Shown piece after piece: positions 1-64,000 of a DNA stretch of 64,000 nucleotides; the first letter of the stretch is position 1; each line of letters begins with the position of its first letter. Position numbers and translations under genes: made by a program. The notes beneath the pieces were generated by a model. That model worked only from the letters and a program-made list of their open reading frames with translations. It made no database searches and was not told the DNA's origin. Where the stretch lies: positions 2,720,501 to 2,784,500 of the forward strand of contig NZ_JADOVJ010000001.1 of assembly GCF_015752315.1 (NCBI RefSeq), given 5' to 3'. This DNA is from Nocardioides luteus. GTDB taxonomy: Bacteria > Actinomycetota > Actinomycetes > Propionibacteriales > Nocardioidaceae.

Positions 1-2287
<2,287 letters not shown>

Positions 2288-2322
2288 AGTGGCTCCTGAG
2301 GGCATCTAAGACAACTCGTAAG

Positions 2323-2448
2323 CCCTCCCCCTCTGTCACCGCGCCTTCGCCGCTTCAGAGTTGCCTGGTCCGCACAGTCGTGGGTGCCTGAGAGTTTCCG
2401 GGGAGGAATTGCCCCTTCGGCGCCCCAACGAGTTGGGGCTCTCCCGTG
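2323..2448 (-). promoter_or_regulatory. Glycine riboswitch, single aptamer
   Basis: Read on the minus strand, the leader of gcvP contains the conserved glycine-aptamer blocks in order: CGGGAGAGC (2447-2439), GCGCCGAAGGGGCAA (about 2424-2410), CTCTCAGGCA, GACTGTGCGGACC, ACTCTG, and a final GACAGAGGGGGAGGG ending near 2323. Only one aptamer is present; the closing GACAGAGG element resembles the remnant second P1 seen in singleton glycine riboswitches. In this family glycine binding normally switches on the cleavage system. The aptamer ends about 35 nt before the gcvP start, so control could be by translation or by transcription; I do not see an obvious U-tailed terminator. Confidence 0.93.
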
Positions 2449-2481
2449 CGGGATGGTCAGCACCACCAGCATAAAGGACAG

Positions 2482-2517
2482 GGCCCCGAGGTCCCGCCTC
2501 TGCGGGGCCTCGGGGCC
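2482..2517 (-). terminator. Hairpin terminator behind the MerR gene
   Basis: A compound hairpin: a 10-bp perfect stem (ggccccgagg at 2482-2491 with cctcggggcc at 2508-2517) encloses a second 5-bp stem (cccgc/gcggg) with a ctct loop. It lies between the stop of the MerR gene and the gcvP riboswitch, followed on the minus strand by a short T-rich stretch. It most likely ends MerR transcription so that gcvP depends on its own promoter. Confidence 0.75.
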
Positions 2518-2538
2518 TGGTGTCGACTGAGTCCTACG

Positions 2539-3150
2539 TCACCCGGCGTTGCGGGCGGCGCGGCGGGCGGCCAGCTCGTCGGACGCCGAGGCGACCTGCT
2601 CGCCATCGTCGGTCGTACGCTCGCTGGGAAGCTCGGAGAGGGTCCCCTCGATCTCTCGCCAGACACCGCCGATGGCGATGCCGAAGACGCCCTGACCGCC
2701 CTGGAGGAGGTCGATGACCTCGTCGTTGCTGGTGCACTCGTAGACCGAGGCGCCGTCGCTCATCAGGGTGACGCGGGTCAGGTCGTCGGTGCCACGCTCA
2801 CGCAGGTGGTGCACCGCAGCGCGGATCTGCTGCAGCGAGATGCCGGCGTCGAGGAGTCGCTTGATGACCTTGAGGATCAGGATGTCGCGGAAGGAGTAGA
2901 GCCGCTGGGTGCCGGAGCCGGTGGCGCCGCGCACGCTCGGCTCGACGAGGCCGGTGCGCGCCCAGTAGTCCAGCTGGCGGTAGCTGATCCCGGCGGCGTT
3001 GCAGGCGGTCGGCCCGCGGTAACCGGTGTCGCTCGGCAGTGGCGAGACATCGTCGGTGAAGAGAAGTCCCTGCTCGTCGGCCTGCTCCGCCGCGCGTTGC
3101 GCGTCGTCGGCGCCGGGCTTCTGCTCGTGGTCGAACACGATGTCCTCCAT
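2539..3150 (-). CDS. MerR-family regulator, ResR/McdR (Rv1830) type
   Basis: 203-residue DNA-binding regulator. A winged helix-turn-helix of MerR type occupies about residues 45-115 (SYRQLDYWARTGLVEPS, then RLYSFRDILILKVIKRLLD), followed by a C-terminal alpha/beta region without clustered cysteines, so it is not a metal- or redox-sensing MerR. Position next to gcvP and the length match Rv1830 of M. tuberculosis, a regulator linked to growth resumption and division; that functional transfer is inference. It stands alone with a promoter at 3240-3268 and a terminator at 2482-2517. A second MerR protein of the same locus is at 6237-6989. Confidence 0.88.
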   Translation of the reverse strand: MEDIVFDHEQKPGADDAQRAAEQADEQGLLFTDDVSPLPSDTGYRGPTACNAAGISYRQLDYWARTGLVEPSVRGATGSGTQRLYSFRDILILKVIKRLLDAGISLQQIRAAVHHLRERGTDDLTRVTLMSDGASVYECTSNDEVIDLLQGGQGVFGIAIGGVWREIEGTLSELPSERTTDDGEQVASASDELAARRAARNAG

Positions 3151-3167
3151 CGTCTACTCCGTTGTGC

Positions 3168-3224
3168 GTAACTCCACTCGGGGAATGAACGGCTGCGGCG
3201 GGGGGACCACACCGTTGGAGTTAC
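3168..3224. repeat. Widely spaced 9-bp inverted repeat in the MerR leader
   Basis: gtaactcca at 3168-3176 is the exact reverse complement of tggagttac at 3216-3224, with 39 nt between. Both arms lie downstream of the predicted transcription start of the MerR gene. They could be paired binding sites for an autoregulator or the base of an RNA stem; the sequence alone does not decide. Confidence 0.45.
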
Positions 3225-3239
3225 AACAGAGACAACTAC

Positions 3240-3268
3240 AAGGTAAGCGCCGCAAGGGCCCTGGTCAA
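3240..3268 (-). promoter_or_regulatory. Sigma-70-type promoter of the MerR gene
   Basis: On the minus strand TTGACC (3268-3263) is followed after exactly 17 nt by TACCTT (3245-3240), a good -35/-10 pair for the principal actinobacterial sigma factor. It predicts a leader of roughly 80 nt before the start codon at 3150. The leader holds the inverted repeat listed at 3168-3224. Confidence 0.65.
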
Positions 3269-3295
3269 AGAACCCCCTCCGGCGTGTCGTCCAGC

Positions 3296-4702
3296 CTAAC
3301 CCTCATGTAGAGAATGAGGCTTTCGACCGCTGCCCGTCGCGATCAGAGCGGTCAGCACCAGCACGACGGCTCCGACGAGGAGGCACGCCCGCATCCCGGG
3401 CAGGGTGAGGGCCCCGCTGGCACCGGCAGCCAGTCCCCCGAACACCGCGACCGAGATCGCGCCTCCGGTCTGCCGGAACGTGCTGAGCGCACCGGTCGCG
3501 ACCCCCACCCGCGCGGGCTCGACGGCGTCGATCAGCTCCGCGGTCACGACGGTGATGGCCAGGGCACCACCGGTGGCGAGCGGAACCAGCAGGACGAGGA
3601 CCAGCCAGACCGGAGTCGCCTCCGTCACCGGGAGCAGGACGAGCATCCCCGCTGCGAGGATCAGCTGGCCACCGACGATCAGCGGCCGCCGCCCGATGAC
3701 CGTCGCGAGACGCGGTGCCACCACGTTCGCGCAGGTGGTCAGCGCCGCCGGGACGACGAACATCAGCCCCGCCTCGGCACCGGTCCATCCCCGCACCTGC
3801 TGGTAGTAGAGGCCGAGCAGGAAGACCCCGCCGTAGAACCCGAAGTTCACGCCGAACCCGGAGACCAGCGTGACCGCCACCCTTCCGCGAGCGATCAGGC
3901 CGAGCGGCAGCACCGGTGCCGGCGAGCGGCGCTCGACCAGGACGAAGGCGAGGGCCGCCCCGACCGACGTCACCCCCGCGACCAGCGCTCCCGAGTGCCA
4001 GCCGGTGTGGCCGGCCTCGATCACGGCGTACGTCAGCGCGGACAGCGCCACCACGGCGAGCACCTGGCCCGGGAGGTCGAGCGGCGCCCGGCGACGCACC
4101 GGCCGGAACCGCAGGCCTGCCAGCAGGGCCACGATGAGGACCCCGATCGGGACGTTGACCAGGAAGACCCAGCGCCAGCCGGCGTACTCGCTCAGCAGTC
4201 CCCCGGCCACCGGGCCCACCGCCATGGCGGCCGACCCTCCGATGGTCCACACAGCGATCGCCTGCGCTCGGGCCCTCGCGTCGTCGTAGGCGACCCGGAC
4301 CAGCGCCAGCGACGCCGGCATCACCAGCGCGGCGGCAGCACCCTGGAGCACCCGCGCGGCGATGAGCACGGGCATCAGCGGGGCGGCCGCGCAGGCCAGG
4401 GACGCGGCCGTGAACAGCACCACCCCGAGCGTGTAGGCCCGCACCGGACCGAACCGGTCGGTCACCGCGCCCGCCGAGAGCATCAGCGCCGCGAACATCA
4501 AGGTGTACGCATCCACTACCCATTGCAGGCCGACCATCCCGCCACCGAGATCCCGGTGGAGATAGGGCAGCGCGATGTTCACCGCAGAGACGTCGACGGT
4601 GATCACGGTGAAGCCCAGGAGCGCCGCGAGCAGGGCCCGAACGCTCCCCGGCCGGGCGGCCGCCGCACCTCCGCTCGATGCCTCGGTCGCAAGCACGGTC
4701 AT
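3296..4702 (-). CDS. MFS drug exporter, DHA2 (EmrB/QacA) type
   Basis: 468-residue integral membrane antiporter that would expel toxic compounds in exchange for protons. About 14 hydrophobic segments are visible. The loop after TM2 has the MFS motif GAVTDRFGPVRAYTLG and TM1 carries DVSAVNIALPYL, the DHA2-type DxTVVNVALP motif. The ATG at 4702 is chosen because AGGAGG lies 6 nt upstream; an open frame continues upstream to 4834 but looks non-coding and crosses the regulator's promoter region. It is divergent from the XRE regulator at 4875, the usual arrangement of a repressor and its efflux pump. Substrate unknown. The pair is absent from the syntenic mycobacterial locus, so it is probably an insertion. 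Confidence 0.9.
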   Translation of the reverse strand: MTVLATEASSGGAAAARPGSVRALLAALLGFTVITVDVSAVNIALPYLHRDLGGGMVGLQWVVDAYTLMFAALMLSAGAVTDRFGPVRAYTLGVVLFTAASLACAAAPLMPVLIAARVLQGAAAALVMPASLALVRVAYDDARARAQAIAVWTIGGSAAMAVGPVAGGLLSEYAGWRWVFLVNVPIGVLIVALLAGLRFRPVRRRAPLDLPGQVLAVVALSALTYAVIEAGHTGWHSGALVAGVTSVGAALAFVLVERRSPAPVLPLGLIARGRVAVTLVSGFGVNFGFYGGVFLLGLYYQQVRGWTGAEAGLMFVVPAALTTCANVVAPRLATVIGRRPLIVGGQLILAAGMLVLLPVTEATPVWLVLVLLVPLATGGALAITVVTAELIDAVEPARVGVATGALSTFRQTGGAISVAVFGGLAAGASGALTLPGMRACLLVGAVVLVLTALIATGSGRKPHSLHEG

Positions 4703-4724
4703 CGGGTTCCTCCTCCGGTCGACG

Positions 4725-4754
4725 TGCGGGCGGCTCCGAGTGCGGCCGCCCGCA
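4725..4754. promoter_or_regulatory. Inverted repeat, possible operator between exporter and XRE gene
   Basis: A perfect 9-bp inverted repeat (tgcgggcgg 4725-4733, ccgcccgca 4746-4754) with a 12-nt spacer lies 23 nt before the exporter start. It could bind the divergently encoded XRE protein or form a hairpin in the exporter leader. High G+C makes chance repeats more likely, so support is moderate. Confidence 0.4.
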
Positions 4755-4874
4755 TCACCGAGGAGTCTGGTCGCGCGGCGGCGGGTGAGGCAGACCGCGC
4801 GGCGCCGGGGTGCTGCCAGGGGTGGGTATGACACGGCCCCTCACACGAACCGGTCCTGAGGCACACTGGTGAGG

Positions 4875-5711
4875 ATGAGCGACATGGCTGCGACGGAGCT
4901 GGGGCGCTACCTGCGCGCCCGCAGGGCACGGGTGACCCCGGAGGAAGCGGGTCTGCCCGCGGGCACGGGCGTGCGGCGTACGCCTGGGCTGCGACGCGAG
5001 GAGCTGGCTGCCCTCGCCGGCGTGTCCGTCGACTACTACACCCGGCTGGAACGAGGACGGGAGACCAACCCGTCGACCGCCGTGCTCGACTCGCTGGCAC
5101 GTACGCTCCGCCTGACCGGCGATGCCCACCAGCGGCTGCACGAGCTCGCCGAGGTCGCCTCGGGACGCTTCAGCGAGCCGCGCGCGACGACCGACACGAC
5201 CGTACGTCCCTCGGTCCTCGTCATGCTCGAGACGCTGCGGCCGCTGCCGGCCTTCGTGTTCAGCCGCCACAACGACATCCTGGCGGCCAACCGTCCGGCC
5301 CGGCGGCTCTACCCGGGCCTGTGGGACGGTCCCCGCGAGCACCGGAACCTGACCCGCTACCTCTTCCTCGACCCGGTCGGGCGACACCTGCTCGACCCGT
5401 GGTACGCGACCGTGTCGAGCTCGGTCGCCAACCTACGTGCCGTCGGCGGCACCGACGTCGACTCGCCCCGCCTGGCCGCGCTCGTCGGCGAGCTGCTCCT
5501 CAAGTCACCCGAGTTCGCCGAGATCTGGGAGCGCTACGACGTGTGCGAGCGCAGCGGTGGCACCAAGACGTTCGAGCACCCGCGGGTCGGCCGGATGACA
5601 CTGACCTACGAGGTCATGCGGTTGGCCCGCACCGGCGGCCAGCGGATGATCGTCTACCAGGCGGAGTCCGACACGGTCGACGAGAAGGCGATGCTCGCGC
5701 TGGACGAATGA
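4875..5711 (+). CDS. XRE-family regulator with MmyB-like ligand domain
   Basis: About 278-residue regulator. Residues 10-90 form a Cro/C1 helix-turn-helix (ELAALAGVSVDYYTRLERG). The C-terminal two thirds match the MmyB-like, PAS-related ligand-binding domain of actinobacterial XRE proteins (LPAFVFSRHNDILAANRPA, then LFLDP, and TLTYEVMRL near the end). It is transcribed away from the DHA2 exporter and is the probable local repressor, released by an unknown ligand. Start choice is uncertain: GTG 4869, ATG 4875 and ATG 4884 are all in frame, and GAGG at 4871-4874 would best serve ATG 4884. Confidence 0.88.
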   Translation: MSDMAATELGRYLRARRARVTPEEAGLPAGTGVRRTPGLRREELAALAGVSVDYYTRLERGRETNPSTAVLDSLARTLRLTGDAHQRLHELAEVASGRFSEPRATTDTTVRPSVLVMLETLRPLPAFVFSRHNDILAANRPARRLYPGLWDGPREHRNLTRYLFLDPVGRHLLDPWYATVSSSVANLRAVGGTDVDSPRLAALVGELLLKSPEFAEIWERYDVCERSGGTKTFEHPRVGRMTLTYEVMRLARTGGQRMIVYQAESDTVDEKAMLALDE

Positions 5712-5726
5712 TCCAGCCGCGACCTC

Positions 5727-6203
5727 TCAGTGGGACTCGAAGTCCTCGGGAGTGATCTCGTCGAGGAACTCGCGGAACTTCTCGATCTCGTCCTCCTGCT
5801 CGGCCGGGACGGCGAGCCCGGCCTCGTCGAGGACCTCGTCGGCGACCACGATCTTGGTCCCCGTACGCAGCGCCAGCGCGATCGAGTCCGAGGGCCGCGC
5901 GCTCACCTCGACGCCCGAGGCGAAGACCAGGTTGGCGTAGAAGACGCGGTCGGTGACCGAGGTGATCTGCACCTCGGTCAGCTCGTTGCCGGTCGCCTCC
6001 ACGACGTCCTTGAGCAGGTCGTGGGTCAGCGGCCGCGGCGGCACCACGCCCTGCTGGGCGAAGGCGATCGCGGTCGCCTCCACCGCGCCGATCCAGATGG
6101 GCAGGTATCGCTCACCGGCCACCTCGCGCAGCAGCACGATCGGCTGGTTGGAGGGCATCTCGACTCGGACTCCGAGCACATCGACCTCGCGCATGTCATC
6201 CAC
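5727..6203 (-). CDS. Bifunctional nuclease family protein (DUF151, Rv1829-like)
   Basis: 158-residue protein of the DUF151/BFN fold. Conserved blocks are visible: LPIWIGAVEATAIAFAQQG, RPLTHDLL and the RPSDSIALALRTGTKI motif, followed by an acidic C-terminal tail. Family members in plants and Thermotoga have been described as nucleases or phosphohydrolase-like proteins, but the role in actinobacteria is not settled. It lies 33 nt behind the ftsR-type gene and probably belongs to the garA-ftsR operon. ATG 6194 (MREVDVLG) is an alternative start. Confidence 0.9.
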   Translation of the reverse strand: MDDMREVDVLGVRVEMPSNQPIVLLREVAGERYLPIWIGAVEATAIAFAQQGVVPPRPLTHDLLKDVVEATGNELTEVQITSVTDRVFYANLVFASGVEVSARPSDSIALALRTGTKIVVADEVLDEAGLAVPAEQEDEIEKFREFLDEITPEDFESH

Positions 6204-6236
6204 CCTACCCGTCTCCGGGTCGCGACAGCAGCCCGG

Positions 6237-6989
6237 TCAGCGGGCGCGCAGCCCGGACTTCACCAAGGTGGCGTGCAGACGGACCGCCAGGGCGGCGATC
6301 TCGCTGCCGATCTCCTCGGCCCGGCCCTGCGCCCCGGCGTTGCCCGGGCGCCGCAGCGGCGCCACGATCTGCTCGATGAGACCCACCTCGCGGTCGGCGG
6401 CGGCCTTCATGCCGCGCAGGTGACGGGGCTCGATGCCGAACTCGGCCAGCTCCTTGGCGGTGCGCGCGATCGCCAGGGCGTCGGTGTCGTAGTGGCCGCT
6501 GCGCAGCGGCACCACCAGCGCCATCTTCTCCAGCTCGGTCAGCAGCGAGTCGTCGACCTCGGCGATCTTGAGGAGCTCGCGTCGCGAGATCCGCATGTGG
6601 TCCGTGCGCCGGAACGACTCCGCCCCCGGCGCGCCGTCGGGCGTGAGGGCGACCGTCGGGACGGTGGGCACGGTCGGCTCGATCGCCGGCGGCTCGAGGC
6701 CGCGATCGATCGCGTCGAGGTGCTCGCCGATGACCTTGAGCGGCAGGTAGTGGTCACGCTGCATCCGCAGGACGTAGCGCAGCCGCTCCACGTCGCGGCG
6801 GGAGAACTTGCGGTAGCCCGCGGGAGTGCGCTCCGGCTTGATCAGTCCCTTGTCCTCGAGAAACCGGATCTTCGGGATCGTGACCGTGGGAAAGTCAGGA
6901 CGCAGCTGGTCCAGGACCTGCCCGATGTTGAGCCGCTCCCCCGAGTCGCTAGCCGGCCGTTGAGGGTCAGGCATCGCGGCGGCGGCCAT
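6237..6989 (-). CDS. ftsR: MerR-family cell-division regulator, FtsR (Rv1828) type
   Basis: 250-residue MerR protein. A winged helix-turn-helix at about residues 20-95 (IPKIRFLEDKGLIKPERTP, then FSRRDVERLRYVLRMQRD) is followed by a proline-rich linker and a second helical domain. Size, domain order and position between the FHA gene and the DUF151 gene match Rv1828 and the Corynebacterium regulator FtsR, which activates ftsZ. The ftsR name rests on synteny and motif reading. It starts 3 nt after the FHA gene, so the two are co-transcribed. The MerR-type dyad at 7512-7532 upstream of the operon is a natural autoregulatory site. Confidence 0.88.
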   Translation of the reverse strand: MAAAAMPDPQRPASDSGERLNIGQVLDQLRPDFPTVTIPKIRFLEDKGLIKPERTPAGYRKFSRRDVERLRYVLRMQRDHYLPLKVIGEHLDAIDRGLEPPAIEPTVPTVPTVALTPDGAPGAESFRRTDHMRISRRELLKIAEVDDSLLTELEKMALVVPLRSGHYDTDALAIARTAKELAEFGIEPRHLRGMKAAADREVGLIEQIVAPLRRPGNAGAQGRAEEIGSEIAALAVRLHATLVKSGLRAR

Positions 6990-6992
6990 CGG

Positions 6993-7475
6993 CTACGCCC
7001 CTTCGTGCCCGGCGTAGAAGACGAGCCGGAACTTCCCGACCTGCACCTCGTCGCCGTCCTTGAGGACGACGTTCTCGATGCGGTCGCGGTTGACGTAGGT
7101 GCCGTTGAGGCTGCCGACGTCGGAGACCTCGAAGGTGTCGCCGGTGCGCTTGAACTCGGCGTGGCGACGCGAGACGGTGACGTCGTCGAGGAAGATGTCG
7201 CTGTCCGGGTGGCGACCCGCGACCACGGTGTCCTGGTCGAGCAGGAAGCGGCTTCCGGCGCCGGGACCACGCTGAACGACGAGCATGCCGTTGCCGCGCG
7301 GAAGGGCCTCGACGGTGGCCGCCTCGATCGGGCTGAGCACCCGGTCGGAGGTGTCGGCGTCAGCCCCGAGCTGAATCGTCGAGGTCTGGTCGGTCCCGGT
7401 CAGGCTTACGCCACACTGCGAGCAGAACCGCGCTTCGTCGGGGTTCTGGCTGCCGCAAGCGGGGCACACGGACAT
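6993..7475 (-). CDS. garA: FHA-domain protein, GarA/OdhI-like, with N-terminal zinc ribbon
   Basis: 160-residue cytoplasmic signalling adaptor. Residues 60-155 are a canonical FHA domain (AGRHPDSDIFLDDVTVSRRH and GSLNGTYVNRD), strongly like GarA, which binds phosphothreonine and controls 2-oxoglutarate dehydrogenase and glutamate metabolism. Unlike mycobacterial GarA, the N-terminus is a zinc ribbon with four cysteines (C4, C7, C18, C21). The region that should hold the kinase-targeted ETTSVF motif instead reads TSTIQL (about 31-36), which still offers threonines. It is the first gene of the operon with ftsR and the DUF151 gene. Regulation by Ser/Thr kinases is inferred from family knowledge. 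Confidence 0.9.
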   Translation of the reverse strand: MSVCPACGSQNPDEARFCSQCGVSLTGTDQTSTIQLGADADTSDRVLSPIEAATVEALPRGNGMLVVQRGPGAGSRFLLDQDTVVAGRHPDSDIFLDDVTVSRRHAEFKRTGDTFEVSDVGSLNGTYVNRDRIENVVLKDGDEVQVGKFRLVFYAGHEGA

Positions 7476-7511
7476 TTTGTAGCTCCAGGTTCATCGAGGG
7501 CCGGGCACACA

Positions 7512-7532
7512 CCCTCAAGTTCACGTTGAGGG
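7512..7532 (-). promoter_or_regulatory. MerR-type dyad upstream of the garA-ftsR operon
   Basis: ccctcaa (7512-7518) and ttgaggg (7526-7532) form a perfect 7-bp dyad with a 7-nt centre, 37 nt before the garA start. The core resembles the CCTCAAG...CTTGAGG form of SoxR and other MerR-family sites, and the operon encodes a MerR protein, so FtsR autoregulation is a reasonable inference. Confidence 0.55.
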
Positions 7533-7575
7533 ATGTATCCGCAACCTATCAGGTCGGCCCAGGTGTTCGGTTGGG

Positions 7576-7596
7576 CTGCGCCAATTCTTAGCGCAG
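7576..7596 (-). terminator. Weak hairpin after gcvH
   Basis: ctgcgc (7576-7581) pairs with gcgcag (7591-7596) immediately behind the gcvH stop codon at 7601-7603. There is no T-run. It may be a weak terminator or RNA-end stabiliser separating gcvH from the garA promoter region. Confidence 0.35.
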
Positions 7597-7600
7597 GGGC

Positions 7601-7993
7601 CTAGGCGTCGAGCGATGCCTCGTACGCCGCGGCGTCGAGGAGGCTCTCCAGCTCGGCAGGATCGGCCGGGGCGACCTCGAAGAGCCAGCCACCGCCGTAG
7701 GGGTCGTCGTTGACCAGCTCGGGCGTCGCGTCGAGCGAGCCGTTGACCGCGACGACCTCGCCCGAGATGGGCGCGTAGATGTCGCTGACCGACTTGGTCG
7801 ACTCCAGCTCACCGCAGCTCTCGCCGGCCTTGATCGTGTCGCCGAGCGCGGGCATCGAGACGTAGACGATGTCGCCGAGGGCGTCCTGGGCGTAGTTGGT
7901 GATCCCGATCCGTACGGAGCCCTCGGTCTCGCCAGGGTTGCGCAGCCACTCGTGCTCGCTGGTGTACTTCAGGTCCTCGGGGTACACGGGCAT
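7601..7993 (-). CDS. gcvH: Glycine cleavage system H protein
   Basis: 130-residue lipoyl carrier that shuttles the aminomethyl group of glycine between the P, T and L proteins. The N-terminal KYTSEHEWLR motif and the lipoylation-site segment GELESTKSVSDIYAPI, with its lysine, are intact and the length is typical. It is on the same strand as gcvP but about 5.3 kb away; gcvT is not in the window. Neighbouring regulatory and membrane genes reproduce the mycobacterial Rv1826 context. Confidence 0.97.
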   Translation of the reverse strand: MPVYPEDLKYTSEHEWLRNPGETEGSVRIGITNYAQDALGDIVYVSMPALGDTIKAGESCGELESTKSVSDIYAPISGEVVAVNGSLDATPELVNDDPYGGGWLFEVAPADPAELESLLDAAAYEASLDA

Positions 7994-8080
7994 CTCCTCA
8001 TCAGGCGTACTGGTCTGGCCACGGAAGATCGTCCCGCAAGCCGGTTGACGAAACCCTACTGCGCTCCACCGACGAAACGG

Positions 8081-9418
8081 TCAGCGGGACACGGTGTGAA
8101 TCGACTCGATGTCGATCTTCTCCTCCGACTCGACCTTTACCTCCGCGCCCTGCTCCTCGAGCTGGTCCTGCGGGCCCTGGTAGAAGTCGATCGCACCCGC
8201 CAGCGTGTCGGGCGGACCGATCACTTGGAGGCGGTACGGAGGGCTGATCAGCTCGCCGCCGACGTTGAGGCCGGGAGCGGGCTGGCTGACCTCGATCGAG
8301 GTGGACGCGACCAGGCGTACGGCCTCGCCGTCGCCCCCTTCGATCTCCATCGCCTCGGCACCGCTCGTACGCAGCTCCTCGATCAGGTCGAGGAGGGCGG
8401 TCAGCCGGAGCGGGTCGGCGCCGGGGTCGATCTCGATCGTGATGCCCGGCCCGCTGACCGGCACCGTCCCGGCGATCACCCGGAGGGTGTCCACCTGCTC
8501 CTCGGCGCGCTGCAGCGCGGTCTGCTGCTGGAGGGTCTGGTCCTCGAGCTCGTCGCGGGTCGCCTCGAGCTCCTCGATCTGCTCCTGCGCCTTCTGCGTC
8601 GTGCCGGCCAGACCGGAGAGGATGTCGATCAGCTCCTGCTCGCGCAGGCCGGCGTAGGTCGAGTCCTCGGTGTTCGTCTGGACCTGCACCACGGCGGCAT
8701 AGCCGAGTACGCAGAGCAGGACCGCCACGGCCACCTGGCCACGCCGGAAGTGGGTCAGCGCGTCGAAGAGGCGGGCTCGGCCGACCAGCGGCGCCGGCTC
8801 CTCCTCAGGCTCCTTCTCCGGCTCGTCGGACTCATCGGGCTCATCGGCCTTCTGGGTCGTCGGCAGCTCCTCGGCCTCGGCGACCTTGGTGTTCTCCTCG
8901 GCGTGCTCGTCGCCGGTCGCGTCCTCGACCTCGTCGGGCTCCGCGGCGTCGGCCTCGTCCACCTCGTCGGCATCCTCGACGTCCTCGGCCGCCGGATCCT
9001 CCGCCGTCGTCGACGCGGCAGGCTCGTCAGGCTCGACGAAGTCGACGGGCTCGACAGGCTCGACGTCGTCCGACTCCTCGGGCTCCTTCTCGGAACCCTC
9101 CTCGGCGACCGGCTGATCAGGCTGGTCGGCGGCCTCGTCGGCCCCGGCCTCCTGACCCTCCTCGGCCTTCTCCTCGGCCACCTCCGTCTCCGACGGCTCC
9201 TCGGCGTCCGGGGCGTCGGCGGCGTCGGTCGTCTCGGCAGACTCCGTGGGCTCCTGCTCAGCAGGCTGCGTACCTTCGTCCGAGGCTTCGGGCGTGGTGA
9301 CGTCCTCGGCGACGGCCTCCTCCGCCGGGGTGGCGGGCTTCTTCGCCGGTGCCTTCTTCGCGGGGGTCCGCTTGGCCGCGGTGCGCTTCACCGGTGGCCT
9401 CCTCTTCCGGTCAGGCAT
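8081..9418 (-). CDS. DUF881 membrane protein with long acidic N-terminal region
   Basis: 445 residues. The first 30 residues are Lys/Arg/Ala rich, residues about 35-210 are a low-complexity Glu/Asp/Ala/Pro stretch, a single transmembrane helix lies near 228-246, a coiled coil spans about 255-300, and the DUF881 domain fills the rest (GPGITIEIDPGADPLRL, LNVGGELISPPY). It resembles Rv1825 but the acidic region is unusually long. It overlaps the upstream sbp gene by 8 nt, so the two are translationally coupled. The function of the family is not established; a role at the cell envelope or division site is inference from the topology and neighbours. Confidence 0.88.
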   Translation of the reverse strand: MPDRKRRPPVKRTAAKRTPAKKAPAKKPATPAEEAVAEDVTTPEASDEGTQPAEQEPTESAETTDAADAPDAEEPSETEVAEEKAEEGQEAGADEAADQPDQPVAEEGSEKEPEESDDVEPVEPVDFVEPDEPAASTTAEDPAAEDVEDADEVDEADAAEPDEVEDATGDEHAEENTKVAEAEELPTTQKADEPDESDEPEKEPEEEPAPLVGRARLFDALTHFRRGQVAVAVLLCVLGYAAVVQVQTNTEDSTYAGLREQELIDILSGLAGTTQKAQEQIEELEATRDELEDQTLQQQTALQRAEEQVDTLRVIAGTVPVSGPGITIEIDPGADPLRLTALLDLIEELRTSGAEAMEIEGGDGEAVRLVASTSIEVSQPAPGLNVGGELISPPYRLQVIGPPDTLAGAIDFYQGPQDQLEEQGAEVKVESEEKIDIESIHTVSR

Positions 9419-9743
9419 GGAAGATGTGCCTCCGGATGGCTGCGACGTTGGTGAAGATGCGGATACCGAGGACGACGATCACGCCCGTGGACAGCTGGCC
9501 ACCGACACCGAGGCGGTCACCGAGGTAGACGATGCCGGCGGCGATGACGACGTTGCTGATGAACGAGACGACGAAGACCTTGTCGTCGAAGATGCCGTCC
9601 ATGAACGCCCGCAACGCACCGAAGACGGCGTCCAGCGCGGCGACGACGGCGATCGGGAGGTAGGGCGCCAGACCGACAGGCACCTCGGGCTGGAAGAACA
9701 GTCCCAGCACGATGCCGATCACTAGGCCGATGACGGCGATCAT
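9411..9743 (-). CDS. sbp: Small basic protein Sbp (DUF1290)
   Basis: 110-residue membrane protein with three hydrophobic segments (residues 1-17, about 25-47 and 57-95) and a short basic C-terminus ending RRHIFHA. The LPIAVVAALDAVFGALRA and GIRIFTNVAAIRRH blocks are those of the DUF1290/small-basic-protein family, encoded with DUF881 genes across actinobacteria and firmicutes, often near division genes. It overlaps the preceding DUF881 gene by 4 nt (ATGA type) and the following one by 8 nt. Molecular role unknown. Confidence 0.92.
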   Translation of the reverse strand: MIAVIGLVIGIVLGLFFQPEVPVGLAPYLPIAVVAALDAVFGALRAFMDGIFDDKVFVVSFISNVVIAAGIVYLGDRLGVGGQLSTGVIVVLGIRIFTNVAAIRRHIFHA

Positions 9744-10651
9744 TCTTCGCGGTCCCCTTCGCTGTTCTCTTCGGTGTCTTCGTCGTTGTTGTCGTTGCGC
9801 TTCGAGCCCTTGTCGGAGTCGGCCCCCAGCTGGGTCAGCTCCAACAGGTCGGCCGGCGCCGCCGGCAGGGTCAGCCGGTCGATGTTCTCGACGTCGTAGG
9901 GCATCCCGTAGTCCTGCGTCGTCGTGTGGATCATCGCGCCGGAGACCGTCTCGGCAAAGCGTGCGGCCAGCGTACGCGTGTCGCCGATCGCCGACACCTC
10001 ATAGGGCGGCGAGAGCGAGACGTCGTTCATCCGGAGCGTGGCACCGGAGGTGATCACGCCGCTGCGCGCGGTGACCCGCTGGCCGTCGACGGACACGGCG
10101 GTGGCCCCCGCCTCCCACAGTCCGTTGACGATCACGGCGAGATCGTAGTCGCGGACGGTGCCGCCCTCGTTGCCGTCGGCGGCGTTGTCGATGGTGATCC
10201 TGATCCCCGAGCCGGTCACCGGGGCGAACCCGGTCTCCTCCGCGGTCCCGACCGCGGTCGAGGAGGCGGACTTCGCCCGAAGACGGAGCGAGTTCAGCGA
10301 CCCCTCGCTCCGCTGGTTGTCCTCCCGGAGAGCGGAGATCTGGCGGTGCAGGTCGGCGATCCGGTCCTGGCGCTGCTCGATGCGGTCGACCAGGACCTGC
10401 CTGCTGGTCTGGCGGATGTCCTCGTTGCGGGAGGTCTGCACCGCCGCGGTGGTGGCCAGCAGCGCGAACAGCCCGACGACCACCATCGCCCACACGCCCG
10501 GTCGGCGCCGCCGGCCCGGCTCCTCCGCCGAGGGCTCCCGCCGCGCGGCTGCGGCCTTGTAGTCGGAGTCGATCGACTGGTCGGTGATGCGGTCCAGCAG
10601 CGGCTTGGTGACGTAGGCGCGCAGGTCCTCGCCAGGGATCTCGTCAGGCAC
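9740..10651 (-). CDS. DUF881 membrane protein
   Basis: 303 residues: short cytoplasmic N-terminus, a transmembrane helix near 53-70 (VWAMVVVGLFALLATTAA), a coiled coil about 80-120, then a DUF881 domain (GSGIRITIDNAADG, LWEAGATAVSVDGQRV, SLSPPYEVSAIG) and a charged Asn/Asp/Glu-rich tail. It corresponds to Rv1823 and pairs with the DUF881 protein at 8081-9418 on the other side of sbp. It overlaps the upstream phosphatidyltransferase gene by 8 nt. Function unknown; the three proteins probably act together in the envelope. Confidence 0.9.
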   Translation of the reverse strand: MPDEIPGEDLRAYVTKPLLDRITDQSIDSDYKAAAARREPSAEEPGRRRRPGVWAMVVVGLFALLATTAAVQTSRNEDIRQTSRQVLVDRIEQRQDRIADLHRQISALREDNQRSEGSLNSLRLRAKSASSTAVGTAEETGFAPVTGSGIRITIDNAADGNEGGTVRDYDLAVIVNGLWEAGATAVSVDGQRVTARSGVITSGATLRMNDVSLSPPYEVSAIGDTRTLAARFAETVSGAMIHTTTQDYGMPYDVENIDRLTLPAAPADLLELTQLGADSDKGSKRNDNNDEDTEENSEGDREE

Positions 10652-11336
10652 GGGCCGACCCGCCCTTCTCCAGCGGCGGGGTCGTGGCCATCAGGCGACG
10701 CACCTCCTGGGCGTAGAGGACCAGGCTCCACCACAGCAGCAGGATCCCCCACAGCGCGAACGCCCAGCCGAACGCCTGCGCCACCTGGATCGGCAGGCTC
10801 GGCTCCAGGCCGAGGTCGAGCTGCTCGGGGATGTCGTGACTGAGGTAGAGCAGCGGGAAGGAGGCCAGCAGGCAGAAGGCGGCCACCTTGCCCAGCAGAT
10901 GCACCGGCAGCGTACGCACCCCACGGCTGCGCAGCGCCGGGATCATCGCGAGCAGGCCCACGAGCCGCAGCGGCACCAGCAGCGCGATCGGCCACGGGAT
11001 CACATCGATCTGCCAGAGCGCGAGCGTCGCGGCCAGGACGAAGACGGTGTTGGCGACCACGTCGAGCAGCTCTCCCGCGCGGCGGCCGCCGAGCTGCTTG
11101 CGGTTCAGCCAGCTGTCGAGCAGATCGGTGACCACCGCGAGGCCGAACGCGGCCAGCGCGATCGTGTCGTCCTCGGCGATCATCACCGCCCACAGCACCA
11201 CCGGGGCGTAGACCAGCCGCAGGATGCTGAGCAGCTTGCCGAGCACGGGCTGGTTGCGGTCTGCCGAGCCCGGCGGTCGCTGCCGCGAGCCCCGGCCATG
11301 TTGCAGGCGGGGATCACCGGATCGACGGTTGGGCAT
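10644..11336 (-). CDS. CDP-alcohol phosphatidyltransferase family protein, degenerate active-site motif
   Basis: 230-residue integral membrane protein in the position of Rv1822 (PgsA2). The family motif is recognisable but altered. The expected DxxDGxxAR-x8-GxxxDxxxD reads D71-LL-D74-S75-WL-N78-R79, eight residues, then G88-ELL-D92-VVA-N96. The usual glycine, alanine and fourth aspartate are replaced; the fourth Asp is the proposed catalytic base. Hydrophobic segments follow as in the family. Activity is therefore uncertain; phospholipid head-group transfer is possible but not assured. ATG 11336 is chosen (GGAG about 10 nt upstream) over a TTG at 11375. Coupled to the DUF881 gene by an 8-nt overlap. 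Confidence 0.82.
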   Translation of the reverse strand: MPNRRSGDPRLQHGRGSRQRPPGSADRNQPVLGKLLSILRLVYAPVVLWAVMIAEDDTIALAAFGLAVVTDLLDSWLNRKQLGGRRAGELLDVVANTVFVLAATLALWQIDVIPWPIALLVPLRLVGLLAMIPALRSRGVRTLPVHLLGKVAAFCLLASFPLLYLSHDIPEQLDLGLEPSLPIQVAQAFGWAFALWGILLLWWSLVLYAQEVRRLMATTPPLEKGGSARA

Positions 11337-11385
11337 CTGCAGGCTCTCCTCTGTCACCAGACGCGGCACGGACAAACCCTAGTGC

Positions 11386-12444
11386 TTACTCGGCAGGGGT
11401 GGAGTCATCGGCATGGGCGGCGTCGCGGATCTCGCCGACGAGCTCCTCGATGACATCCTCCAGCGTCGCCAGTCCGATGGCGCTGCCGTCCTCGCGAACG
11501 ACCCGGGCCATGTGGGCGCCGCGGCGCTGCAACGTCTCGAGCGTCTCGTGGAGCGCGTCGTCGGGCGTGACCGTCGCGAACGGGCGGATCCACTTGTTCT
11601 GGACCGGCTGACGCCGGCGTGCCTCGTCGGGCTCGAGCACGTCCTTGATGTGCAGGTAGCCGACCAGGTCCCCGCCGTCGTCGGCAACCGGGAACCGGCT
11701 GTAGCCGGTCGAGGCGCACACCGCCTCGATGTCGGCGCCCGAGGCACCCCGCGGCACGATCGTCCAGTCGGCGATCGGGATGGTGACCTTGGCGACCGTC
11801 TTCTCGGTGAAGCCCAGCGCGCCGGTCAGGCGGCCGTACTCGTCCTCCTCGAGGAGCCCCTCGCCGCGGGACTCCTCGACCATGGCGGCCACCTCGGCAC
11901 GGGTGAACGCAGAGCTCACTTCGTCCTTGGGCTCGATGCCGAGCGCCCGGATGCAGAGGTTGGCGGCGTAGTTGAAGGCCACGATGATCGGCCGCAGCAC
12001 GTAGACGACCGCGTAGATGGCCGGGCCGAGCACCAGGGCGGCCCTGTCCGGGCCGGCCAGGGCGATGTTCTTCGGCACCATCTCGCCGATGACCACGTGC
12101 AGGTAGGTGACCACCAGCATCGCGATCACGAACGCGACCGGGTGGTGGAACGCCTCGGGCAGGCCGATCAGGTCGAAGCCGGGCTCGAGCAGGTGCGCGA
12201 GCGCCGGCTCGGTGATCGCCAGCAGCAGCACCGAGCAGACCGTGATGCCCAGCTGCGCGCCGGCCATCATCAAGCTGATGTTCTCCATCGCCCGCAGCGT
12301 GATCCGGGCCATCTGCGACCCGGCCTGCGCGGCCGGCTCGATCTGGCTGCGCCGGGCCGAGACCAGCGCGAACTCCGAGCCCACGAAGAAGCCGTTGGCG
12401 AGCAGCAGCACCAGGCCGAGAAGGAGCCCCATCGTCGTCGACAT
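11386..12444 (-). CDS. CNNM/CBS-domain transporter-like membrane protein
   Basis: 352 residues. An N-terminal CNNM (DUF21) membrane domain (about 1-190, with FFVGSEFALVSARRSQI and GEMVPKNIALA) is followed by a CBS pair (about 210-335, GYSRFPVADDGGDLVGYLHI and LATLEDVIEELVGEI). It lacks the CorC_HlyC C-terminal domain. Bacterial CNNM proteins export Mg2+ or related divalent cations; the old hemolysin label is misleading. Corresponds to Rv1841c. Its ATG overlaps the stop of the longer paralogue upstream (TGATG), so the two are made together and may heterodimerise. Confidence 0.92.
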   Translation of the reverse strand: MSTTMGLLLGLVLLLANGFFVGSEFALVSARRSQIEPAAQAGSQMARITLRAMENISLMMAGAQLGITVCSVLLLAITEPALAHLLEPGFDLIGLPEAFHHPVAFVIAMLVVTYLHVVIGEMVPKNIALAGPDRAALVLGPAIYAVVYVLRPIIVAFNYAANLCIRALGIEPKDEVSSAFTRAEVAAMVEESRGEGLLEEDEYGRLTGALGFTEKTVAKVTIPIADWTIVPRGASGADIEAVCASTGYSRFPVADDGGDLVGYLHIKDVLEPDEARRRQPVQNKWIRPFATVTPDDALHETLETLQRRGAHMARVVREDGSAIGLATLEDVIEELVGEIRDAAHADDSTPAE

Positions 12445-13787
12445 CAGCCGATCACCTGCATCGAGATCCGGTCGATCCTGCGCCCGTCCATGACCTCCAC
12501 GGTCAGCTTCACGTACCTCGCGTAGACGTCGTCGTCATCGGAGTCGGGCGGCGGGTTGCCGGGCACTGTCAGCTCGGCGGTCGCACCGCGCTCGGGGATA
12601 CGGCCCAGCAGACTCAGCATCAGGCCCGCGACGGTGTCGTAGTCCTCCCCCTCGGGCAGGGCGACGCCGGTGATGTCCTCCACCTCGTCGGGGCGCAGCA
12701 GCCCCGAGAGCGACCAGCCGCCGTCACGGCGCAGCCGGGCCCGGGCACTGAGCGGGTCGTGCTCGTCTGCGATATCGCCGACGATCTCCTCGATCACGTC
12801 CTCGAGGGTGACGATGCCGGCCTGGTCGCCGTACTCGTCGAGCACGACGGCCAGCTGGAACCCCTCCGCGCGCAACAGCGCCATCAGCGGATCCAGCCGC
12901 AGCGAGTCGGGCACCACGACCGGCGGCACCATGAGGTGCTTGACCTTGGCCGTGGGCCGCTCGTGCACCGGCAGCGCCACGGCGGCCTTGACGTGCACCG
13001 TGCCGACCACGGCCTCGTTGTCGTCGAGCACCGGGAAGCGCGAGTTGCCCGTACGCCGGGTGAGCTCGATCAGCGTCTCGGCGCGGTCGTTGTGGTCGAG
13101 GCTGTGGACGCGTACGCGCGGGGTCATGATCTCGCCGGCCGTGCGGGTGCCGAACTCGACCGAGCGCTCCATCAGCTCGGCGGTGTCGGCGTCGAGGGTG
13201 CCCTCGTGGGCGCTGCGCTGGATCAGCGAGGAGAGCTCGGCCGAGCTGCGCGCCGAGCGCAGCTCCTCCTGTGGCTCCATGCCGAGGCGGCGGACGATGG
13301 CGTTGGCGGTGCCGTTGAGCACCTTGATCGGCCCGCGCATGATCCGGGTGAAGGCCCGCATCGGTCCCTGGGTGACGCGGGCGGTCTGCAGCGGCAGCGC
13401 CAGCGCGAGGTTCTTGGGGACGAGCTCACCGAAGAGCATCGTCACGATGGTCGAGAGGATCAGCGCGACGGTCAGCGCGATCGGCGTCACCGCACCCTCC
13501 GGAAGTCCGGTGGCGAGCAGCGGCGCGTCGATCAGCTCGGCGATCGCCGGCTCCGACATCCAGCCGATGCCGAGGTTGGTCACGGTGATGCCGACCTGCG
13601 CGCCGGAGAGGTTGCTGGAGAGCTCCTTCATCGCGCGCAGTACGCCTTGGGCACGCTTGTCACCCTGCTCCGCGGCCATCTCCACCTGGGAGTGGTCGAC
13701 CGTGACCAAGGAGAACTCGGCCGCCACGAAGACGCCACAGGCGGCGACGAGCAGCAGCGCCAGGAGAATGAACAGGACCTCGGTCAT
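12444..13787 (-). CDS. CNNM/CBS/CorC-domain transporter-like membrane protein
   Basis: 447 residues: CNNM membrane domain (about 1-200, VFVAAEFSLVTVDHSQVEM and LFGELVPKNLALALP), CBS pair (about 215-345, NSRFPVLDDNEAVVGTVHV and VTLEDVIEEIVGDI), then a CorC_HlyC domain (about 350-447). This is the full-length architecture of Rv1842c and of Mg2+/Co2+ exporters, with CBS domains likely sensing nucleotides. It is the first gene of a two-gene operon with the shorter paralogue at 11386. Ion specificity cannot be read from the sequence. Confidence 0.93.
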   Translation of the reverse strand: MTEVLFILLALLLVAACGVFVAAEFSLVTVDHSQVEMAAEQGDKRAQGVLRAMKELSSNLSGAQVGITVTNLGIGWMSEPAIAELIDAPLLATGLPEGAVTPIALTVALILSTIVTMLFGELVPKNLALALPLQTARVTQGPMRAFTRIMRGPIKVLNGTANAIVRRLGMEPQEELRSARSSAELSSLIQRSAHEGTLDADTAELMERSVEFGTRTAGEIMTPRVRVHSLDHNDRAETLIELTRRTGNSRFPVLDDNEAVVGTVHVKAAVALPVHERPTAKVKHLMVPPVVVPDSLRLDPLMALLRAEGFQLAVVLDEYGDQAGIVTLEDVIEEIVGDIADEHDPLSARARLRRDGGWSLSGLLRPDEVEDITGVALPEGEDYDTVAGLMLSLLGRIPERGATAELTVPGNPPPDSDDDDVYARYVKLTVEVMDGRRIDRISMQVIG

Positions 13788-14075
13788 CGAGCCGACCTCG
13801 CTCGGTACAGCCTCGAATCAGACGGCGGGCATGGATATTGGCCGGGTTGCGGTCCGTCCATCGGGGTTCAGATCGTCCTTAGCTGTTGGAAGTGCCGTCA
13901 GCCTACATGGCTGTGGTTGCGCCGCCTGCGTTGCTGGGTCGCCCGCTCGGCGAGGTGTCGCGTACCGGACACAGTTGTCCAGAACGGCGCCGTGAGCCTT
14001 GACACACCAGGCCAGTTCGTCAACTCTTACGCGGCAACAGCCGACGATCCGCGAGCCGAGGGAGCCCCCTTGACC

Positions 14076-15701
14076 ATGTCCTCGTTGTCCACATCTGCCA
14101 CCAGACGTACGTTCCTCGCCGGGGCCGCGGGTGCGGCCGGCGCCGCTGCGACCGGGCTGTTTCCCGGTCCGGCCGCGGCCGCCTCGCCCCGCCGCGTACG
14201 ACTGGTTCGGGAGGAGCACCGCGCGGTCGTCATCGGCTCCGGGTTCGGCGGCGGCGTGGCCGCCCTGAGGCTGGCCGAGGCGGGCGTACCGGTCACCGTG
14301 CTCGAGCGCGGTCGCCGCTGGCCGACAGGTCCGGACGCGCAGACCTTCCCGACGATCCGCTCGCTCGACAAGCGGGTGCTGTTCCACACCACCGCGCCGG
14401 CGGCGCTCAAGCCGCTGCAGACGCTGCTCGGCACGCCGCTGAACTTCGGCCCGTACGTCGGTCTGCTCGAGCCGGTCCTCGGCCAGAACATGCTCGCCAT
14501 GTGCGCGGCCGGGGTCGGCGGCGGCTCGCTGGTCTACCAGGGCATGACGCTGCAACCCTCCGCGGAGGTCTTCAACACCTGGTTCCCGAACGAGCTCGAC
14601 TACGACCTCATGGACCGGGTCCACTACCCGCGCGTCGCCCGGATGCTCGGCGCCGCGACCGCGCCCGACGAGCTGATCGCCTCGGACAACTACCGGGTCT
14701 CGCGTACGTTCGGCGCGCGCGTCCGAGCCGCCGGCTACGACCTGCGGAAGATCCCGATGCCGATCGACTGGTCCTACGCGCTCGCGGAGCTGCGCGGCGA
14801 GATGGCACCGTCCTACACCAACGGCGACTGTGCCCTCGGCGTCAACAACGGCGGCAAGCACTCCGTCGACGTCACCTACATCAAGCAGGCCGAGGCCACC
14901 GGGCTCGTGCATGTCGCGACCCGCCACAACGTCACCTCGGTCGCCCGCGCCGCGGACGGTCGCTGGGAGGTCCACGTCGACCGCACCGACGACACCGGCG
15001 ACGCGGTCGAGCAGAAGATCATGACCACCGGGGCGCTGATCATGGCGGCGGGCTCGCTCAACACCAGCAAGCTCCTGGTCCGCGCCGCGGCCACCGGGAC
15101 CATCCCCGACCTTCCCGAGCAGCTCGGCCAGGGCTGGGGCACCAACGGCGACCGGATCTACATGTGGCGCCCCTTCGACGAGGACCTCACCGGTACGCAG
15201 GGCGGGCCGGTCGTCTACCAGAGCCAGGAGTGGGCCGACCCGACGACGGCCAACACCGTCATCCAGGCGTCGCTACCGCCGCTCCCCCTCGGCCTCGACC
15301 TGGGCGGCACGATGCTGGTCGGCTTCGGGGTCAGCGCCGACCGTGGCAGCTTCCGCTACAGCTCGCTGACCGACTCGGTGAGCCTGCGCTTCCCCTTCGG
15401 CGGCGACGCGGCGAGCTACCGGGCCATCCACGAGCGGGTCTCCAAGATCAGCGGCGGGCTCGGTGCCCTGATCGACACCAACACCATCGTCAACAGCACC
15501 TGGCACCCGCTCGGCGGCGCCAACATGGGCACGGTGTGCGACCTCGACGGGCGGGTCATGGGCCAGGACGGCCTCTACGTCCTCGACGGCGCTCTCATCC
15601 CGGGCACCACCGGCGCCTGCAACCCGTCGATGACCATCGCCGCCATCGCCGAGCGCGCCATGGACAACATCGTGGCCAAGGACGTCGGGGCGGTCATCTG
15701 A
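14076..15701 (+). CDS. Exported FAD-dependent GMC oxidoreductase, class I cholesterol oxidase-like
   Basis: 541-residue enzyme with a Tat-type signal (RRTFLAGAAGAAGAAATG). The FAD dinucleotide fold follows (VVIGSGFGGGVAALRLAEAG, then E and R of VLERGRRW). The substrate/FAD region (GVGGGSLVYQGM, ALGVNNGGKHSVDVTYIKQA) and the C-terminal HPLGG and GTTGACNPSMTIAA blocks align with Streptomyces cholesterol oxidase, including the catalytic His and the Asn before Pro. It probably oxidises 3-beta-hydroxysteroids with O2 outside the cytoplasm, but other sterol-like substrates are possible. ATG 14076 is given; an in-frame TTG at 14070 has a better-spaced GAGGGAG. A terminator region follows. Confidence 0.88.
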   Translation: MSSLSTSATRRTFLAGAAGAAGAAATGLFPGPAAAASPRRVRLVREEHRAVVIGSGFGGGVAALRLAEAGVPVTVLERGRRWPTGPDAQTFPTIRSLDKRVLFHTTAPAALKPLQTLLGTPLNFGPYVGLLEPVLGQNMLAMCAAGVGGGSLVYQGMTLQPSAEVFNTWFPNELDYDLMDRVHYPRVARMLGAATAPDELIASDNYRVSRTFGARVRAAGYDLRKIPMPIDWSYALAELRGEMAPSYTNGDCALGVNNGGKHSVDVTYIKQAEATGLVHVATRHNVTSVARAADGRWEVHVDRTDDTGDAVEQKIMTTGALIMAAGSLNTSKLLVRAAATGTIPDLPEQLGQGWGTNGDRIYMWRPFDEDLTGTQGGPVVYQSQEWADPTTANTVIQASLPPLPLGLDLGGTMLVGFGVSADRGSFRYSSLTDSVSLRFPFGGDAASYRAIHERVSKISGGLGALIDTNTIVNSTWHPLGGANMGTVCDLDGRVMGQDGLYVLDGALIPGTTGACNPSMTIAAIAERAMDNIVAKDVGAVI

Positions 15702-15736
15702 GCAGCTCCTGACGAGCCACAGAACTCTGCAATGCA

Positions 15737-15752
15737 AAATTCTGCAGAATTT
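15737..15752. repeat. 16-bp perfect AT-rich palindrome
   Basis: AAATTCTGCAGAATTT is a perfect palindrome about 35 nt after the stop of the cholesterol-oxidase-like gene, in an intergenic region between converging genes. Ten A/T bases of 16 are striking in a 70% G+C region. It looks like a dimeric repressor site, but no gene starts next to it. Confidence 0.6.
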
Positions 15753-15800
15753 CTCGAAAAGGGGTGACAACCTCTTTGGTGATGCGGCAACATTGTTCTT

Positions 15801-15832
15801 GCCCCGCTGGTGACCCGAGACGCCAGCGGGGC
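15801..15832. terminator. Bidirectional hairpin terminator between converging genes
   Basis: gccccgctgg (15801-15810) pairs perfectly with ccagcggggc (15823-15832) across a 12-nt loop and is followed by tcttacgtttt on the plus strand. It separates the oxidase gene from the DUF1048 gene and is the clearest intrinsic terminator in this part of the window. Confidence 0.85.
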
Positions 15833-15849
15833 TCTTACGTTTTCGGACA

Positions 15850-16185
15850 TCAGGCGAGCTTGTCGGCGACCTTGTTGAGGTTCGCGCGCAGCTTGGCGCG
15901 GTAGACGTCCTGCTGCTCGGGCAGCCTGGCGTCGCAGAACGCGGCCAGATCAGTGCCGGTGACCTCGACGACGCTGCGGCCGGCAGCGGCTTCGGTCTCG
16001 AAGAGGTCGAGGATGTCGCGCAGGATGTCGACGATGTCCATGCCGTCGCTGGCGGTGAAGCGCCACATGTAGTTCTTCATCTCGGCATACACGGTGCGGT
16101 AGTCGGCGGGGAGCTCGTTGGCACGGGCTTCCATGCGCTTCCAGTCCTTCTTGTCGCCGATGAGCCGGGTGAGGATGTTGTTCAT
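15850..16185 (-). CDS. DUF1048 family protein
   Basis: 111-residue, highly helical protein without a signal or membrane segment (IGDKKDWKRMEARANELP at the start, YMWRFTASDG in the middle). It fits the DUF1048 family, usually encoded next to PadR-type regulators; no PadR gene is adjacent here. AGAAGCAGA before the ATG is a modest Shine-Dalgarno. Upstream sits a MerR-type promoter (16240-16270), so the gene may belong to a MerR-controlled response. No molecular function is known to me. Confidence 0.78.
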   Translation of the reverse strand: MNNILTRLIGDKKDWKRMEARANELPADYRTVYAEMKNYMWRFTASDGMDIVDILRDILDLFETEAAAGRSVVEVTGTDLAAFCDARLPEQQDVYRAKLRANLNKVADKLA

Positions 16186-16239
16186 GTTCTGCTTCTTTCT
16201 TCGGTGGTTTCGGCTCCCTGTTTTGGGGCCGTGGAAGAA

Positions 16240-16270
16240 GCGTGCAGGGCTGACGTAGCGTCAGGGTCAA
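16240..16270 (-). promoter_or_regulatory. MerR-type promoter of the DUF1048 gene
   Basis: On the minus strand TTGACC (16270-16265) is immediately followed by the perfect dyad CTGACG-CTA-CGTCAG (16264-16250). A dyad filling a long -35/-10 spacer directly behind TTGAC is typical of TipA/Mta-like MerR regulators of actinobacteria. The -10 (GCACGC after a 19-nt spacer) is poor, as expected for an activator-dependent promoter. The regulator itself is not adjacent. Confidence 0.55.
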
Positions 16271-16316
16271 GCACTGATCCGAAGAAAGTTCTCGAAGCCT
16301 CGAGCCTGCCTGGTCG

Positions 16317-17612
16317 TCAGGCCGCAAGGGTGTGATCGAGGAGTACGTCGCGCAGCGTGAACTCTGCCCGGGACAGGGGTGATGGGTGCGGCTGCCAGTG
16401 TTCGGGTGGTGGGCTGACATAGGTGTGGCCGGTGGGTGTGATGGTGGTGATGCTGCCATCGGGGTCCGGGTCGGGCTTGCCAGCCGATGGCTTCTTTCGC
16501 CTGGTTGCATCGTTCGCACAAGCCCTGCAGGTTCTGGGCGCTGGTTTCTCCGCCATCGGCGTGACGCTCGATGTGGTCGATGTTGCGGATCGGGCGTCGC
16601 AGCCGACGGTCCGGCAGATCCCGCCATCCCGGGTGATGACGAACTCGGCCAGCCCGTCGGGTGCCTTCCTCGAGCGGGATTCCATCGCAACCAGCTGCCC
16701 GGCGGGGTCGGTGAACAACCGGCGCACGAACACCTCGGCATCGGCCAGTTCCTCGCGGGCCCAGGCTGCGGGGACGGGGCCGTATCCCTCAACCATGGCT
16801 GACTGGTCGCTGTCGTTGGTGAGGGCGTCGGCGGTCATGACGATCTTGACCTCGATCCGCGGTTTCGCCCCGGCGCTGCTGCGTCCGGTGACGCGGTCGA
16901 CGAGGGTGTCGGCCATGACCTGGCCCCGGGTCCGTTCGTCGCCGGCGGCACGGGCGGCATTGGCCGCCTGGTCCAGGGCCGCGAAGACCGCGACGCCGTC
17001 CTTGACCGGCAACAGCGCACCGAGCCACGTCATCGTGTCCGGTGCCGGCCGCAGGCTGACCCGCCGGTCTTTCTCAGCGCTGGCGGCGCGGGCGACCACG
17101 GAGGCCTGATCGAGGGTGATGGCGAGCTTCTTGGCGGCGTTCTCGAGCTGGCGTAGCCCCATCGCCGCTGCCTTCGCCGGCTGCCCGCTCGGCCCAGGTG
17201 CGCAGAGCTCGTGGTCGATGACCCGCCTGTCCTCCAGGGAGAGGCAGGCGGTCTCCCTGGCGAGGATGGTGGCCTGCCACTGCGAGAACAACCCGGCCTT
17301 CATCAATCCAAAGGTGTGCGGCATCTCGATGAGGAGGACTTTCGCCAGCCCGAGCAGCTTCGCACCCCGATCGGGTGAGACTCGTCGCGCGAGCGCGATC
17401 TGGGAGGCCACGCCTTCACCGAGCTTGCGGGCAGGGGCACCGGCCTCGGCCTGCCGGACGCGGGCGGCTTCCTCGAGACGTACCGAAGCCTCTGCCTGCA
17501 CCGCCTCTGCGCGACACTTCACTGCTTCGAGTCGAGCGATCCAGTCGACCAGCTCTCGCTCGGACGCACCCGGAGGTGGCCCGTCGAGGAAGCGGTCGAT
17601 GTTCTCGTACAT
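16317..17612 (-). CDS. DUF222/13E12-type HNH protein with out-of-frame HNH core
   Basis: 431-residue open frame. Residues 1-320 are a normal DUF222 domain (LRQLENAAKKLAITLDQAS, RGQVMADTLVDRVTG), and the end has the usual PTGHTYVSPPPEHW. Between about 16592 and 16464 the HNH core is read in the wrong frame. In the neighbouring frame the expected NIDHIERHADGGETS and LCERCNQAKEAIGW appear. A lost C in the run at 16592-16594 and a gained C in the run at 16461-16464 would explain this and restore the frame. The nuclease is probably inactive unless these are sequencing errors. Such genes are often multicopy in actinobacteria. A near-consensus promoter at 17620-17648 predicts a leaderless mRNA. Confidence 0.8.
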   Translation of the reverse strand: MYENIDRFLDGPPPGASERELVDWIARLEAVKCRAEAVQAEASVRLEEAARVRQAEAGAPARKLGEGVASQIALARRVSPDRGAKLLGLAKVLLIEMPHTFGLMKAGLFSQWQATILARETACLSLEDRRVIDHELCAPGPSGQPAKAAAMGLRQLENAAKKLAITLDQASVVARAASAEKDRRVSLRPAPDTMTWLGALLPVKDGVAVFAALDQAANAARAAGDERTRGQVMADTLVDRVTGRSSAGAKPRIEVKIVMTADALTNDSDQSAMVEGYGPVPAAWAREELADAEVFVRRLFTDPAGQLVAMESRSRKAPDGLAEFVITRDGGICRTVGCDARSATSTTSSVTPMAEKPAPRTCRACANDATRRKKPSAGKPDPDPDGSITTITPTGHTYVSPPPEHWQPHPSPLSRAEFTLRDVLLDHTLAA

Positions 17613-17619
17613 GTGCCTT

Positions 17620-17648
17620 ATTATATGCTAAACAGCACCATAGAGCAA
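17620..17648 (-). promoter_or_regulatory. Near-consensus promoter giving a leaderless DUF222 mRNA
   Basis: On the minus strand TTGCTC (17648-17643), a 17-nt spacer and a perfect TATAAT (17625-17620) precede the ATG at 17612 by only 7 nt. The predicted start site coincides with the start codon. The AT-rich stretch is conspicuous against its surroundings. Confidence 0.7.
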
Positions 17649-17745
17649 GCCATTTTGGCTGGTCAGAAGTCATTTATGCAGTCCGCGAACAAGTCACGTT
17701 GCTGCTGCGCCACACTCTCGCCGCCGCCCCGATATAGGCGAAATC

Positions 17746-17836
17746 TTTCTCGATCGGGTGCCGGGTCAAGGATGGCCGAAGGCCACCGCGAAGCGGCGCC
17801 CGCAGGGCGTCCTTGACGCGGTGCACGATCGAGAAA
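17746..17836. repeat. Cloverleaf-like palindromic repeat element
   Basis: Two 27-nt arms (17746-17772 and 17810-17836) are inverted copies with 23 of 27 matches. Between them lie three consecutive small hairpins: ggcc-gaa-ggcc (17774-17784), ccgc-gaa-gcgg (17786-17796) and cgccc-gca-gggcg (17797-17809). As single strand it would fold into a four-stem cloverleaf. It lies in the 350-bp gap between the DUF222 and ggt genes and looks like a REP/MITE-type dispersed element. I see no second copy in this window. Confidence 0.65.
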
Positions 17837-17904
17837 CACTCAAGGAACGGGTCGGCGGCGAACCCTGAAACGAAGAAGCAGTCGCCAAGCGAGGTTTCCT
17901 CAAG

Positions 17905-17929
17905 GGTGGTCTCGACAAGCTCGACCACC
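17905..17929. repeat. Short palindromic repeat, ggtggtctcgac type
   Basis: An imperfect palindrome with ggtgg/ccacc outer arms and tcga/tcga inner arms, followed at 17942 by a second ctcgaccaccgg half. It occupies the rest of the gap after the cloverleaf element. Words of this kind recur between genes in Nocardioides-like genomes as I remember them; within this window the only similar word is inside cmk near 63420. Confidence 0.45.
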
Positions 17930-17962
17930 AGTGGGCCGCGGCTCGACCACCGGTGCCGGGTC

Positions 17963-19753
17963 CTACCGCCCGACCGCGTACCCCTGCGCGCCCCGAGGAT
18001 TGGCAGCAGCAGAAAGCATGCCATTCTCAGGATCCCGCGTGACCGCGGAGAGCCGCCCCAGAGACCAGTCGCCACTCAGCTCGACGGCGTGACCACGACG
18101 TCGCAGATCCTCGACGACCCGAGGACCGAGCCGATCCTCGAGCACCGCGCCGGCAGGGACCCAGGTGCGCGGCCAGAACGACCCCGGGAACGACGTCGAG
18201 TGAAGCGCCGGGGCGTCGATGGCCTCCTGGGGCGAATAGCCGCCGACAAGAGTGCGCAGCAGGTAGAGCAGCTGCCACTGGTCCTGCTGGTCACCACCGG
18301 GCGAGCCGACGGCGGTGACGGCGTGCCCGTCACGGAGGACGAGGGTCGGGGTGAGCGTGGTGCGCGGCCGCCGGCCGGGCGTGAGCGTCGAGGGCAGCCC
18401 CGGCTCGAGCCAGGTCATCTGCAGCCGGGTGCCGAGGCAGAAGCCGAGCTCGGGGATCGTGGGCGAGGACTGCAGCCACCCGCCCGAGGGGGTCACGGCG
18501 ATCATGTTGCCCCAGCGGTCGGCGACGTCGATGTGGCAGGTGTCGCCGCGGGTCTCGCCGTCGCGCGAGACGGTCGGTTCCCCCACGCCCGACGCGGCGG
18601 CGGCCGGGTCGTAGGTCTCACGCAGCGGCGGGAAGGCCGTCGCACCCAGCCCTGGCCTCACCTCGGTCGAGGCGACCTCGGCGATCAGGGGGCGGCGGGT
18701 CGCTGCGTACTCCTGGGAGATGAGGGTCGCGATCACCTCCGGATCGGCACTGTCGCCGTAATGGGCGTCCCGGTCGGCGAAGGCGAGCTTGGTCGCCTCC
18801 AGGATCGTGTGCGCACCGGCCGGGTTGCTGGGGTCGAGCAGCGCGTCGTCGAGCGGCTCGAGCAGGTTGAGCGTCTGCAGGAGCACCGGCCCCTGCGTCC
18901 ACGGCCCCGCCTTGGCGATCGTGTGGCCGCGGAACTCGGTCGTCACCGGCTTCTCGTACGCAGCGGAGAACCCGGCCATGTCGGCCGCCGTGATCACCCC
19001 GGAATGGTCGGTTCCGGAGGAGTGCCGGTGCGGGGTGCGTACGAACCGCTCGATCGCCTCCGCGACGAACCCGCTCCCCCAGGCGGCACGGGCCGCGTCG
19101 ATGCGCTCCTCGCGGGTCCCGGCGCCGTCGCCGGCGGCCACGAGGCGGTCGAGCACAGCCGCGTAGGCCTCGTTACGGACCATCGTGTCGGGTGCCGGCG
19201 GCTCGCCGTCAACCAGCCAGTGCGCGGCCGAGGTGGGCCAGTGGTCGCGGAACAGGTCGGCCACGGTCGCGATCGTGGCGACCGCGCGACCCAGGATCGG
19301 GTGGCCGTTGCGGGCGTAGTCGATGGCGTAGGCGAGGATTTCACCGAGCTCCCAGGTCCCGTGGTCGCGCAGCAGCATCAGCCAGGCCTCGACCGCCCCC
19401 GGTACGGCTGCCGCGAGCGCACCCGAGCCGGGGACCAGGTCGAGGCCCTCGGCGCGCATGTGCTCCACGGACGCCCCGGCCGGTGCGGGCCCCTGGCCCA
19501 TCAGCACCGTCGCCTCGCCGCCGGCGGGCGCGAAGATCCCGACCAGGTCGCCGCCCGGCCCGTTGAGGTGGGGTTCGACCACGTGCAGCACGAACCCGCC
19601 CGCCACCACCGCGTCGAAGGCGTTGCCACCGCGCTCGAGCACTGCCTGCGCCGCGCCGCTGGCCAGCCAGTGCGTCGAGCCGACCATGCCGAACCTCCCC
19701 AGCAGGTCGGGACGGGTCTTGAATGCTGCCGGAGGGGTGTAGGTGGAGGACAC
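17963..19753 (-). CDS. ggt: Gamma-glutamyltransferase family enzyme
   Basis: 596 residues of the Ntn-hydrolase GGT family, which is made as a precursor and cleaves itself before a threonine. The nucleophile candidate is T405 in GETRGDTCHIDV, followed by the GNMIAVTPSGGW block; the N-terminal GGNAFDAVVA and NGPGGDLVGIF blocks are also typical. No signal peptide is visible, so it is probably cytoplasmic, unlike the classical secreted enzyme. The residue after the catalytic Thr is Cys rather than Thr, so it may be a GGT-like hydrolase with another substrate such as a gamma-glutamyl or acyl amide. Divergent from the cation antiporter at 19820. Confidence 0.9.
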   Translation of the reverse strand: MSSTYTPPAAFKTRPDLLGRFGMVGSTHWLASGAAQAVLERGGNAFDAVVAGGFVLHVVEPHLNGPGGDLVGIFAPAGGEATVLMGQGPAPAGASVEHMRAEGLDLVPGSGALAAAVPGAVEAWLMLLRDHGTWELGEILAYAIDYARNGHPILGRAVATIATVADLFRDHWPTSAAHWLVDGEPPAPDTMVRNEAYAAVLDRLVAAGDGAGTREERIDAARAAWGSGFVAEAIERFVRTPHRHSSGTDHSGVITAADMAGFSAAYEKPVTTEFRGHTIAKAGPWTQGPVLLQTLNLLEPLDDALLDPSNPAGAHTILEATKLAFADRDAHYGDSADPEVIATLISQEYAATRRPLIAEVASTEVRPGLGATAFPPLRETYDPAAAASGVGEPTVSRDGETRGDTCHIDVADRWGNMIAVTPSGGWLQSSPTIPELGFCLGTRLQMTWLEPGLPSTLTPGRRPRTTLTPTLVLRDGHAVTAVGSPGGDQQDQWQLLYLLRTLVGGYSPQEAIDAPALHSTSFPGSFWPRTWVPAGAVLEDRLGPRVVEDLRRRGHAVELSGDWSLGRLSAVTRDPENGMLSAAANPRGAQGYAVGR

Positions 19754-19819
19754 CCGCTCAGGCTACGAGCGCGTGTCGGGCATCCGGACGGTGGCCCCGC
19801 ACCGGGATAGGGTCGGCCC

Positions 19820-20941
19820 ATGAGCGCACCAGCGGTCCGGGGCCGCCTGCAGTGGTCAGTGGTCGTGCCGATCCTCGCCCTGGTGGTGCTGGTGTTCGCA
19901 TGGCTGCGCCACGACCACTGGACGATCCTCGCCGTGGTGGCGGCGGTGCTGATCGGTGCGGTGCTCAGCGCGGTCCACCACGCCGAGGTCGTGGCCCACA
20001 AGGTCGGCGAACCGTTCGGGTCGCTGATCCTCGCGATCGCGGTGACCGTGATCGAGGTCGGACTGATCGTGATGCTGATGACCAGCGGCGGCGACAACAC
20101 CAGCACCTACGCGCGCGACACCGTCTTCGCCGCGGTGATGATCACCCTCAACGGCATCGTCGGGCTCTCGCTCATGGTCGGTGCCCTCAAGCACGGGCTG
20201 GTCAGCTTCAACGCTGCCGGCACCGGCTCGGCGGTCGCCACCGTCATCGCCCTGGCCGGTCTCACCCTGGTGCTGCCCAGGTTCACGACGTCCGCGCAGG
20301 GCCCGCAGTACTCACCCTCGCAGCTGGCCTTCGCCGCCATCGCCTCGCTGGCGCTCTACGTCGCCTTCCTCTTCACCCAGACCGTCCGCCACCGCGACTT
20401 CTTCCTGCCCGTCACCAGCGACGAGCACGGCCGGATGACGGGGATCGTCGACCTCGACGAGGACAGCCACGCTGACCCGCCCTCGGCCGGCGAGGCCGGG
20501 CTCAGCCTGGCCCTGCTGCTGGTCTCCCTGGTCTCGGTGGTCGGTCTGGCGAAGGTCCTCTCCCCCACGATCGAGAGCACCGTGAAGAACCTCGGCTTCC
20601 CCTACGCGGTCGTCGGCGTCGTGATCGCCCTCCTCGTCCTCGCCCCCGAGTCGATCGCCGCGGTCCGCAACGCCTCCCGCGACCGGGTGCAGACCAGCCT
20701 CAACCTCGCCTACGGCTCCGCGATGGCCTCGATCGGTCTCACCATCCCGACCATCGCCGTCGCGATGATCTGGCTCAGCGGCCCGCTCGTGCTCGGCCTG
20801 GAGCCGACCCAGATCGTGCTGCTGGTGATCACGGTCTTCGTCACCGGGCTGACGGTCGTCCAGGGTCGCGTCTACGCGCTCCAGGGGTTCGTCCACCTGG
20901 TGCTGATGGCGTCGTTCCTGTTCCTGTCGATCCAGCCGTAG
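19820..20941 (+). CDS. Calcium/proton antiporter of the CaCA family (ChaA-like)
   Basis: 373 residues with about 11 transmembrane segments. The two inverted CaCA repeats carry glutamate-containing cores: VGEPFGSLILAIAVTVIEVG in the first half and LVLAPESIAAVRNASRDRVQ in the second. Length and the acidic central loop (DLDEDSHADPP) match ChaA, which expels Ca2+ or Na+/K+ in exchange for H+. It is transcribed alone, divergent from ggt and convergent with the JetC-type gene, ending 8 nt before that gene's stop. Ion preference cannot be read from the sequence. Confidence 0.92.
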   Translation: MSAPAVRGRLQWSVVVPILALVVLVFAWLRHDHWTILAVVAAVLIGAVLSAVHHAEVVAHKVGEPFGSLILAIAVTVIEVGLIVMLMTSGGDNTSTYARDTVFAAVMITLNGIVGLSLMVGALKHGLVSFNAAGTGSAVATVIALAGLTLVLPRFTTSAQGPQYSPSQLAFAAIASLALYVAFLFTQTVRHRDFFLPVTSDEHGRMTGIVDLDEDSHADPPSAGEAGLSLALLLVSLVSVVGLAKVLSPTIESTVKNLGFPYAVVGVVIALLVLAPESIAAVRNASRDRVQTSLNLAYGSAMASIGLTIPTIAVAMIWLSGPLVLGLEPTQIVLLVITVFVTGLTVVQGRVYALQGFVHLVLMASFLFLSIQP

Positions 20942-20949
20942 GCGGCGTC

Positions 20950-23900
20950 TCAGCCGGCCGGGATCTCCTCGAGGCCGACCTCGAGCTTCGGGAACGAGTG
21001 GCCCTCGGCGTCCTTGAGCACGGTGTACTGAACGTCGACGTGCGGCTCGATGGCGCTGTGCTTGTCGTTCGGCGCGCCGATGATGAGCTGGAACCCGAGA
21101 CCCCGCCAGGCGCCGATCGCGCGGCCGGTGAAACGGGCGTCGGCCTTGATCAGCGCCTCGTCGAGGAAGACCGGTGCGTAGCGCGGTCGCTCGGCACCGG
21201 CGTCGCCGAGCTGGTAGCGCAGCGCGGCGCCCACGATGAAGGCGACCAGCTCCTGCGACTCGCCCCCGGACTTCTCGCCGATGTGGTCGTAGAGGGCGAC
21301 GTGCTCACCGGTGTCGGCGGTGACCTTCTCGGCGCTGACGCGGACGTGGTTGCGTACGTCGATCAGGTCGGCGAAGTCTGGGGCGGTGCGGCGCATCCGG
21401 TCGATGAGTCGCGACATCCGGGTGTAGGCCTGTTCCCGGGTCTCGTTGGTCGAGGCCCTCTCGATCAGGTCGCGCACCGCGCGGAGCTCCTTGCGGAAGC
21501 GGCCGCGGACGGCCGACTGGCCCTCCTGGGTGTCGATCCGCAGCCGATGGTCGTCGTCGTTGAACGGCAGCTCGGCGAGGATCTGGTTGATCGGGTCGAT
21601 CCGGTCGCGGATTTCCCGAACGGCCCGCGACAGGGTCGAGTCGAGGTTGGTCAGGTCGTTGCCCGAGAGGTTGAGCAGCGAGTCGCGCCACTCGACCTCG
21701 AGCTCGTGCAGGCCGCTGGTCTGCAGCTCGTCGAGGAGGCGGTCGAAGTCGGCGTAGGAGGCGTCCGGGTCGGTGTGGAGGTTGGGGTTGGGCCAGCGCT
21801 CGAGGAAGGACTCGAAGGTCTGCTGGAGCTGCACGCGGGCGGCACCGATCGTCTCCTGCGCGCCGACACGGTCGGCGTCGAGGCTCTCGCCCGCGCGGGC
21901 GAAGACCGCGTCGAGCTCGGCGAGTGCGTCCTCGCGCCGGCCGGCCGCTTCACCGCCGGCCGCCTTGAAGAGCTGCTCGAGATAGTCGGCCTGGGCCGGG
22001 GCGATCTCGGTGCCGGAGGCCGCCGCCTCCTCCAGCGCGTCCTTGGCGCGGTCGACCTGCTCGACCACGTCGCTCCAGCGCGCGTCGAGCTCCTTGAACG
22101 CGCTCTTGGCGGCGCCGATGCCCTCGCGCAGCGCGTCCACCTTGGCCCGCGCCTCCTTAAGCCGCTTCTGGAGCGTGGCGATCTCCGGGTTGTCGGCGGT
22201 GACCTCCTCGATCACCGCGGCCCAGCGGTCGCGCTCGGCCTCGGCCCCGGTGACGTCGACCTGGTCCCAGGTCAGCGCGGAGACCGCCTTGAAGGACGTA
22301 CGCCGCAGATCGAGCTCCTTGATGGCCCGCTCGGCCTCCGCGACCGCCGTCCGCGCCTTCTCGGCATCGCGACGGGCGGTCTCGAGCACCTCGGTGAGCT
22401 CGGCGACGCGACGGGTGTTGGTGAAGCCGAGCACGTTGCCGCCGCCCTGGCCACCGTGAGCACCGCGCGACCCCTGGGAGACCTGGCCGGTCACGGTCAG
22501 TGCCATCCGGTGCTGGCCGAGCAGCGCGGGGGTCTGCACACAGACGTAGCCGTGCCGTTCGGCCAGTCGCTTCTTGAGCCAGCCCGTGAACACGCCGCGG
22601 CGGTAGTCGAGGCGCCCCGGCAGGGTGCCCTCGTCGAGGATCGTGGTGTCCTTCGTCCCGGTGGGGACCGCCTCGTAGCGGATCCGGGTGCGCTGCCGCA
22701 CCGAGTCGATCGCCGCCCGGAACGCGCCGACGTGCGCCGCGTCGACGAGCATGGTGGTCGCGAAGCCGCCGAGCGCCAGGTTGAACGCCTCGCGCCAGGC
22801 CTCGTGCTCGGTGCGCACCTCGACCAGCTCGCCCACGAACGGCATCTCGGCCGGGCTCAGTCCGGCCGCCTCGGCCAGCACCGCACGGGCCGCGCGCAGC
22901 GGCTCGGGGATGTTGTTCTTCGTCTTCTCGGCATCGGCGAGCTCGCCCTCGAGCCGGCCGACCAGCTTGATCGCCTCGGCCTCCGCGGACCGCGCGGCGG
23001 CGTACGCGTTGAGGGCGGTGGTGCGGGCGTCGTCGTCGACCAGCGCCTCACGAGCGCTCGTCTGGAGAGCCTCGAAGTCGGCCTGGGTGGTCGCTTCAGC
23101 GCCGAGGATCGTGAGCTCGGCCTCGAGCGCCTCGCGGGCGCGGCGTACCTGATCGGCGCGGCTCTCGGCGGCCTTGATCTCGCGGGTGGCCTCCTCGAGG
23201 CGGCGACCGCCGGAGGCCGCGACGGTGACCGCCAGGCCGTCGCGCTCGGACTCGGCGGCGTCGATCAGCGCCTGCTTCTCGGCCACCGCCTTCTCCGCGG
23301 CGCTCCTGCGGGAGCTGAGGTCGGACTCGAGCTCGCTGAGCAGGTCGACCCGCTTGCCCGCCCGCCACAGCCCGGCGGGGGTCGTCTCGTCGCCGAAGGC
23401 ACCGATCCCGTCGATGACCTCCAGCCGGGAGGCGGCATCCTCCATGGCGATACGGAGCTCCCGGATCGGCGTCAGCGCACGAACCTGCTGCTGCGCGGTG
23501 ACCATCCGGTCGCGGGTCGCGGAGAGCTCGTCGAAGTGGGCGACGACGCCGTCGGCGGTGGCGATGGTCTCGGGCTCCTCGAGCACCATCTTCTTGTAGA
23601 GGTCGTCGACCGTGGTGATCTGCTGGCCCGCCTGGATCCGGCCGAGGAGGTTGACCGCCTTCTCGCCGTCGCCGGCGGCACCGATCCCGAGCGCCGAGTG
23701 GATCCGGGCGGTGAAGTCTCGGTCGGTGTCGATCGGGGTCAGGCCCACCTCGGAGACCGCGGTGCGGGTGAACCGGTGGGCCGCGACCGGCTCCAGGTCG
23801 CGTACGTCGAAGCCCGCCTCGGCCACGGCACGGAGCTTGGTCACGTCGTCGAGGTTCTTCGCGGAGGCGGGGACGTACCAGGCACGGACCGCGGTGAAGC

Positions 23901-24312
23901 GGGCGCCGGTCTGGTCGGCCCAGGTCATCGCGATCGCCGACCAGGTGTCGCGGCCGTCGCCGCGCAGCACCCGGATCTTGGTGCCCTCGGCGGTCTTCGC
24001 CTCGTCGATCTTGCCGCGCGCGTAGGAGAGGATGTTGCGCTGGTCCTGACCCCGCGGCCGACCCACGACGCCGCCGTTGGAGGCGCCGTTGAACGGCGTC
24101 GTGTGGGGCATGATCAGGGCGATGTAGGCGTCCATCAGGGTCGACTTGCCCGACCCGGAGCCTCCGGTCAGCAGCGTCGCGGTCGGCGAGAAGCGCACCC
24201 GGTGGGCGCCGTCGTAGCCGCCCCAGTTGACCAGCTGCAGCTCGCTCGCGACCCACTGCCGCCCGGTCGAGCGCTCCGGGATGAGGCCGAAGAGGCTGTC
24301 GATCATGTTCAC
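20950..24312 (-). CDS. jetC: SMC-like ATPase, JetC/MksB-type subunit of a Wadjet/Mks complex
   Basis: 1120-residue SbcC/SMC-like ATPase. The N-terminal P-loop is GGSGSGKST (about 50-58). Two long coiled-coil stretches (about 330-480 and 640-860) flank a hinge-like domain (about 490-630). The C-terminal half-ATPase carries the signature EKSGGESQE and Walker [14 protein letters not shown]. In JetABCD/MksBEFG complexes this subunit dimerises and extrudes DNA loops; with the JetD nuclease the complex cleaves small circular plasmids. It overlaps the JetB-like gene by 4 nt. No JetD gene follows: the next gene downstream is the convergent antiporter. Confidence 0.9.
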
Positions 24313-25091
24313 CGCTCGGTCTCCCCCGCCTCGTCGTCGCTCTTCGGGTCTTCCAGATCGTCAGCGTCGTCAGGCTCCTCGGCCTCGACGGCGACCTCGA
24401 CCCGGGTCGTACCCGTCGGGTCCCTCAGCCACGCCTTGAGCTCGGTCAGCTTCTCGACGCTCAGCACGATCTCGACCAGCGGCGTGATCCGATAGCGATC
24501 CTCGGACTCCTCCTCGAGGAGGCCCTCCCGGGCGAGCCGCTCGACGGCCCGGCGGATCTCCCGGCGCGGGGCCGCGTCGCCGCTGGCGACGTCGAAGTAG
24601 GTGAGCACGGTCTGCTCCAGCTCGTCGGCGTCCACGCGTGCGGAGCTCTGCCCCGCGCCACGCTCGCGCTGGAAGACGGTGCGCAGATGGACCAGCACCA
24701 GCGTCTCGGCGCGCGAGTAGGCGTCGTCCTTGAGGAGCACCGGCACGTCGAGCTCCTCCGAGCGCACCTGGCGCTTGTAGGCGATCCCGCGGTCGTGGTC
24801 GACCACGAGCCGGACGAACAGGTCGTGGAGCCGTGACTCGATCACCGCCTGGTGGTCGAGCAGCGTACGCCACTGGCGCGGGCTCCGCTCCGCGGTGATG
24901 AACCGCCGCCGCAGGAGCTGGACCAGCACCCGGCGTACGTCGGCGTCCAGGACACCGCGGTCGCCGACGAACAGCTCGGTCGGGTCGTCCTCCATCGAGA
25001 CGGGCTCGATGAAGCCCTCCGGCTCGCTGCCGTAGGCGACCGCCTCGGTCTCGGTGTCAGTCAACGTCGGTCCCTTCGCCAGTTCCACCAT
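24309..25091 (-). CDS. jetB: DUF4194 protein, JetB/MksE-type subunit
   Basis: 260 residues; winged-helix kite-like subunit that regulates the SMC ATPase in Wadjet/Mks complexes. The DUF4194 region covers about 50-230 ([39 protein letters not shown]) and is followed by an acidic tail. It overlaps JetA by 35 nt if ATG 25091 is used; a TTG at 25064 with AAGGGA 7 nt upstream is an alternative start that would leave almost no overlap. It also overlaps jetC by 4 nt, so the three genes are tightly coupled. Confidence 0.88.
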
Positions 25092-26559
25092 CAGTCATCC
25101 TCACCCCGCCGAACGCGAACCTGCGCCGCACCCCGTCGGCCCTCACCGCCTCGATGGTGGAGATCTCCCCCGTCTCGGCCATCCCGCGACGGTGGGCGAT
25201 CTCGAGAAGCCCGAGCAGGTCGACCGGTCGCCTGATCTCCTCCGGCGCTGCCGCGAAGACCTCGGCCAGGTCGACCGGCCCGTCGGCGGCCGCCACATAG
25301 GCGTCCAGGTGGGCCTCGATCGCCCGGTATCCCGGCCCGCCCCACGCCTTGGTGTCCTCGACGGCGCTCTCCACGTCGCCCCAGTCGGCCAGCGGCGCCG
25401 GCGGCTCGGGCGGGCGCAGCTCGCTGACCGACTGGCGCAGGTGGCCCAGGTCGGCGAGCGGCAGCCGGCGCAGCGGCTCGACGGCCTCGGCCGGCCGCGA
25501 GGTCGGCATCCACGCCTGGAAGCCGACCATGACGTCGCGCAGCAGGTCGTCGACCTGCCGGTCGCGGGCCGGGTCGTGCGTACGCACCTGGGTGGTGATC
25601 ACGTGGGAGGCGGTCTGCTGGGCGGCCAGCACCTCGGCGACACCGGTCTCGATCCGCCGTCCGACCGCGGCGAGCTCGGCCCGCTCGGTCGGCCCCATCT
25701 CCTTCGTGAACCGATGCCGCAGCACCGTACGCAGGTTGGTGGCCAGGTCGTCGAGACGACGTGGGTCGCCGATCATCCGCAGCGCACCGGCGAACGCCTT
25801 GCCTTCGGGCGTCGAGGCCATCACGTCCTTGCCGCGCTGCAGGTACTCACGCAGCACCTCGCCGGCCGGGCGTACGTCCTGGCGCAGGTCGGTCACCACG
25901 TCGCGCTGCATCGCTCGGATGGACTCGACCACGCGCGCGAAGTCGGCCGGGAGCTCGCGGGTCAGGTGGAGGATGTTCTCGGCCTGCTCGAGCAGGGTGT
26001 CGTCATCGACGGTGTCGACGACGCCGGTGCGGTCCAGGCGGGCGATCTCGGCGCGGCGCTCGGCGATCTCCTCGGTCAGCCGGGCCACCCGGGTGAGCAC
26101 GTCGGGGTCGGCGTCCTGGGCGAGCCGCTCGACCGCCTCCAGCAGCGTCCGGACCCGGGACTCCGAGACCCGGGCCCGCGAGCCGCTCGCCCTGCCGGCG
26201 ATCTCCAGGGCACCCACCGCGTGGGCGGAGAGCCGGTAGACCTCGTCCTCGCCCTCGATCTGGCGCAGCAGCCACCCGGCGCGCACCCACTGGCGGCACA
26301 GGTCGCGCGCGGTGCCGACCGGGAGCATGACCTCGCCGCCGTCGCCCTCGGCGTGGCCGGTGGCCCGGAGCCGGTCGAGCATGTCGGCGATCTCGGCGTG
26401 CGCGTCCACCACCGGGACCGCGGCCCGCTCGGAGGTGAAGGTCACCGAGAGCACCGCCACCACGAACGGCGCGAACCGGCCGTGCAGGAGGTCGAGCATC
26501 GGGTTCCTGAAGGCGGCCAGAGCCCCGGCGTACGCCGCCTCGACGCGAGTGTCACTCAT
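25057..26559 (-). CDS. jetA: DUF3375 protein, JetA/MksF-type subunit
   Basis: 500-residue kleisin-like subunit of a Wadjet/Mks condensin. The N-terminus ([20 protein letters not shown]) with its winged-helix region, a central helical and coiled-coil part (about 150-330) and the C-terminal winged helix ([18 protein letters not shown]) fit DUF3375. ATG 26559 is chosen; the open frame extends 13 codons further but begins with an unlikely cysteine-rich stretch. First gene of the jetABC operon, divergent from the L,D-transpeptidase with 99 nt between. Confidence 0.88.
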
Positions 26560-26658
26560 CGGCAGATACCGTACGTGGCAGCACCGACAACACCACAACC
26601 TTCAGTACACGCGCGGACACGCCGAGAATTCGGTTGCCTCCTACCGCATAGTTATCCC

Positions 26659-27831
26659 ATGCGGGTTCGTTCCTTCCCTGTCGTGGCCGCCGTGGCCCTG
26701 TTCGTGCTCTCGGGCTGTGCCGAGGTCCCCGAGTCCCCCGACTCGGCCGCCAAGGGCGAGCCGAGCGCCTCGCCGTCGGCGAAGCCGCTCACCGCCAAGA
26801 TCTTCCCCGCCGACGGGGCCAAGGACGTCGCGGTGGACAGCACCGTGACCGTCACCGCGACCTCGGGCGAGTTCACGAGCGTGAAGGTCGCCAAGCCGGA
26901 CGGACGCACGGTCCCCGGCTCGCTGTCGGAGGACAAGAAGACGTGGACCGCCAACGACCTCCTTGACCCGGCGCTGCGCTACACCGTCACCGCCACCGGG
27001 GAGACCGGGAAGGTCACCAGCAGCTTCAGCACCCGCTCGCTCTCGCTGGCCCAGCAGACCTTCGCCACCATCGTCCCCGTCGACAAGTCCGAGGTCGGCG
27101 TCGGGATGCCGGTCGCGGTCTACTTCGACGTCCCGGTCAAGGACCACGCCTCCTTCGAGAAGCGCATGCACGTCACCGCCACCCCGGCCCAGACCGGCTC
27201 CTGGTACTGGGTCTCCGACACCGAGGCCCGCTACCGCCCGCAGCACTACTGGAAGCCCGGCACCACCATCAAGGTCGACCTCGACATCAACGGCGCCTCC
27301 GCGGGCGCGGGCGTCTACGGTCAGCACAGCCGCACCGCCACCTACAAGGTCGGCGACGCGCACGTCTTCAGGGTCAACGCCCGCACCCACCGGATGAAGG
27401 TGTTCAGCAACGGCAAGCTGCTGCGTACGATCCCGGCGACCACCGGCAAGCCCGGCTTCATCACCCGCTCGGGCATCAAGGTGATCTCCGAGAAGCACCG
27501 GGTCAAGGAGATGCGCTCGGAGACGATCGGCATCTCCGACCAGGGCTCGAGCGACTACTACTCCCTCGACGACGTCGAGTACGCCATGCGCCTGACCAAC
27601 TCCGGCGAGTTCATCCACGCCGCCCCGTGGTCGACCGGCTCCCAGGGCTACGCCAACGTCTCCCACGGCTGCACCGGCATCTCCACCGACAACGCCGCCT
27701 GGCTCTACGGCCTGGCCCGCATCGGCGACATCGTCGAGACCACCGGCACCGACCGGAAGATGGAGTGGGACAACGGCTTCGGCGACTGGAACCTCTCCTG
27801 GGCCGAATACCAGAAGGGCTCGGCGCTCTAG
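26659..27831 (+). CDS. L,D-transpeptidase lipoprotein (LdtMt2-like)
   Basis: 390-residue exported enzyme forming 3-3 cross-links in peptidoglycan. A lipoprotein signal ends in the lipobox LSGC (Cys about 20). Then come a Ser/Pro-rich linker, two Ig-like domains (about 45-245) and a YkuD catalytic domain (about 250-370) with FIHAAPWSTGSQG and the active-site SHGCTGIS. The order lipobox-Ig-Ig-YkuD and the C-terminal extension match mycobacterial LdtMt2. Its stop overlaps the stop of the convergent SRPBCC gene (ctag). Confidence 0.95.
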   Translation: MRVRSFPVVAAVALFVLSGCAEVPESPDSAAKGEPSASPSAKPLTAKIFPADGAKDVAVDSTVTVTATSGEFTSVKVAKPDGRTVPGSLSEDKKTWTANDLLDPALRYTVTATGETGKVTSSFSTRSLSLAQQTFATIVPVDKSEVGVGMPVAVYFDVPVKDHASFEKRMHVTATPAQTGSWYWVSDTEARYRPQHYWKPGTTIKVDLDINGASAGAGVYGQHSRTATYKVGDAHVFRVNARTHRMKVFSNGKLLRTIPATTGKPGFITRSGIKVISEKHRVKEMRSETIGISDQGSSDYYSLDDVEYAMRLTNSGEFIHAAPWSTGSQGYANVSHGCTGISTDNAAWLYGLARIGDIVETTGTDRKMEWDNGFGDWNLSWAEYQKGSAL

Positions 27832-28262
27832 GCAGAACCGACGGCCGCGGGCAGTCCCTGCCGGCAGCCGAGCATCATCTTCCGGTGGTTCCAGGCCAGG
27901 ACCGGTCGCAGTGCGACCGAGGCCAGGCCGAGCAGGCCGCGTACGACGACCTCCTGCTCGAACACCATCCGGCTCCCGCTCGGCGCCGGCGTCAGAGTCC
28001 AGCGCGCGAACCCGTCGAGGTCGCCGCCGATGCCGACCTCCAGCGTGGGCAGGTCGCGGCTGACGGCGTGCAGCACGATCTCCAGGTCGTAGGGCAGCAC
28101 CGAGCGGCACACGAGCAGGGCATCGTCCTCACCGAGCTTCGCCACCGCCCGCACCTGCGGCCACCACCGCGGGTAGCGCTCGACGTCGACCAGTGCGTCC
28201 CGCACCGCCTCGGGTGACAACGGGAGCTCCCAGGTCTCGGTGAACACGTAGCGCGCGGGCAT
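27828..28262 (-). CDS. SRPBCC (polyketide cyclase/START-like) protein
   Basis: 144-residue single-domain helix-grip protein. Visible features are the N-terminal strand FTETWELPLSPEAVRDALVD, VERYPRWWPQV, and the C-terminal helix NHRKMMLGCRQGL. Such proteins bind hydrophobic ligands or act as cyclases; nothing here fixes the ligand. ATG 28262 is chosen as the start of the conserved fold. It lies 24 nt behind ptsI on the same strand and may be read through from it, but the functions look unrelated. Confidence 0.8.
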   Translation of the reverse strand: MPARYVFTETWELPLSPEAVRDALVDVERYPRWWPQVRAVAKLGEDDALLVCRSVLPYDLEIVLHAVSRDLPTLEVGIGGDLDGFARWTLTPAPSGSRMVFEQEVVVRGLLGLASVALRPVLAWNHRKMMLGCRQGLPAAVGSA

Positions 28263-28286
28263 GAGCCCAGTGTGCCCGGCACCCAT

Positions 28287-29963
28287 TCAGCCGAGGAGCT
28301 TGGCGACCGCCTCGCGGCCCTCGGCGGGCGACAGCGCACCGAGCGCGGCCTCGGCGGCTTCGTCGCACAGCCCTGCGGTCACCGATCCGAGCCGGGCGCC
28401 GACGGCCGGGACGGCCGCAGGAGCCATCGACAGCGAGGTGATGCCGAGGCCCACGAGCACCGGCGCGAGCAGCGGGTCGGCGGCGGCCTCGCCGCAGATC
28501 CCGACAGGCTTGCCAGCCGTACGTCCCGCCTCGGCGGTGATCGCGATGAGCTGCAGCACCGCTGACTGCCAGGGATCGGTCAGGTGGGCGAGGTCGGCGG
28601 CCAGCCGGTCGGCGGCCATGGCGTACTGGGTCAGGTCGTTGGTGCCGATGGAGAGGAAGTCGACGACCTCCAGCATCCGGTGGGCCATCAGCGCAGCGGC
28701 CGGCACCTCGACCATGACGCCGGGCTTGAGGCCGCGGGCGCGGACGAGCGCGGCGAAGTCGGCGGCCTCCTGGACCGTGGCGACCATCGGCGCCATCACC
28801 CAGGTCTCGGCGCCGGTGCGCTCGGCGGCGATCGCGATGGCGTCGAGCTGGCGCTCGAGGAGGCCGGGGTTGTCGGCGGCGAGCCGCAGGCCGCGTACAC
28901 CCAGGGCGGGGTTCTCCTCACCCTCGTGGGTCGCGAAGGCGATCGGCTTGTCGGAGCCGGCGTCCAGGGTGCGTACGACGACGTGGCCGCGGCCGGCGAA
29001 GGGCGCGAGCACCTCGGCGTAGACGTCGGCCTGCTCGGCGACGGTGGGCTCCTCGCGCCGGTCGAGGAAGCAGAGCTCGGTGCGGAAGAGTCCCACGCCC
29101 TCGACCTGGCCGGCTGCCGCGTCGCGTGCCGAGGAGCCGTCCGCGACGTTGGCGAGGAGCGCGACCGGGTGGCCGTCGGCGGTGCGTCCGGGTCCGGTCC
29201 AGGCGGCGATCGCCTGTCGCCGGGCGAGGTCGGCCTCGGCGTGAGCGGCTGCGTCCGGTCCGGGCTCGAGGTCGACGATGCCGGCCTGGCCGTCGACGAG
29301 CACGAGGGTGCCCGGGGCGATGCCGGTCGCGCCGGCCACCCCGACCAGGCACGGGATGCCGAGCTGGCGGGCGATGATCGCGGTGTGGCTGGTGGGGCCG
29401 CCGCGCTCGGTGACGAGGGCGACCACCCGGGCCGGGTCGAGGGCGGCGGTGTCGGAAGGCGCGAGATCGGCGGCGACCAGCACGCTCGTCCCCTCGGGCA
29501 CGTCCACACCGGGCTCGGGCTCACCGGCGAGGTGGGCCAGGACCCGGCGCTCGATGTCGCGCAGGTCGGTGACCCGCTCGGCCATCAGGCCGCCCATCCC
29601 GCTGAACAGCGTCGCGAACTGCTCGACCGCCGCCCCGACGGAGGCCACCAGGCCCTCCCCCGCACGCAGGTGCTTCTCCACGGCGACGCGCAGCCCCTTG
29701 TCGCGGGCCAGCCCGGCACTCGCGCTCAGCACGGAGGCGGCGGCTCCCGACGCGGTCTCAGCGCGTCGTGCGTAGCCGTCGGCGACGGCGGTGGCGGCTG
29801 CCGCGTAGGCCGCGAGGGCGTCCTCCGGGTGCTCGAAGCCGCGCCGTTCGAAGGCGGCCAGCGCGAGCGGGTCGACCTCGGTCCGCACCACGTGGACGGG
29901 CGCCAGCACGATCCCCGGGACGACCGGCGTGCCGGAGAGAACAGATGAGTGAGACGTGACCAT
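28287..29963 (-). CDS. ptsI: Phosphoenolpyruvate-protein phosphotransferase, enzyme I of the PTS
   Basis: About 558 residues; takes phosphate from PEP and passes it to HPr (encoded at 33889). The phosphohistidine segment GGPTSHTAIIARQLGIPCLVG (His about 193), the GVGLFRTELCFLDR block and the C-terminal PEP-binding CGEAAADP motif are intact, and length is typical. It is divergent from fruR-fruK-fruA-ptsH and shares their control region. With the -10 at about 29972-29977 the transcript would begin at or just before the ATG, so translation is probably leaderless; GTG 29969 is an alternative start. Confidence 0.95.
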   Translation of the reverse strand: MVTSHSSVLSGTPVVPGIVLAPVHVVRTEVDPLALAAFERRGFEHPEDALAAYAAAATAVADGYARRAETASGAAASVLSASAGLARDKGLRVAVEKHLRAGEGLVASVGAAVEQFATLFSGMGGLMAERVTDLRDIERRVLAHLAGEPEPGVDVPEGTSVLVAADLAPSDTAALDPARVVALVTERGGPTSHTAIIARQLGIPCLVGVAGATGIAPGTLVLVDGQAGIVDLEPGPDAAAHAEADLARRQAIAAWTGPGRTADGHPVALLANVADGSSARDAAAGQVEGVGLFRTELCFLDRREEPTVAEQADVYAEVLAPFAGRGHVVVRTLDAGSDKPIAFATHEGEENPALGVRGLRLAADNPGLLERQLDAIAIAAERTGAETWVMAPMVATVQEAADFAALVRARGLKPGVMVEVPAAALMAHRMLEVVDFLSIGTNDLTQYAMAADRLAADLAHLTDPWQSAVLQLIAITAEAGRTAGKPVGICGEAAADPLLAPVLVGLGITSLSMAPAAVPAVGARLGSVTAGLCDEAAEAALGALSPAEGREAVAKLLG

Positions 29964-29970
29964 GGCCACA

Positions 29971-30033
29971 AATATCTGCCCTAACCCCTTGACGAGTCAA
30001 CACATTCGGGCATAAAACAACATATGTGGGCAT
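29971..30033. promoter_or_regulatory. Divergent ptsI / fruR promoters and repeated operator half-sites
   Basis: A 12-bp imperfect palindrome TTGACGAGTCAA (29989-30000) supplies the -35 of both promoters. To the right TTGACG, an 18-nt spacer and TAAAAC (30013-30018) face fruR. To the left TTGACT, a 17-18-nt spacer and AGATAT/GATATT (29971-29977) face ptsI. Candidate FruR half-sites are gggcat at 30008-30013 and 30028-30033, exactly 20 bp apart, and an inverted tgccc at 29977-29981. One DeoR-type repressor could therefore control both directions. Confidence 0.65.
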
Positions 30034-30085
30034 TCACAAGGAAGAAACCCACTCGAAACCACACCGATCCCTGAAGGAGGCCGCG

Positions 30086-30853
30086 ATGTACGCCGAGGAG
30101 CGGCAGATCGCGACGGCCCGTCTCGTCGCCGAGCGCGGGCGGATATCCGTGGCCGACATCGCCGAACGGTTCGAGGTCACCACCGAGACCGTCCGTCGAG
30201 ACCTCTCCACGCTGGAGCGACGCGGCCTGGTCCGCCGCGTGCACGGCGGGGCGGTGCCGGTGGAGACGATGGCGGTGCTCGAGTCCGCGCTCGGCGAGCG
30301 GGAGCAGACCTTCACCGCCCAGAAGGACCGCATCGCCGAGGCAGCCCTCGACCTCCTCCCCACCACCGGTGGCACCATCGCCATCGACGCCGGGACGACC
30401 ACCAGCAGGTTCGCCCGGGCCCTCCCCCGTGACCACCAGCTCACGGTGGTGACCCACGCCGTCCCGGTCGCGGCGATGCTGGCCGGAAGTCCCCAGATCG
30501 AGCTCCACCTGCTGCCCGGACGCGTCCGGCCGGCCACCCAGGCCGCCGTCGGCGCCGAGACCGTGGACGCGCTCAGCCGGCTCCGGGTCGACGTCTGCTT
30601 CGTGGCGACCAACGGACTGACGTTGGCCCATGGCCTCTCCACCCCCGACCACGACGAGGCCGCGACCAAGCGAGCGCTGGTCAACGCCGCCCGCCGGGTC
30701 GTGTGCCTGACCGACTCCAGCAAGATCGGCGTCGAGACCACCCTCCGCTTCGCCGCGCTGGGCAACGTCGACGTGCTCGTCACCGACAGCGACATCGACG
30801 ACGACGTCGCCGACGAGCTGCGCGAGAGCGGCCTCGAGGTGCGGATCGCATGA
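30086..30853 (+). CDS. fruR: DeoR-family regulator of the fructose PTS operon
   Basis: 255 residues. The N-terminal DeoR helix-turn-helix (about 5-57: ISVADIAERFEVTTETVRRD, LERRGLVRRVHGGA) is followed by the DeoRC sugar-phosphate sensor domain with IAIDAGTTTSRFAR and CLTDSSKIG. It heads the operon and by family precedent represses it until fructose 1-phosphate or a related sugar phosphate is made. ATG 30086 has AAGGAGG 6 nt upstream. It overlaps fruK by 4 nt (ATGA). Confidence 0.92.
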   Translation: MYAEERQIATARLVAERGRISVADIAERFEVTTETVRRDLSTLERRGLVRRVHGGAVPVETMAVLESALGEREQTFTAQKDRIAEAALDLLPTTGGTIAIDAGTTTSRFARALPRDHQLTVVTHAVPVAAMLAGSPQIELHLLPGRVRPATQAAVGAETVDALSRLRVDVCFVATNGLTLAHGLSTPDHDEAATKRALVNAARRVVCLTDSSKIGVETTLRFAALGNVDVLVTDSDIDDDVADELRESGLEVRIA

Positions 30854-31809
30854 TCGTCACCCTGACCGCCAACCCGAGCATCGACCACACCGTGATGCTC
30901 ACCAGCCCGCTGCGCCGCGGGGAGGTGCTGCGTGCTGTGGCGACCAGCTCCCAGCCGGGCGGCAAGGGCGTGAACATCTCCGGGGCCGCGTACGCCGCCG
31001 GGGTGCCGACGCGCGCCGTGCTCCCGTGTCCGGACCTGGACCCGATGGTCACCGAGCTGCGGGCCACCGGCCTCGACGTGGTGGCGGTCGGACCGGCCGG
31101 ACGGCCGCGGATCAACACCACCGTGACCGAGCCGGACGGCACCACCACCAAGCTCAACGGCCCCGGCACCACCGCGACCCCCGCGCTCCTCGACGCACTC
31201 GCCACCCGGCTCGTCCAGGAGGCCGAGGTCGCCGGCTGGGTCGTCCTCGCCGGCTCGCTGCCGCCGGAGGCACCGGCCGGCTGGTACGCCGAGGTCGTGA
31301 GCGCGCTGCGCTCCACCAGCGCCCGTATCGCGGTCGACACCAGCGAGGCACCGCTCGAGGCGCTCGCCGCCGGGCTCCCGGCCGGCGCCCCAGACCTGCT
31401 CAAGCCCAACGCCGAGGAGCTGGCCTCGATCACCGGCTCCGACCCGGCCGCCCTCGAGAATCCGGCTGCCGCGGCGGCGGCGGCCCGGACCCTGGTCGAG
31501 CGCGGGGTCACCGCCGTGCTGGCGACCCTCGGCGGAAACGGTGCCGTCCTCGTGACCGAGGAAGGTACGTGGCACGCCACCCCGCCGCCCACCGACGTCG
31601 TCAGCACGGTCGGTGCCGGTGACAGCTCCCTGTTCGGCTATCTCCTCGCCGACCTGCGCGGACTCCCCGCGCCTGAACGTCTCGGGCTCGCCGTCGCGTA
31701 CGGCAGTGCAGCCGCCGGCCTCCCCGGCACCACCCTCCCCACCCCACCCCAGGTGCGCGCCGACCTCGTGTCGGTACGCGACCTCGACCCCATCACCGGA
31801 GGACTCTGA
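30850..31809 (+). CDS. fruK: 1-Phosphofructokinase
   Basis: 319-residue PfkB-family kinase converting fructose 1-phosphate to fructose 1,6-bisphosphate. The N-terminal TLTANPSIDHTV block, the substrate motif QPGGKGVNIS and the catalytic STVGAGDSSLFGYL motif are present. It is coupled to fruR (ATGA) and to fruA (TGATG), so regulator, kinase and transporter are made from one message. Confidence 0.95.
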   Translation: MIVTLTANPSIDHTVMLTSPLRRGEVLRAVATSSQPGGKGVNISGAAYAAGVPTRAVLPCPDLDPMVTELRATGLDVVAVGPAGRPRINTTVTEPDGTTTKLNGPGTTATPALLDALATRLVQEAEVAGWVVLAGSLPPEAPAGWYAEVVSALRSTSARIAVDTSEAPLEALAAGLPAGAPDLLKPNAEELASITGSDPAALENPAAAAAAARTLVERGVTAVLATLGGNGAVLVTEEGTWHATPPPTDVVSTVGAGDSSLFGYLLADLRGLPAPERLGLAVAYGSAAAGLPGTTLPTPPQVRADLVSVRDLDPITGGL

Positions 31810-33860
31810 TGTCCGCACTCATCGCCCCCGAGCTCGTCGCCCTCGACGCCGACCTCGGCACCGACAAGCACGGTGTCATCCGTGCCCTGGCCCAGCGCGT
31901 GGCCGACTCCGGCCGGGCCGGCGACCTCGACGCGCTGGTCGCCGACGCGCTCGCCCGCGAGGAGGTCTCCGCCACCGGTCTCCCCGGCGGTCTGGCGATC
32001 CCCCACTGCCGTACGTCCGGGGTCGACGAGCCCGTGGTGGCATTCGCGCGGCTCTCACCTCCGGTCGACTTCGGCGCGAAGGACGGCCCGGCCGACCTCG
32101 CCTTCCTCATCGGCGCACCCGCGGGCGGCGACGCGACGCACCTGACCATCCTGACCAAGCTGGCTCGCGCTCTGGCCCGGCCCGAGTTCGGCCGGCTGCT
32201 GCGCGAGACCGACTCGGCCGAGGAGGCTGCCCGGACCATCCTCGACGCGGTCAGCGACCAGCCGGCCGCCGCCGCGAGCCCGGCCCCGGCTCCGGAAGCG
32301 GCTCCGGCCAAGAAGCGCTCGCTCGTCGCGGTGACCGCCTGCCCGACCGGCATCGCGCACACCTACATGGCGGCCGAGGCCCTCGAAGCAGCCGCCGCGC
32401 GGGCCGGGGTCGAGATCGCGGTCGAGACCCAGGGATCCGCCGGGGCGACGCCGCTGCCCGCCGAGACCATCGCCCACGCCGACGCGGCCATCTTCGCCGT
32501 CGACGTAGGCGTCCGGGACCGGTCCCGGTTCGCCGGCAAGCCGCTGATCTCCTCGGGCGTGAAGCGCCCGATCGACGACGCCGACGCGATGATCGCCGAG
32601 GCGCTCGCCGCGGCCGAGGACCCGAACGCCGCCCGCGTCGAGTCCGGCCGGGGCGACTCCTCCGAGTCCGCCACGACCGCCTCGGAGAGCTGGGGCGGCC
32701 GGACCCGCCGGATCCTGATGACCGGTGTCTCCTACATGATCCCGTTCGTCGCCGCAGGCGGGCTGCTGATCGCACTGAGCTTCCTGCTCGGCGGCTACGA
32801 CATCACCAACGTCTACGGCGCGATCATGGTCGACAACACGCTCACCAACCTCCCCGACGTACAGGCTCTCGGTCTCGAGCACGCCCTCTTCGACAGCGGC
32901 CTCGCCGTCTACCTCGGCGCGCTCTTCTTCGTCATCGGCAAGACGGCGTTCATGCTGTTCATCCCCGCGCTGGCCGGCTACATCGCGTACGCCATCGCCG
33001 ACCGCCCCGGCATCGCACCCGGCTTCATCATGGGAGCCCTGGCCGCCAACCTGTTCGGGGTCGTCAACGCCGACGGCGTCGCGGCGCCGGCGACCGGCTT
33101 CCTCGGCGCGATCGCGGGCGGCGTGCTCGCCGGCGTGATCGCCCACTGGGTCAGCGGCTGGCGCGTGCCGAGCTGGGCACGCGGCCTGATGCCCGTGCTG
33201 GTGATCCCGCTGGTGACCTCGATCCTGGCCGGTCTGGTGATGATCGTGGTCCTCGGCAAGCCGATCAACTGGCTGATGGAGCAGCTCACCGACGGCCTCG
33301 CCGCCCTGGACGGCAGCAGCGCCGTCGCCCTCGGTGCGGTGCTCGGCCTGATGATGGCCTTCGACATGGGCGGCCCGCTCAACAAGGTCGCCTACAGCTT
33401 CGCCGCGACCGGTGTCGGCGCCGCCTCGCTGGCCGCGAACGCCCCCGAGCTGCGGATCATGGCCGCGGTCATGCTCAGCGGCATGGTGCCGCCGATCGCG
33501 CTGGCGCTGGCCACCGTCGTACGTCCCCAGCTGTTCACCACCGCGGAGCACGAGAACGGCAAGGCCGGCTGGCTGCTCGGCGCCTCGTTCATCACCGAGG
33601 GCGCCATCCCGTTCGCCGCGGGCGACCCGATGCGCGTCATCCCGGCGATCATGGTCGGCAGCGCCGTGACCGGTGGGCTCTCCCAGCTCTTCGAGGTCGG
33701 CGTCCGGGCACCGCACGGCGGCATCTTCGTCCTCTTCGCCGTCACCAACGTGCTCGGCTACCTGATCGCGCTGGCCGCCGGTGTGATCGTCGGTGCCGCC
33801 ACCGTGATCGCCCTCAAGTCCATCGGCCGCGCCCCGGTCCCGGCCGCCGCCGCCAGCTGA
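31809..33860 (+). CDS. fruA: PTS fructose transporter, fused EIIA-EIIB-EIIC
   Basis: 683-residue permease that imports fructose as fructose 1-phosphate. EIIA covers about 1-150 with the phosphorylated His66 in LAIPHCRTSG. After an Ala/Pro linker, EIIB (about 170-270) has the phosphocysteine C178 in TACPTGIAHTYMAAEA. EIIC (about 295-680) has some nine membrane segments beginning LMTGVSYMIPFVAAGGLL. The order A-B-C is usual for actinobacterial FruA. Phosphate arrives from HPr encoded 28 nt downstream. Confidence 0.96.
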   Translation: MSALIAPELVALDADLGTDKHGVIRALAQRVADSGRAGDLDALVADALAREEVSATGLPGGLAIPHCRTSGVDEPVVAFARLSPPVDFGAKDGPADLAFLIGAPAGGDATHLTILTKLARALARPEFGRLLRETDSAEEAARTILDAVSDQPAAAASPAPAPEAAPAKKRSLVAVTACPTGIAHTYMAAEALEAAAARAGVEIAVETQGSAGATPLPAETIAHADAAIFAVDVGVRDRSRFAGKPLISSGVKRPIDDADAMIAEALAAAEDPNAARVESGRGDSSESATTASESWGGRTRRILMTGVSYMIPFVAAGGLLIALSFLLGGYDITNVYGAIMVDNTLTNLPDVQALGLEHALFDSGLAVYLGALFFVIGKTAFMLFIPALAGYIAYAIADRPGIAPGFIMGALAANLFGVVNADGVAAPATGFLGAIAGGVLAGVIAHWVSGWRVPSWARGLMPVLVIPLVTSILAGLVMIVVLGKPINWLMEQLTDGLAALDGSSAVALGAVLGLMMAFDMGGPLNKVAYSFAATGVGAASLAANAPELRIMAAVMLSGMVPPIALALATVVRPQLFTTAEHENGKAGWLLGASFITEGAIPFAAGDPMRVIPAIMVGSAVTGGLSQLFEVGVRAPHGGIFVLFAVTNVLGYLIALAAGVIVGAATVIALKSIGRAPVPAAAAS

Positions 33861-33888
33861 CCCGCATCCCACCAACCGAAGGAGCATC

Positions 33889-34146
33889 ATGCCCACCCAG
33901 ACCGTCACCGTCGGCTCCGCCGTCGGCCTGCACGCCCGGCCCGCCGCGATCATCTCCGAGAAGGTCGAGGAGCTCGGCGCCGAGATCACCCTGGCCGTCC
34001 CCGGCGGCGAGCCGGTCGACGCGGCCTCGTCCTTGCTGATCATGACCCTCGGCGCCGCCAACGGCGACAAGGTCGAGGTCACCGGCCCCGACCAGGCCGC
34101 CGTCGACACCATCGCCGCGCTCGTCGCGCAGGATCTCGACGCCTGA
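33889..34146 (+). CDS. ptsH: Phosphocarrier protein HPr
   Basis: 85 residues; carries phosphate from enzyme I to FruA. The active-site His15 lies in VGLHARPAA, and a serine pair at 47-48 (AASSLLIMTLG) sits where regulatory Ser46 is found in firmicutes. Last gene of the fru operon with GAAGGAG before its ATG. With ptsI divergent from the same control region, this locus encodes a complete PTS. Confidence 0.95.
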   Translation: MPTQTVTVGSAVGLHARPAAIISEKVEELGAEITLAVPGGEPVDAASSLLIMTLGAANGDKVEVTGPDQAAVDTIAALVAQDLDA

Positions 34147-34183
34147 GCGAGGCGTCACGCAGGTCGGCCGAGGCGTCGACCAG

Positions 34184-34221
34184 GTCGGTCGAGTGGGCAG
34201 ATACATGCCCACTCGACCGAC
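34184..34221 (+). terminator. 16-bp perfect hairpin at the end of the fru operon
   Basis: gtcggtcgagtgggca (34184-34199) pairs perfectly with tgcccactcgaccgac (34206-34221) around a 6-nt loop. No T-run follows, which is common for actinobacterial terminators. The flanks also contain gcgtca and tgacgc arms that could lengthen the stem. It most likely ends ptsH transcription. Confidence 0.75.
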
Positions 34222-34288
34222 GTGCCTGACGCTTCGGCCGGGGTTTGCCGGCCTGCGGCACTGATCACGGCAACCGGGCCCGCGCACG

Positions 34289-34900
34289 GTGTGGCGACGG
34301 TACGTTGGTCGGGTGGTCGATCCGCCTTGGGACCTACTGCTGACCGTGGCCTTCGTGCTCACCGGCACCTCGGGAATCTGGACCCTCGTGGTCTGTCCCG
34401 GGACCGGTGGGCAGGCCGTTCTGCACGTCAACCACACGGTGATGAGCGCCGCGATGATCCTGATGATCTGGGTGATCCTCTGGGACGTGGCCGTCTGGGC
34501 TCAGGTCGCGCTGTTCGCGATCCTGACGGTGGCCCTGCTGCCCGCCTTGCGCCGCACAAGCGGGCGGGCGCGGCGTACGGACGTCGTCGGTCATCTCGCG
34601 CTCAACGCGGCGATGATCTGGATGCTCGCCGCGATGCCGCTGCTCATGGCGGACACGCATGCAGCCGGGAGCCACACCGCAGGTCATGCTGGCCACAGCG
34701 GCGCCGCCGCGGCCCTCCCGACGGCCGCGGCGCCGGGCTGGGCGATCGTGGTCAACTCGCTGTTCATCACCGCATGCGCGGCCGGGGTGATCTGGTGGCT
34801 GCTGCGCGCGGCTGCCGTACGCGAGCACCGTCTCCCTGCCCTCGGTCACGGACTCATGGCCACCGGGATGGGCACGATGCTCCTCCTGATGCCCGCGTGA
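34289..34900 (+). CDS. DUF5134 family membrane protein, His/Met rich
   Basis: 203 residues with about five to six membrane segments. A HVNHTVMSAAMILMIW segment and a His-rich loop (MADTHAAGSHTAGHAGHSG, about residues 121-139) are notable and suggest metal contact, possibly copper, by composition only. It converges on the sulfur/HMA-domain operon that begins 10 nt beyond its stop. GTG 34289 is the longest start; GTG 34313 is an alternative. Function unknown. Confidence 0.75.
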   Translation: MWRRYVGRVVDPPWDLLLTVAFVLTGTSGIWTLVVCPGTGGQAVLHVNHTVMSAAMILMIWVILWDVAVWAQVALFAILTVALLPALRRTSGRARRTDVVGHLALNAAMIWMLAAMPLLMADTHAAGSHTAGHAGHSGAAAALPTAAAPGWAIVVNSLFITACAAGVIWWLLRAAAVREHRLPALGHGLMATGMGTMLLLMPA

Positions 34901-34910
34901 GCCCGGAACC

Positions 34911-36188
34911 TCACACTCCGGCGAGCGGCCGCCCGCTGTCGCGCCAGGCGAGCACGCCGCCCTCGAGGTTGTAGGCCCGGCACCCCGTCGCGGCCGCCCG
35001 GGCCGCGAACCGCGCCGACCGGTCCCCCGTCGGGCACACGAACACCACCCGGGACGCCTCCGAGAACGGCATCCCCGCCTCCATGACCTGCTCGAGCAGG
35101 TCGTCGCGGAGGTTGATCGCGCCGGGGAGATGGCCCGCCTGGAACGCCAGGGCGGTGCGTACGTCCACGACGACCACGTGCTCGCCGGCCGCCATCCAGG
35201 CCTCCATCTCCTCCGCCGCGACAGAGGGCGCGGCATCGGAGGTAGTCGAGGCGGCTGCCCCGAAGAGGTCGGGGCGGCGGTGGCGGTAGTAGGAGAGGTA
35301 CGGCTCCATCCGGTCGCACGCGATCACGACCGCCGTGACCGGTCCCCCGGGCCCGGACAGGAGTCGTTCCCGTGCCGCGGCGTAGGCCGCACCCGTGGTG
35401 GGACCGGCGAGCACCCCGTGCCGGGTGGCGAGCTCCAGGCTCGCCGAGATCGCGTCGGCGGAGTCGACGGCGGTGATCGCGTCGTAGAAGTCGGGTTCGA
35501 AGAGTCCGACCTCCCACATCTCCGCGGCCGAGCGGATGCCGGGGATGAAGTCGCCCTCGGCGGCCACGACGCCGACGACGGCGGTCTCCGGGTTGCGCTC
35601 GCGCAGGTACGTCGCCGCCCCTCGGGTGGATCCGGTGGTGCCGAGGCCGCCCACGAGCAGGTCGACCTGACCGGCGTCGCGGTGGATCTCGCGGCCGGTC
35701 TCCTCGTAGTGGGCGCGCAGGTTGTCCTCGTTGGTGTACTGCGAGGTGTGGTGGTAGCGGCCGGGCTCGCCCTCCATGAGGTCGCCGATCACGCTGAAGA
35801 CGTCGTTGGGGGCGGTCGGGTCCGGACACTCCGAGAGGCCCGGCATCTCGGTCACCTCGGCGCCGAGCAGCGACAGCATCTCGCGGACCTCGCGCACCCG
35901 GACCCGGTTGGTGAAGGCACGGAACCCGACCCCGTGCATCGAGGCGATGATCTGGAGCGCCTTCGCGGTGTTGCCGCTCGAGGCTTCCACGACGACCTGT
36001 TCGTTCGCGACGATCCCGTCGATGTGGTCGCGCAGCAGTCCCCAGGCGACCCGGTCCTTCACGGAGCCGAACGGGTTGGCCGACTCCAGCTTCAGGAAGA
36101 TCTCGGCCTCGGGCACGCCGTGGGCGGCCGGATCGAGCCGCAGCAGCGGGGTGTCGCCGATCATGTCGAGCACGCTGTCGTATCGCAT
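34911..36188 (-). CDS. Cysteine-synthase-like PLP enzyme fused to a rhodanese domain
   Basis: 425 residues. Residues 1-310 are a fold-type II PLP enzyme of the O-acetylserine sulfhydrylase/cystathionine beta-synthase family with PLP lysine K44 (NPFGSVKDR), the VVEASSGNTAKALQII loop and the GGLGTTGSTRGAA phosphate loop. Residues about 330-425 are a rhodanese with active-site C385 in VFVCPTGDRSARF. The fusion suggests that sulfur carried as a persulfide on C385 is used in beta-replacement on an aminoacrylate, but it might equally make another beta-substituted amino acid as SbnA does. Last gene of the five-gene operon, 2 nt behind the decarboxylase. Confidence 0.85.
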   Translation of the reverse strand: MRYDSVLDMIGDTPLLRLDPAAHGVPEAEIFLKLESANPFGSVKDRVAWGLLRDHIDGIVANEQVVVEASSGNTAKALQIIASMHGVGFRAFTNRVRVREVREMLSLLGAEVTEMPGLSECPDPTAPNDVFSVIGDLMEGEPGRYHHTSQYTNEDNLRAHYEETGREIHRDAGQVDLLVGGLGTTGSTRGAATYLRERNPETAVVGVVAAEGDFIPGIRSAAEMWEVGLFEPDFYDAITAVDSADAISASLELATRHGVLAGPTTGAAYAAARERLLSGPGGPVTAVVIACDRMEPYLSYYRHRRPDLFGAAASTTSDAAPSVAAEEMEAWMAAGEHVVVVDVRTALAFQAGHLPGAINLRDDLLEQVMEAGMPFSEASRVVFVCPTGDRSARFAARAAATGCRAYNLEGGVLAWRDSGRPLAGV

Positions 36189-36190
36189 GG

Positions 36191-37564
36191 TCAGCTCCTG
36201 TGGTGATCGTCGGGCGCGTCGGCGAACGTGTCGGCGGTGAAGGTGAACCGGTCCCCGTCCAGGACCGCGGCGACCTTGGGCGGCGGCGCATGCCCGGCGG
36301 CGGCCGACGCCGACAGGTCCATCTGATAGGCGGCGGTGTTCACGAACGCGAGTACGTCGCCGCTGCGCGGCTCGGCGTCGAGGAAGACCTTCCGCCGGCT
36401 GATCAGGTCCGACTCCAGACAGAGCCGTCCGGCCAGGAACACTCCCCCGTCCGGCGGATCGCCATGCCCGTCGACGAGCACCGGGTCGAGCAGGACCTCC
36501 TGGTCGGCAGGGGTGACCTGGTTGCGGGAGAGGTCGAGCACGACCAGCTCGCGACCGGCCGCGCGTTTCCGGTAGAGCACTTCGGCCAGGGTGATCCCGG
36601 CGTGGTCGACGAGGGCCTTGCCCGGTTCGATCCACAGCGTGAGCATGCACTCGCGCAGAACCTCGGCGACCGGTCGCCGTTCGATCTCGGCGGCCAGGAA
36701 CCGGTCGAGCACCTCGGTCATCGGGCGGTGGTTGCCGTACTTGTGCGCGGCCGGCGCCACGACGTCGTGACCCGGCCACACCAGCTCCCCCGGCCCCGCG
36801 GCAAGCGCCTGCGCGTAGCGTTGGAAAGGCTCGGGATCCTCGACGAACCGCTGGCGGAAGCCGCCGCCGATGTCGACCACCGACGGCCGCAGACCCTTGC
36901 GGTACGCAGCGGACACCACCGCCATCGACTCGGTCAGCGCGTCCACGCGGGCGGCCGGATCGGCGGTGTCGAGGTGGAACGCCACACCGCGCAGCTCGAG
37001 CCCGGGCGCGCGGCGTACGGTCTCGAGGGCGGCGTCGGCGTCGGCGAGGTCGATGCCGAACCGAGACGGCGGCACCAGCGGCGAGGCGAAGCCGGAGAGC
37101 CGCAGCAGGACCGGGACGGTGCTGCCCGCGGGCGCCGCGGCGGCGAGTCGGTCGAGCTCCCACAGATCGTCGGCGTTCGTGGTGACCCCGAGCGACGCGA
37201 TCCGCTGGATGAACGCCGGCGACTTCGGACCCGTGGCCTCGATCCAGTCCGGCGCGAACCCCGCCGCGAGGGCCCGGTCGAGCTCGGCCGAGGAAGCCAC
37301 GTCCACCCCGAGTCCGGCTGCGGCTGCCTCGGCGACCAGCGCGGTCGAGGCGTTCACCTTGTGGGCGTAGAAGACGTCGTGCGGAACCGCGTGTCGCCGG
37401 AGCACGGCCTTCAGCGAGGCCGCGTTCTCGGCCATGACCTGCGGGAAGACCACGTGCAGCGGCGAGCCGAACCGTTCGATCGCCTCGGCCACCGCGGCAC
37501 CGTCGGCGAGGAACCGGTCGGCGATCGGGTGCCGCGCGGCCGGGAGCGGGTAGCGAGCCGTCAC
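36191..37564 (-). CDS. PLP-dependent decarboxylase, alanine-racemase fold (LysA/ornithine decarboxylase type)
   Basis: 457 residues of fold-type III. PLP lysine K69 is in DVFYAHKVNAS, with the HLDTADPAARVDAL and VVDIGGGFRQRF blocks and the C-terminal CLESDLISRR motif that corresponds to the CESGD of diaminopimelate decarboxylases. The HKYGNH region and flanking residues differ from standard LysA, so the substrate is probably not diaminopimelate. In this operon it could decarboxylate the beta-substituted amino acid made by the adjacent synthase, much as SbnH acts after SbnA in siderophore assembly; this is inference. GTG start overlaps the upstream stop (GTGA). Confidence 0.85.
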   Translation of the reverse strand: MTARYPLPAARHPIADRFLADGAAVAEAIERFGSPLHVVFPQVMAENAASLKAVLRRHAVPHDVFYAHKVNASTALVAEAAAAGLGVDVASSAELDRALAAGFAPDWIEATGPKSPAFIQRIASLGVTTNADDLWELDRLAAAAPAGSTVPVLLRLSGFASPLVPPSRFGIDLADADAALETVRRAPGLELRGVAFHLDTADPAARVDALTESMAVVSAAYRKGLRPSVVDIGGGFRQRFVEDPEPFQRYAQALAAGPGELVWPGHDVVAPAAHKYGNHRPMTEVLDRFLAAEIERRPVAEVLRECMLTLWIEPGKALVDHAGITLAEVLYRKRAAGRELVVLDLSRNQVTPADQEVLLDPVLVDGHGDPPDGGVFLAGRLCLESDLISRRKVFLDAEPRSGDVLAFVNTAAYQMDLSASAAAGHAPPPKVAAVLDGDRFTFTADTFADAPDDHHRS

Positions 37565-38778
37565 CCGTCGGCCACCGTGTAGCCGCAGTCGCGCAGGTCG
37601 GCGAAGACCCGGTCGCGCTGGTCGGCGTCGGTGAACCTGGCCCGCACCCGCTTTCCGTGTAGGTCCACCTCGATCAGCTCGGCCGCCTGGGCGTCGAAGA
37701 CGGCGGTGATCGTCACCCGGCAGTGCCGGCAGGTCATGTCCGGGACCCCGAACTCCTGTTCTCCCGCGGCGAACTCGGCATCCCCGTCGGCGGGCCCGGG
37801 GGCCTCGGCGATCCGCACCGACTCGACCGCGGACCGGAAGGCGCCGGTGAGCGCCTCGGCGACCGCGGCGAGCGGCTGGACCCGTGCGCCGTCGACCTGG
37901 TGGGCTCGCTGTCCGAGGCAGACGGGGCGCTCCTCGGCCGGCAGCAGGGCGTACTGTCGCGAGATCTGGTCGAGCTCGACGTGGTAGCGCTGGATGGCGG
38001 CGCGCAGGCCCAGGCCCTCCTCGCGGGCGCGGGCCATCACCTCATGGGCGTCCGCGATGGTGCGGCGCTTCATCTCGGCGAGCAGGGTGACGGTGTCCTG
38101 GGTGTAGCGAAGGCGGCCGCCGGAGCGCTCCAGCCGCGCCGGGATCATGCCGCGGCGGTAGGTGGAGGCCTGCAGCTCCCAGAACCAGGTCGAGGCCACC
38201 GTGCCGTACAGGCCCGAGGCATGCATCTCCTCGGCGAACTCGACGAGGTCGTCGATGCCGACCTGGCCGGCGAGCATGCCGTGCTGGACGAGGGCGCGAC
38301 CCGCGGCCTCGGCGCCGACGCGGAAGATCTCGCCGGGTTCCTGGTCGGTGGTGGTGTCGGCGAGGACGTCGAGCTCGTCGTCGCCGAGGGCGTCCGAGCG
38401 CGCGGTCACCGCGTCTGCGGCGGCGATCGCGTCACCCACGGCGATCACGGCTTCCCGGGTCGCGATCGGCAGGAGCGGTCCCAACGGTCCCGGGCCGATG
38501 TGGCCGCTGTTGGCGATCCCGCGGGAGTCGCGCCAGGTGACCCGGTGGGTGGCGGTGACGACCTGGTCGGGGCGGCACGGGCGCATGAAGGACTCCAGGT
38601 AGCGACGCTGTCCCGTCGTGAGCGGCCCGCCGGGTTCGGGGCGGAGCTCCTCGACGCGGTACGCCACCGACACTGCCGGGGTCGCCGGCGCGGCCCCGGT
38701 CAGGAAGTCGGCACCGGCGACCTCGGCCAGGATGCGGGCGGCGGCGGCGCGGTCGTATCGGATGCCTTCGGTCTGCAC
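37561..38778 (-). CDS. Unrecognised protein with C-terminal HMA (CxxC) domain
   Basis: 405 residues. I do not recognise residues 1-330: soluble, mostly helical, with a VTWRDSRGIANSGHIGPGPLG segment early on, a WFWELQASTYRRGMIPARLE stretch, and a helical region around 235-320 ending YALLPAEERPVCLGQ. Residues about 343-405 are a heavy-metal-associated domain: DMTCRHCRVTI (C350, C353), then VDLHGKRVRARF and LRDCGYTV. The domain normally binds Cu(I) or transfers it. The gene is locked between a cysteine desulfurase-like gene (3 nt away) and the decarboxylase (4-nt overlap), so it is an integral part of the pathway. Confidence 0.8.
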   Translation of the reverse strand: MQTEGIRYDRAAAARILAEVAGADFLTGAAPATPAVSVAYRVEELRPEPGGPLTTGQRRYLESFMRPCRPDQVVTATHRVTWRDSRGIANSGHIGPGPLGPLLPIATREAVIAVGDAIAAADAVTARSDALGDDELDVLADTTTDQEPGEIFRVGAEAAGRALVQHGMLAGQVGIDDLVEFAEEMHASGLYGTVASTWFWELQASTYRRGMIPARLERSGGRLRYTQDTVTLLAEMKRRTIADAHEVMARAREEGLGLRAAIQRYHVELDQISRQYALLPAEERPVCLGQRAHQVDGARVQPLAAVAEALTGAFRSAVESVRIAEAPGPADGDAEFAAGEQEFGVPDMTCRHCRVTITAVFDAQAAELIEVDLHGKRVRARFTDADQRDRVFADLRDCGYTVADG

Positions 38779-38781
38779 GTG

Positions 38782-39960
38782 TCAGGTCCTTTCGGCAGCG
38801 GCCGAGAGGCCCTGCAGGAGTCGGTCGACGTCGTTCTCGTCGTTGTAGAGGTGGAAGCTCGCCCGGACGGCGTCGTCCCGCGGGCCGTCGAGACAGTGGT
38901 CGCCGGCGCGTACGTAGACCCGGCGGCGTTCGAGGGCGAAGGCGACGTCGGCGCCGGCCTGGCCGTCGAGGGCGAAGGCGACGATGCCGCTGTGCGGCTG
39001 GCGCGGGTCGACCGGCGGTCCGAGGAGCGTGACCCCGCCGATCCGGGTGGCGCCGTCCGCGAACCGGGAGGCGAGGGCGGCCAGGTGGCCGCCGACGCGG
39101 TCGACCCCGATGCCGTCGAGGAACGCCGTGGCACCCGCCAGCGCCGCCGCTCCGGCGCCGTCGAGGCTGCCCTCCTCGGCGGCGTCGGTGAGCGGTGAGA
39201 CATGGCGTGCCGGCCCGCTCCGCCCGGCCGCGCGGTCGACGGCGATCCGGTGATGCTGACCGCGGCGTACGTAGACCGTGCCGGTGCCGGGAGGACCGAA
39301 CATCTTGTGGCCCGAGACGACGGCGACCTCGGCACGGGACTCGGCCAGGCGCAGGGGCAACCGTCCGGCGCTCTGGGAGCAGTCGAGGCAGACCGTCGCG
39401 GCCGGCGGGATCGCCAGCGCGTCGAGGTCGGTCCGGGTGCCGTGGAGGTTGTGGACGTCGGTGGCGACGACCACCGCGGTGCGGTCGCCCGCGGCCCGGG
39501 CGAAGTCGTCGGCGTCGATACGTCCCAGGCGATCGCGCCGGTAGGGCACCGCCCGCACTCCCTGGGGCCGCATCCGTTCCGCCAGCCGGAGCCAGGGACG
39601 CACCGTCGACAGGTGGTCCCCCGGGCAGTAGAGGATGTCGCCACCCTTCTCGAGCGCGGCGGGGCCCCACCGGTCGGCCAGGAACGCCATCGCACCGGTG
39701 GCGCCGCGGGTGAACGCCACCTCGTCGGGGAAGGCGGCGCCGAGGAACGCGGCGACGGCGGCCCGGGCCTCCTCGACCCGGCGCAGCGCGTCGCGTGCCC
39801 ACGGATGTCCACCCCTGCCGGGGTTGGCGGCGGGACCACGCAGCTCGGCGGTGAGCTGGGCGATGACCGGTTCCGGGCACGGCGTGCCGGAGGCGGCGTC
39901 GAGGTAGACGAGATCGGGTTCAGCGGTGAGGGCCGGGAAGTGCCGACGGGAGCCGAGCAC
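38782..39960 (-). CDS. Class V aminotransferase, cysteine desulfurase-like (SufS/Csd type)
   Basis: 392 residues. PLP lysine K219 lies in VVSGHKMFGPPGTG, preceded by VCLDCSQSAGRLPL, and a cysteine at the position of the SufS-type nucleophile is present (C356 in YVRAGDHCLDGP). This supports persulfide formation from cysteine, although selenocysteine lyase or another class V reaction is possible. The N-terminus (VYLDAASGTPCPEPV) is typical. No suf or isc genes are nearby; its partners are HMA-domain proteins, a PLP decarboxylase and a rhodanese-fused synthase, arguing for a dedicated sulfur pathway rather than Fe-S assembly. Confidence 0.85.
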   Translation of the reverse strand: MLGSRRHFPALTAEPDLVYLDAASGTPCPEPVIAQLTAELRGPAANPGRGGHPWARDALRRVEEARAAVAAFLGAAFPDEVAFTRGATGAMAFLADRWGPAALEKGGDILYCPGDHLSTVRPWLRLAERMRPQGVRAVPYRRDRLGRIDADDFARAAGDRTAVVVATDVHNLHGTRTDLDALAIPPAATVCLDCSQSAGRLPLRLAESRAEVAVVSGHKMFGPPGTGTVYVRRGQHHRIAVDRAAGRSGPARHVSPLTDAAEEGSLDGAGAAALAGATAFLDGIGVDRVGGHLAALASRFADGATRIGGVTLLGPPVDPRQPHSGIVAFALDGQAGADVAFALERRRVYVRAGDHCLDGPRDDAVRASFHLYNDENDVDRLLQGLSAAAERT

Positions 39961-39978
39961 GGACGACTCCGCTGCCGG

Positions 39979-40203
39979 TCAGGTTTCGCGGGCGATCGAG
40001 AAGCCGGCCTTGGCGAGCGTTGATCTGAGGACCCTGGGCTCGACCGGTTCGTCGGCGGTGACGCGGGCGCTCGAGACGGCTCCCGGGTTCAGATCGACCT
40101 CGACGCCGTGGACGCCGTCCAGGTCTCCGAGAGCGTTGGTCACGCTCTCGACACAGCGGTTGCAGGTCATTCCATCGATGCGCACTTCGAACTGAACCGA
40201 CAT
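39979..40203 (-). CDS. HMA-domain (CopZ-like) small protein
   Basis: 74 residues forming a single heavy-metal-associated domain with metal-binding C14 and C17 in DGMTCNRCVESV and the usual VEVDLNPG strand. Copper chaperones of this size hand Cu(I) to P-type ATPases, but none is encoded here. It is the first gene of the five-gene operon, 18 nt before the desulfurase-like gene. A second HMA domain is at the C-terminus of the protein at 37561-38778, so the two may exchange a metal or a persulfide. Confidence 0.88.
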   Translation of the reverse strand: MSVQFEVRIDGMTCNRCVESVTNALGDLDGVHGVEVDLNPGAVSSARVTADEPVEPRVLRSTLAKAGFSIARET

Positions 40204-40230
40204 GAGGCTGCCCTTCAGTAGGACTTCGCT

Positions 40231-40256
40231 GGTTCGCTCGAAAATATCACCGAACC
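40231..40256 (-). promoter_or_regulatory. Inverted repeat and AT-rich -10 region before the HMA operon
   Basis: ggttcg (40231-40236) and cgaacc (40251-40256) flank an AT-rich core whose minus-strand reading contains GATATT/TATTTT, a plausible -10 about 40 nt before the start at 40203. This is the only AT-rich patch in the 252-bp gap between the threonine aldolase and HMA genes; the rest of the gap holds a small gtcccc-tc-ggggac hairpin at 40290-40303 and nothing else I can name. A repressor site is plausible, the regulator unknown. Confidence 0.45.
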
Positions 40257-40455
40257 GATCGCCTCACAGGTGGTTTGGTCCGTCCTCCGGTCCCCTCGGG
40301 GACGACACACGCACGGATCGCCGGAGACGGCTCTCAGCCGGCGAGCTGGGCGAGTCCGCGACTGACCCTGCCCGGCGAGTTCCCACCTCCTCCGAATCTC
40401 GCCGCCCGCTCAGGCCGCCGTCATCACCCCTTCCGGGGGAGCTCCGGCCGTACGC

Positions 40456-41556
40456 TCAGGCGACCAGGGCAGCGAGATGGCCGGCGACGCTCTCCGGATC
40501 CAGCTCGAGCGCGCCCTGGCCGACCGTCACCTCGGTCACCACCCGGCCCGGCTCGTCGCTCGCGGTCCACGGTCTGCTGAACGCGAGCGAGTGCTCCTCG
40601 AGGGCGGCGAGGAGACGGGTGTTGATGTCGTCGGGGTCGCCTGCTGCGTACAGAAGGAAGGTGTTGGTGTGCGGCACCGCCGGCTGGGCGGTGATCTCGG
40701 CAGGAAGTGCGGCGGCCAGGGCCCTCGCCCAGGTCACGCACTCGCCGATGTGCGGGAGCCGGTCGCGGAGGCCGACCAGTGCGGCGACCGCCTCGGCGGT
40801 GGAGCGGTAGAGCGTCCCGCCCATCCGGCGCCGCCACAGTCTGGCTTGGGCGACGAAGTCGTCGTCGCCGAGCAGCGCCGCTCCGGCGAGGCCACCGAGG
40901 CCCTTGTAGAAGCTGGTGTAGACGGTGTCGGCGAGGCCGGCGATCTCTGCCAGCGGCTTGCCGAACCACTCCTGCGACTCCCAGATCCGGGCGCCGTCGA
41001 TGTGGAAGGCGATCCCTCGCTCATGGCACCCCTGCGCCAGCTCGGCGAGCTCGTCGAAGGTGGGCAGCAGACAGCCGGCGTCACGCAGCGGGAGCTCGAC
41101 CAGGCACGCCGCGAGCGGTCCCGGGATCGCGTCGAGATGCGCCCTCGTCGGCGTCTCGCGGCCCGTGGTGAGGTGCTCGATCCGCAGGTCCTGGAGGATC
41201 CTCGGCCCGTCGTCCTCGTGGACGAGCAGGTGGGAGAGGTCCGGCATCGCGACCCGCCGGTTGCCCGCCGTGTCGGCGTGGATCCGCAGCGCCACCTGCT
41301 GCGCCATCACCCCGGACGGGAAGTACGCAGCCGGCTTCCCAAGCAACTCGGAGACCTCAGTCTCCAGGCGCGCCACCGGCCCCCGCTCGGCGTAGACGTC
41401 CCACTCCTCGATCCCGAGCTCTCGGCACGCCTCCGCCAGCCCGTCGAACACCTCGGCCGGACTCGGGTACGCCGGGAAAACGCTCTGCCGGCACGCGATG
41501 ATCGCCGCCCGGAGTCGCTCCGGCAGCGACTTCTCCTCCTCGTTCACGCGGCTCAC
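40456..41556 (-). CDS. Low-specificity threonine aldolase / beta-eliminating lyase family
   Basis: 366-residue fold-type I PLP enzyme that would cleave threonine or allo-threonine to glycine and acetaldehyde. PLP lysine K218 is in YTSFYKGLGGLAGA, preceded by the HIDGARIWES block with the PLP-binding aspartate. Length matches the family. It is separated by 252 nt from the sulfur/HMA operon downstream and has the same orientation, but the operon appears to have its own promoter, so I treat it as independent. Confidence 0.87.
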   Translation of the reverse strand: MSRVNEEEKSLPERLRAAIIACRQSVFPAYPSPAEVFDGLAEACRELGIEEWDVYAERGPVARLETEVSELLGKPAAYFPSGVMAQQVALRIHADTAGNRRVAMPDLSHLLVHEDDGPRILQDLRIEHLTTGRETPTRAHLDAIPGPLAACLVELPLRDAGCLLPTFDELAELAQGCHERGIAFHIDGARIWESQEWFGKPLAEIAGLADTVYTSFYKGLGGLAGAALLGDDDFVAQARLWRRRMGGTLYRSTAEAVAALVGLRDRLPHIGECVTWARALAAALPAEITAQPAVPHTNTFLLYAAGDPDDINTRLLAALEEHSLAFSRPWTASDEPGRVVTEVTVGQGALELDPESVAGHLAALVA

Positions 41557-41612
41557 CCTAGTGAGCGCGTCCGATCCCGAGCATCGGATTTCTGCGGCTC
41601 TAGTCTGTCCCC

Positions 41613-42053
41613 ATGAACCTGCCGGCGGACCTCAGACGACCTGACTCGAGGTTCCAGAACCTGCTGTCGCTCCGCGCTGCGACGTACGCCGGAGTGGGTG
41701 GCGCCCTGATTACCGTCGTCGTCGCCGGATGGCCGCAGGTCGGCCTCGTCCTCGGCTGCCTGTCGGTGGTCGTTCTCTACAGCGTCTACCCGACGCTCTC
41801 GCTCGTCTGGGGCACCCGTGCCGAGCGACTGACGGAGTGGGCCTTCCTCGCCGCCGCCGTCATCAGCATCGCGCTCGCGGTCACCGTCTCCGGCCGCTGG
41901 CTCGCCCTCGGCTGGGCACTGCACGGCGTCTGGGACCTGCTGCACCACCACGACCGCCACGTCCTCGGGCTCCGCGGCATCCCGCCGTGGTACGTCCACA
42001 TGTGCTGGATCTGGGACCTGCTGGCGGCGCTCGGCCTCCTGCTCGTGCTCTGA
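41613..42053 (+). CDS. Small integral membrane protein, possibly DUF6010-like
   Basis: 146 residues with about four membrane segments. The conserved-looking part is the C-terminal half: GWALHGVWDLLHHHDRH and GIPPWYVHMCWIWDLLAA, rich in His and Trp. The pattern reminds me of the DUF6010 family, but I cannot confirm it. The start ATG lies 57 nt from the divergent threonine aldolase gene. No function can be assigned. Confidence 0.7.
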   Translation: MNLPADLRRPDSRFQNLLSLRAATYAGVGGALITVVVAGWPQVGLVLGCLSVVVLYSVYPTLSLVWGTRAERLTEWAFLAAAVISIALAVTVSGRWLALGWALHGVWDLLHHHDRHVLGLRGIPPWYVHMCWIWDLLAALGLLLVL

Positions 42054-42076
42054 CGGCGCGTTCGATCGGCCGACGC

Positions 42077-42223
42077 TCAGTCACCGTCGCCACCACCGTC
42101 GACGGCGTCCCCACCACCTTCGGGACCGCGCGGGATCTCCGTCTCGAGCTGGTAGGCGATCGTCTCCTCCAGCGGCACCGAGGGCGGGAGCTTGGTGAAG
42201 TCCTCCGGGGTCTGCTTCGTCAT
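42077..42223 (-). CDS. Small hypothetical protein (48 residues)
   Basis: A short frame beginning MTKQTPEDFTKLPPSVPLEE and ending in a Gly/Asp-rich tail. It lies between the membrane protein and the monooxygenase, divergent from the latter by 123 nt. No strong Shine-Dalgarno is visible. The amphipathic PPSVPLEETIAYQLE portion reads like protein rather than noise, but evidence is thin. Confidence 0.4.
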   Translation of the reverse strand: MTKQTPEDFTKLPPSVPLEETIAYQLETEIPRGPEGGGDAVDGGGDGD

Positions 42224-42346
42224 GTGTCGAGTATCGCCCCCGCTCGGCTGGCATGGCGATGGGTAATTCGACCCATCGCCACGTGCAACCCGAATGCGCC
42301 GTACGACCGACGCGGAGCGGCGGCGCGCGGACCTAACGTCGCGAGC

Positions 42347-43447
42347 ATGGACAGCACACACATCGAGACGATCATCATCGGCGCCGGCCAAGCCGGCCTG
42401 GCGACCGGTTACCACCTGCGACGACGCGGCCGCCCGTTCGTCATCCTCGACGCCAACGCGCGGATCGGCGACAACTGGCGGCGGCAGTGGGACACGCTGC
42501 GGCTCTACTCTCCGGCCAAGTACGACGCCCTCCCGGGGCTGGCGTTCCCGGCGAAGAGATGGTCGTTCCCCGGGAAGGACGACGTCGGCGACTACCTCGA
42601 GACGTACGCCCGCACCTTCGAGCTGCCCGTGCGGCTCGAGACCCGGGTCACCGGGCTCGACCGGCACGGTGACGGCTTCCGGGTGACGACAGATCGTGGC
42701 ACCTGGACCTGCGACAACGTCGTGGTCGCGACCGGCACCTTCGGGCGTACGCCCAACGTCCCCGCCATCTCGGCGCAGCTCGATCCGTCGATCCTGCAGC
42801 TCCACTCCAGCGAGTACCGCCGCCCCGGACAGCTGCGCGACGGGCCGGTGCTTGTCGTCGGTGCCAGCCACTCCGGCTGCGACATCGCCTTCGAGGTCGC
42901 CGAGTCGCGGCCGACGATCCTGGCCGGCCGCGACTGCGGCCAGATCCCTCCACGTCTGGACTCGCCGGTCATGCACCTGCTCTTCCCGGTGCTGCTCTTC
43001 GCCTGGCGGCACGTCCTCACCCGGCGTACCCCGATCGGCCGCAGGGAGATGCCCGAGATCCGCCGCCACGGCGGGCCGATGCTCCGGGTGAAGCGCTCCG
43101 ACCTGGCCGCCCGCGGCGTCGAGCGGGTCACCTCCAGGATCGAGGAGGTACGCGACGGCCTGCCCGTCGTCGACGGCATCCCGCGCGAGGTCGCCAACGT
43201 CGTGTGGGCCACCGGCTTCCGGCAGGCGTTCGACTGGATCCACCTGCCCGTGCTCGGCGAGGACGGCTGGCCGCGGGAGATGCGCGGCGTGGTGACGGAG
43301 GCCGACGGTCTGTTCTTCTGCGGCCTCAGCTTCCAGTACGCCTTCAGCTCCATGCTCCTGGCAGGCGCGGGTCGCGACGCGGCCCTCGTCGCCGACCGGA
43401 TCACGTCCCGGATGCGGCAGTCCGCACGGGTCTCCGTCGGCGCCTGA
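42347..43447 (+). CDS. Flavin-containing monooxygenase-like oxidoreductase
   Basis: 366 residues. FAD-binding GAGQAGLATGYHLRRRG at the N-terminus, NWRRQWDTLRLYSPAKYDALPG next, and a second Rossmann motif VLVVGASHSGCDIAFEVAE (about residue 165) for NADPH, then the ATG-like segment VVWATGFRQAFDW. This is the CzcO/YpdA-like or FMO subgroup of class B flavoproteins. Substrate unknown. It precedes a LuxR-type regulator by about 30 nt on the same strand, so the two may be co-expressed. No Shine-Dalgarno is clear before ATG 42347; leaderless initiation is possible. Confidence 0.85.
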   Translation: MDSTHIETIIIGAGQAGLATGYHLRRRGRPFVILDANARIGDNWRRQWDTLRLYSPAKYDALPGLAFPAKRWSFPGKDDVGDYLETYARTFELPVRLETRVTGLDRHGDGFRVTTDRGTWTCDNVVVATGTFGRTPNVPAISAQLDPSILQLHSSEYRRPGQLRDGPVLVVGASHSGCDIAFEVAESRPTILAGRDCGQIPPRLDSPVMHLLFPVLLFAWRHVLTRRTPIGRREMPEIRRHGGPMLRVKRSDLAARGVERVTSRIEEVRDGLPVVDGIPREVANVVWATGFRQAFDWIHLPVLGEDGWPREMRGVVTEADGLFFCGLSFQYAFSSMLLAGAGRDAALVADRITSRMRQSARVSVGA

Positions 43448-43479
43448 TCCGAGTACGCTCTCCAGTGGAGGTGCCTGCC

Positions 43480-45111
43480 GTGGCCGACGTCCAGCTGGAG
43501 AGCGCCCGCGCCGACTACGACCGCGGCGACTGGAGCGCGGCGTACGCGGGGTGGTCGGCCGCCGACCCGGGCCTGCTCTCGGCCGAGGAGCTCGAGGACT
43601 TCGCCGTCGCCGCGGAGCTGACCGGGCACCACGACGACACCATCGCCGCCTTGCAGCGTGCCTTCCGCAAGAGTCAGGAGGCCGCCGACCTCGGGCGCTC
43701 GGTCCGTTGTGCCTTCCGGATCACGATGACGTCGTACGTCCACGGGGAGAGTGCCCTCGCTCGCGGCTGGACCTCGCGAGCCGAGGGCCTGGTCACCGAG
43801 GCCGGCGAGGACGCCGCCGGTGCCGCGGTCGGATGGGTGGACTTCCTGCGGATGTTCCGCGCGCTGGGCACCGGGGACTACGCCACGGCAGGAACCTACG
43901 CCGACCGGGTGGCCGAGCGCGGCCGCCGTCATGCCGAACCCGACCTCACCGCCCTGGGACTCTGTGCGCAGGGCAGGATGGCGATCTACTCCGGGCGGGT
44001 CGTCGAAGGTCTGGCGCGGCTCGATGAGGCGATGGTCCGGGTGATCGCCGGCGAGGCCTCCCCCGTCGTGGCGGGACACGTCTACTGCACCGCGATCGAG
44101 GGCTGCCAGGAGATCAGCGACTTCGGACGGGTGGCGGAGTGGACGGCTGCCCTCGAGCGCTGGTGCGCCGCCCAGCCCGGGCTGCTGGCGTTCACCGGCC
44201 AGTGCGCCGTCCACCGCGGCCAGCTGCTGCGACTGCACGGCGAGTGGCAGCGGGCCCTGGAGGAGTTCGAGCACGCCACCCGCCGCTACCGGGAGGTGAA
44301 CGCGCCGGACGCGGTCGGGCTGGCGGCGTACGAGGCGGGCGAGGTGCTCCGGCTGCGCGGCGAGTACGCCGAGGCCGATGCCGCCTACGAGCGCGCCGCC
44401 GACAGCGGCTTCGACCCGCAGCCCGGCCTCGCCCTGCTCTGGTCGGCCCGCGGCGAGGGCGCGGCGGCGCTGGCCGCGATCGACCGGCTGCTCGCCGAGA
44501 CGGGTGGGGACGTGCAGCGATGCCGCCTCCTGCCCGCCGCGGTCGACGTGCTGGTCGACGCCGGCGAGGTCGACCGGGCCCGCAACACCGCGGCCGAGCT
44601 GGACGGGCTGGCCGGACGCTTCGGCTGCGTCTGGCTGGAGGCGGCCGCCGCGCACGCCCACGGCACGGTCGAGCTGGCCGCGGGCGACGCCGCCGGCGCC
44701 CTCCCCTACCTGCGCAAGGCCCAGCAGCTGTGGGCCCGCGCCGACGCGACCTATGAGCGAAGCCAGGCGCGTTTGCTCACCGGGCGCGCCCTGGCCGAGG
44801 TCGGCGACACGGAGTCGTCCCGCCGCGAGCTCGAGGCGGCGCGTACGGTGTTCCGGCAGATCGGCGCCGTCCCCGCCGCTGACGAGGCGGAAGCCCTCCT
44901 CGCCCCCGCCTCCCTGCCCGCCGGCCTCACCGCCCGCGAGGCCGAGGTCCTCCGCCTGGTCGCCTCCGGCCGCAGCAACGCCCAGATCGCCACCGACCTG
45001 GTCCTCAGCGAGAAGACCGTCGCCCGCCACCTCTCCAACATCTTCACCAAGCTCGACGTACGCTCCCGCACCGCCGCCACCGCCTTCGCCTACGAGCACG
45101 GCGTGGTCTGA
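43480..45111 (+). CDS. LuxR-family regulator with TPR-like sensor region
   Basis: 543 residues. Residues 1-470 are helical repeats of TPR type (for example ALEEFEHATRRYREVNAPDA and YAEADAAYERAADSGF). The C-terminal 65 residues are a LuxR/FixJ helix-turn-helix (GLTAREAEVLRLVASGRSNA, VLSEKTVARHLSNIFTKLDV). There is no receiver domain or nucleotide-binding P-loop, so it is a short relative of MalT/LAL regulators. GTG 43480 is chosen because GGAGG lies 8 nt upstream; GTG 43471 and 43465 are also in frame. Target unknown. Confidence 0.85.
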   Translation: MADVQLESARADYDRGDWSAAYAGWSAADPGLLSAEELEDFAVAAELTGHHDDTIAALQRAFRKSQEAADLGRSVRCAFRITMTSYVHGESALARGWTSRAEGLVTEAGEDAAGAAVGWVDFLRMFRALGTGDYATAGTYADRVAERGRRHAEPDLTALGLCAQGRMAIYSGRVVEGLARLDEAMVRVIAGEASPVVAGHVYCTAIEGCQEISDFGRVAEWTAALERWCAAQPGLLAFTGQCAVHRGQLLRLHGEWQRALEEFEHATRRYREVNAPDAVGLAAYEAGEVLRLRGEYAEADAAYERAADSGFDPQPGLALLWSARGEGAAALAAIDRLLAETGGDVQRCRLLPAAVDVLVDAGEVDRARNTAAELDGLAGRFGCVWLEAAAAHAHGTVELAAGDAAGALPYLRKAQQLWARADATYERSQARLLTGRALAEVGDTESSRRELEAARTVFRQIGAVPAADEAEALLAPASLPAGLTAREAEVLRLVASGRSNAQIATDLVLSEKTVARHLSNIFTKLDVRSRTAATAFAYEHGVV

Positions 45112-45152
45112 ACATCGGCGGGCTGCCGTCTCGGAAAGGGACGGAGTATCAG

Positions 45153-45875
45153 TTACGGCAGTCCCTCACCACGGAACCGGCGCAGGATCTGCAGATTCTT
45201 CAGGGACACCGGATCTGGCGTGGTCTCCCGACCCGTCCCGCCCGCCTTCGCCTCGAAGTCACGCCACGCGCTCACGGTCGCACGACCGGCCCAGCCGTCC
45301 ACCACGAGCTTCTGCCCTTTCGGGAGATGCTTCACGTTCAGGGCGTTCTGGATCGTGGCGACGCCGTGGAACCGCTTCCGGTCGCCCTTCTTGACGCCCG
45401 CCGCGATCTGGAACTGTTCCTGCACCAGCGCCAGGTCGGACACCACGTCGGGGTTCCACATCCATGCCGGCTCGGAATTCAGCCATCGGGTGGTGTCGGT
45501 CCACTTCGCAGGGTTCTCCACCACGGACACGTGGACATGCTTGAAGTGACCGTTGCTGCCGGTGTACTTCCGGGGCGCGAACCCGAAGGTGCGGGAGTAG
45601 ATCACGCCGTTGCTGATCACGTACCACACGCGCCGGTCGTGACGGGCGGCCTCGACGACCAGCAGACGCAGTTCGGCGGCCGGGTCGTTGTCGTCGATGT
45701 CGACATCGATCGCGCGCACCGCGCCCCCGTGAGCCCAGTCGGGGTTGTGGGACGACTTCCGTGCAGCGTGCGACGCGTCTCCGATCCAGCCATCACTGGA
45801 CTTGTCCCGGTGCGAGAAGCGGGCATTCACCTCGTTTCGCAGAGCGACAAGCGCAGGCACCAGATAGAACCCCAT
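45153..45875 (-). CDS. Phage-type endolysin, M15-like peptidase with C-terminal peptidoglycan-binding region
   Basis: 240 residues without signal peptide. Residues about 25-120 contain the Zn-ligand pattern of D-Ala-D-Ala carboxypeptidase-like endolysins (SSHNPDWAHGGAVRAIDVDI and HFKHVHVSVV). Residues about 165-235 look like a peptidoglycan-binding domain (TIQNALNVKHLPKGQKLVVD). It follows the holin-like gene with no gap, the order of a phage lysis cassette. No other phage structural genes are in the window. Confidence 0.85.
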   Translation of the reverse strand: MGFYLVPALVALRNEVNARFSHRDKSSDGWIGDASHAARKSSHNPDWAHGGAVRAIDVDIDDNDPAAELRLLVVEAARHDRRVWYVISNGVIYSRTFGFAPRKYTGSNGHFKHVHVSVVENPAKWTDTTRWLNSEPAWMWNPDVVSDLALVQEQFQIAAGVKKGDRKRFHGVATIQNALNVKHLPKGQKLVVDGWAGRATVSAWRDFEAKAGGTGRETTPDPVSLKNLQILRRFRGEGLP

Positions 45876-46289
45876 TCAGAACCCCTCCTTGTCCTCTACC
45901 GCGACGAAGATGTCGTCGACGTATTCATCCGCCATCTCGTCCGGATCGCCCTCGTCCTCGGGCTCTGCGACCACGACAGGTGCTTCGGTCTTGCTCTCGC
46001 TCGTGTTCTCGGTCGTGTCATCGGCCATTGCTCTGACCTCGGCGAGATTCTTCGGCAGCTGGTAGCCCTCCGGGTCGGTCCCCGTCACGTTGCCTTGCGC
46101 CGTCAACCCGGTGTAGGTCCACAGCGCCGCAAGCCCCATCACAGCGACGTTGTACCAACCCGGAATACGGTCCACTCCGTCATAGATCCCGGCGAGTGCG
46201 ATACCACCGACCGTGGTCAGCCCCGTGGTGATCCACTGGATCATCAGTGCGAACTCGCGGACCTTCGGATACTTGTTCAGTGGGTTCAT
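45876..46289 (-). CDS. Phage holin-like membrane protein
   Basis: 137 residues: short N-terminus, two hydrophobic segments (MIQWITTGLTTVGGIALAGI and YNVAVMGLAALWTYTGLTA, about 16-75), then a soluble, acidic C-terminal tail (EPEDEGDPDEMADEYVDDI). Size and topology fit actinophage holins. It abuts the endolysin (stop 45876, start 45875). Codon usage and the AT-richer upstream region differ from neighbours, consistent with phage origin. Confidence 0.75.
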   Translation of the reverse strand: MNPLNKYPKVREFALMIQWITTGLTTVGGIALAGIYDGVDRIPGWYNVAVMGLAALWTYTGLTAQGNVTGTDPEGYQLPKNLAEVRAMADDTTENTSESKTEAPVVVAEPEDEGDPDEMADEYVDDIFVAVEDKEGF

Positions 46290-46591
46290 CTGTCGACTTC
46301 CCTCTCGATATCAAACAGCGAAGAAGACCCAACAACGAGGGGCCGATAACGCTCGAGACCGAGAGGGGCGAGCATGGGAGGCGCAGAACATCATTGCTAC
46401 CTCATTGAATTCGCATCAGGCCCGGCGAACCCTCGAATTCGATCGCGGAATACTCTTAGAGATTCCCGCGGTGCGAACCCGGAAGCATCCCCAAAGTTGC
46501 GTATCGGTTCAGCGACGACGGATGGATGCCTGGATGAATGGGCGCACGCATCAATACCCATTGCATTCGGCGGGACTTTCGTCCAGCGACT
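46290..46591. other. AT-richer non-coding gap before the holin gene
   Basis: About 300 bp between the holin-like gene and the ArsR-type regulator. G+C is visibly lower than the surroundings, with repeated gaattc/ttcgaa-type words around 46400-46450. I see no convincing gene on either strand. The left end should hold the holin promoter (minus strand). It is probably the remaining flank of a deleted prophage. Confidence 0.5.
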
Positions 46592-47587
46592 TCAGCCCTG
46601 CGCCTCGTCCCACTCGTCGGCCAAGCCGGCGGTGACCATCACGGAAGCGAGCGCGGTGCGCTGGTAGAGCACCCGCCGACCGCTCCGCCAGCAGGTGACC
46701 AGTCCGGTGCGCCGTAGCACCGACAGATGGGAGCTCACGGTCGCGGCCGAGAGTCCGATCTCCCGGGCCAGATCGGTCGTCGAGCGTGGGACCTGCAGAC
46801 TCATCAGGATCTCGCTCCGGCTCCGCCCCAGCAGCTCGCCCAGCGCGTCCTCGCGGTTCACAGGCATGGGCCGGTCCGTCCACAGGGTGCCGATGCCACG
46901 CGCGCCGTACGTCAGGCTCGGCTCCCCGAGGAGACCGAGCTCGACCCACATCCGCGGCCAGACGAAGACGGACGGCACCAGGGTCAGGCCTCCGCCGTCG
47001 ATGTCGCTGTCGGTGGCGCTGTTGATGCGGATCGCCTGATCGGTGAACTGCAGGGAGGGGTGCAGGTCCGAGAGCAGGGAGGCGATGCCGCCGCGGGCCA
47101 GCCGGTCCAGACGATAGGCCACGTCGGCATCGAGGACTCCGCGCAGTCTGGGCCAGTGGGGCTCGAGCACCTGGTGCCAGTAGCGCTCGAGCTCCACCGC
47201 AACCCGTTGAGGAGCGTCGGGATCCTCGAGGACGCGACGTACGGCCGGAGTGACCCCGACCCCCTGCCAGGCCCGCTGCAGCTCCCGCAGAAGGTGCTCG
47301 TGCGGCCAGTCGGCGACCAGCTGGAGCTGCTCCTCGATGGTGGTCTCCGTGCTGGTGGCGCCGACGAAGAGGAACTCGGCGACGTGTCCACCCGGTGGCA
47401 CGATCCCCCGGAGCAGGTCGTTGTCGGCCCGCCGCAGGTCGCCACGCACCCGGTCGTACCAACCGCGGTGCAGCGGATGGATCGCGCCGGAATGGACCAC
47501 GTACAAGCTCTTCACGGCCTCGGCCAACGGCGAGAACGCGAAGCGTGTCCGCGCGAGCACGGCGGAACTGAGCCGCAGCTGGATCAT
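46592..47587 (-). CDS. ArsR-type winged-helix regulator with DUF5937-like N-terminal domain
   Basis: 331 residues. The C-terminal 80 residues are a winged helix (STTDLAREIGLSAATVSSHL and RTGLVTCWRSGRRVLYQRT). The N-terminal 240 residues (LAEAVKSLYVVHSGAIHPLH, VAVELERYWHQVLEPHWPRL) match the actinobacterial DUF5937-ArsR architecture, whose ligands are unknown. The ATG at 47587 overlaps the stop of the secreted-protein gene (TGATG), so the regulator follows it in one operon. Confidence 0.8.
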   Translation of the reverse strand: MIQLRLSSAVLARTRFAFSPLAEAVKSLYVVHSGAIHPLHRGWYDRVRGDLRRADNDLLRGIVPPGGHVAEFLFVGATSTETTIEEQLQLVADWPHEHLLRELQRAWQGVGVTPAVRRVLEDPDAPQRVAVELERYWHQVLEPHWPRLRGVLDADVAYRLDRLARGGIASLLSDLHPSLQFTDQAIRINSATDSDIDGGGLTLVPSVFVWPRMWVELGLLGEPSLTYGARGIGTLWTDRPMPVNREDALGELLGRSRSEILMSLQVPRSTTDLAREIGLSAATVSSHLSVLRRTGLVTCWRSGRRVLYQRTALASVMVTAGLADEWDEAQG

Positions 47588-48111
47588 CAGTCGAGAGTCT
47601 GGCACACGTCCTCGAGGGTGCCGTCCACCTCCGCGAACTCTCGCTGCCCGTCAGCGTGCCGGAGGTAGTCGACATTGCCGGAGACCACGTAGACCCCCGG
47701 CGGGGTGAGTGCGTTCGGCACCCGGATCACCGCCAGCCCGTTGCCGTGGAATCGGAAGTGAACGCCGCCGTCCTCGCCGATCGTCGCGCGGAGGGTGCCG
47801 GAGGTGTCGCGGCGGATCGACTCACCGCTGTCGACGTTGGTGAAGCGGAACCCGAGCGAGCCCTGGGTGTCCACCACCCGCGGCGAGCCGTCGGGGAACG
47901 TCTCCACCACCCGAGTGATCTCGTGGTCGTACAGGACATCTGCCTGCAGCTCGAACGCGCAGCTCTCCCCCGCCGCGAGGTGGAACGGTGGCGTGAAGGT
48001 CTGCTCCCACCCGGAGCCGCCTCCCTGATCCGCGAACGCCGCCGGGACGATGGCGTTCACCGCCGCGATCGCCGCGCCGATTGGTACAAGCCGTCGCACG
48101 GTCTTACCCAT
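47587..48111 (-). CDS. Secreted hypothetical protein
   Basis: 174 residues with a Sec signal (positively charged start, VPIGAAIAAVNAIVPAAFA, cleavage likely near residue 28). The mature part is a beta-rich single domain (GWEQTFTPPFHLAAGESCAF, VYVVSGNVDYLRHADG) with two cysteines that may form a disulfide. No recognised family. ATG 48111 is chosen because AGGAG is 6 nt upstream; the frame extends upstream without coding character. First gene of a pair with the ArsR-type regulator, divergent from the helicase. Confidence 0.72.
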   Translation of the reverse strand: MGKTVRRLVPIGAAIAAVNAIVPAAFADQGGGSGWEQTFTPPFHLAAGESCAFELQADVLYDHEITRVVETFPDGSPRVVDTQGSLGFRFTNVDSGESIRRDTSGTLRATIGEDGGVHFRFHGNGLAVIRVPNALTPPGVYVVSGNVDYLRHADGQREFAEVDGTLEDVCQTLD

Positions 48112-48243
48112 GGTTGCTCCTGTGATGCTGAGGAAATCGGACGCGTCCCATCGTGGAGAGCGACCGCGACGACGGCGACGATTAGACCCAGACCGAAAGA
48201 TCACCCGTCGGTGAGAGGCCACGGATCCGGGAAAAGTTCAACG

Positions 48244-48272
48244 TTGTCTTTACCGAGACCGCCGCTCATAGT
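48244..48272 (+). promoter_or_regulatory. Promoter candidate for the HelD/HelR-type gene
   Basis: TTGTCT (48244-48249), a 17-nt spacer and CATAGT (48267-48272) lie 28 nt before the GTG at 48300. The fit is moderate. I looked here for the inverted repeat associated with rifamycin-inducible genes and did not find it. Confidence 0.45.
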
Positions 48273-48299
48273 TGACGTCCTCCAACGGAAGGCGGGTAC

Positions 48300-50360
48300 G
48301 TGGGCGAGCAGGTCGACAGGGTCGGGCAGGTCGGCGAGGAGCAGCGGTCGGTCGACGCGATGCATGCGCTTCTCGCGGCCGAGGTGAGCGCGAAGTGCGC
48401 AGCACAGGAGCGAGCGACCGCTGCGTCCGTCGACGGACCTGGTGAGCGTTACGCCAGAGACCTGGAGGTCGCGCAGCTGACCGAGAGCATTCGACAGCTG
48501 CGGGCGGCGGAGAACGCGCTGTGTTTCGGGCGGATCGATCGGCCCGACGGCGAGTCCCTGCACATCGGCCGGATCGGGCTACGGTCCGAGGCCGGAGAGC
48601 CGCTGCTCATCGACTGGCGGGCCGAGGCGGCGCGGCCGTTCTACGCGGCGACGATGGCCTCACCGATGGGCCTGCGCAGGCGCCGCCACCTGCGCCTCGA
48701 CAGGCGCCGGGTCGTCGACGTCAACGACGAGATCCTCGACGGTACGTCGCCGACGGCTGCCGACCTCGTGGGCGACAGCCCGCTCGTCGCCGCACTGAGC
48801 ACAGCCCGGACCGGGCGGATGCACGAGGCCGCGGCGACCCTGCAGGCCGAGCAGGACGAGATCGTCCGGTCTCCCCATCGCGGCGTGATGGTCGTCGACG
48901 GCGGCCCGGGGACGGGCAAGACCATCGTCGCGCTGCATCGCGCGGCGTACGTGCTGTACGCGTTCCCCGCCATCGCCGGCCGAGGTGTCCTCGTCTTCGG
49001 GCCGAACCAGCGCTTCCTCACCTACATCTCCCAGGTGCTGCCCTCGCTCGGCGAGAACGACGTGAAGCTGGCCACGATGCCTGATCTGGTGGGTGTCGAG
49101 GCAGCCCGGGCCGAGCCGGACCACATCGCACGGATCAAGGGCCGCTCGGCGCTCGCCGACGGCCTCGCGAGCGTGGTGCGGCGTCATCAGCCCCACGGCG
49201 TACCGCTGGAGCTGAAGACCACCCACGACACGGTGCGGCTCGACCCGGCGGTCGTCGATGCCGCTCGCCGCCAGGCCCTGCAGGGCGACGCCGGGCACAA
49301 CCGGGCGTGTGCTCTCTTCACCGAGTACGTCGTCGATGACCTCGTGGCCGAGCTGGAACGGCGCACCACGACGGAGATCTCCGACTTCGAAGAAGAGCTG
49401 GAGGCGCTGCTGGGCATCGATCTCGACCGGTTCGCGGGCGTCGACGGCACTGGATCCCACGACGATCTGGACATCGACTGGGACAGCATCCGCGAGGATC
49501 TCCTCGGAGACCCGGCCATCGAGCGCGCGATCGCACGGGTCTGGCCCCGACTCTCTGCGGAGGATCTCGTCCGCGAGCTCCTGAGCAGCCGCGACGTACT
49601 CGCAGCCATGCTTCCCGACGTCGCGGCCGAGGACCTCGCGCTCCTGGGCGTCGGCGCTCCCGACCAGTGGAGCAGCGCGGATCTGGCCCTCCTTGACGAG
49701 GCGCGCGCCTTGGTCGAGGGCGCCCCGAGGACGAGCTACGGACACATCGTCGTGGACGAGGCCCAGCAGCTCTCCGAGATGGAGTGGCGTGCGCTGATGC
49801 GCCGCTGCCCGAGCCGGTCGATGACCATCGTCGGAGACCTCGCCCAGGCGGGCCCCTCGACCACCCTCCACTCGTGGGACGACGCGTTGAGACCGTACGT
49901 CGAGGAGCGGTTCGCCCACCACCGGCTGTCGGTCAACTACCGCACCACGACCGAGATCCTGCTCGCCACCGGGCCGCTGCTGGCCGAGATCGCTCCCGAT
50001 CAGCAGCTCTCCAGATCGATCCGGCACGGAGACCAGCCACGCGTCCTCGACGTGACGGAGGAGGCCCTCCCGTCAATGCTGAACGGCCTGATCGCCGAGG
50101 TGACTCGGGAGCACCCCGGTGAGCTGATCGGCGTCATCGCCACCACCGAGCGGGCACGCGCTCTGGAGGCCGAGGTCGAAAGTGCCGGCGCGACCATCGT
50201 CGCCGCACCCGACGCCCGCGGCCTGGAGTTCGACATCGTGATCATCGTCGACCCCGCAGGCATCCGAGCAACCGGAGACGCCGGTCCGCGCGACCTCTAT
50301 GTCGCCCAGACCCGAGCGACAAAGCGTCTCCTGAGCCTGCAACCGTCGATGACGGGCTGA
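48300..50360 (+). CDS. helR: UvrD-like ATPase of the HelD/HelR family (RNA polymerase recycling)
   Basis: 686 residues. Long N-terminal helical arm (LTESIRQLRAAENALCFGRI), a nucleotide-binding P-loop GGPGTGKTIVALHRAA (about 201-216), a helical insertion (about 320-460), Walker B YGHIVVDEAQQLSEMEW, SVNYRTT, and the C-terminal GLEFDIVIIVD and YVAQTRATKRLL motifs. The layout is that of HelD, which dissociates RNA polymerase from DNA. Class II actinobacterial members (HelR) protect against rifamycins. The helR symbol is by family likeness. GTG 48300 with GGAAGG upstream. Confidence 0.85.
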   Translation: MGEQVDRVGQVGEEQRSVDAMHALLAAEVSAKCAAQERATAASVDGPGERYARDLEVAQLTESIRQLRAAENALCFGRIDRPDGESLHIGRIGLRSEAGEPLLIDWRAEAARPFYAATMASPMGLRRRRHLRLDRRRVVDVNDEILDGTSPTAADLVGDSPLVAALSTARTGRMHEAAATLQAEQDEIVRSPHRGVMVVDGGPGTGKTIVALHRAAYVLYAFPAIAGRGVLVFGPNQRFLTYISQVLPSLGENDVKLATMPDLVGVEAARAEPDHIARIKGRSALADGLASVVRRHQPHGVPLELKTTHDTVRLDPAVVDAARRQALQGDAGHNRACALFTEYVVDDLVAELERRTTTEISDFEEELEALLGIDLDRFAGVDGTGSHDDLDIDWDSIREDLLGDPAIERAIARVWPRLSAEDLVRELLSSRDVLAAMLPDVAAEDLALLGVGAPDQWSSADLALLDEARALVEGAPRTSYGHIVVDEAQQLSEMEWRALMRRCPSRSMTIVGDLAQAGPSTTLHSWDDALRPYVEERFAHHRLSVNYRTTTEILLATGPLLAEIAPDQQLSRSIRHGDQPRVLDVTEEALPSMLNGLIAEVTREHPGELIGVIATTERARALEAEVESAGATIVAAPDARGLEFDIVIIVDPAGIRATGDAGPRDLYVAQTRATKRLLSLQPSMTG

Positions 50361-50376
50361 GCTGGAGACGTATCGC

Positions 50377-51444
50377 CTAGCGGCTCAGCTGCTTGATCAA
50401 CTCCGCCGGCGTACCTTCGATCTTCTCACCGAGCGGGTCCTGTCCTCCGATCGACATCTCTAAGCGGCTGACGCCGACCCGCTCCGCGTCCTGCGCGACG
50501 GTGAGGAGGTCGGCCTGCCTCTTGACGGTCAGTACCAGCCACGTGTCGGCCCCACCGCCGATGTAGGTGACGCTCGCGATCGGCGAATCCTTCAGCCCTT
50601 CGAGCACCGCAACCTCGCCCTCGACTTCCTCGACGGTGCCCATCACCAGGAGGATTCCATCAGAAGGCACGTCGGTGACCGACACGAAAAGGTCGTTCGG
50701 GTTCACCAGCTTCGCCTGCGCCGCCAGCGCCGACCTGTTGACGTCGACCGTGTCGGCCAGAGGAACACTGAAGTGGAGTCCGATCTTGTTCGGCTTCTCA
50801 TTGAAGCCGCCGACCTGCACTGACGCGCCATCATAGGCGCTCCAGTCCGGCAGGCTCTCGAGGTCCGTCACGACACTGCCGATCAGGCTCGCGTCGAGCT
50901 CATCCATCCCCACCAGGACGTGAAATCCTCCCGGCGCCTCGACCGAGAGGGTGCCGTAACGAGCCGCGTGGTCCCCCAGCGCCTTCAGCACGGTGATGGT
51001 GACTCCCATCGGGTCCTCGACACCCTTCAGCGACACCCAGAACGAGTCATCGCTCCGTGCCGAACCGAACGGCTTGATCTCCTCAGAGGTGTATTGATCG
51101 AGGCCCAGAGCTGCTAACTCCACGAACGCGGCAACGGCGTCGTTGGGCAGTGGCTGCTGCGCCACCTCAGAGCCCACGACCACGCCGTTGCTGATGAGGT
51201 CCCAGCCGTCCAGCCCGGTCGCAAAACCACCGTGGTCGTCCCACTCGGCGATCCGATCAGCGACCGGCTTCAGGTCGCTCTCCTTGACGTCGGAGAACAC
51301 CACCCGCTGGTCATCGACATCGACCTCCTCGACTCCGGTCATCTTCAGGAGGTCTTTCTCCAAGGCTGCGTCCCCATCAAACGGCCCGCACCCCGACAGA
51401 CCCAGCACCAGACCTGCGACCCCAACCCCGAGTATGAGCCTCAT
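50377..51444 (-). CDS. Lipoprotein of unknown function
   Basis: 355 residues with a lipoprotein signal and lipobox LSGC (Cys19). The mature part consists of repeated alpha/beta units that look like several copies of a BON/ACT-like sandwich (for example VEEVDVDDQRVVFSD and GDHAARYGTLSVEAPGGFHV). It was probably exported and anchored to the membrane. I recognise no family. It converges with the helicase gene (16 nt between stops). Confidence 0.7.
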   Translation of the reverse strand: MRLILGVGVAGLVLGLSGCGPFDGDAALEKDLLKMTGVEEVDVDDQRVVFSDVKESDLKPVADRIAEWDDHGGFATGLDGWDLISNGVVVGSEVAQQPLPNDAVAAFVELAALGLDQYTSEEIKPFGSARSDDSFWVSLKGVEDPMGVTITVLKALGDHAARYGTLSVEAPGGFHVLVGMDELDASLIGSVVTDLESLPDWSAYDGASVQVGGFNEKPNKIGLHFSVPLADTVDVNRSALAAQAKLVNPNDLFVSVTDVPSDGILLVMGTVEEVEGEVAVLEGLKDSPIASVTYIGGGADTWLVLTVKRQADLLTVAQDAERVGVSRLEMSIGGQDPLGEKIEGTPAELIKQLSR

Positions 51445-51499
51445 CCGTGTCCCCGATCCGAGTACGTTGTTGGATCACTTCTGATGTGTCCACGCAAAC

Positions 51500-51787
51500 A
51501 GTGCCACGACACCGTCCCCGCGGGGTGCCACCGCGCTCCGCGACTTCGCCCTGCCCGACGTCGCCACCCTCGACCGCGTGGTCGAGGCCCTTGTCGAGCA
51601 CCTAGATGACGAGACCTTAGCCGCCATTGGCGACGCATTTTCGACCCGGCGGGCTCCGAACGGGCCCACGCCCCAGCCGACCGGCAACGTCGTGAACATC
51701 GCGGACAGACGAAAAAACGCCCCTGACCTGCCTCAGATCAGGGGCGGTTCTGTCGGACTGACAGGATTTAAACCTCCGGCCCCTTGA
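51500..51787 (+). pseudogene. 3'-terminal gene fragment next to the left tRNA-Pro remnant
   Basis: The plus frame reads ALRDFALPDVATLDRVVEAL, then DDETLAAIGDAFS, PTPQPTGNVV and NIADRRKN. It continues across the tRNA remnant to a stop at 51787. A nearly identical ending (GDAFSTWWAQNGPTPQPTG...) occurs at 55530-55634, each time just beyond the tRNA 3' end. No start or 5' part is present. A gene whose 3' end lies against a tRNA attachment site suggests an integrase or other element-border gene, but the fragment itself carries no diagnostic motif. Confidence 0.5.
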
Positions 51788-51794
51788 CCCCAGA
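51614..51794. repeat. Left direct repeat with degraded 3' part of tRNA-Pro (attL-like)
   Basis: This stretch matches 55521-55705 along its length with scattered differences. It contains the gene ending described above, a cgcccctga...tcaggggcg hairpin with a t-run on the minus strand, and 40-45 nt equal to the 3' portion of the tRNA-Pro gene up to the anticodon (51733-51794), with several base changes in the T-arm. It reads as an old attachment-site copy left by integration into tRNA-Pro. Confidence 0.7.
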
Positions 51795-52078
51795 TCGCGT
51801 GTGTTCAAAAATTCGCCGCGCGACCACATCGAATGCGTACACAGCGTGATCCAACGATCTGCCACAACGTCGGCCACACATGGCGTTGGGCCCACGGTGG
51901 GCCCACAGACAAGCGAGCGCACAAAGGTTGTCGACGACGCGAGCTCTGCCGTCGCAACGGTTGTACTCGTTGCCCTGACGACCGCATGAAGTCGTCGGTA
52001 GCTGGAACGTCCTGGCTCGCTGAGGGATCTGGCAGAACCGCCGGCACCACGGAGCCACGCTTCGTGGACGCCATACGC
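51795..52078. other. Intergenic part of the accessory segment, no gene seen
   Basis: About 280 bp without convincing coding signal on either strand. It includes a repeated gggcccacggtgggcccac word around 51890-51910. Composition is less biased than in neighbouring core genes. Confidence 0.4.
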
Positions 52079-52575
52079 ATGCCGATCTGGGCCATCCGAG
52101 GATGGTGGCACCAAGTGGCGCACCGCAGACAGCTGGCCAGCCGGACCTTCTGCCTCTTCCTGGTCGTGGCGGGTGTCCTCATGATGCCGGTCTTGGTGCT
52201 CGTCCAGCTCTGGTTCGTGTACCGACCCGCCACCCGCGACTACATGAGCCCACAGCGCGACGCCATCCTCGGCTTCACCGTCAGCCGAGCCGGATGCCGC
52301 GGCGACGACCACGCCGTTCAGCACATCGGGGCCGGCCAAGGCCACGCCTTCGCCAATGGATCTCCGGTCCGATCTGCGAACACCTCGACCGGCACCAACT
52401 GCGGCTCACCATGACAGCCACCAACGACCAGGTCGCCGAGATCTACCAACGAGAGTTCCCCGGCCTGGTTGACCTCGGCCGCGGGTTCCCACGCGGCCGC
52501 CGGCTCTGCCGTGAACCGCAGGCACCAACCGCGAGCCCCGTCCAGGTGACCCACGACACGCCGGAAGCCCGTTAG
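52079..52575 (+). pseudogene. Membrane-anchored GNAT-like protein broken by a frameshift
   Basis: From ATG 52079 one frame gives MPIWAIRGWWHQVAHRRQL, a transmembrane helix (FCLFLVVAGVLMMPVLVLVQ) and VQHIGAGQGHA. Near 52340 the likely coding continues in another frame as RLRQWISGPICEHLDRH, LTMTATNDQVAEIYQREF and PGLVDLGRG. The glycine-rich turn followed by an N-x-x-A-x-x-Y-x-R-x-F helix resembles motifs A and B of N-acetyltransferases. One base change of frame joins the two. Assignment is tentative; it may be a decayed passenger of the tRNA-Pro segment. Confidence 0.4.
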
Positions 52576-52698
52576 AACACGCGTTCGCTCTCAGTGGATT
52601 GGGAAACATCCCCTCCGGTCGCACTCGTAGCAACCCAGTGGTGGGGGCACGGCCGCGGAAGCGCCACGCAGAGCGCCGATGGCGACCCCTTGCCATTG

Positions 52699-52746
52699 GT
52701 CAAGATTCATGACTATCTTCAACTCGTCAAGATTGTTGACTAATTT
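52699..52746 (+). promoter_or_regulatory. Tandem operators within the promoter of the ABM-oxidoreductase-MarR operon
   Basis: Two near-identical 17-bp sites, GTCAAGATTcaTGACTA (52699-52715) and GTCAAGATTgtTGACTA (52726-52742), are 27 bp apart; the second has a perfect GTCAA/TTGAC dyad. The promoter TTCAAC (52718-52723), 17-nt spacer, TAATTT (52741-52746) is laid out so that the second site fills the spacer. Autorepression by the operon's MarR protein is the simplest reading. Confidence 0.7.
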
Positions 52747-52758
52747 CGAGGAGGGGTC

Positions 52759-53046
52759 ATGCCGGTGATGGAGGTGACGCGACTGCGGGTCGCGTCGGAC
52801 AAGGCGGCCGCGCTGAGCGAGGCGCGGCCCGCGATGCTAGCGGCGTTCAGCGAGCGGCCCGGGTTCGTCCGTGCGGACCTGGTGCGGCTGTCGGAGGACG
52901 AGTGGCTCGACCTGATCGTGTGGGAGAGCTCAGCGGACTTCGCGGAGTCGCGGCGCCGTGGCGCGGACTCTCCGGCGGTGGCGACGTTCTTCGCCGCGAT
53001 CGATGCCGTCATCGCGGGAGAGGAGGGGCAGCTGTGGGAGGCATGA
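52759..53046 (+). CDS. Antibiotic-biosynthesis-monooxygenase-like (ABM) protein
   Basis: 95-residue single alpha-beta barrel domain (MEVTRLRVASDKAAALSEAR, FVRADLVRLSEDEWLDLIVW). Such proteins are small cofactor-free monooxygenases or dimeric binding proteins. GAGGAGGGG precedes the ATG by 3-4 nt. First gene of a three-gene operon; its stop overlaps the oxidoreductase start (ATGA). Confidence 0.8.
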   Translation: MPVMEVTRLRVASDKAAALSEARPAMLAAFSERPGFVRADLVRLSEDEWLDLIVWESSADFAESRRRGADSPAVATFFAAIDAVIAGEEGQLWEA

Positions 53047-54023
53047 TGCGTGCCGCCTGGTACGAGCGTCAGGGACCGGCCAGGTCCGTGCTGCAGGTGG
53101 GCGAGCTGCCCGTGCCCGAGCCGGGGCCGGGTGAGGTCCGGGTGCGTGTGGTCGCGTCCGGGATCCATGTCGGCGACACCGGTAAGCGCCAGGGCCACTG
53201 GGGCTCCACGATGGCGTTTCCCCGCGTGGTCCCGCACGGTGACGGCGCGGGCGTCGTGGACGCCGTCGGACCGGGGGTCGACGAGGCCCGGGTAGGGGAG
53301 CGGGTGTGGGTCTTCCTCGCCCAGTCCTACCGGCCGGGTGGGACGGCGGCCGAGTACACGACAGTGCCGGTCGAGCACGCCGTGCCGTTGCCCGACGGCA
53401 TCCCGTTCGAGCAGGCCGCAGGACTCGGCATCCCGGGCATCACCGGACATCGCGCGGTCTTCGCGGGCGGCCCCGTCGCGGGCCGGAACGTGCTGGTGAC
53501 CGGCGCGGTGGGCGCCGTCGGGCGAGCCGCCGTCGCCTCGGCGCTACGCGGCGGGGCCACGGTCGTGGCCGCCGTCCGCTCGGAGCGCCAGCTCGAGCAG
53601 GCGCGCGCTCTGGGGGCGCAGCATGCCGTGCTCGCCGGGCCGGGGATGGCCGGCCGAATCGCCGAGGCGATCGGTCAGGAACGGCTCGACCTGGCGGCGG
53701 ACGTCGCGTTCGACGCTCACGTCAGGGAGATCCATGAGGCGCTGCGGTACGGCGGCGAGATCGCCACCTACGCCTCGGTCGACGCCGAACCGCGCGTGCC
53801 GTTCTGGCCGCTCGGCTTCAAGAACGTCACCGTGCGCTTCCTCAGCAACGACGACTTCCCCGAGGAGGCGAACCAGCACGCCGCACGGGACCTCACCACG
53901 GCCCTCGCGGACGGCACGTTGCACTACCCGGTTCGGGCGCGCTACGCGCTGGACCGGATCGCCGAGGCGCACGAGGACGTCGAGCACGGATCGGGCTCGA
54001 CACGCGTCATCCTGGAGCCATGA
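53043..54023 (+). CDS. Zinc-independent alcohol dehydrogenase / quinone oxidoreductase (MDR family)
   Basis: 326 residues. N-terminal GroES-like domain (LPVPEPGPGEVRVRVVASGI) and a Rossmann domain with VLVTGAVGAVGRAAVASALR (about 150-170) and FKNVTVRFLSNDDFPEE near the end. No structural or catalytic Zn cysteines, so it is of the zeta-crystallin quinone-reductase type and would use NADPH to reduce a quinone or enone. Coupled both to the ABM gene and, by a 4-nt overlap, to the MarR gene. ATG 53046 is an alternative start. Confidence 0.88.
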   Translation: MMRAAWYERQGPARSVLQVGELPVPEPGPGEVRVRVVASGIHVGDTGKRQGHWGSTMAFPRVVPHGDGAGVVDAVGPGVDEARVGERVWVFLAQSYRPGGTAAEYTTVPVEHAVPLPDGIPFEQAAGLGIPGITGHRAVFAGGPVAGRNVLVTGAVGAVGRAAVASALRGGATVVAAVRSERQLEQARALGAQHAVLAGPGMAGRIAEAIGQERLDLAADVAFDAHVREIHEALRYGGEIATYASVDAEPRVPFWPLGFKNVTVRFLSNDDFPEEANQHAARDLTTALADGTLHYPVRARYALDRIAEAHEDVEHGSGSTRVILEP

Positions 54024-54544
54024 ACCGACGACCGGACGCTGCCGCCTCCGACACCAGAGCCGCCACCCAGGCCGACCCTGCCGACCTGAAGGACGGGCCG
54101 CGGACCGACCTGCCGATGGCGACGACGCGGCTGCTGCTTCTGCTCCAAGGCGAGATGTTCCGTCGCATCGCCGAGGAGGGGTTCGCGGACGTCCGGCCAC
54201 GCCAGGGCGCCGTGCTGGCCTATCTCACACCCGAGGGGCGGCGTCTGTCCGAGTACGCCGAACTGTCCGGTCAGCCCAAGCAGATCATCGGCACCATCGC
54301 CGACGAGCTGGAGGAGGCGGGTTACGTCACGCGCCGGCCGGACCCCTCCGACGGCCGGGCCAAGCTGCTGGCCCCCACCGAACGGGGGCTCGCCGAGCTG
54401 GAGGCCTCGCGCAACATCATCGCCGACCTGGAGGCGCGGGTGGCCGACGAGCTGGGTGAAGACGGCCTGGCGACGCTCATGGACCACCTGGTCCGTGCGG
54501 CACGGGCGGTTCGGGCTGCGCGGGGGGATAGTGCGCAGGAATAG
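54020..54544 (+). CDS. MarR-family regulator
   Basis: 174 residues. The winged helix lies at about 55-130 (LSEYAELSGQPKQIIGTIAD, wing DPSDGRAKLLAPTERG) with dimerisation helices on either side. It is the last gene of the ABM-oxidoreductase operon and the likely repressor acting at the tandem sites at 52699-52742. The usual ligand class for such an operon is an electrophilic or phenolic compound; this is inference. Confidence 0.88.
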   Translation: MNRRPDAAASDTRAATQADPADLKDGPRTDLPMATTRLLLLLQGEMFRRIAEEGFADVRPRQGAVLAYLTPEGRRLSEYAELSGQPKQIIGTIADELEEAGYVTRRPDPSDGRAKLLAPTERGLAELEASRNIIADLEARVADELGEDGLATLMDHLVRAARAVRAARGDSAQE

Positions 54545-54712
54545 TCGTTGTGGGGAGTGTTCTTGTCGTCTGCATGCGACGAAACCGCGCGCTCTCGCAG
54601 AGACAGAACAGGGACTCGCGCGGACCCTTGGCCATCACCTATCCGAGAATTCGCCGAAGCAGGCCAAGACCATCCCCCGAGGCGGAGCGCGCCAGGGCTG
54701 CCCGCGCAGGGG

Positions 54713-55282
54713 CTACCACGGTCGAGACCAACACCTCGCACGTATCGTTGGGCCCGCGGGAGTGGCCGCGAGTTGCAGGGTGACCGTGCTCATTGGTGAT
54801 GGTGTAGAGACAACTACGCTGCCCAGCCGACAACTTGAGGGACTTCCTACACGACGGGACCAGCTGGGACCTGAGCGAACGCTTGACAAGTTCAGTGAAG
54901 CCGGCGAGTCCGCACGGTCGCTCACGATCGTCACGTTGTCTGCGTGCGCGAGCTGCACGTCCAGCAGCGCAACGCCAGCCTCGGAGTCCTCCTGCTTCGC
55001 GACATGGGCCCGAAGCCTGGTGAGGTCCTGCCGAAACGCCCCGAACGTTCCTGGCTTCTCGAACCCCGTGAGCGGGTACGTCCGAGAGTCATTGAGATAG
55101 CGGGTCAGCGTGATCGTCGCGTCAGGGGCCAGTGTGAAGTTCGGTGAGAGCACATCGCGGTCCGGCGGTTCGATGCTGAACGTGATCTCCGCGACAGGAA
55201 TCTCGGACTCGGCGACTCGCCCGGTCTGGAGATCGTTGAGAAGTGACCTCGGGTAGTCGGCTAGGTAATCGATCTTCGGCAC
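54713..55282 (-). pseudogene. Truncated hypothetical gene in the accessory segment
   Basis: The minus frame starts MPKIDYLADYPRSLLNDLQT and reads like protein for about 130 residues (FSIEPPDRDVLSPNFTLAPD, FGAFRQDLTRLRAHVAKQED). After about residue 130 (near 54895) it becomes Ser/Arg rich without coding character. The 3' part was probably lost. I do not recognise the family; the opening resembles the start of some SIR2-like proteins, but no catalytic motif is present. The adjacent 54545-54712 holds nothing I can identify. Confidence 0.4.
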
Positions 55283-55520
55283 GTTCTTCGGGCATCTCTG
55301 GCCGCGCGGTTATGCGCTCATACAACCGAAGGCCACCTCGAGGCCGGAGGTCATCAGTCGTGGGCGACACGGCTACGGTTCTCGCCACCACGGCAGTACG
55401 CATCAGTGAGTGCGCTGGCACGGTGGGGGACGTGGTCTACGACGACGGGCTGATCTGGGTGAAGCGCCAGACCTACGCTGGGCGCGGCGGCCTGATAACT
55501 ACCTACACCCAGATCACCAG

Positions 55521-55737
<217 letters not shown>

Positions 55738-55814
55738 AAACTGCGAGTGGATTTCTCCGCTCGAAGCGATCCGAACATTACCGCACCGCGCCGCATGGCC
55801 TCCAATCGGTACCC

Positions 55815-56552
55815 CTACGGCGGGTCGTCGGCGGCGGCGAGGGCCTCGGCGGCCTCGTCGATGATGGCGCGCATGGCCTCCTCGGCTCCGGCGGGGTCGC
55901 CGTTGCGGATGGAGATGGCCACCTTCTCGTGCAGCTCGATGGCGGTCGGGTTCGGCGTGGCGGGCATCAGGTGGTGGTGCGTACGTCCGGCCAGGAGCTC
56001 GGCGACGAGGTCTCCGAAGGCGGCGAGCATCTCGTTGCCACAGGCGTTGAGGAGGACGCGATGGAAGGCGGTGTCGGCCTCGAGGTAGGCCTCGAGGTCG
56101 CCGGAGGCGGCGTGGACGACCATGTCGGCCACCGACCGGGCGAGGGCACCGTGGTGCTCCGGCTCGGCGCGCTCGGCGGCGAGGCGGGCGGCGATCGGCT
56201 CGAAGCCGCGGCGCAGCTCGGAGAGGGAGAGCAGCTGCTCGCGCCGGCCCTCGCCGTCGAGGCGCCAACGGATGACGAGCGGGTCGAAGACGTTCCACTC
56301 CTGTCGCGGGAGAACGGTGATGCCGACGCGGCGCCGGGTCGCGACCATGCCCATCGCCTGCAGCACCCGGATGGCCTCGCGGGCGACCGGCCGCGAGACG
56401 TCGTACGTCGCCTGGATCCCTTCCAGCGTGAGAACGGCCCCCGTCGGCAGCTCGCCGGAGACGATCTGGCGCCCGAGCGCGTCCCGGACGCTCTGGTGCA
56501 GTCGGTGCGCGGACTCACCGCTCGATGTCGTCACGGCGGCATCGTCGCACAT
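55815..56552 (-). CDS. gntR: GntR-family regulator (FadR/FCD subfamily) of gluconate genes
   Basis: 245 residues. N-terminal winged helix (LGRQIVSGELPTGAVLTLEG, ATYDVSRPVAREAIRVLQAM) and a C-terminal FCD ligand domain with the metal-site histidines (FHRVLL, ELHEKVAISIRNGD). Divergent from gntK-gntP, hence the probable repressor released by gluconate or 6-phosphogluconate. ATG 56552 is used; GTG 56534 is a possible internal start. The symbol rests on context. Confidence 0.87.
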   Translation of the reverse strand: MCDDAAVTTSSGESAHRLHQSVRDALGRQIVSGELPTGAVLTLEGIQATYDVSRPVAREAIRVLQAMGMVATRRRVGITVLPRQEWNVFDPLVIRWRLDGEGRREQLLSLSELRRGFEPIAARLAAERAEPEHHGALARSVADMVVHAASGDLEAYLEADTAFHRVLLNACGNEMLAAFGDLVAELLAGRTHHHLMPATPNPTAIELHEKVAISIRNGDPAGAEEAMRAIIDEAAEALAAADDPP

Positions 56553-56597
56553 CCTCAGCACCCTGCAATCAGAATCCTTAACATCACCCCGCCTTGC

Positions 56598-56614
56598 CAA
56601 ACGGATGCCTTTTG
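56598..56614. promoter_or_regulatory. Possible GntR operator before gntK
   Basis: CAAACGGATGCCTTTTG has CAAA/TTTG arms and a cgg..cct partial symmetry around its centre. It lies 17 nt before the gntK GTG in the 78-nt divergent gap. Symmetry is imperfect, so support is weak. Confidence 0.35.
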
Positions 56615-56630
56615 ATGCACCCTGTGACGC

Positions 56631-57158
56631 GTGACACAGAACCCTCTCCTCGTCGTCATGGGAGTCTCCGGCTCCGGCAAGTCGACCGTCGGTGCGGCCA
56701 TCGCCCAGCGCCTCCAGGTCCCCTTCGCCGACGCCGACGACTTCCACCCGCCGGAGAACATCGCGAAGATGGCCTCGGGCCGTCCGCTGGACGACCGCGA
56801 CCGGCAGCCCTGGCTGGAGACGCTCGGCAGCTGGCTCGCCGAGCACGAGCACACCGGTGCGGTGCTGAGCTGTTCGGCGCTCAAGCGCAGCTACCGCGAC
56901 CTGCTCCACAGTCGCGCCCGCGGCCTCCGGCTCCTCCACCTCAGCGGCACCCCGGAGGTGGTCGAGGCGCGCCTCGCCGCCCGCGCGGGGCACTTCATGC
57001 CGCCGTCGCTGCTGCGCTCGCAGTTCGCGACCCTCGAGCCCCTCGCTCCCGACGAGCAGGGCATGACCATCGACATCGACCAGGACATCGATGCGATCGT
57101 CGACCGCTATCTCACCACGGTGACCCCCACCTCGAACCTCACCAAGGAGTCCGCATGA
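56631..57158 (+). CDS. gntK: Gluconokinase
   Basis: 175-residue P-loop kinase phosphorylating gluconate to 6-phosphogluconate. Walker A GVSGSGKSTVGAAIAQRL (about 11-28), the ADADDFHPPENIAKMASG block, LDDRDRQPWL, SCSALKRSYRDLL and GHFMPPSLLRSQFATLE are all typical. GTG start, beginning of the gluconate operon; overlaps gntP by 4 nt. Confidence 0.96.
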   Translation: MTQNPLLVVMGVSGSGKSTVGAAIAQRLQVPFADADDFHPPENIAKMASGRPLDDRDRQPWLETLGSWLAEHEHTGAVLSCSALKRSYRDLLHSRARGLRLLHLSGTPEVVEARLAARAGHFMPPSLLRSQFATLEPLAPDEQGMTIDIDQDIDAIVDRYLTTVTPTSNLTKESA

Positions 57159-58543
57159 ACATCCTCGCTGCCGCGACCGAGCCGGTCGCACCGGTCGCCT
57201 CGGGAGGCGTACTCCTCGCCGCCGCGCTCGCGGCGATCGCGCTGATCGTCGTCCTGATCACCTACGTGAAGTTGCACCCGTTCCTCGCCCTGCTCCTCGG
57301 CGGCGTCGCGGTTGGCGTGCTGTCGGGACGCAACGTGATGGACGTGATCACCTCGTTCGGCGAGGGGTTCGGCGCGACCGCCACCAGCGTCGGCCTGCTG
57401 ATCGCGCTCGGCGCGATGTTCGCCAAGCTCCTCTCCGACTCCGGCGGCGCGGACCAGATCGTCGACACGATCGTCGGCAGGTCCTCGGTCCGTACGCTGC
57501 CCTGGGCGATGGCGCTCGTCGGCGCGATCATCGGCCTGCCGATGTTCTTCGAGATCGGCCTGGTGCTGCTGATGCCGGTCATCTACCTGGTCGCCCGCCG
57601 CGCGCAGGTCTCGCTCATCACGGTCGGCATCCCGACCCTCGCCGGTCTCTCGGCCATGCACGGCCTGGTGCCGCCGCACCCGGGTCCGCTGGCCGCGATC
57701 GGCGCGCTCCAGGCCGACCTGGGCACGACGCTCGCGCTCGGCGTACTCGTCTCCATCCCGGTCATCATCGTCAGCGGGCCGCTGTTCGGCCGGCTCGCCG
57801 GCCGCTGGGTCGTGGTCGACGCGCCGCACACCTTCGACGCCGCTCCGGTCGCCGACGGCTCCGGCGACAGCCGCCGCCCCTCGTTCGGCATCACCCTGTT
57901 CAGCGTCCTGCTCCCGCTGGTCCTGATGCTCGCCAAGGCGATCGTCGACATCGTCATCAACGACCCCGAGAACCAGGTCCAGCAGGTCTTCGACGTGATC
58001 GGCTACCCGCTCGTCGCACTGACCATCGCGGTCGTCGTCGCCATGTTCACCCTCGGCCGCGGCGCCGGGATGGACCGCCGCCAGATCGCCAAGACCGTCG
58101 AGCAGTCGCTCCCGCCGATCGCGGGGATCGTGCTCATCGTCGCCGCCGGCGGTGGCTTCAAGCAGTCGCTGATCGACACCGGCATCGGCACCCAGCTCGC
58201 CGAGTGGGCGCAGGGCTCGGGCGTCTCCGCCATCGTCCTCGCCTGGGTGCTCGCGGTGCTCATCCGCCTCGCCACCGGCTCCGCGACCGTCGCCACCATC
58301 ACCGCCTCCTCGCTGGTCGTCGACCTGGTCGCCAACATGCCCGCCGCCGAGGTCTCGCTCGTCGTGCTCGCCGTCGGCGCCGGCTCGGTGTTCTTCTCGC
58401 ACGTCAACGACGCCGGGTTCTGGCTGGTCAAGGAGTACTTCGGCCTCGACGTCGTGCAGACGATCAAGTCCTGGTCGCTGATGGAGACGGTGCTCTCCGT
58501 GTCCGGCCTGGTGTTCGTGCTCGCGCTGAGCCTCGTCGTCTGA
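57155..58543 (+). CDS. gntP: Gluconate:H+ symporter, GntP family
   Basis: 462 residues with about 12-14 membrane segments. Family blocks include FGEGFGATATSVGLLIALG, LPMFFEIGLVLLMPV, MHGLVPPHPGPLAAIG, RLATGSATVATITAS and SHVNDAGFWLVKEYF. Imports gluconate for GntK. ATG 57155 overlaps the gntK stop. Confidence 0.96.
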   Translation: MNILAAATEPVAPVASGGVLLAAALAAIALIVVLITYVKLHPFLALLLGGVAVGVLSGRNVMDVITSFGEGFGATATSVGLLIALGAMFAKLLSDSGGADQIVDTIVGRSSVRTLPWAMALVGAIIGLPMFFEIGLVLLMPVIYLVARRAQVSLITVGIPTLAGLSAMHGLVPPHPGPLAAIGALQADLGTTLALGVLVSIPVIIVSGPLFGRLAGRWVVVDAPHTFDAAPVADGSGDSRRPSFGITLFSVLLPLVLMLAKAIVDIVINDPENQVQQVFDVIGYPLVALTIAVVVAMFTLGRGAGMDRRQIAKTVEQSLPPIAGIVLIVAAGGGFKQSLIDTGIGTQLAEWAQGSGVSAIVLAWVLAVLIRLATGSATVATITASSLVVDLVANMPAAEVSLVVLAVGAGSVFFSHVNDAGFWLVKEYFGLDVVQTIKSWSLMETVLSVSGLVFVLALSLVV

Positions 58544-58624
58544 GCCAGGCCCTCGCGAAACTGTCGGTGCTGTCCGACACAATCACTCCTGACACATGGA
58601 TCACACCCACCACAGGAGCTCACC

Positions 58625-59233
58625 GTGTCGGATACACCTTCCCCATCCAACACAGCCCCGACCAGCACCGACGCAATCACCGAAGAGACCAGCAGCCCAG
58701 CACCCTCCGGCAAGCTCGACCCGATCTCCCGCAAGGGCACCCCGGCCCATCGGACGAGGTCGAAGCGGGAGGGCGCCGGGCGGCGCCAGGGGATGCCGGT
58801 GCAGGCGATCAGCCTCTCCGTGCCGGCATCCCTGGCAGCCCAGTGGAAGACCTACAGCCAGGAGGTGCCGCGCTCGCTCGTCGACGTGATGCTCGACGCC
58901 GTCGCGGCCACCCGCCCCCGGCTCCCGGTCCTCCTGCGGGCCCACCAGGCGGCGCTGCGCGAGAAGACGAGGCCCGTCTCCGACGGCACCTTCCTGCGCA
59001 CCGTCCCGCAGCCGAAACGGCTCGAGGACCCGTACGTCACGATGCCCCTGCGCCTGCTCGCGACGAACGTCGACGTGCTCGATGCCATGGTCCAGGAGAT
59101 GGCCGCGGAGTCCCGCTCGCAGCTGGTCGTGGTGGCGCTGACGGCGTGGCTCGCCGACCGGCGGGCCGAGGAGCAGGTCTACGAGGAGCAGCTCGAGCTC
59201 GAGGTGCCCGAGGACCCGTTCGACCGTCCCTGA
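58625..59233 (+). CDS. Hypothetical protein with two ribbon-helix-helix-like segments
   Basis: 202 residues, GTG start. Residues 1-55 are Ser/Thr/Pro rich then basic (TRSKREGAGRRQG). Two segments each look like a beta strand followed by two helices: QAISLSVPASLAAQWKTYSQ (about 60-95) and YVTMPLRLLATNVDVLDAMV (about 138-180), the pattern of RHH DNA-binding proteins such as plasmid partition adaptors. No ParA gene is adjacent. The region before the start has a gtcgg/ccgac inverted repeat at about 58563-58580. Function unknown; DNA binding is inference. Confidence 0.65.
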   Translation: MSDTPSPSNTAPTSTDAITEETSSPAPSGKLDPISRKGTPAHRTRSKREGAGRRQGMPVQAISLSVPASLAAQWKTYSQEVPRSLVDVMLDAVAATRPRLPVLLRAHQAALREKTRPVSDGTFLRTVPQPKRLEDPYVTMPLRLLATNVDVLDAMVQEMAAESRSQLVVVALTAWLADRRAEEQVYEEQLELEVPEDPFDRP

Positions 59234-59275
59234 GCGCATCCGGGACGGTCGCCCCCGTCCCGGATGCGTCCGGTC

Positions 59276-59770
59276 TCAGAGCACCTTGGTGCCGTACATC
59301 TCCCCCAGCGGGTCGGCGAGGAGCTCGAGCCGCTCGCCGTCGGGCCCCTTGAAGTAGATCGACGACTTGGACTCGACCATGTAGTCGATGCCGGCGTCGT
59401 CGAGCTTGGCGCGCAGGTAGTCCCACTTCTCGTGGGTCACCGAGATCGCGATGTGGTGCAGCCCGCCGAGAACCTCGGCGTACTCCCCCAGGTCGAGCCC
59501 GGGGAGGGTGAAGAAGGCCAGCAGGTTGCCCGCCCCGACGTCGAAGAAGAAGTGGTCGGAGCCGGCGTAGTCGCGGTTCTCGAAGATCTCGGTCAGCGGG
59601 AACTCGAGGAGCCCCTGGTAGAAGTCGATCGACCTGCGTACGTCCGAGGAGAGCAGCGCGGTGTGGTGGATCCCCCGGGCCGTGCTGGCCGGCCGGGTGC
59701 CCTCCTCGCGGAGGTACTCCTTCTTGATCCGCTCACGGTCCTTCGTGATGAAGTCCATGTCGATGCTCAT
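59276..59770 (-). CDS. VOC-superfamily (glyoxalase/extradiol dioxygenase fold) protein
   Basis: 164 residues with two beta-alpha-beta-beta-beta modules: GIHHTALLSSDVRRSIDFYQ and GLHHIAISVTHEKWDYLRAK, and GPDGERLELLADP at the end. Histidines and glutamate suitable for a metal site are present (H35/36, H102/103 region, E near 150). Substrate unknown. It follows the maleylpyruvate-isomerase-like gene on the same strand by 25 nt; both could act on thiol adducts. Confidence 0.85.
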   Translation of the reverse strand: MSIDMDFITKDRERIKKEYLREEGTRPASTARGIHHTALLSSDVRRSIDFYQGLLEFPLTEIFENRDYAGSDHFFFDVGAGNLLAFFTLPGLDLGEYAEVLGGLHHIAISVTHEKWDYLRAKLDDAGIDYMVESKSSIYFKGPDGERLELLADPLGEMYGTKVL

Positions 59771-59795
59771 CGTGCTCTCCTCATGCCATGACTTT

Positions 59796-60614
59796 TCAGA
59801 TCCTGAAGAAGCTGCCCAGGAACTCTGCGGCGACCGCGGGGTCGCCCTTGACGGTGCCGGCGTTGGTCCGGCCGTACGCGGTCAGCACGAAGCTGGCCGG
59901 GTCGAATTCGATGATCGTCTCCACGCCGTCGAGCGATCCGGGCTCCTGCTGGAGGCCGTCGGCGCCGAGCGTCATCCGGGTGCCACCGGCGTGCGCGCCG
60001 GAGGTGATGCTGATGCCGACCTCGAGCGGCTCCGCCGCGGGCGTACGCGCCACGGTGTTGGCCCACAAGATGTTGCACAGCGGCACCAGCATGTCGGCGG
60101 AGTCCGCCGCCAGCGCGTGCGGACGGCCGAGGCCCTCGCGGATGTCCCAGCTGTGCAGCGTGTAGTCGACGAGCGCGAAGACCGGGTAGAACGCCGCCGG
60201 GAGCGGGCCCATGTACTTGTGCGGGACCGTCAGGCCCATCCAGTCGTCGGTGCTGAGACCCTCGAAGATCGCCAGCTCGTCGGCGAGCGCCGTCTGACAG
60301 CGCTCGACCAGCTCGGCGCGCGAGACGCCCTCGAACTGGCGGGCGCCCTTGTCGACGTGCGTCGCCATCTCGGTGAGCGGCACCAGCTCCGGCGCCTCCC
60401 CCTTGCCTTCGGCGGCGTCGAAGCTGCGGAAGTAGGTCTCGGTGGTGTCGACCAGGTGGCCGACGACGTTCGCGGCGGTCCACGCGCCCGAGGCGGTCGG
60501 ACCGTTCCAGGCCTCGTCGGCGGCGACGAGGGCGAACATGCCGTCCGCCTCGCGGCGGATGAGGTCCAGCAGGGTCTCCTTGCTGGATGCGTCCATGAAG
60601 TTCCACATGCTCAT
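59796..60614 (-). CDS. Maleylpyruvate isomerase / DinB-like mycothiol-dependent family protein
   Basis: 272 residues. Four-helix DinB/MDMPI-type fold with candidate metal histidines in NVVGHLVDTTETYFRSF and VDYTLHSWDIREGLG, followed by an SCP2-like C-terminal domain (about 190-272). Such proteins use mycothiol or bacillithiol. ATG 60614 is chosen because GAGGA is about 9 nt upstream. Divergent from the MarR gene at 60731 and upstream of the VOC gene, suggesting a small MarR-regulated detoxification unit. Confidence 0.82.
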   Translation of the reverse strand: MSMWNFMDASSKETLLDLIRREADGMFALVAADEAWNGPTASGAWTAANVVGHLVDTTETYFRSFDAAEGKGEAPELVPLTEMATHVDKGARQFEGVSRAELVERCQTALADELAIFEGLSTDDWMGLTVPHKYMGPLPAAFYPVFALVDYTLHSWDIREGLGRPHALAADSADMLVPLCNILWANTVARTPAAEPLEVGISITSGAHAGGTRMTLGADGLQQEPGSLDGVETIIEFDPASFVLTAYGRTNAGTVKGDPAVAAEFLGSFFRI

Positions 60615-60730
60615 CAGTGGGAATCCTCTCTGGCCGCGCCTCTGCGACCAGTCTAGTTTCTGCGTCAACAGTTGCCGGGAGCGGGCGGTGATGCTGAAAG
60701 CACCAGTTCCGACTCGGTAAGGTGTACCTC

Positions 60731-61222
60731 ATGGACGAGGTCAAGTGGCTCAGTAACGACGAACAGGTCGCCTGGCGTGCCTGGCTTGCCGTCAACGCAC
60801 AGCTCACCGCGCGGATGAACCGCGACCTCCAGGCCAAGAACGGCCTCTCCCTCGCCGACTACGACGTCCTGGTCAACCTGACCGACGTCCCCGACCGCTC
60901 GCTGCGGATGTACGAGCTCGGCGACAAGCTCCAGTGGGAGAAGAGCCGGCTCTCGCGTCAGGTGATGCGGATGGCCGCCCGCGGGCTCGTCGAGCGTCGC
61001 GAGTGCCTCGACGACCGGCGCGGAGCCTACGTCGACCTCACCCCGGCCGGGCTCGAGGCCATCGAGGCCGCTGCCCCTGAGCACGTGAAGCTGATCCGGC
61101 AGGTCATGTTCGACGCCTTCACTCCCGAGGAGGTCGCCGCCCTGACCAAGCTCTACGAGGGCGTGCTGGAGCGCCTCGAGGCCAAGCCCGCCCGGGCCAC
61201 CGCGGACGACTCCGCCGCCTGA
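60731..61222 (+). CDS. MarR-family regulator
   Basis: 163 residues. Winged helix at about 45-110 (SLADYDVLVNLTDVPDRSLR, MYELGDKLQWEKSRLSRQVM, wing DDRRGAYVDLTPAG) with dimerisation helices. Divergent from the maleylpyruvate-isomerase-like gene (116 nt apart) and probably its regulator. ATG 60731 with TAAGG about 8 nt upstream is preferred to GTG 60722. Confidence 0.9.
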   Translation: MDEVKWLSNDEQVAWRAWLAVNAQLTARMNRDLQAKNGLSLADYDVLVNLTDVPDRSLRMYELGDKLQWEKSRLSRQVMRMAARGLVERRECLDDRRGAYVDLTPAGLEAIEAAAPEHVKLIRQVMFDAFTPEEVAALTKLYEGVLERLEAKPARATADDSAA

Positions 61223-61240
61223 CCAGCCCACGACATGCGG

Positions 61241-61277
61241 CAGGCCCGCAGGTCACCACCGGTGACATGCGGGCCTG
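61241..61277. terminator. Long bidirectional hairpin between converging genes
   Basis: caggcccgca (61241-61250) pairs perfectly with tgcgggcctg (61268-61277). Inside, gtcacc/ggtgac extends the helix to a 3-nt loop. It lies between the MarR and der stop codons and should serve both strands. Confidence 0.85.
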
Positions 61278-61298
61278 TTGCGTCGGGTCCTGCGCCTG

Positions 61299-62684
61299 CT
61301 AGCGCTTGCGCTTCTCCCGGACCCGCTGCTGGAGCACGATCGGGGTGCCGACGAAGCCGAACTCCTCGCGCAGCCGACGCTCGATGAAGCGCTCGTAGGA
61401 GGCGTCGAGCTTGCCGCTGGTGAACAGGATGAAGGTCGGCGGCGCGGTCGAGGGCTGGGTGCCGAAGAGGATCTTCGGCTGCTTGCCGGAGCGGACCGGG
61501 TGCGGGTGCTCGGCGACGAGGCGGCCGAGGAAGGAGTTGAGCGCGCCCGTGCCGATGCGCGTCTCCCAGCCCTCGAGAGCCTTGTCGAGAGCCGGGACCA
61601 GGCGGTCGACGTGCCAGCCGGTGCGGGCCGTGATGTTGATCCGCGGCGCCCACTGCACCTGGACGAGCTCCCGCTCGATCTCGCGGTCGAGCTGCCAGCG
61701 ACGGTCCTCGTCGACGAGGTCCCACTTGTTGAAGGCGATCACGAGCGCGCGACCGGCCTCGCGGACCGTCTGCAGGATCCGGATGTCCTGCTCGGAGATC
61801 TTCTCGCCGCCATCGATGACCAGCACGGCCACCTCGGCGCGGTCGATCGCGGTGGTGGTGCGCAGGGACGCGTAGTACTCGTGCCCGCTCGACTCCTTGA
61901 CCCGCTTCCTGATGCCCGCGGTGTCGATGAAGCGCCACTCGCGGCCGCCGAGCTCGATCAGCTCGTCGACCGGGTCGACGGTGGTGCCGGCGACGTTGTC
62001 GACGACGGCCCGCTCCTCCTTGGCCAGCTTGTTGAGCAGCGAGGACTTGCCGACGTTGGGCTTGCCGACGAGCGCGATCCGACGCGGGCCACCGATCTCT
62101 GTGCCCTCGGGGAGCGGCGGCGGGTCGGGGAGCACCGCGAGGATCGCGTCGAGCATGTCGCCCGAGCCACGGCCGTGGAGCGCAGAGACCGGCCAGGGCT
62201 CACCGAGCCCGAGGTTCCACAGAGCGGAGGCCTCCGCCTCGGTGCGCATGTCGTCGACCTTGTTGGCAACCAGGACGACCGGCTTGCCGGACTTGCGCAG
62301 GATGCGTACGACCGCCTCGTCGGCGTCGGTGATGCCGACGGTCGCGTCGACCACGAAGAGGACGGCGTCGGCCAGGGAGACCGCGATCTCGGCCTGGGCG
62401 GCGATCCGCTCGGCCAGCCCCTGGGCGTCGGGGTCCCAGCCGCCGGTGTCGACCAGCGTGAACGCCTTGCCGTTCCAGTCGGCGTCGTAGGAGACCCGGT
62501 CGCGGGTCACGCCGGGTACGTCCTGGACGACCGCCTCGCGGCGGCCGATGATCCGGTTGACCAGGGTCGACTTCCCGACGTTGGGGCGGCCGACGACGGC
62601 CACGACGGGCTGTGGCCCGGCCGGGGTCTCGTCAGTCTCGTGCAGGTCTCGTACGTCCTCGTACGAAACGTCGGGGTCAGTCAT
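61299..62684 (-). CDS. der: Ribosome-assembly GTPase Der (EngA)
   Basis: 461 residues with two tandem GTPase domains and a KH-like C-terminal domain, acting in 50S subunit assembly. G1 motifs are GRPNVGKST (about 32-40) and GKPNVGKSS (about 207-215), with DTGGW and DTAGIRK as G3 and NKVD and NKWD as G4. The C-terminus is basic (REKRKR). It overlaps plsC by 8 nt and is the last gene of cmk-plsC-der, a classical arrangement. Confidence 0.97.
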
Positions 62685-63387
62685 TGTTCTCCTCGCTAGG
62701 TAGCGGACCGGGCAGCTCGCGACCGGTCAACGCCAGGGCATGGTCCTGTTGGACCTGCATGTGCTTCTGGAGCAAACCCGAGACATGCCCGACTTGTTCC
62801 CTGGTACGCGGCCAGCCTACGCGCTCGACGTGGAAAGGCTCGCCATAGACGATGTCGATCCGGGCACCTTTGTGCGGCAGCGACGAGACCCCGCCGCCCG
62901 GGTCGCGGCTGCCGAGCATGGTCACGGGCACCACCGGAGCGCCCGAGGCGAGGGCGAAATAGGCGGCGCCGCGGTTGAAGCGGACCAGGTCGCCGGCACC
63001 CCGGGTGCCCTCCGGGTAGATACCCATCGCGTTGCCCTCGCGCAGCACCTTCAGCGCCGTCTTCACCGCGGCCGGGTCGCTGCCGAACCGGTAGAGCGGG
63101 ATCTGGCCCGCCCAGCGCAGGAACGGGCCGAGGAACCAGTGCTCGAACATCTCCAGCTTGGTCAGCGCGTGCACCGGACGCGGGGTGAAGATCGCCAGCA
63201 GCGGACCGTCGATGATGCCGATGTGGTTGGAGGCGAAGACGACCGCCCCCGTCGCCGGGATGTTCTCCGTCTCGTGCAGCCGGACGTCGTAACGGCGGCG
63301 GATCAGCCGCCGGGCGTGGACGTTGAGGTGATAGAGCGGCCAGCGGGTGGGGTGCTCGACACCATCCGTGTGTGGAAGGTCTCTCAC
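62677..63387 (-). CDS. plsC: 1-Acylglycerol-3-phosphate acyltransferase family protein
   Basis: 236 residues. The HX4D acyltransferase motif is in [10 protein letters not shown], with the YPEGTRG substrate motif and VVPVTMLGS following. This is the cytoplasmic-face membrane enzyme family adding the second acyl chain to lysophosphatidate. The GTG at 63387 overlaps the cmk stop (GTGA). Located between cmk and der as in many actinobacteria. Confidence 0.92.
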
Positions 63388-64000
63388 TCCCCCGCCTTCT
63401 CGGCTGTTGCACGCACCGCGGTCTCGACGAGCTCGACCACCGATTCGATGACCTCGTCCAGCGTGTAAGGCGTCGTGTCGACGTGGATCGCCCCCTCCGG
63501 CACCGCCGCACCGCCCTTGGTGGAGTCGATCTTGTCCCGGTTCTCCAGAGAGGCGCGGACGGCTTCGGCGTCGCTGCCACCCTCCTCGGCGGCGCGGCGC
63601 GCAGCTCGGGCGGCCGGGTCGGCGGTGACGTACAGCTTCAGCTCGGCGGCGGGCCACACGGCAGTGCCGATGTCACGGCCCTCGACCACGATGCCGGAGC
63701 CAGCGGCCAGCGCCTGCTCGATCTCCTGCTGCTGGAGGGCGATCAGGCGGGCGCGGACCTCGCGGACGGTGGCGACCGGGGAGACGGCGGCGTTGACCCG
63801 GTCGCTGCGGATCTCGACCGAGACGTCGGCCCCGTCGAGGGCGATCGTGGGGCCGAGCGGGTCGGTTCCGGAGGTGATCACGGGCTTGCCGGCCGCGGCG
63901 GCGACGGCGTCGGCGTCGTGCACGTCGATGTCGTTGCTGAGCATCCACCAGGTCATCGCCCGGTACATCGCGCCGGTGTCGAGGTAGCGCATCCCGAGGC
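63384..64000 (-). CDS. cmk: Cytidylate kinase, 5' end outside window
   Basis: The reverse frame is open to the window edge, so the N-terminal P-loop is missing; about 205 of 225-230 residues are present. RYLDTGAMYRAMTW, the EGRDIGTAV motif, LKLYVTADPAARAARRA and the DKIDSTKGGAAVPEGAIHVD block identify CMP/dCMP kinase. An ATG at 63992 is internal to the conserved SGxxYLDTGAMYR region and not a real start. Coupled to plsC by a 4-nt overlap. Confidence 0.96.
   Translation of the reverse strand, partial: LGMRYLDTGAMYRAMTWWMLSNDIDVHDADAVAAAAGKPVITSGTDPLGPTIALDGADVSVEIRSDRVNAAVSPVATVREVRARLIALQQQEIEQALAAGSGIVVEGRDIGTAVWPAAELKLYVTADPAARAARRAAEEGGSDAEAVRASLENRDKIDSTKGGAAVPEGAIHVDTTPYTLDEVIESVVELVETAVRATAEKAGE

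Follow-up and report, generated by a model that had tools for sequence, protein, structure and literature searches.

Closest described systems

In staphyloferrin B biosynthesis, the SbnA/SbnB/SbnH chemistry proceeds through a PALP enzyme, followed by a decarboxylase of a beta-substituted amino acid. A PALP-then-decarboxylase pair is also present in an operon of Nocardioides luteus, located within the 64,000-nucleotide stretch of DNA analysed here (the window). However, the PALP of this operon scores far below the SbnA cut-off and belongs to a clade apart from SbnA and the PALPs of Y4yA operons, and a profile scan of the operon's five genes and the adjacent genes detected no ornithine-cyclodeaminase-like SbnB. 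The Y4yA/Y4xP operon of Sinorhizobium fredii NGR234 and Agrobacterium vitis likewise pairs a protein of the Y4yA decarboxylase family with a PALP of the cysteine-synthase family, but that PALP lacks a rhodanese domain and falls in another clade, while opine dehydrogenase, IucA/IucC and MFS genes replace the desulfurase and the orphan described below. The role of this operon has been termed enigmatic (PMC3973906).

With regard to sulfur supply, a metallopterin-dependent ergothioneine synthase has been described in which a dedicated cysteine desulfurase supplies sulfur for a small molecule, a persulfide relay being proposed (PMC9516567). That system is a metallopterin enzyme contained in one fused protein of anaerobes, and its likeness to our locus lies in a desulfurase that here, too, would feed a small molecule by such a relay. 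SufS-type desulfurases share the tested catalytic residues with the class V enzyme of the operon, which nevertheless forms a clade separate from the SufS of its own genome and of E. coli; no suf genes were found among the operon's five genes or the neighbours read. A literature search revealed no described system with this gene set and no product or function for it, in line with an earlier note on this DNA, which knew of none.

Operon architecture and linkage

The operon comprises five minus-strand genes within 34911-40203, separated by 18, 3, -4 and 2 nt, as the earlier note had read them. The genes and their flanks are as follows:

34289..34900, plus strand: DUF5134 membrane protein, convergent with the operon (Pfam 65.8 bits; Met/His-rich by eye)
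34911..36188, minus strand: CysM-like PALP fused to rhodanese (PALP 170 bits, Rhodanese 61.9 bits)
36191..37564, minus strand: fold-III PLP decarboxylase, kin of the Y4yA family (profile, sequence comparison and tree)
37561..38778, minus strand: 405-aa orphan protein with an N-terminal domain and a C-terminal HMA domain (Pfam and NCBIfam match the HMA part only)
38782..39960, minus strand: class V PLP enzyme, predicted SufS-like cysteine desulfurase (K219, C356; Aminotran_5 202 bits)
39979..40203, minus strand: 74-aa HMA metallochaperone-like protein, first gene (CxxC, MTCNRC; Pfam HMA 48.3 bits)
40204..40252, minus strand: leader/promoter block (CGGTGATATTTT ... CCTACTGAAGGGCAG), common to the window and five other Nocardioides, read by eye

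The class V enzyme, the orphan-HMA protein, the decarboxylase and the PALP-rhodanese form a four-gene cassette, whose occurrences include 72 fetched Nocardia loci as well as other actinobacteria. Its order and strand were constant in 74/80 fetched loci, a count that includes partial matches (in L025, for example, class V is matched over 77 residues, and some PALPs are truncated where contigs end). The six loci without the intact order include four contig ends; the orphan stands alone in one Nocardia (L098), and class V is missing in one Nocardia (L043). The orphan was present in 20/20 sampled genomes of the Nocardia-like genus. Rare co-occurrence, which the earlier note named as the outcome that would speak against its proposal, was thus not observed. 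Its claim of a dedicated unit holds for the four-gene cassette but not for the 74-aa HMA gene, which is lineage-specific and adjoins the cassette in just 6/80 loci (five Nocardioides and L024). In the conservation counts below, a row was included if its match spanned 85% or more of the query; this gave 75 rows for class V, 80 for the orphan, 76 for the decarboxylase and 74 for the PALP, to which the window was added. Because start codons in these rows were assigned by a fixed rule, the lengths of the gene junctions are approximations.

The 74-aa protein scores above the Pfam HMA cut-off and is of the CopZ/Atx1 type with a CxxC-type site. No match to a Zur box, the mark expected of a Zur-regulated zincophore, was found in the leader/promoter block upstream of it, nor within 5 mismatches in a scan of 39900-41100. 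A search for other operators at the window found none; a GGTTCG...CGAACC palindrome upstream was discarded as an operator, since it is not kept in other Nocardioides. The DUF5134 gene is the sole one found in this genome and adjoins the operon in 5/5 other Nocardioides loci. Among 58 flanking pieces, taken from 89 found in 30 DUF5134 loci, there were 13 peptidase M48, 3 CtaG, 2 PpoB2 copper chaperone family and 1 P-type ATPase matches; these are suggestive at most, the copper link is weak, and DUF5134 was not adopted as a copper marker.

Decarboxylase and PALP-rhodanese

The decarboxylase retains the PLP lysine K69, H197 and C382, and shares 33.6% identity with Y4yA of NGR234. It has the C-L-E-x-D motif of the Y4yA family, where LysA has C-E-S-x-D, and Leu383 occurred in 16/16 orphan-type, 15/15 Zur-type (see below) and 11/14 Y4yA rows. 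Assignment as LysA was rejected (NCBIfam lysA 134 vs 297.9 bits; Leu at the E343 position). The fold III decarboxylase proposed earlier is retained, with a relationship to Y4yA added. Other Y4yA kin lie either with a PALP, opine dehydrogenase, IucA/IucC and MFS, or with a PALP, ornithine cyclodeaminase and MATE, with CsoR and a multicopper oxidase nearby.

Three further features of the PALP-rhodanese are needed:

34938..35216, minus strand: rhodanese domain, residues 325-417 (profile match)
35034..35036, minus strand: codon of rhodanese Cys385 (Cys in 75/75 rows)
35826..35828, minus strand: codon of the conserved C121, in an insert without counterpart in CysK, CysM and the SbnA/Y4yA-operon PALPs

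C121 was present in at least 97% of 75 rows, and in 15/15 and 16/16 rows of two smaller sets. The best PDB match of the PALP was CysM (131 bits). Its NCBIfam scores for CysM (172 bits) and SbnA (TIGR03945, 153 bits) are not far apart, the latter lying far under the cut-off of 349.95 bits. In the PALP tree, with long branches flagged, 31 cassette rows formed their own clade (support 100), apart from 12 SbnA/Y4yA-operon PALPs; R210 of CysM is kept in the cassette PALP, whereas those 12 have Ala or Gly. The PALP is thus nearer CysM than SbnA, which favours a sulfur nucleophile. Of the earlier OASS-fold/SbnA-like reading, the rhodanese fusion and the kept C385 stand, while the likeness to SbnA gives way to CysM. 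PDB entries 8h4q and 8h4h match the PALP sequence over query residues 29-361 and are named only 'Rhodanese domain-containing protein'; a literature search found no paper naming this protein.

These results bear on two other routes. In an SbnA/SbnH-like amine route, the PALP would join an amino-acid nitrogen to aminoacrylate, the decarboxylase would yield a ligand of the ethylenediamine type, and a separate thio group would come from the sulfur enzymes. This route is consistent with the kinship of the decarboxylase to those Y4yA enzymes that accompany SbnA-like PALPs and siderophore synthetases, and with the 153 bits that the PALP still reaches with the SbnA model; yet this score is far under the cut-off of 350, the PALP stands apart from the SbnA/Y4yA PALPs in the tree with R210 kept, and an SbnB-like gene is absent, so that we regard the route as distinctly unlikely. 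A taurine-like route, in which the rhodanese would free sulfite from thiosulfate, the PALP would make cysteate and the decarboxylase would produce taurine, is very improbable. The PALP weakly matches the cysteate synthase model (114 of 600 bits), the decarboxylase adjoins it, and the window's rhodanese loop carries an Arg, a residue tied to thiosulfate use (PMC8533005). However, this Arg occurs in only 6/75 rows, window included, and is missing in the other 69/75 loops, and the route leaves the desulfurase, the orphan and the HMA protein unexplained.

Class V enzyme

38893..38895, minus strand: codon of C356, desulfurase-type persulfide cysteine (aligns with E. coli SufS C364)

The SufS residues H123, D200, Q203, K226, R359, C364 and R379 were kept in 16/16 orphan-type and 14/14 Zur-type rows, in agreement with the desulfurase-type cysteine claimed earlier and with a predicted desulfurase activity. 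The enzyme scored 190.4 bits against the NCBIfam SufS model, below the cut-off of 475.1. As a Family 2A encapsulin cargo desulfurase it scored 162.9 vs 800 bits (NF041166), with a match that begins at profile position 231 and without the long N-terminal extension. Both the housekeeping and the encapsulin-cargo readings were rejected, the grounds being cut-offs and trees.

Orphan-HMA protein

37579..37752, minus strand: HMA domain of the orphan, residues 343-400, motif MTCRHC (fold match to Cu chaperones)

C350, H352 and C353 of the orphan were invariant in 67 rows. Its AF2 model (pLDDT 89.5) gave fold matches essentially confined to the HMA part, the VIA rows of the full-length query covering mainly residues 337-405, and by fold the C-terminus is a CopZ/Atx1-type HMA with a CxxC-type site. 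Searches of Pfam, NCBIfam, PDB and viral fold libraries for a known family matched the HMA part, plus weak rows that were left unused; judged by these profiles, the orphan belongs to a protein family that neither Pfam nor NCBIfam covers. A wide distribution was rejected: 49 of 396 phylum genomes matched the orphan (3 at full length, 46 at the HMA part), as did 8 of 394 class genomes (4 at full length). No viral or plasmid copies were found when searched for.

A sister trio in Streptomyces-type genomes

The same three enzymes occur without the orphan or an HMA gene in Streptomyces-type genomes, in the order decarboxylase, PALP-rhodanese, class V (the Zur-type trio). This trio was found in f20/f18 genomes, on two named Streptomyces plasmids and as a second copy in the Nocardia-like G031. 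We analysed 16 loci, namely the 16 places from the class search minus G252 and G293 plus the two plasmid loci, and the trio was adjacent and on one strand in 16/16; in L162, as in the G252 and G293 matches, the rhodanese part was left unmatched. A methyltransferase-like gene adjoins the trio in 8/14, and zinc-starvation genes lie near some loci.

Orphan type and Zur type joined as two sister groups in all three trees (SH-aLRT 100 for PALP, 88 for decarboxylase, 100 for class V), all of which came from quick searches and drew long-branch warnings. The trees took 12 of the 80 fetched loci (11 for PALP) and left out L145, L146, the L152 decarboxylase (internal stop) and the class V of L154 and L162, which is present by tblastn and failed the length and stop filter. 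Ordinary duplication of sulfur metabolism, in which an extra desulfurase and cysteine synthase would serve Fe-S clusters or cysteine supply, agrees with the placement of every enzyme in a common superfamily. Against it, the two cassette types lie closer to each other than the genome's own paralogues lie to the cassette members; the margin is clear for PALP and decarboxylase and modest for class V. Together with the 74/80 linkage and the agreeing trees, this makes the explanation hardly credible.

Around the Zur type, 10 Zur-box-like sites with at most 3 mismatches were found in 318 kb, compared with 0.1 expected (10 shuffles per locus). These sites fall in 5/16 loci, lie directly before the decarboxylase in L153 and L173 only, and 4/16 loci had none even at 4 mismatches. 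By reading, an MFS gene lies behind an exact Zur-box match in L152, and ABC-transporter genes precede the trio in L153. In the 2 kb upstream of class V in 75 orphan-type loci, there were 0 Zur boxes at up to 2 mismatches and 1 at three. Across the 80 orphan-type loci, with one shuffle per locus, 8 sites were found at three mismatches vs 1 in the shuffle, and 47 at four vs 35; this excess over the shuffle speaks against a clean split of the two types. Some orphan-type sites are copies between sister species.

Metal context

Near the Kineosporia copy of the cassette, we found CopD-CtaG, a BlaI-type repressor, an HMA P-type ATPase and an FecCD importer; copper genes were seen beside the cassette in this lineage only, and by reading, no metal gene was recognised among the neighbours of the Nocardia copies. 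The metal link of the earlier note is supported by the Zur-type sister loci and the Kineosporia copy, but not by the surroundings of the Nocardia copies. No transporter, NRPS or ligase was found in the window operon, nor the dedicated exporter or importer that marks metallophore clusters.

CtaG belongs to a cuproenzyme assembly factor family. Its position beside the Kineosporia copy is consistent with an intracellular product, either a low-molecular-weight thiol/persulfide buffer or a copper-sulfur cofactor, which the orphan-HMA protein would pass to a cuproenzyme. HMA domains are cytosolic metallochaperone types, the window cassette has no exporter, and the presence of the orphan in every sampled genome of the Nocardia-like genus fits a core role better than it fits a metallophore cluster of variable occurrence. 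On the other hand, the L152 MFS and L153 ABC genes suggest export and import at least in the Zur type, and a cuproenzyme gene was linked in none of the loci read. We consider an intracellular product unlikely, though a serious contender.

Proposed pathway

Our preferred reading, to which we tentatively give a probability of about 40%, is that the cassette is a metallophore-type module supplied with persulfide. It would produce a small metal ligand of the N,S type, and the orphan would deal with copper. The core trio would be a persulfide-fed version of the PALP plus Y4yA-type decarboxylase module of siderophore-like operons. From the class V enzyme, which would move cysteine sulfur onto C356, the sulfur may travel, possibly by way of C121, to the rhodanese residue C385 and then reach the PALP active site. 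The PALP would add it to an amino-acid-derived aminoacrylate, and the decarboxylase would strip the alpha-carboxylate to give an N-C-C-S (aminothiol-type) ligand. The pathway suggested in the earlier note, with persulfide sulfur entering an amino acid that is later decarboxylated to a thiol amine, is partly supported; the sulfur transfer, the thiol amine and copper binding by the HMA domains are its predicted parts. The orphan, together with the 74-aa HMA protein where present, may modify the product or load the metal, most likely Cu(I). The sequences themselves establish the genes and their linkage, the conserved catalytic residues, the two sister types and the enrichment of Zur-box-like sites around the Zur type. 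We infer every chemical step, the product, the metal and the orphan's reaction, the last being a guess because the N-terminal domain has no usable structural match in the search with the full-length model. A PALP that plainly made cysteine, with a desulfurase undoing it, would be a futile cycle; hence either the acceptor is another one or the scheme is wrong.

It is possible, although we think it rather doubtful, that the two types represent a new class of pathway for making metal ligands, with persulfide that is carried on proteins and would run from a desulfurase through a rhodanese-fused CysM-like synthase to a decarboxylated N,S ligand. This class would have a zinc-starvation form (Streptomyces-type) and a copper form (Nocardia, Nocardioides), the latter with a new orphan enzyme family having its own copper-chaperone-type domain. 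If true, this would add sulfur-relay chemistry to metallophore-type pathways, and one module would exist in zinc-linked and copper-type forms that are open to comparison.

Conservation and boundaries of the cassette

The operon lies in a genome assembled as a single contig of 5.82 Mb. The five minus-strand genes described in the earlier note matched in position and spacing on recheck, and Pfam/NCBIfam domain scans concurred with its domain calls, although none of the five proteins reached an NCBIfam cut-off. The features concerned are:

34911..40203, minus strand: operon encoding, in order, a 74-residue HMA protein, a SufS-like class V PLP enzyme (C356), the orphan (405 residues, with an N-terminal domain outside known families and a C-terminal HMA domain), a decarboxylase and a PALP-rhodanese (C121, C385)
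40456-41556, upstream of the operon: threonine-aldolase-like gene (GntG family model, 103.6 bits, below the cut-off of 230)
34289-34900, convergent: the sole DUF5134 gene found in the genome, its end beside that of the operon

The threonine-aldolase-like gene also occurred in three of five other Nocardioides loci. Among 394 genomes of the class, the full-length orphan was present in four, namely that of the window and three from g37, a Nocardia-like genus. All 20 sampled g37 genomes carried it in full length, and by this distribution g37 is Nocardia. Four orphan sequences, used as queries against the contigs of named genomes, yielded 130 relatives, and 80 of these were retained: from Nocardia (72), Nocardioides (5), Kineosporia babensis, and one MAG each of Streptosporangiaceae and Mycobacteriaceae; the closest copies were from Nocardioides turkmenicus, albus, luteus, sp. 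YR527 and a Nocardioides MAG. In 74/80 loci, the class V gene was followed on the same strand by the orphan, the decarboxylase and then the PALP-rhodanese. Contig edges cut four others (L040, L056, L071 and L084); of the remaining two, L043 (Nocardia sp. CDC159) lacked the class V gene, and L098 (Nocardia harenae) held the orphan alone, 21 kb of sequence yielding none of the three enzymes. The joints were tight: -4 nt for class V/orphan (46/75) and orphan/decarboxylase (67/76), and -1 nt (57/74) or -4 nt (7/74) for decarboxylase/PALP-rhodanese. Only six loci, L024 and the five from Nocardioides, had the 74-residue HMA gene before class V, though a highly divergent short gene might escape detection. 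The proposed five-gene operon therefore narrows to a cassette of four genes, to which the HMA gene is an optional addition.

A sister type with Zur-box-like sites

The PALP-rhodanese was searched in the same 394 genomes, giving matches at 1e-70 or better in 19. Four were of the orphan type and 15 held a differently arranged decarboxylase-PALP pair; a second place of this kind in one g37 genome brought these Zur-type places to 16. We analysed 14 of them together with two Streptomyces plasmids. All 16 loci carried decarboxylase, PALP-rhodanese and class V in that order on one strand, and the orphan was found in none. Genes recognised by reading included a methyltransferase-like gene adjoining the trio in 8 of the 14 class-search loci, and alternative ribosomal proteins with a CobW-like gene close by in L160 and L173. 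In locus L162 and genomes G252 and G293, the PALP match ended near residue 275, the rhodanese part being missing, diverged or out of frame. Locus L152 (G031:C98:150001-170000) is a second, Zur-type trio in a Nocardia-like genome, with a stop interrupting the decarboxylase gene.

Sites were scanned with the actinobacterial Zur box motif, as given in PMC5472717. The 318 kb of Zur-type stretches contained one exact site and 1, 4 and 4 sites with one, two and three mismatches, respectively, against 0.1 expected at three or fewer, all of them in 5/16 loci. At four or fewer mismatches, 12/16 loci had a site, directly behind class V in 9/16. In L153, one site stood some 100 bp ahead of the decarboxylase, and in L152 the exact match preceded an MFS gene. 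Orphan-type loci had no site at two or fewer mismatches and eight at three (a single shuffle gave one); in the 2 kb before class V, the closest match was a single site with three mismatches.

Both types were united in the PALP, decarboxylase and class V trees (SH-aLRT 100, 88 and 100), splitting into two groups within each clade, and were separate from the CysK/CysM-, LysA- and SufS-like proteins, both own-genome and E. coli. Best own-genome paralogues scored 114 (class V), 120 (PALP) and 46 bits (decarboxylase), compared with 158-197, 254-366 and 203-269 for Zur-type proteins (tblastn), so that the class V gap is modest. PALPs of Y4yA/SbnA-type operons (Y4yA being a family related to the decarboxylase) fell outside the cassette clade; because the PALP tree has long branches, this position is less secure than the grouping of the two types.

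Residues of the enzymes and the orphan

The class V enzyme kept SufS H123, D200, Q203, K226, R359, C364 and R379 in all rows tested, bearing out the desulfurase-type cysteine, C356, equivalent to C364. The rhodanese loop read C-P-x-G-[E/D]-x, with Cys in 75/75 and a final Arg in 6/75, these six being the window and five related Nocardioides. The PALP retained CysM K41, N71, Q140 and R210, whereas SbnA/Y4yA-type PALPs (n = 12) had Ala or Gly at R210. An insert absent from CysK, CysM and SbnA/Y4yA-type PALPs bore a conserved Cys121, a candidate relay residue. The solved structures PDB 8h4q and 8h4h, of a PALP protein that bears the name 'Rhodanese domain-containing protein', may offer a template for the window's enzyme. 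In LysA, the role of Glu E343 concerns the distal amine of diaminopimelate; the decarboxylase had Leu there, as did 11/14 Y4yA rows, so its substrate likely lacks that amine.

The orphan represents a protein family that neither Pfam nor NCBIfam includes. Sixty-nine positions were invariant among 67 diverse sequences, including R58, Y60, C68, H78, R79, W82, D84, T143, T144, D145, R153, E157, R161, H166, W200, E201, R208, R209, K237, H266, D270, Y276 and C287, with Cys350, His352 and Cys353 in the HMA domain. Many were polar or aromatic, which suggests that the orphan is an enzyme. Its predicted model was good (pLDDT 89.5); fold searches with the whole model matched essentially the HMA part and gave no usable match for the N-terminal domain.

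Links to metal handling

In the orphan type, the HMA domains of the operon proteins provide a metal link. To one side of the Kineosporia cassette lie genes for a CopD-CtaG protein, a BlaI-type repressor, a peptidase and an HMA P-type ATPase, and to the other side one for a FecCD-type importer; no metal genes were recognised in the Nocardia loci read. DUF5134 adjoins the cassette in Nocardioides, and in the Streptosporangiaceae MAG the two are 1.6 kb apart. DUF5134 occurred in 119/394 class genomes, yet in none of 19 other sampled same-genus genomes, which also lacked the orphan. Its neighbours frequently included M48-type peptidases and occasionally copper genes.

Plasmid relatives of the decarboxylase are frequently annotated as Y4yA, and the five such regions inspected look like siderophore-type metallophore operons. 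In NGR234 (L176, pNGR234a 87333-94378) and A. vitis, Y4yA stands beside cysteine-synthase-family, opine-dehydrogenase-family and IucA/IucC proteins and an MFS transporter. The NGR234 genes, y4yB-y4xM, lie within a type III secretion region and are called enigmatic in PMC3973906; the same set on the A. vitis plasmid (L179) adjoins a TonB siderophore receptor. On M. intracellulare subsp. chimaera plasmids (L177, L180), one set comprises PALP, ornithine cyclodeaminase, Y4yA and a MATE pump in the vicinity of CsoR and a multicopper oxidase, and another combines Y4yA and MATE with a PALP and an ArsR/SmtB regulator, possibly a plasmid-borne metallophore set. The Sulfitobacter relative is accompanied by SbnA. 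Ethylenediamine-disuccinate synthesis in Amycolatopsis is noted to be under Zur control (PMC6103462).

Proposed sulfur relay

These findings speak for a dedicated sulfur relay that leads to a decarboxylated N,S product with a role in metal handling, the full scheme being given a probability of 0.4. It is far more certain that the genes form one unit, and confidence that this unit is metal-linked lies in between. Sulfur would pass from class V C356 to rhodanese C385, perhaps via C121, and on to the PALP, and the relay would supply the decarboxylated N,S product used in metal handling. Free sulfide precipitates copper and zinc, and we infer that protein-bound sulfur would avoid it. The main weakness is that desulfurating cysteine only to synthesise cysteine would be futile; either the acceptor is something other than a plain serine ester, or the product is S-sulfurated or further modified, or an amine is the true nucleophile. 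The literature searched, in which subscription papers were mostly beyond reach, yielded no description of this gene set. We rate it as belonging to a known kind, the metal-ligand modules of PALP and decarboxylase, to which it would add the putative sulfur relay and a family of proteins absent from Pfam and NCBIfam.
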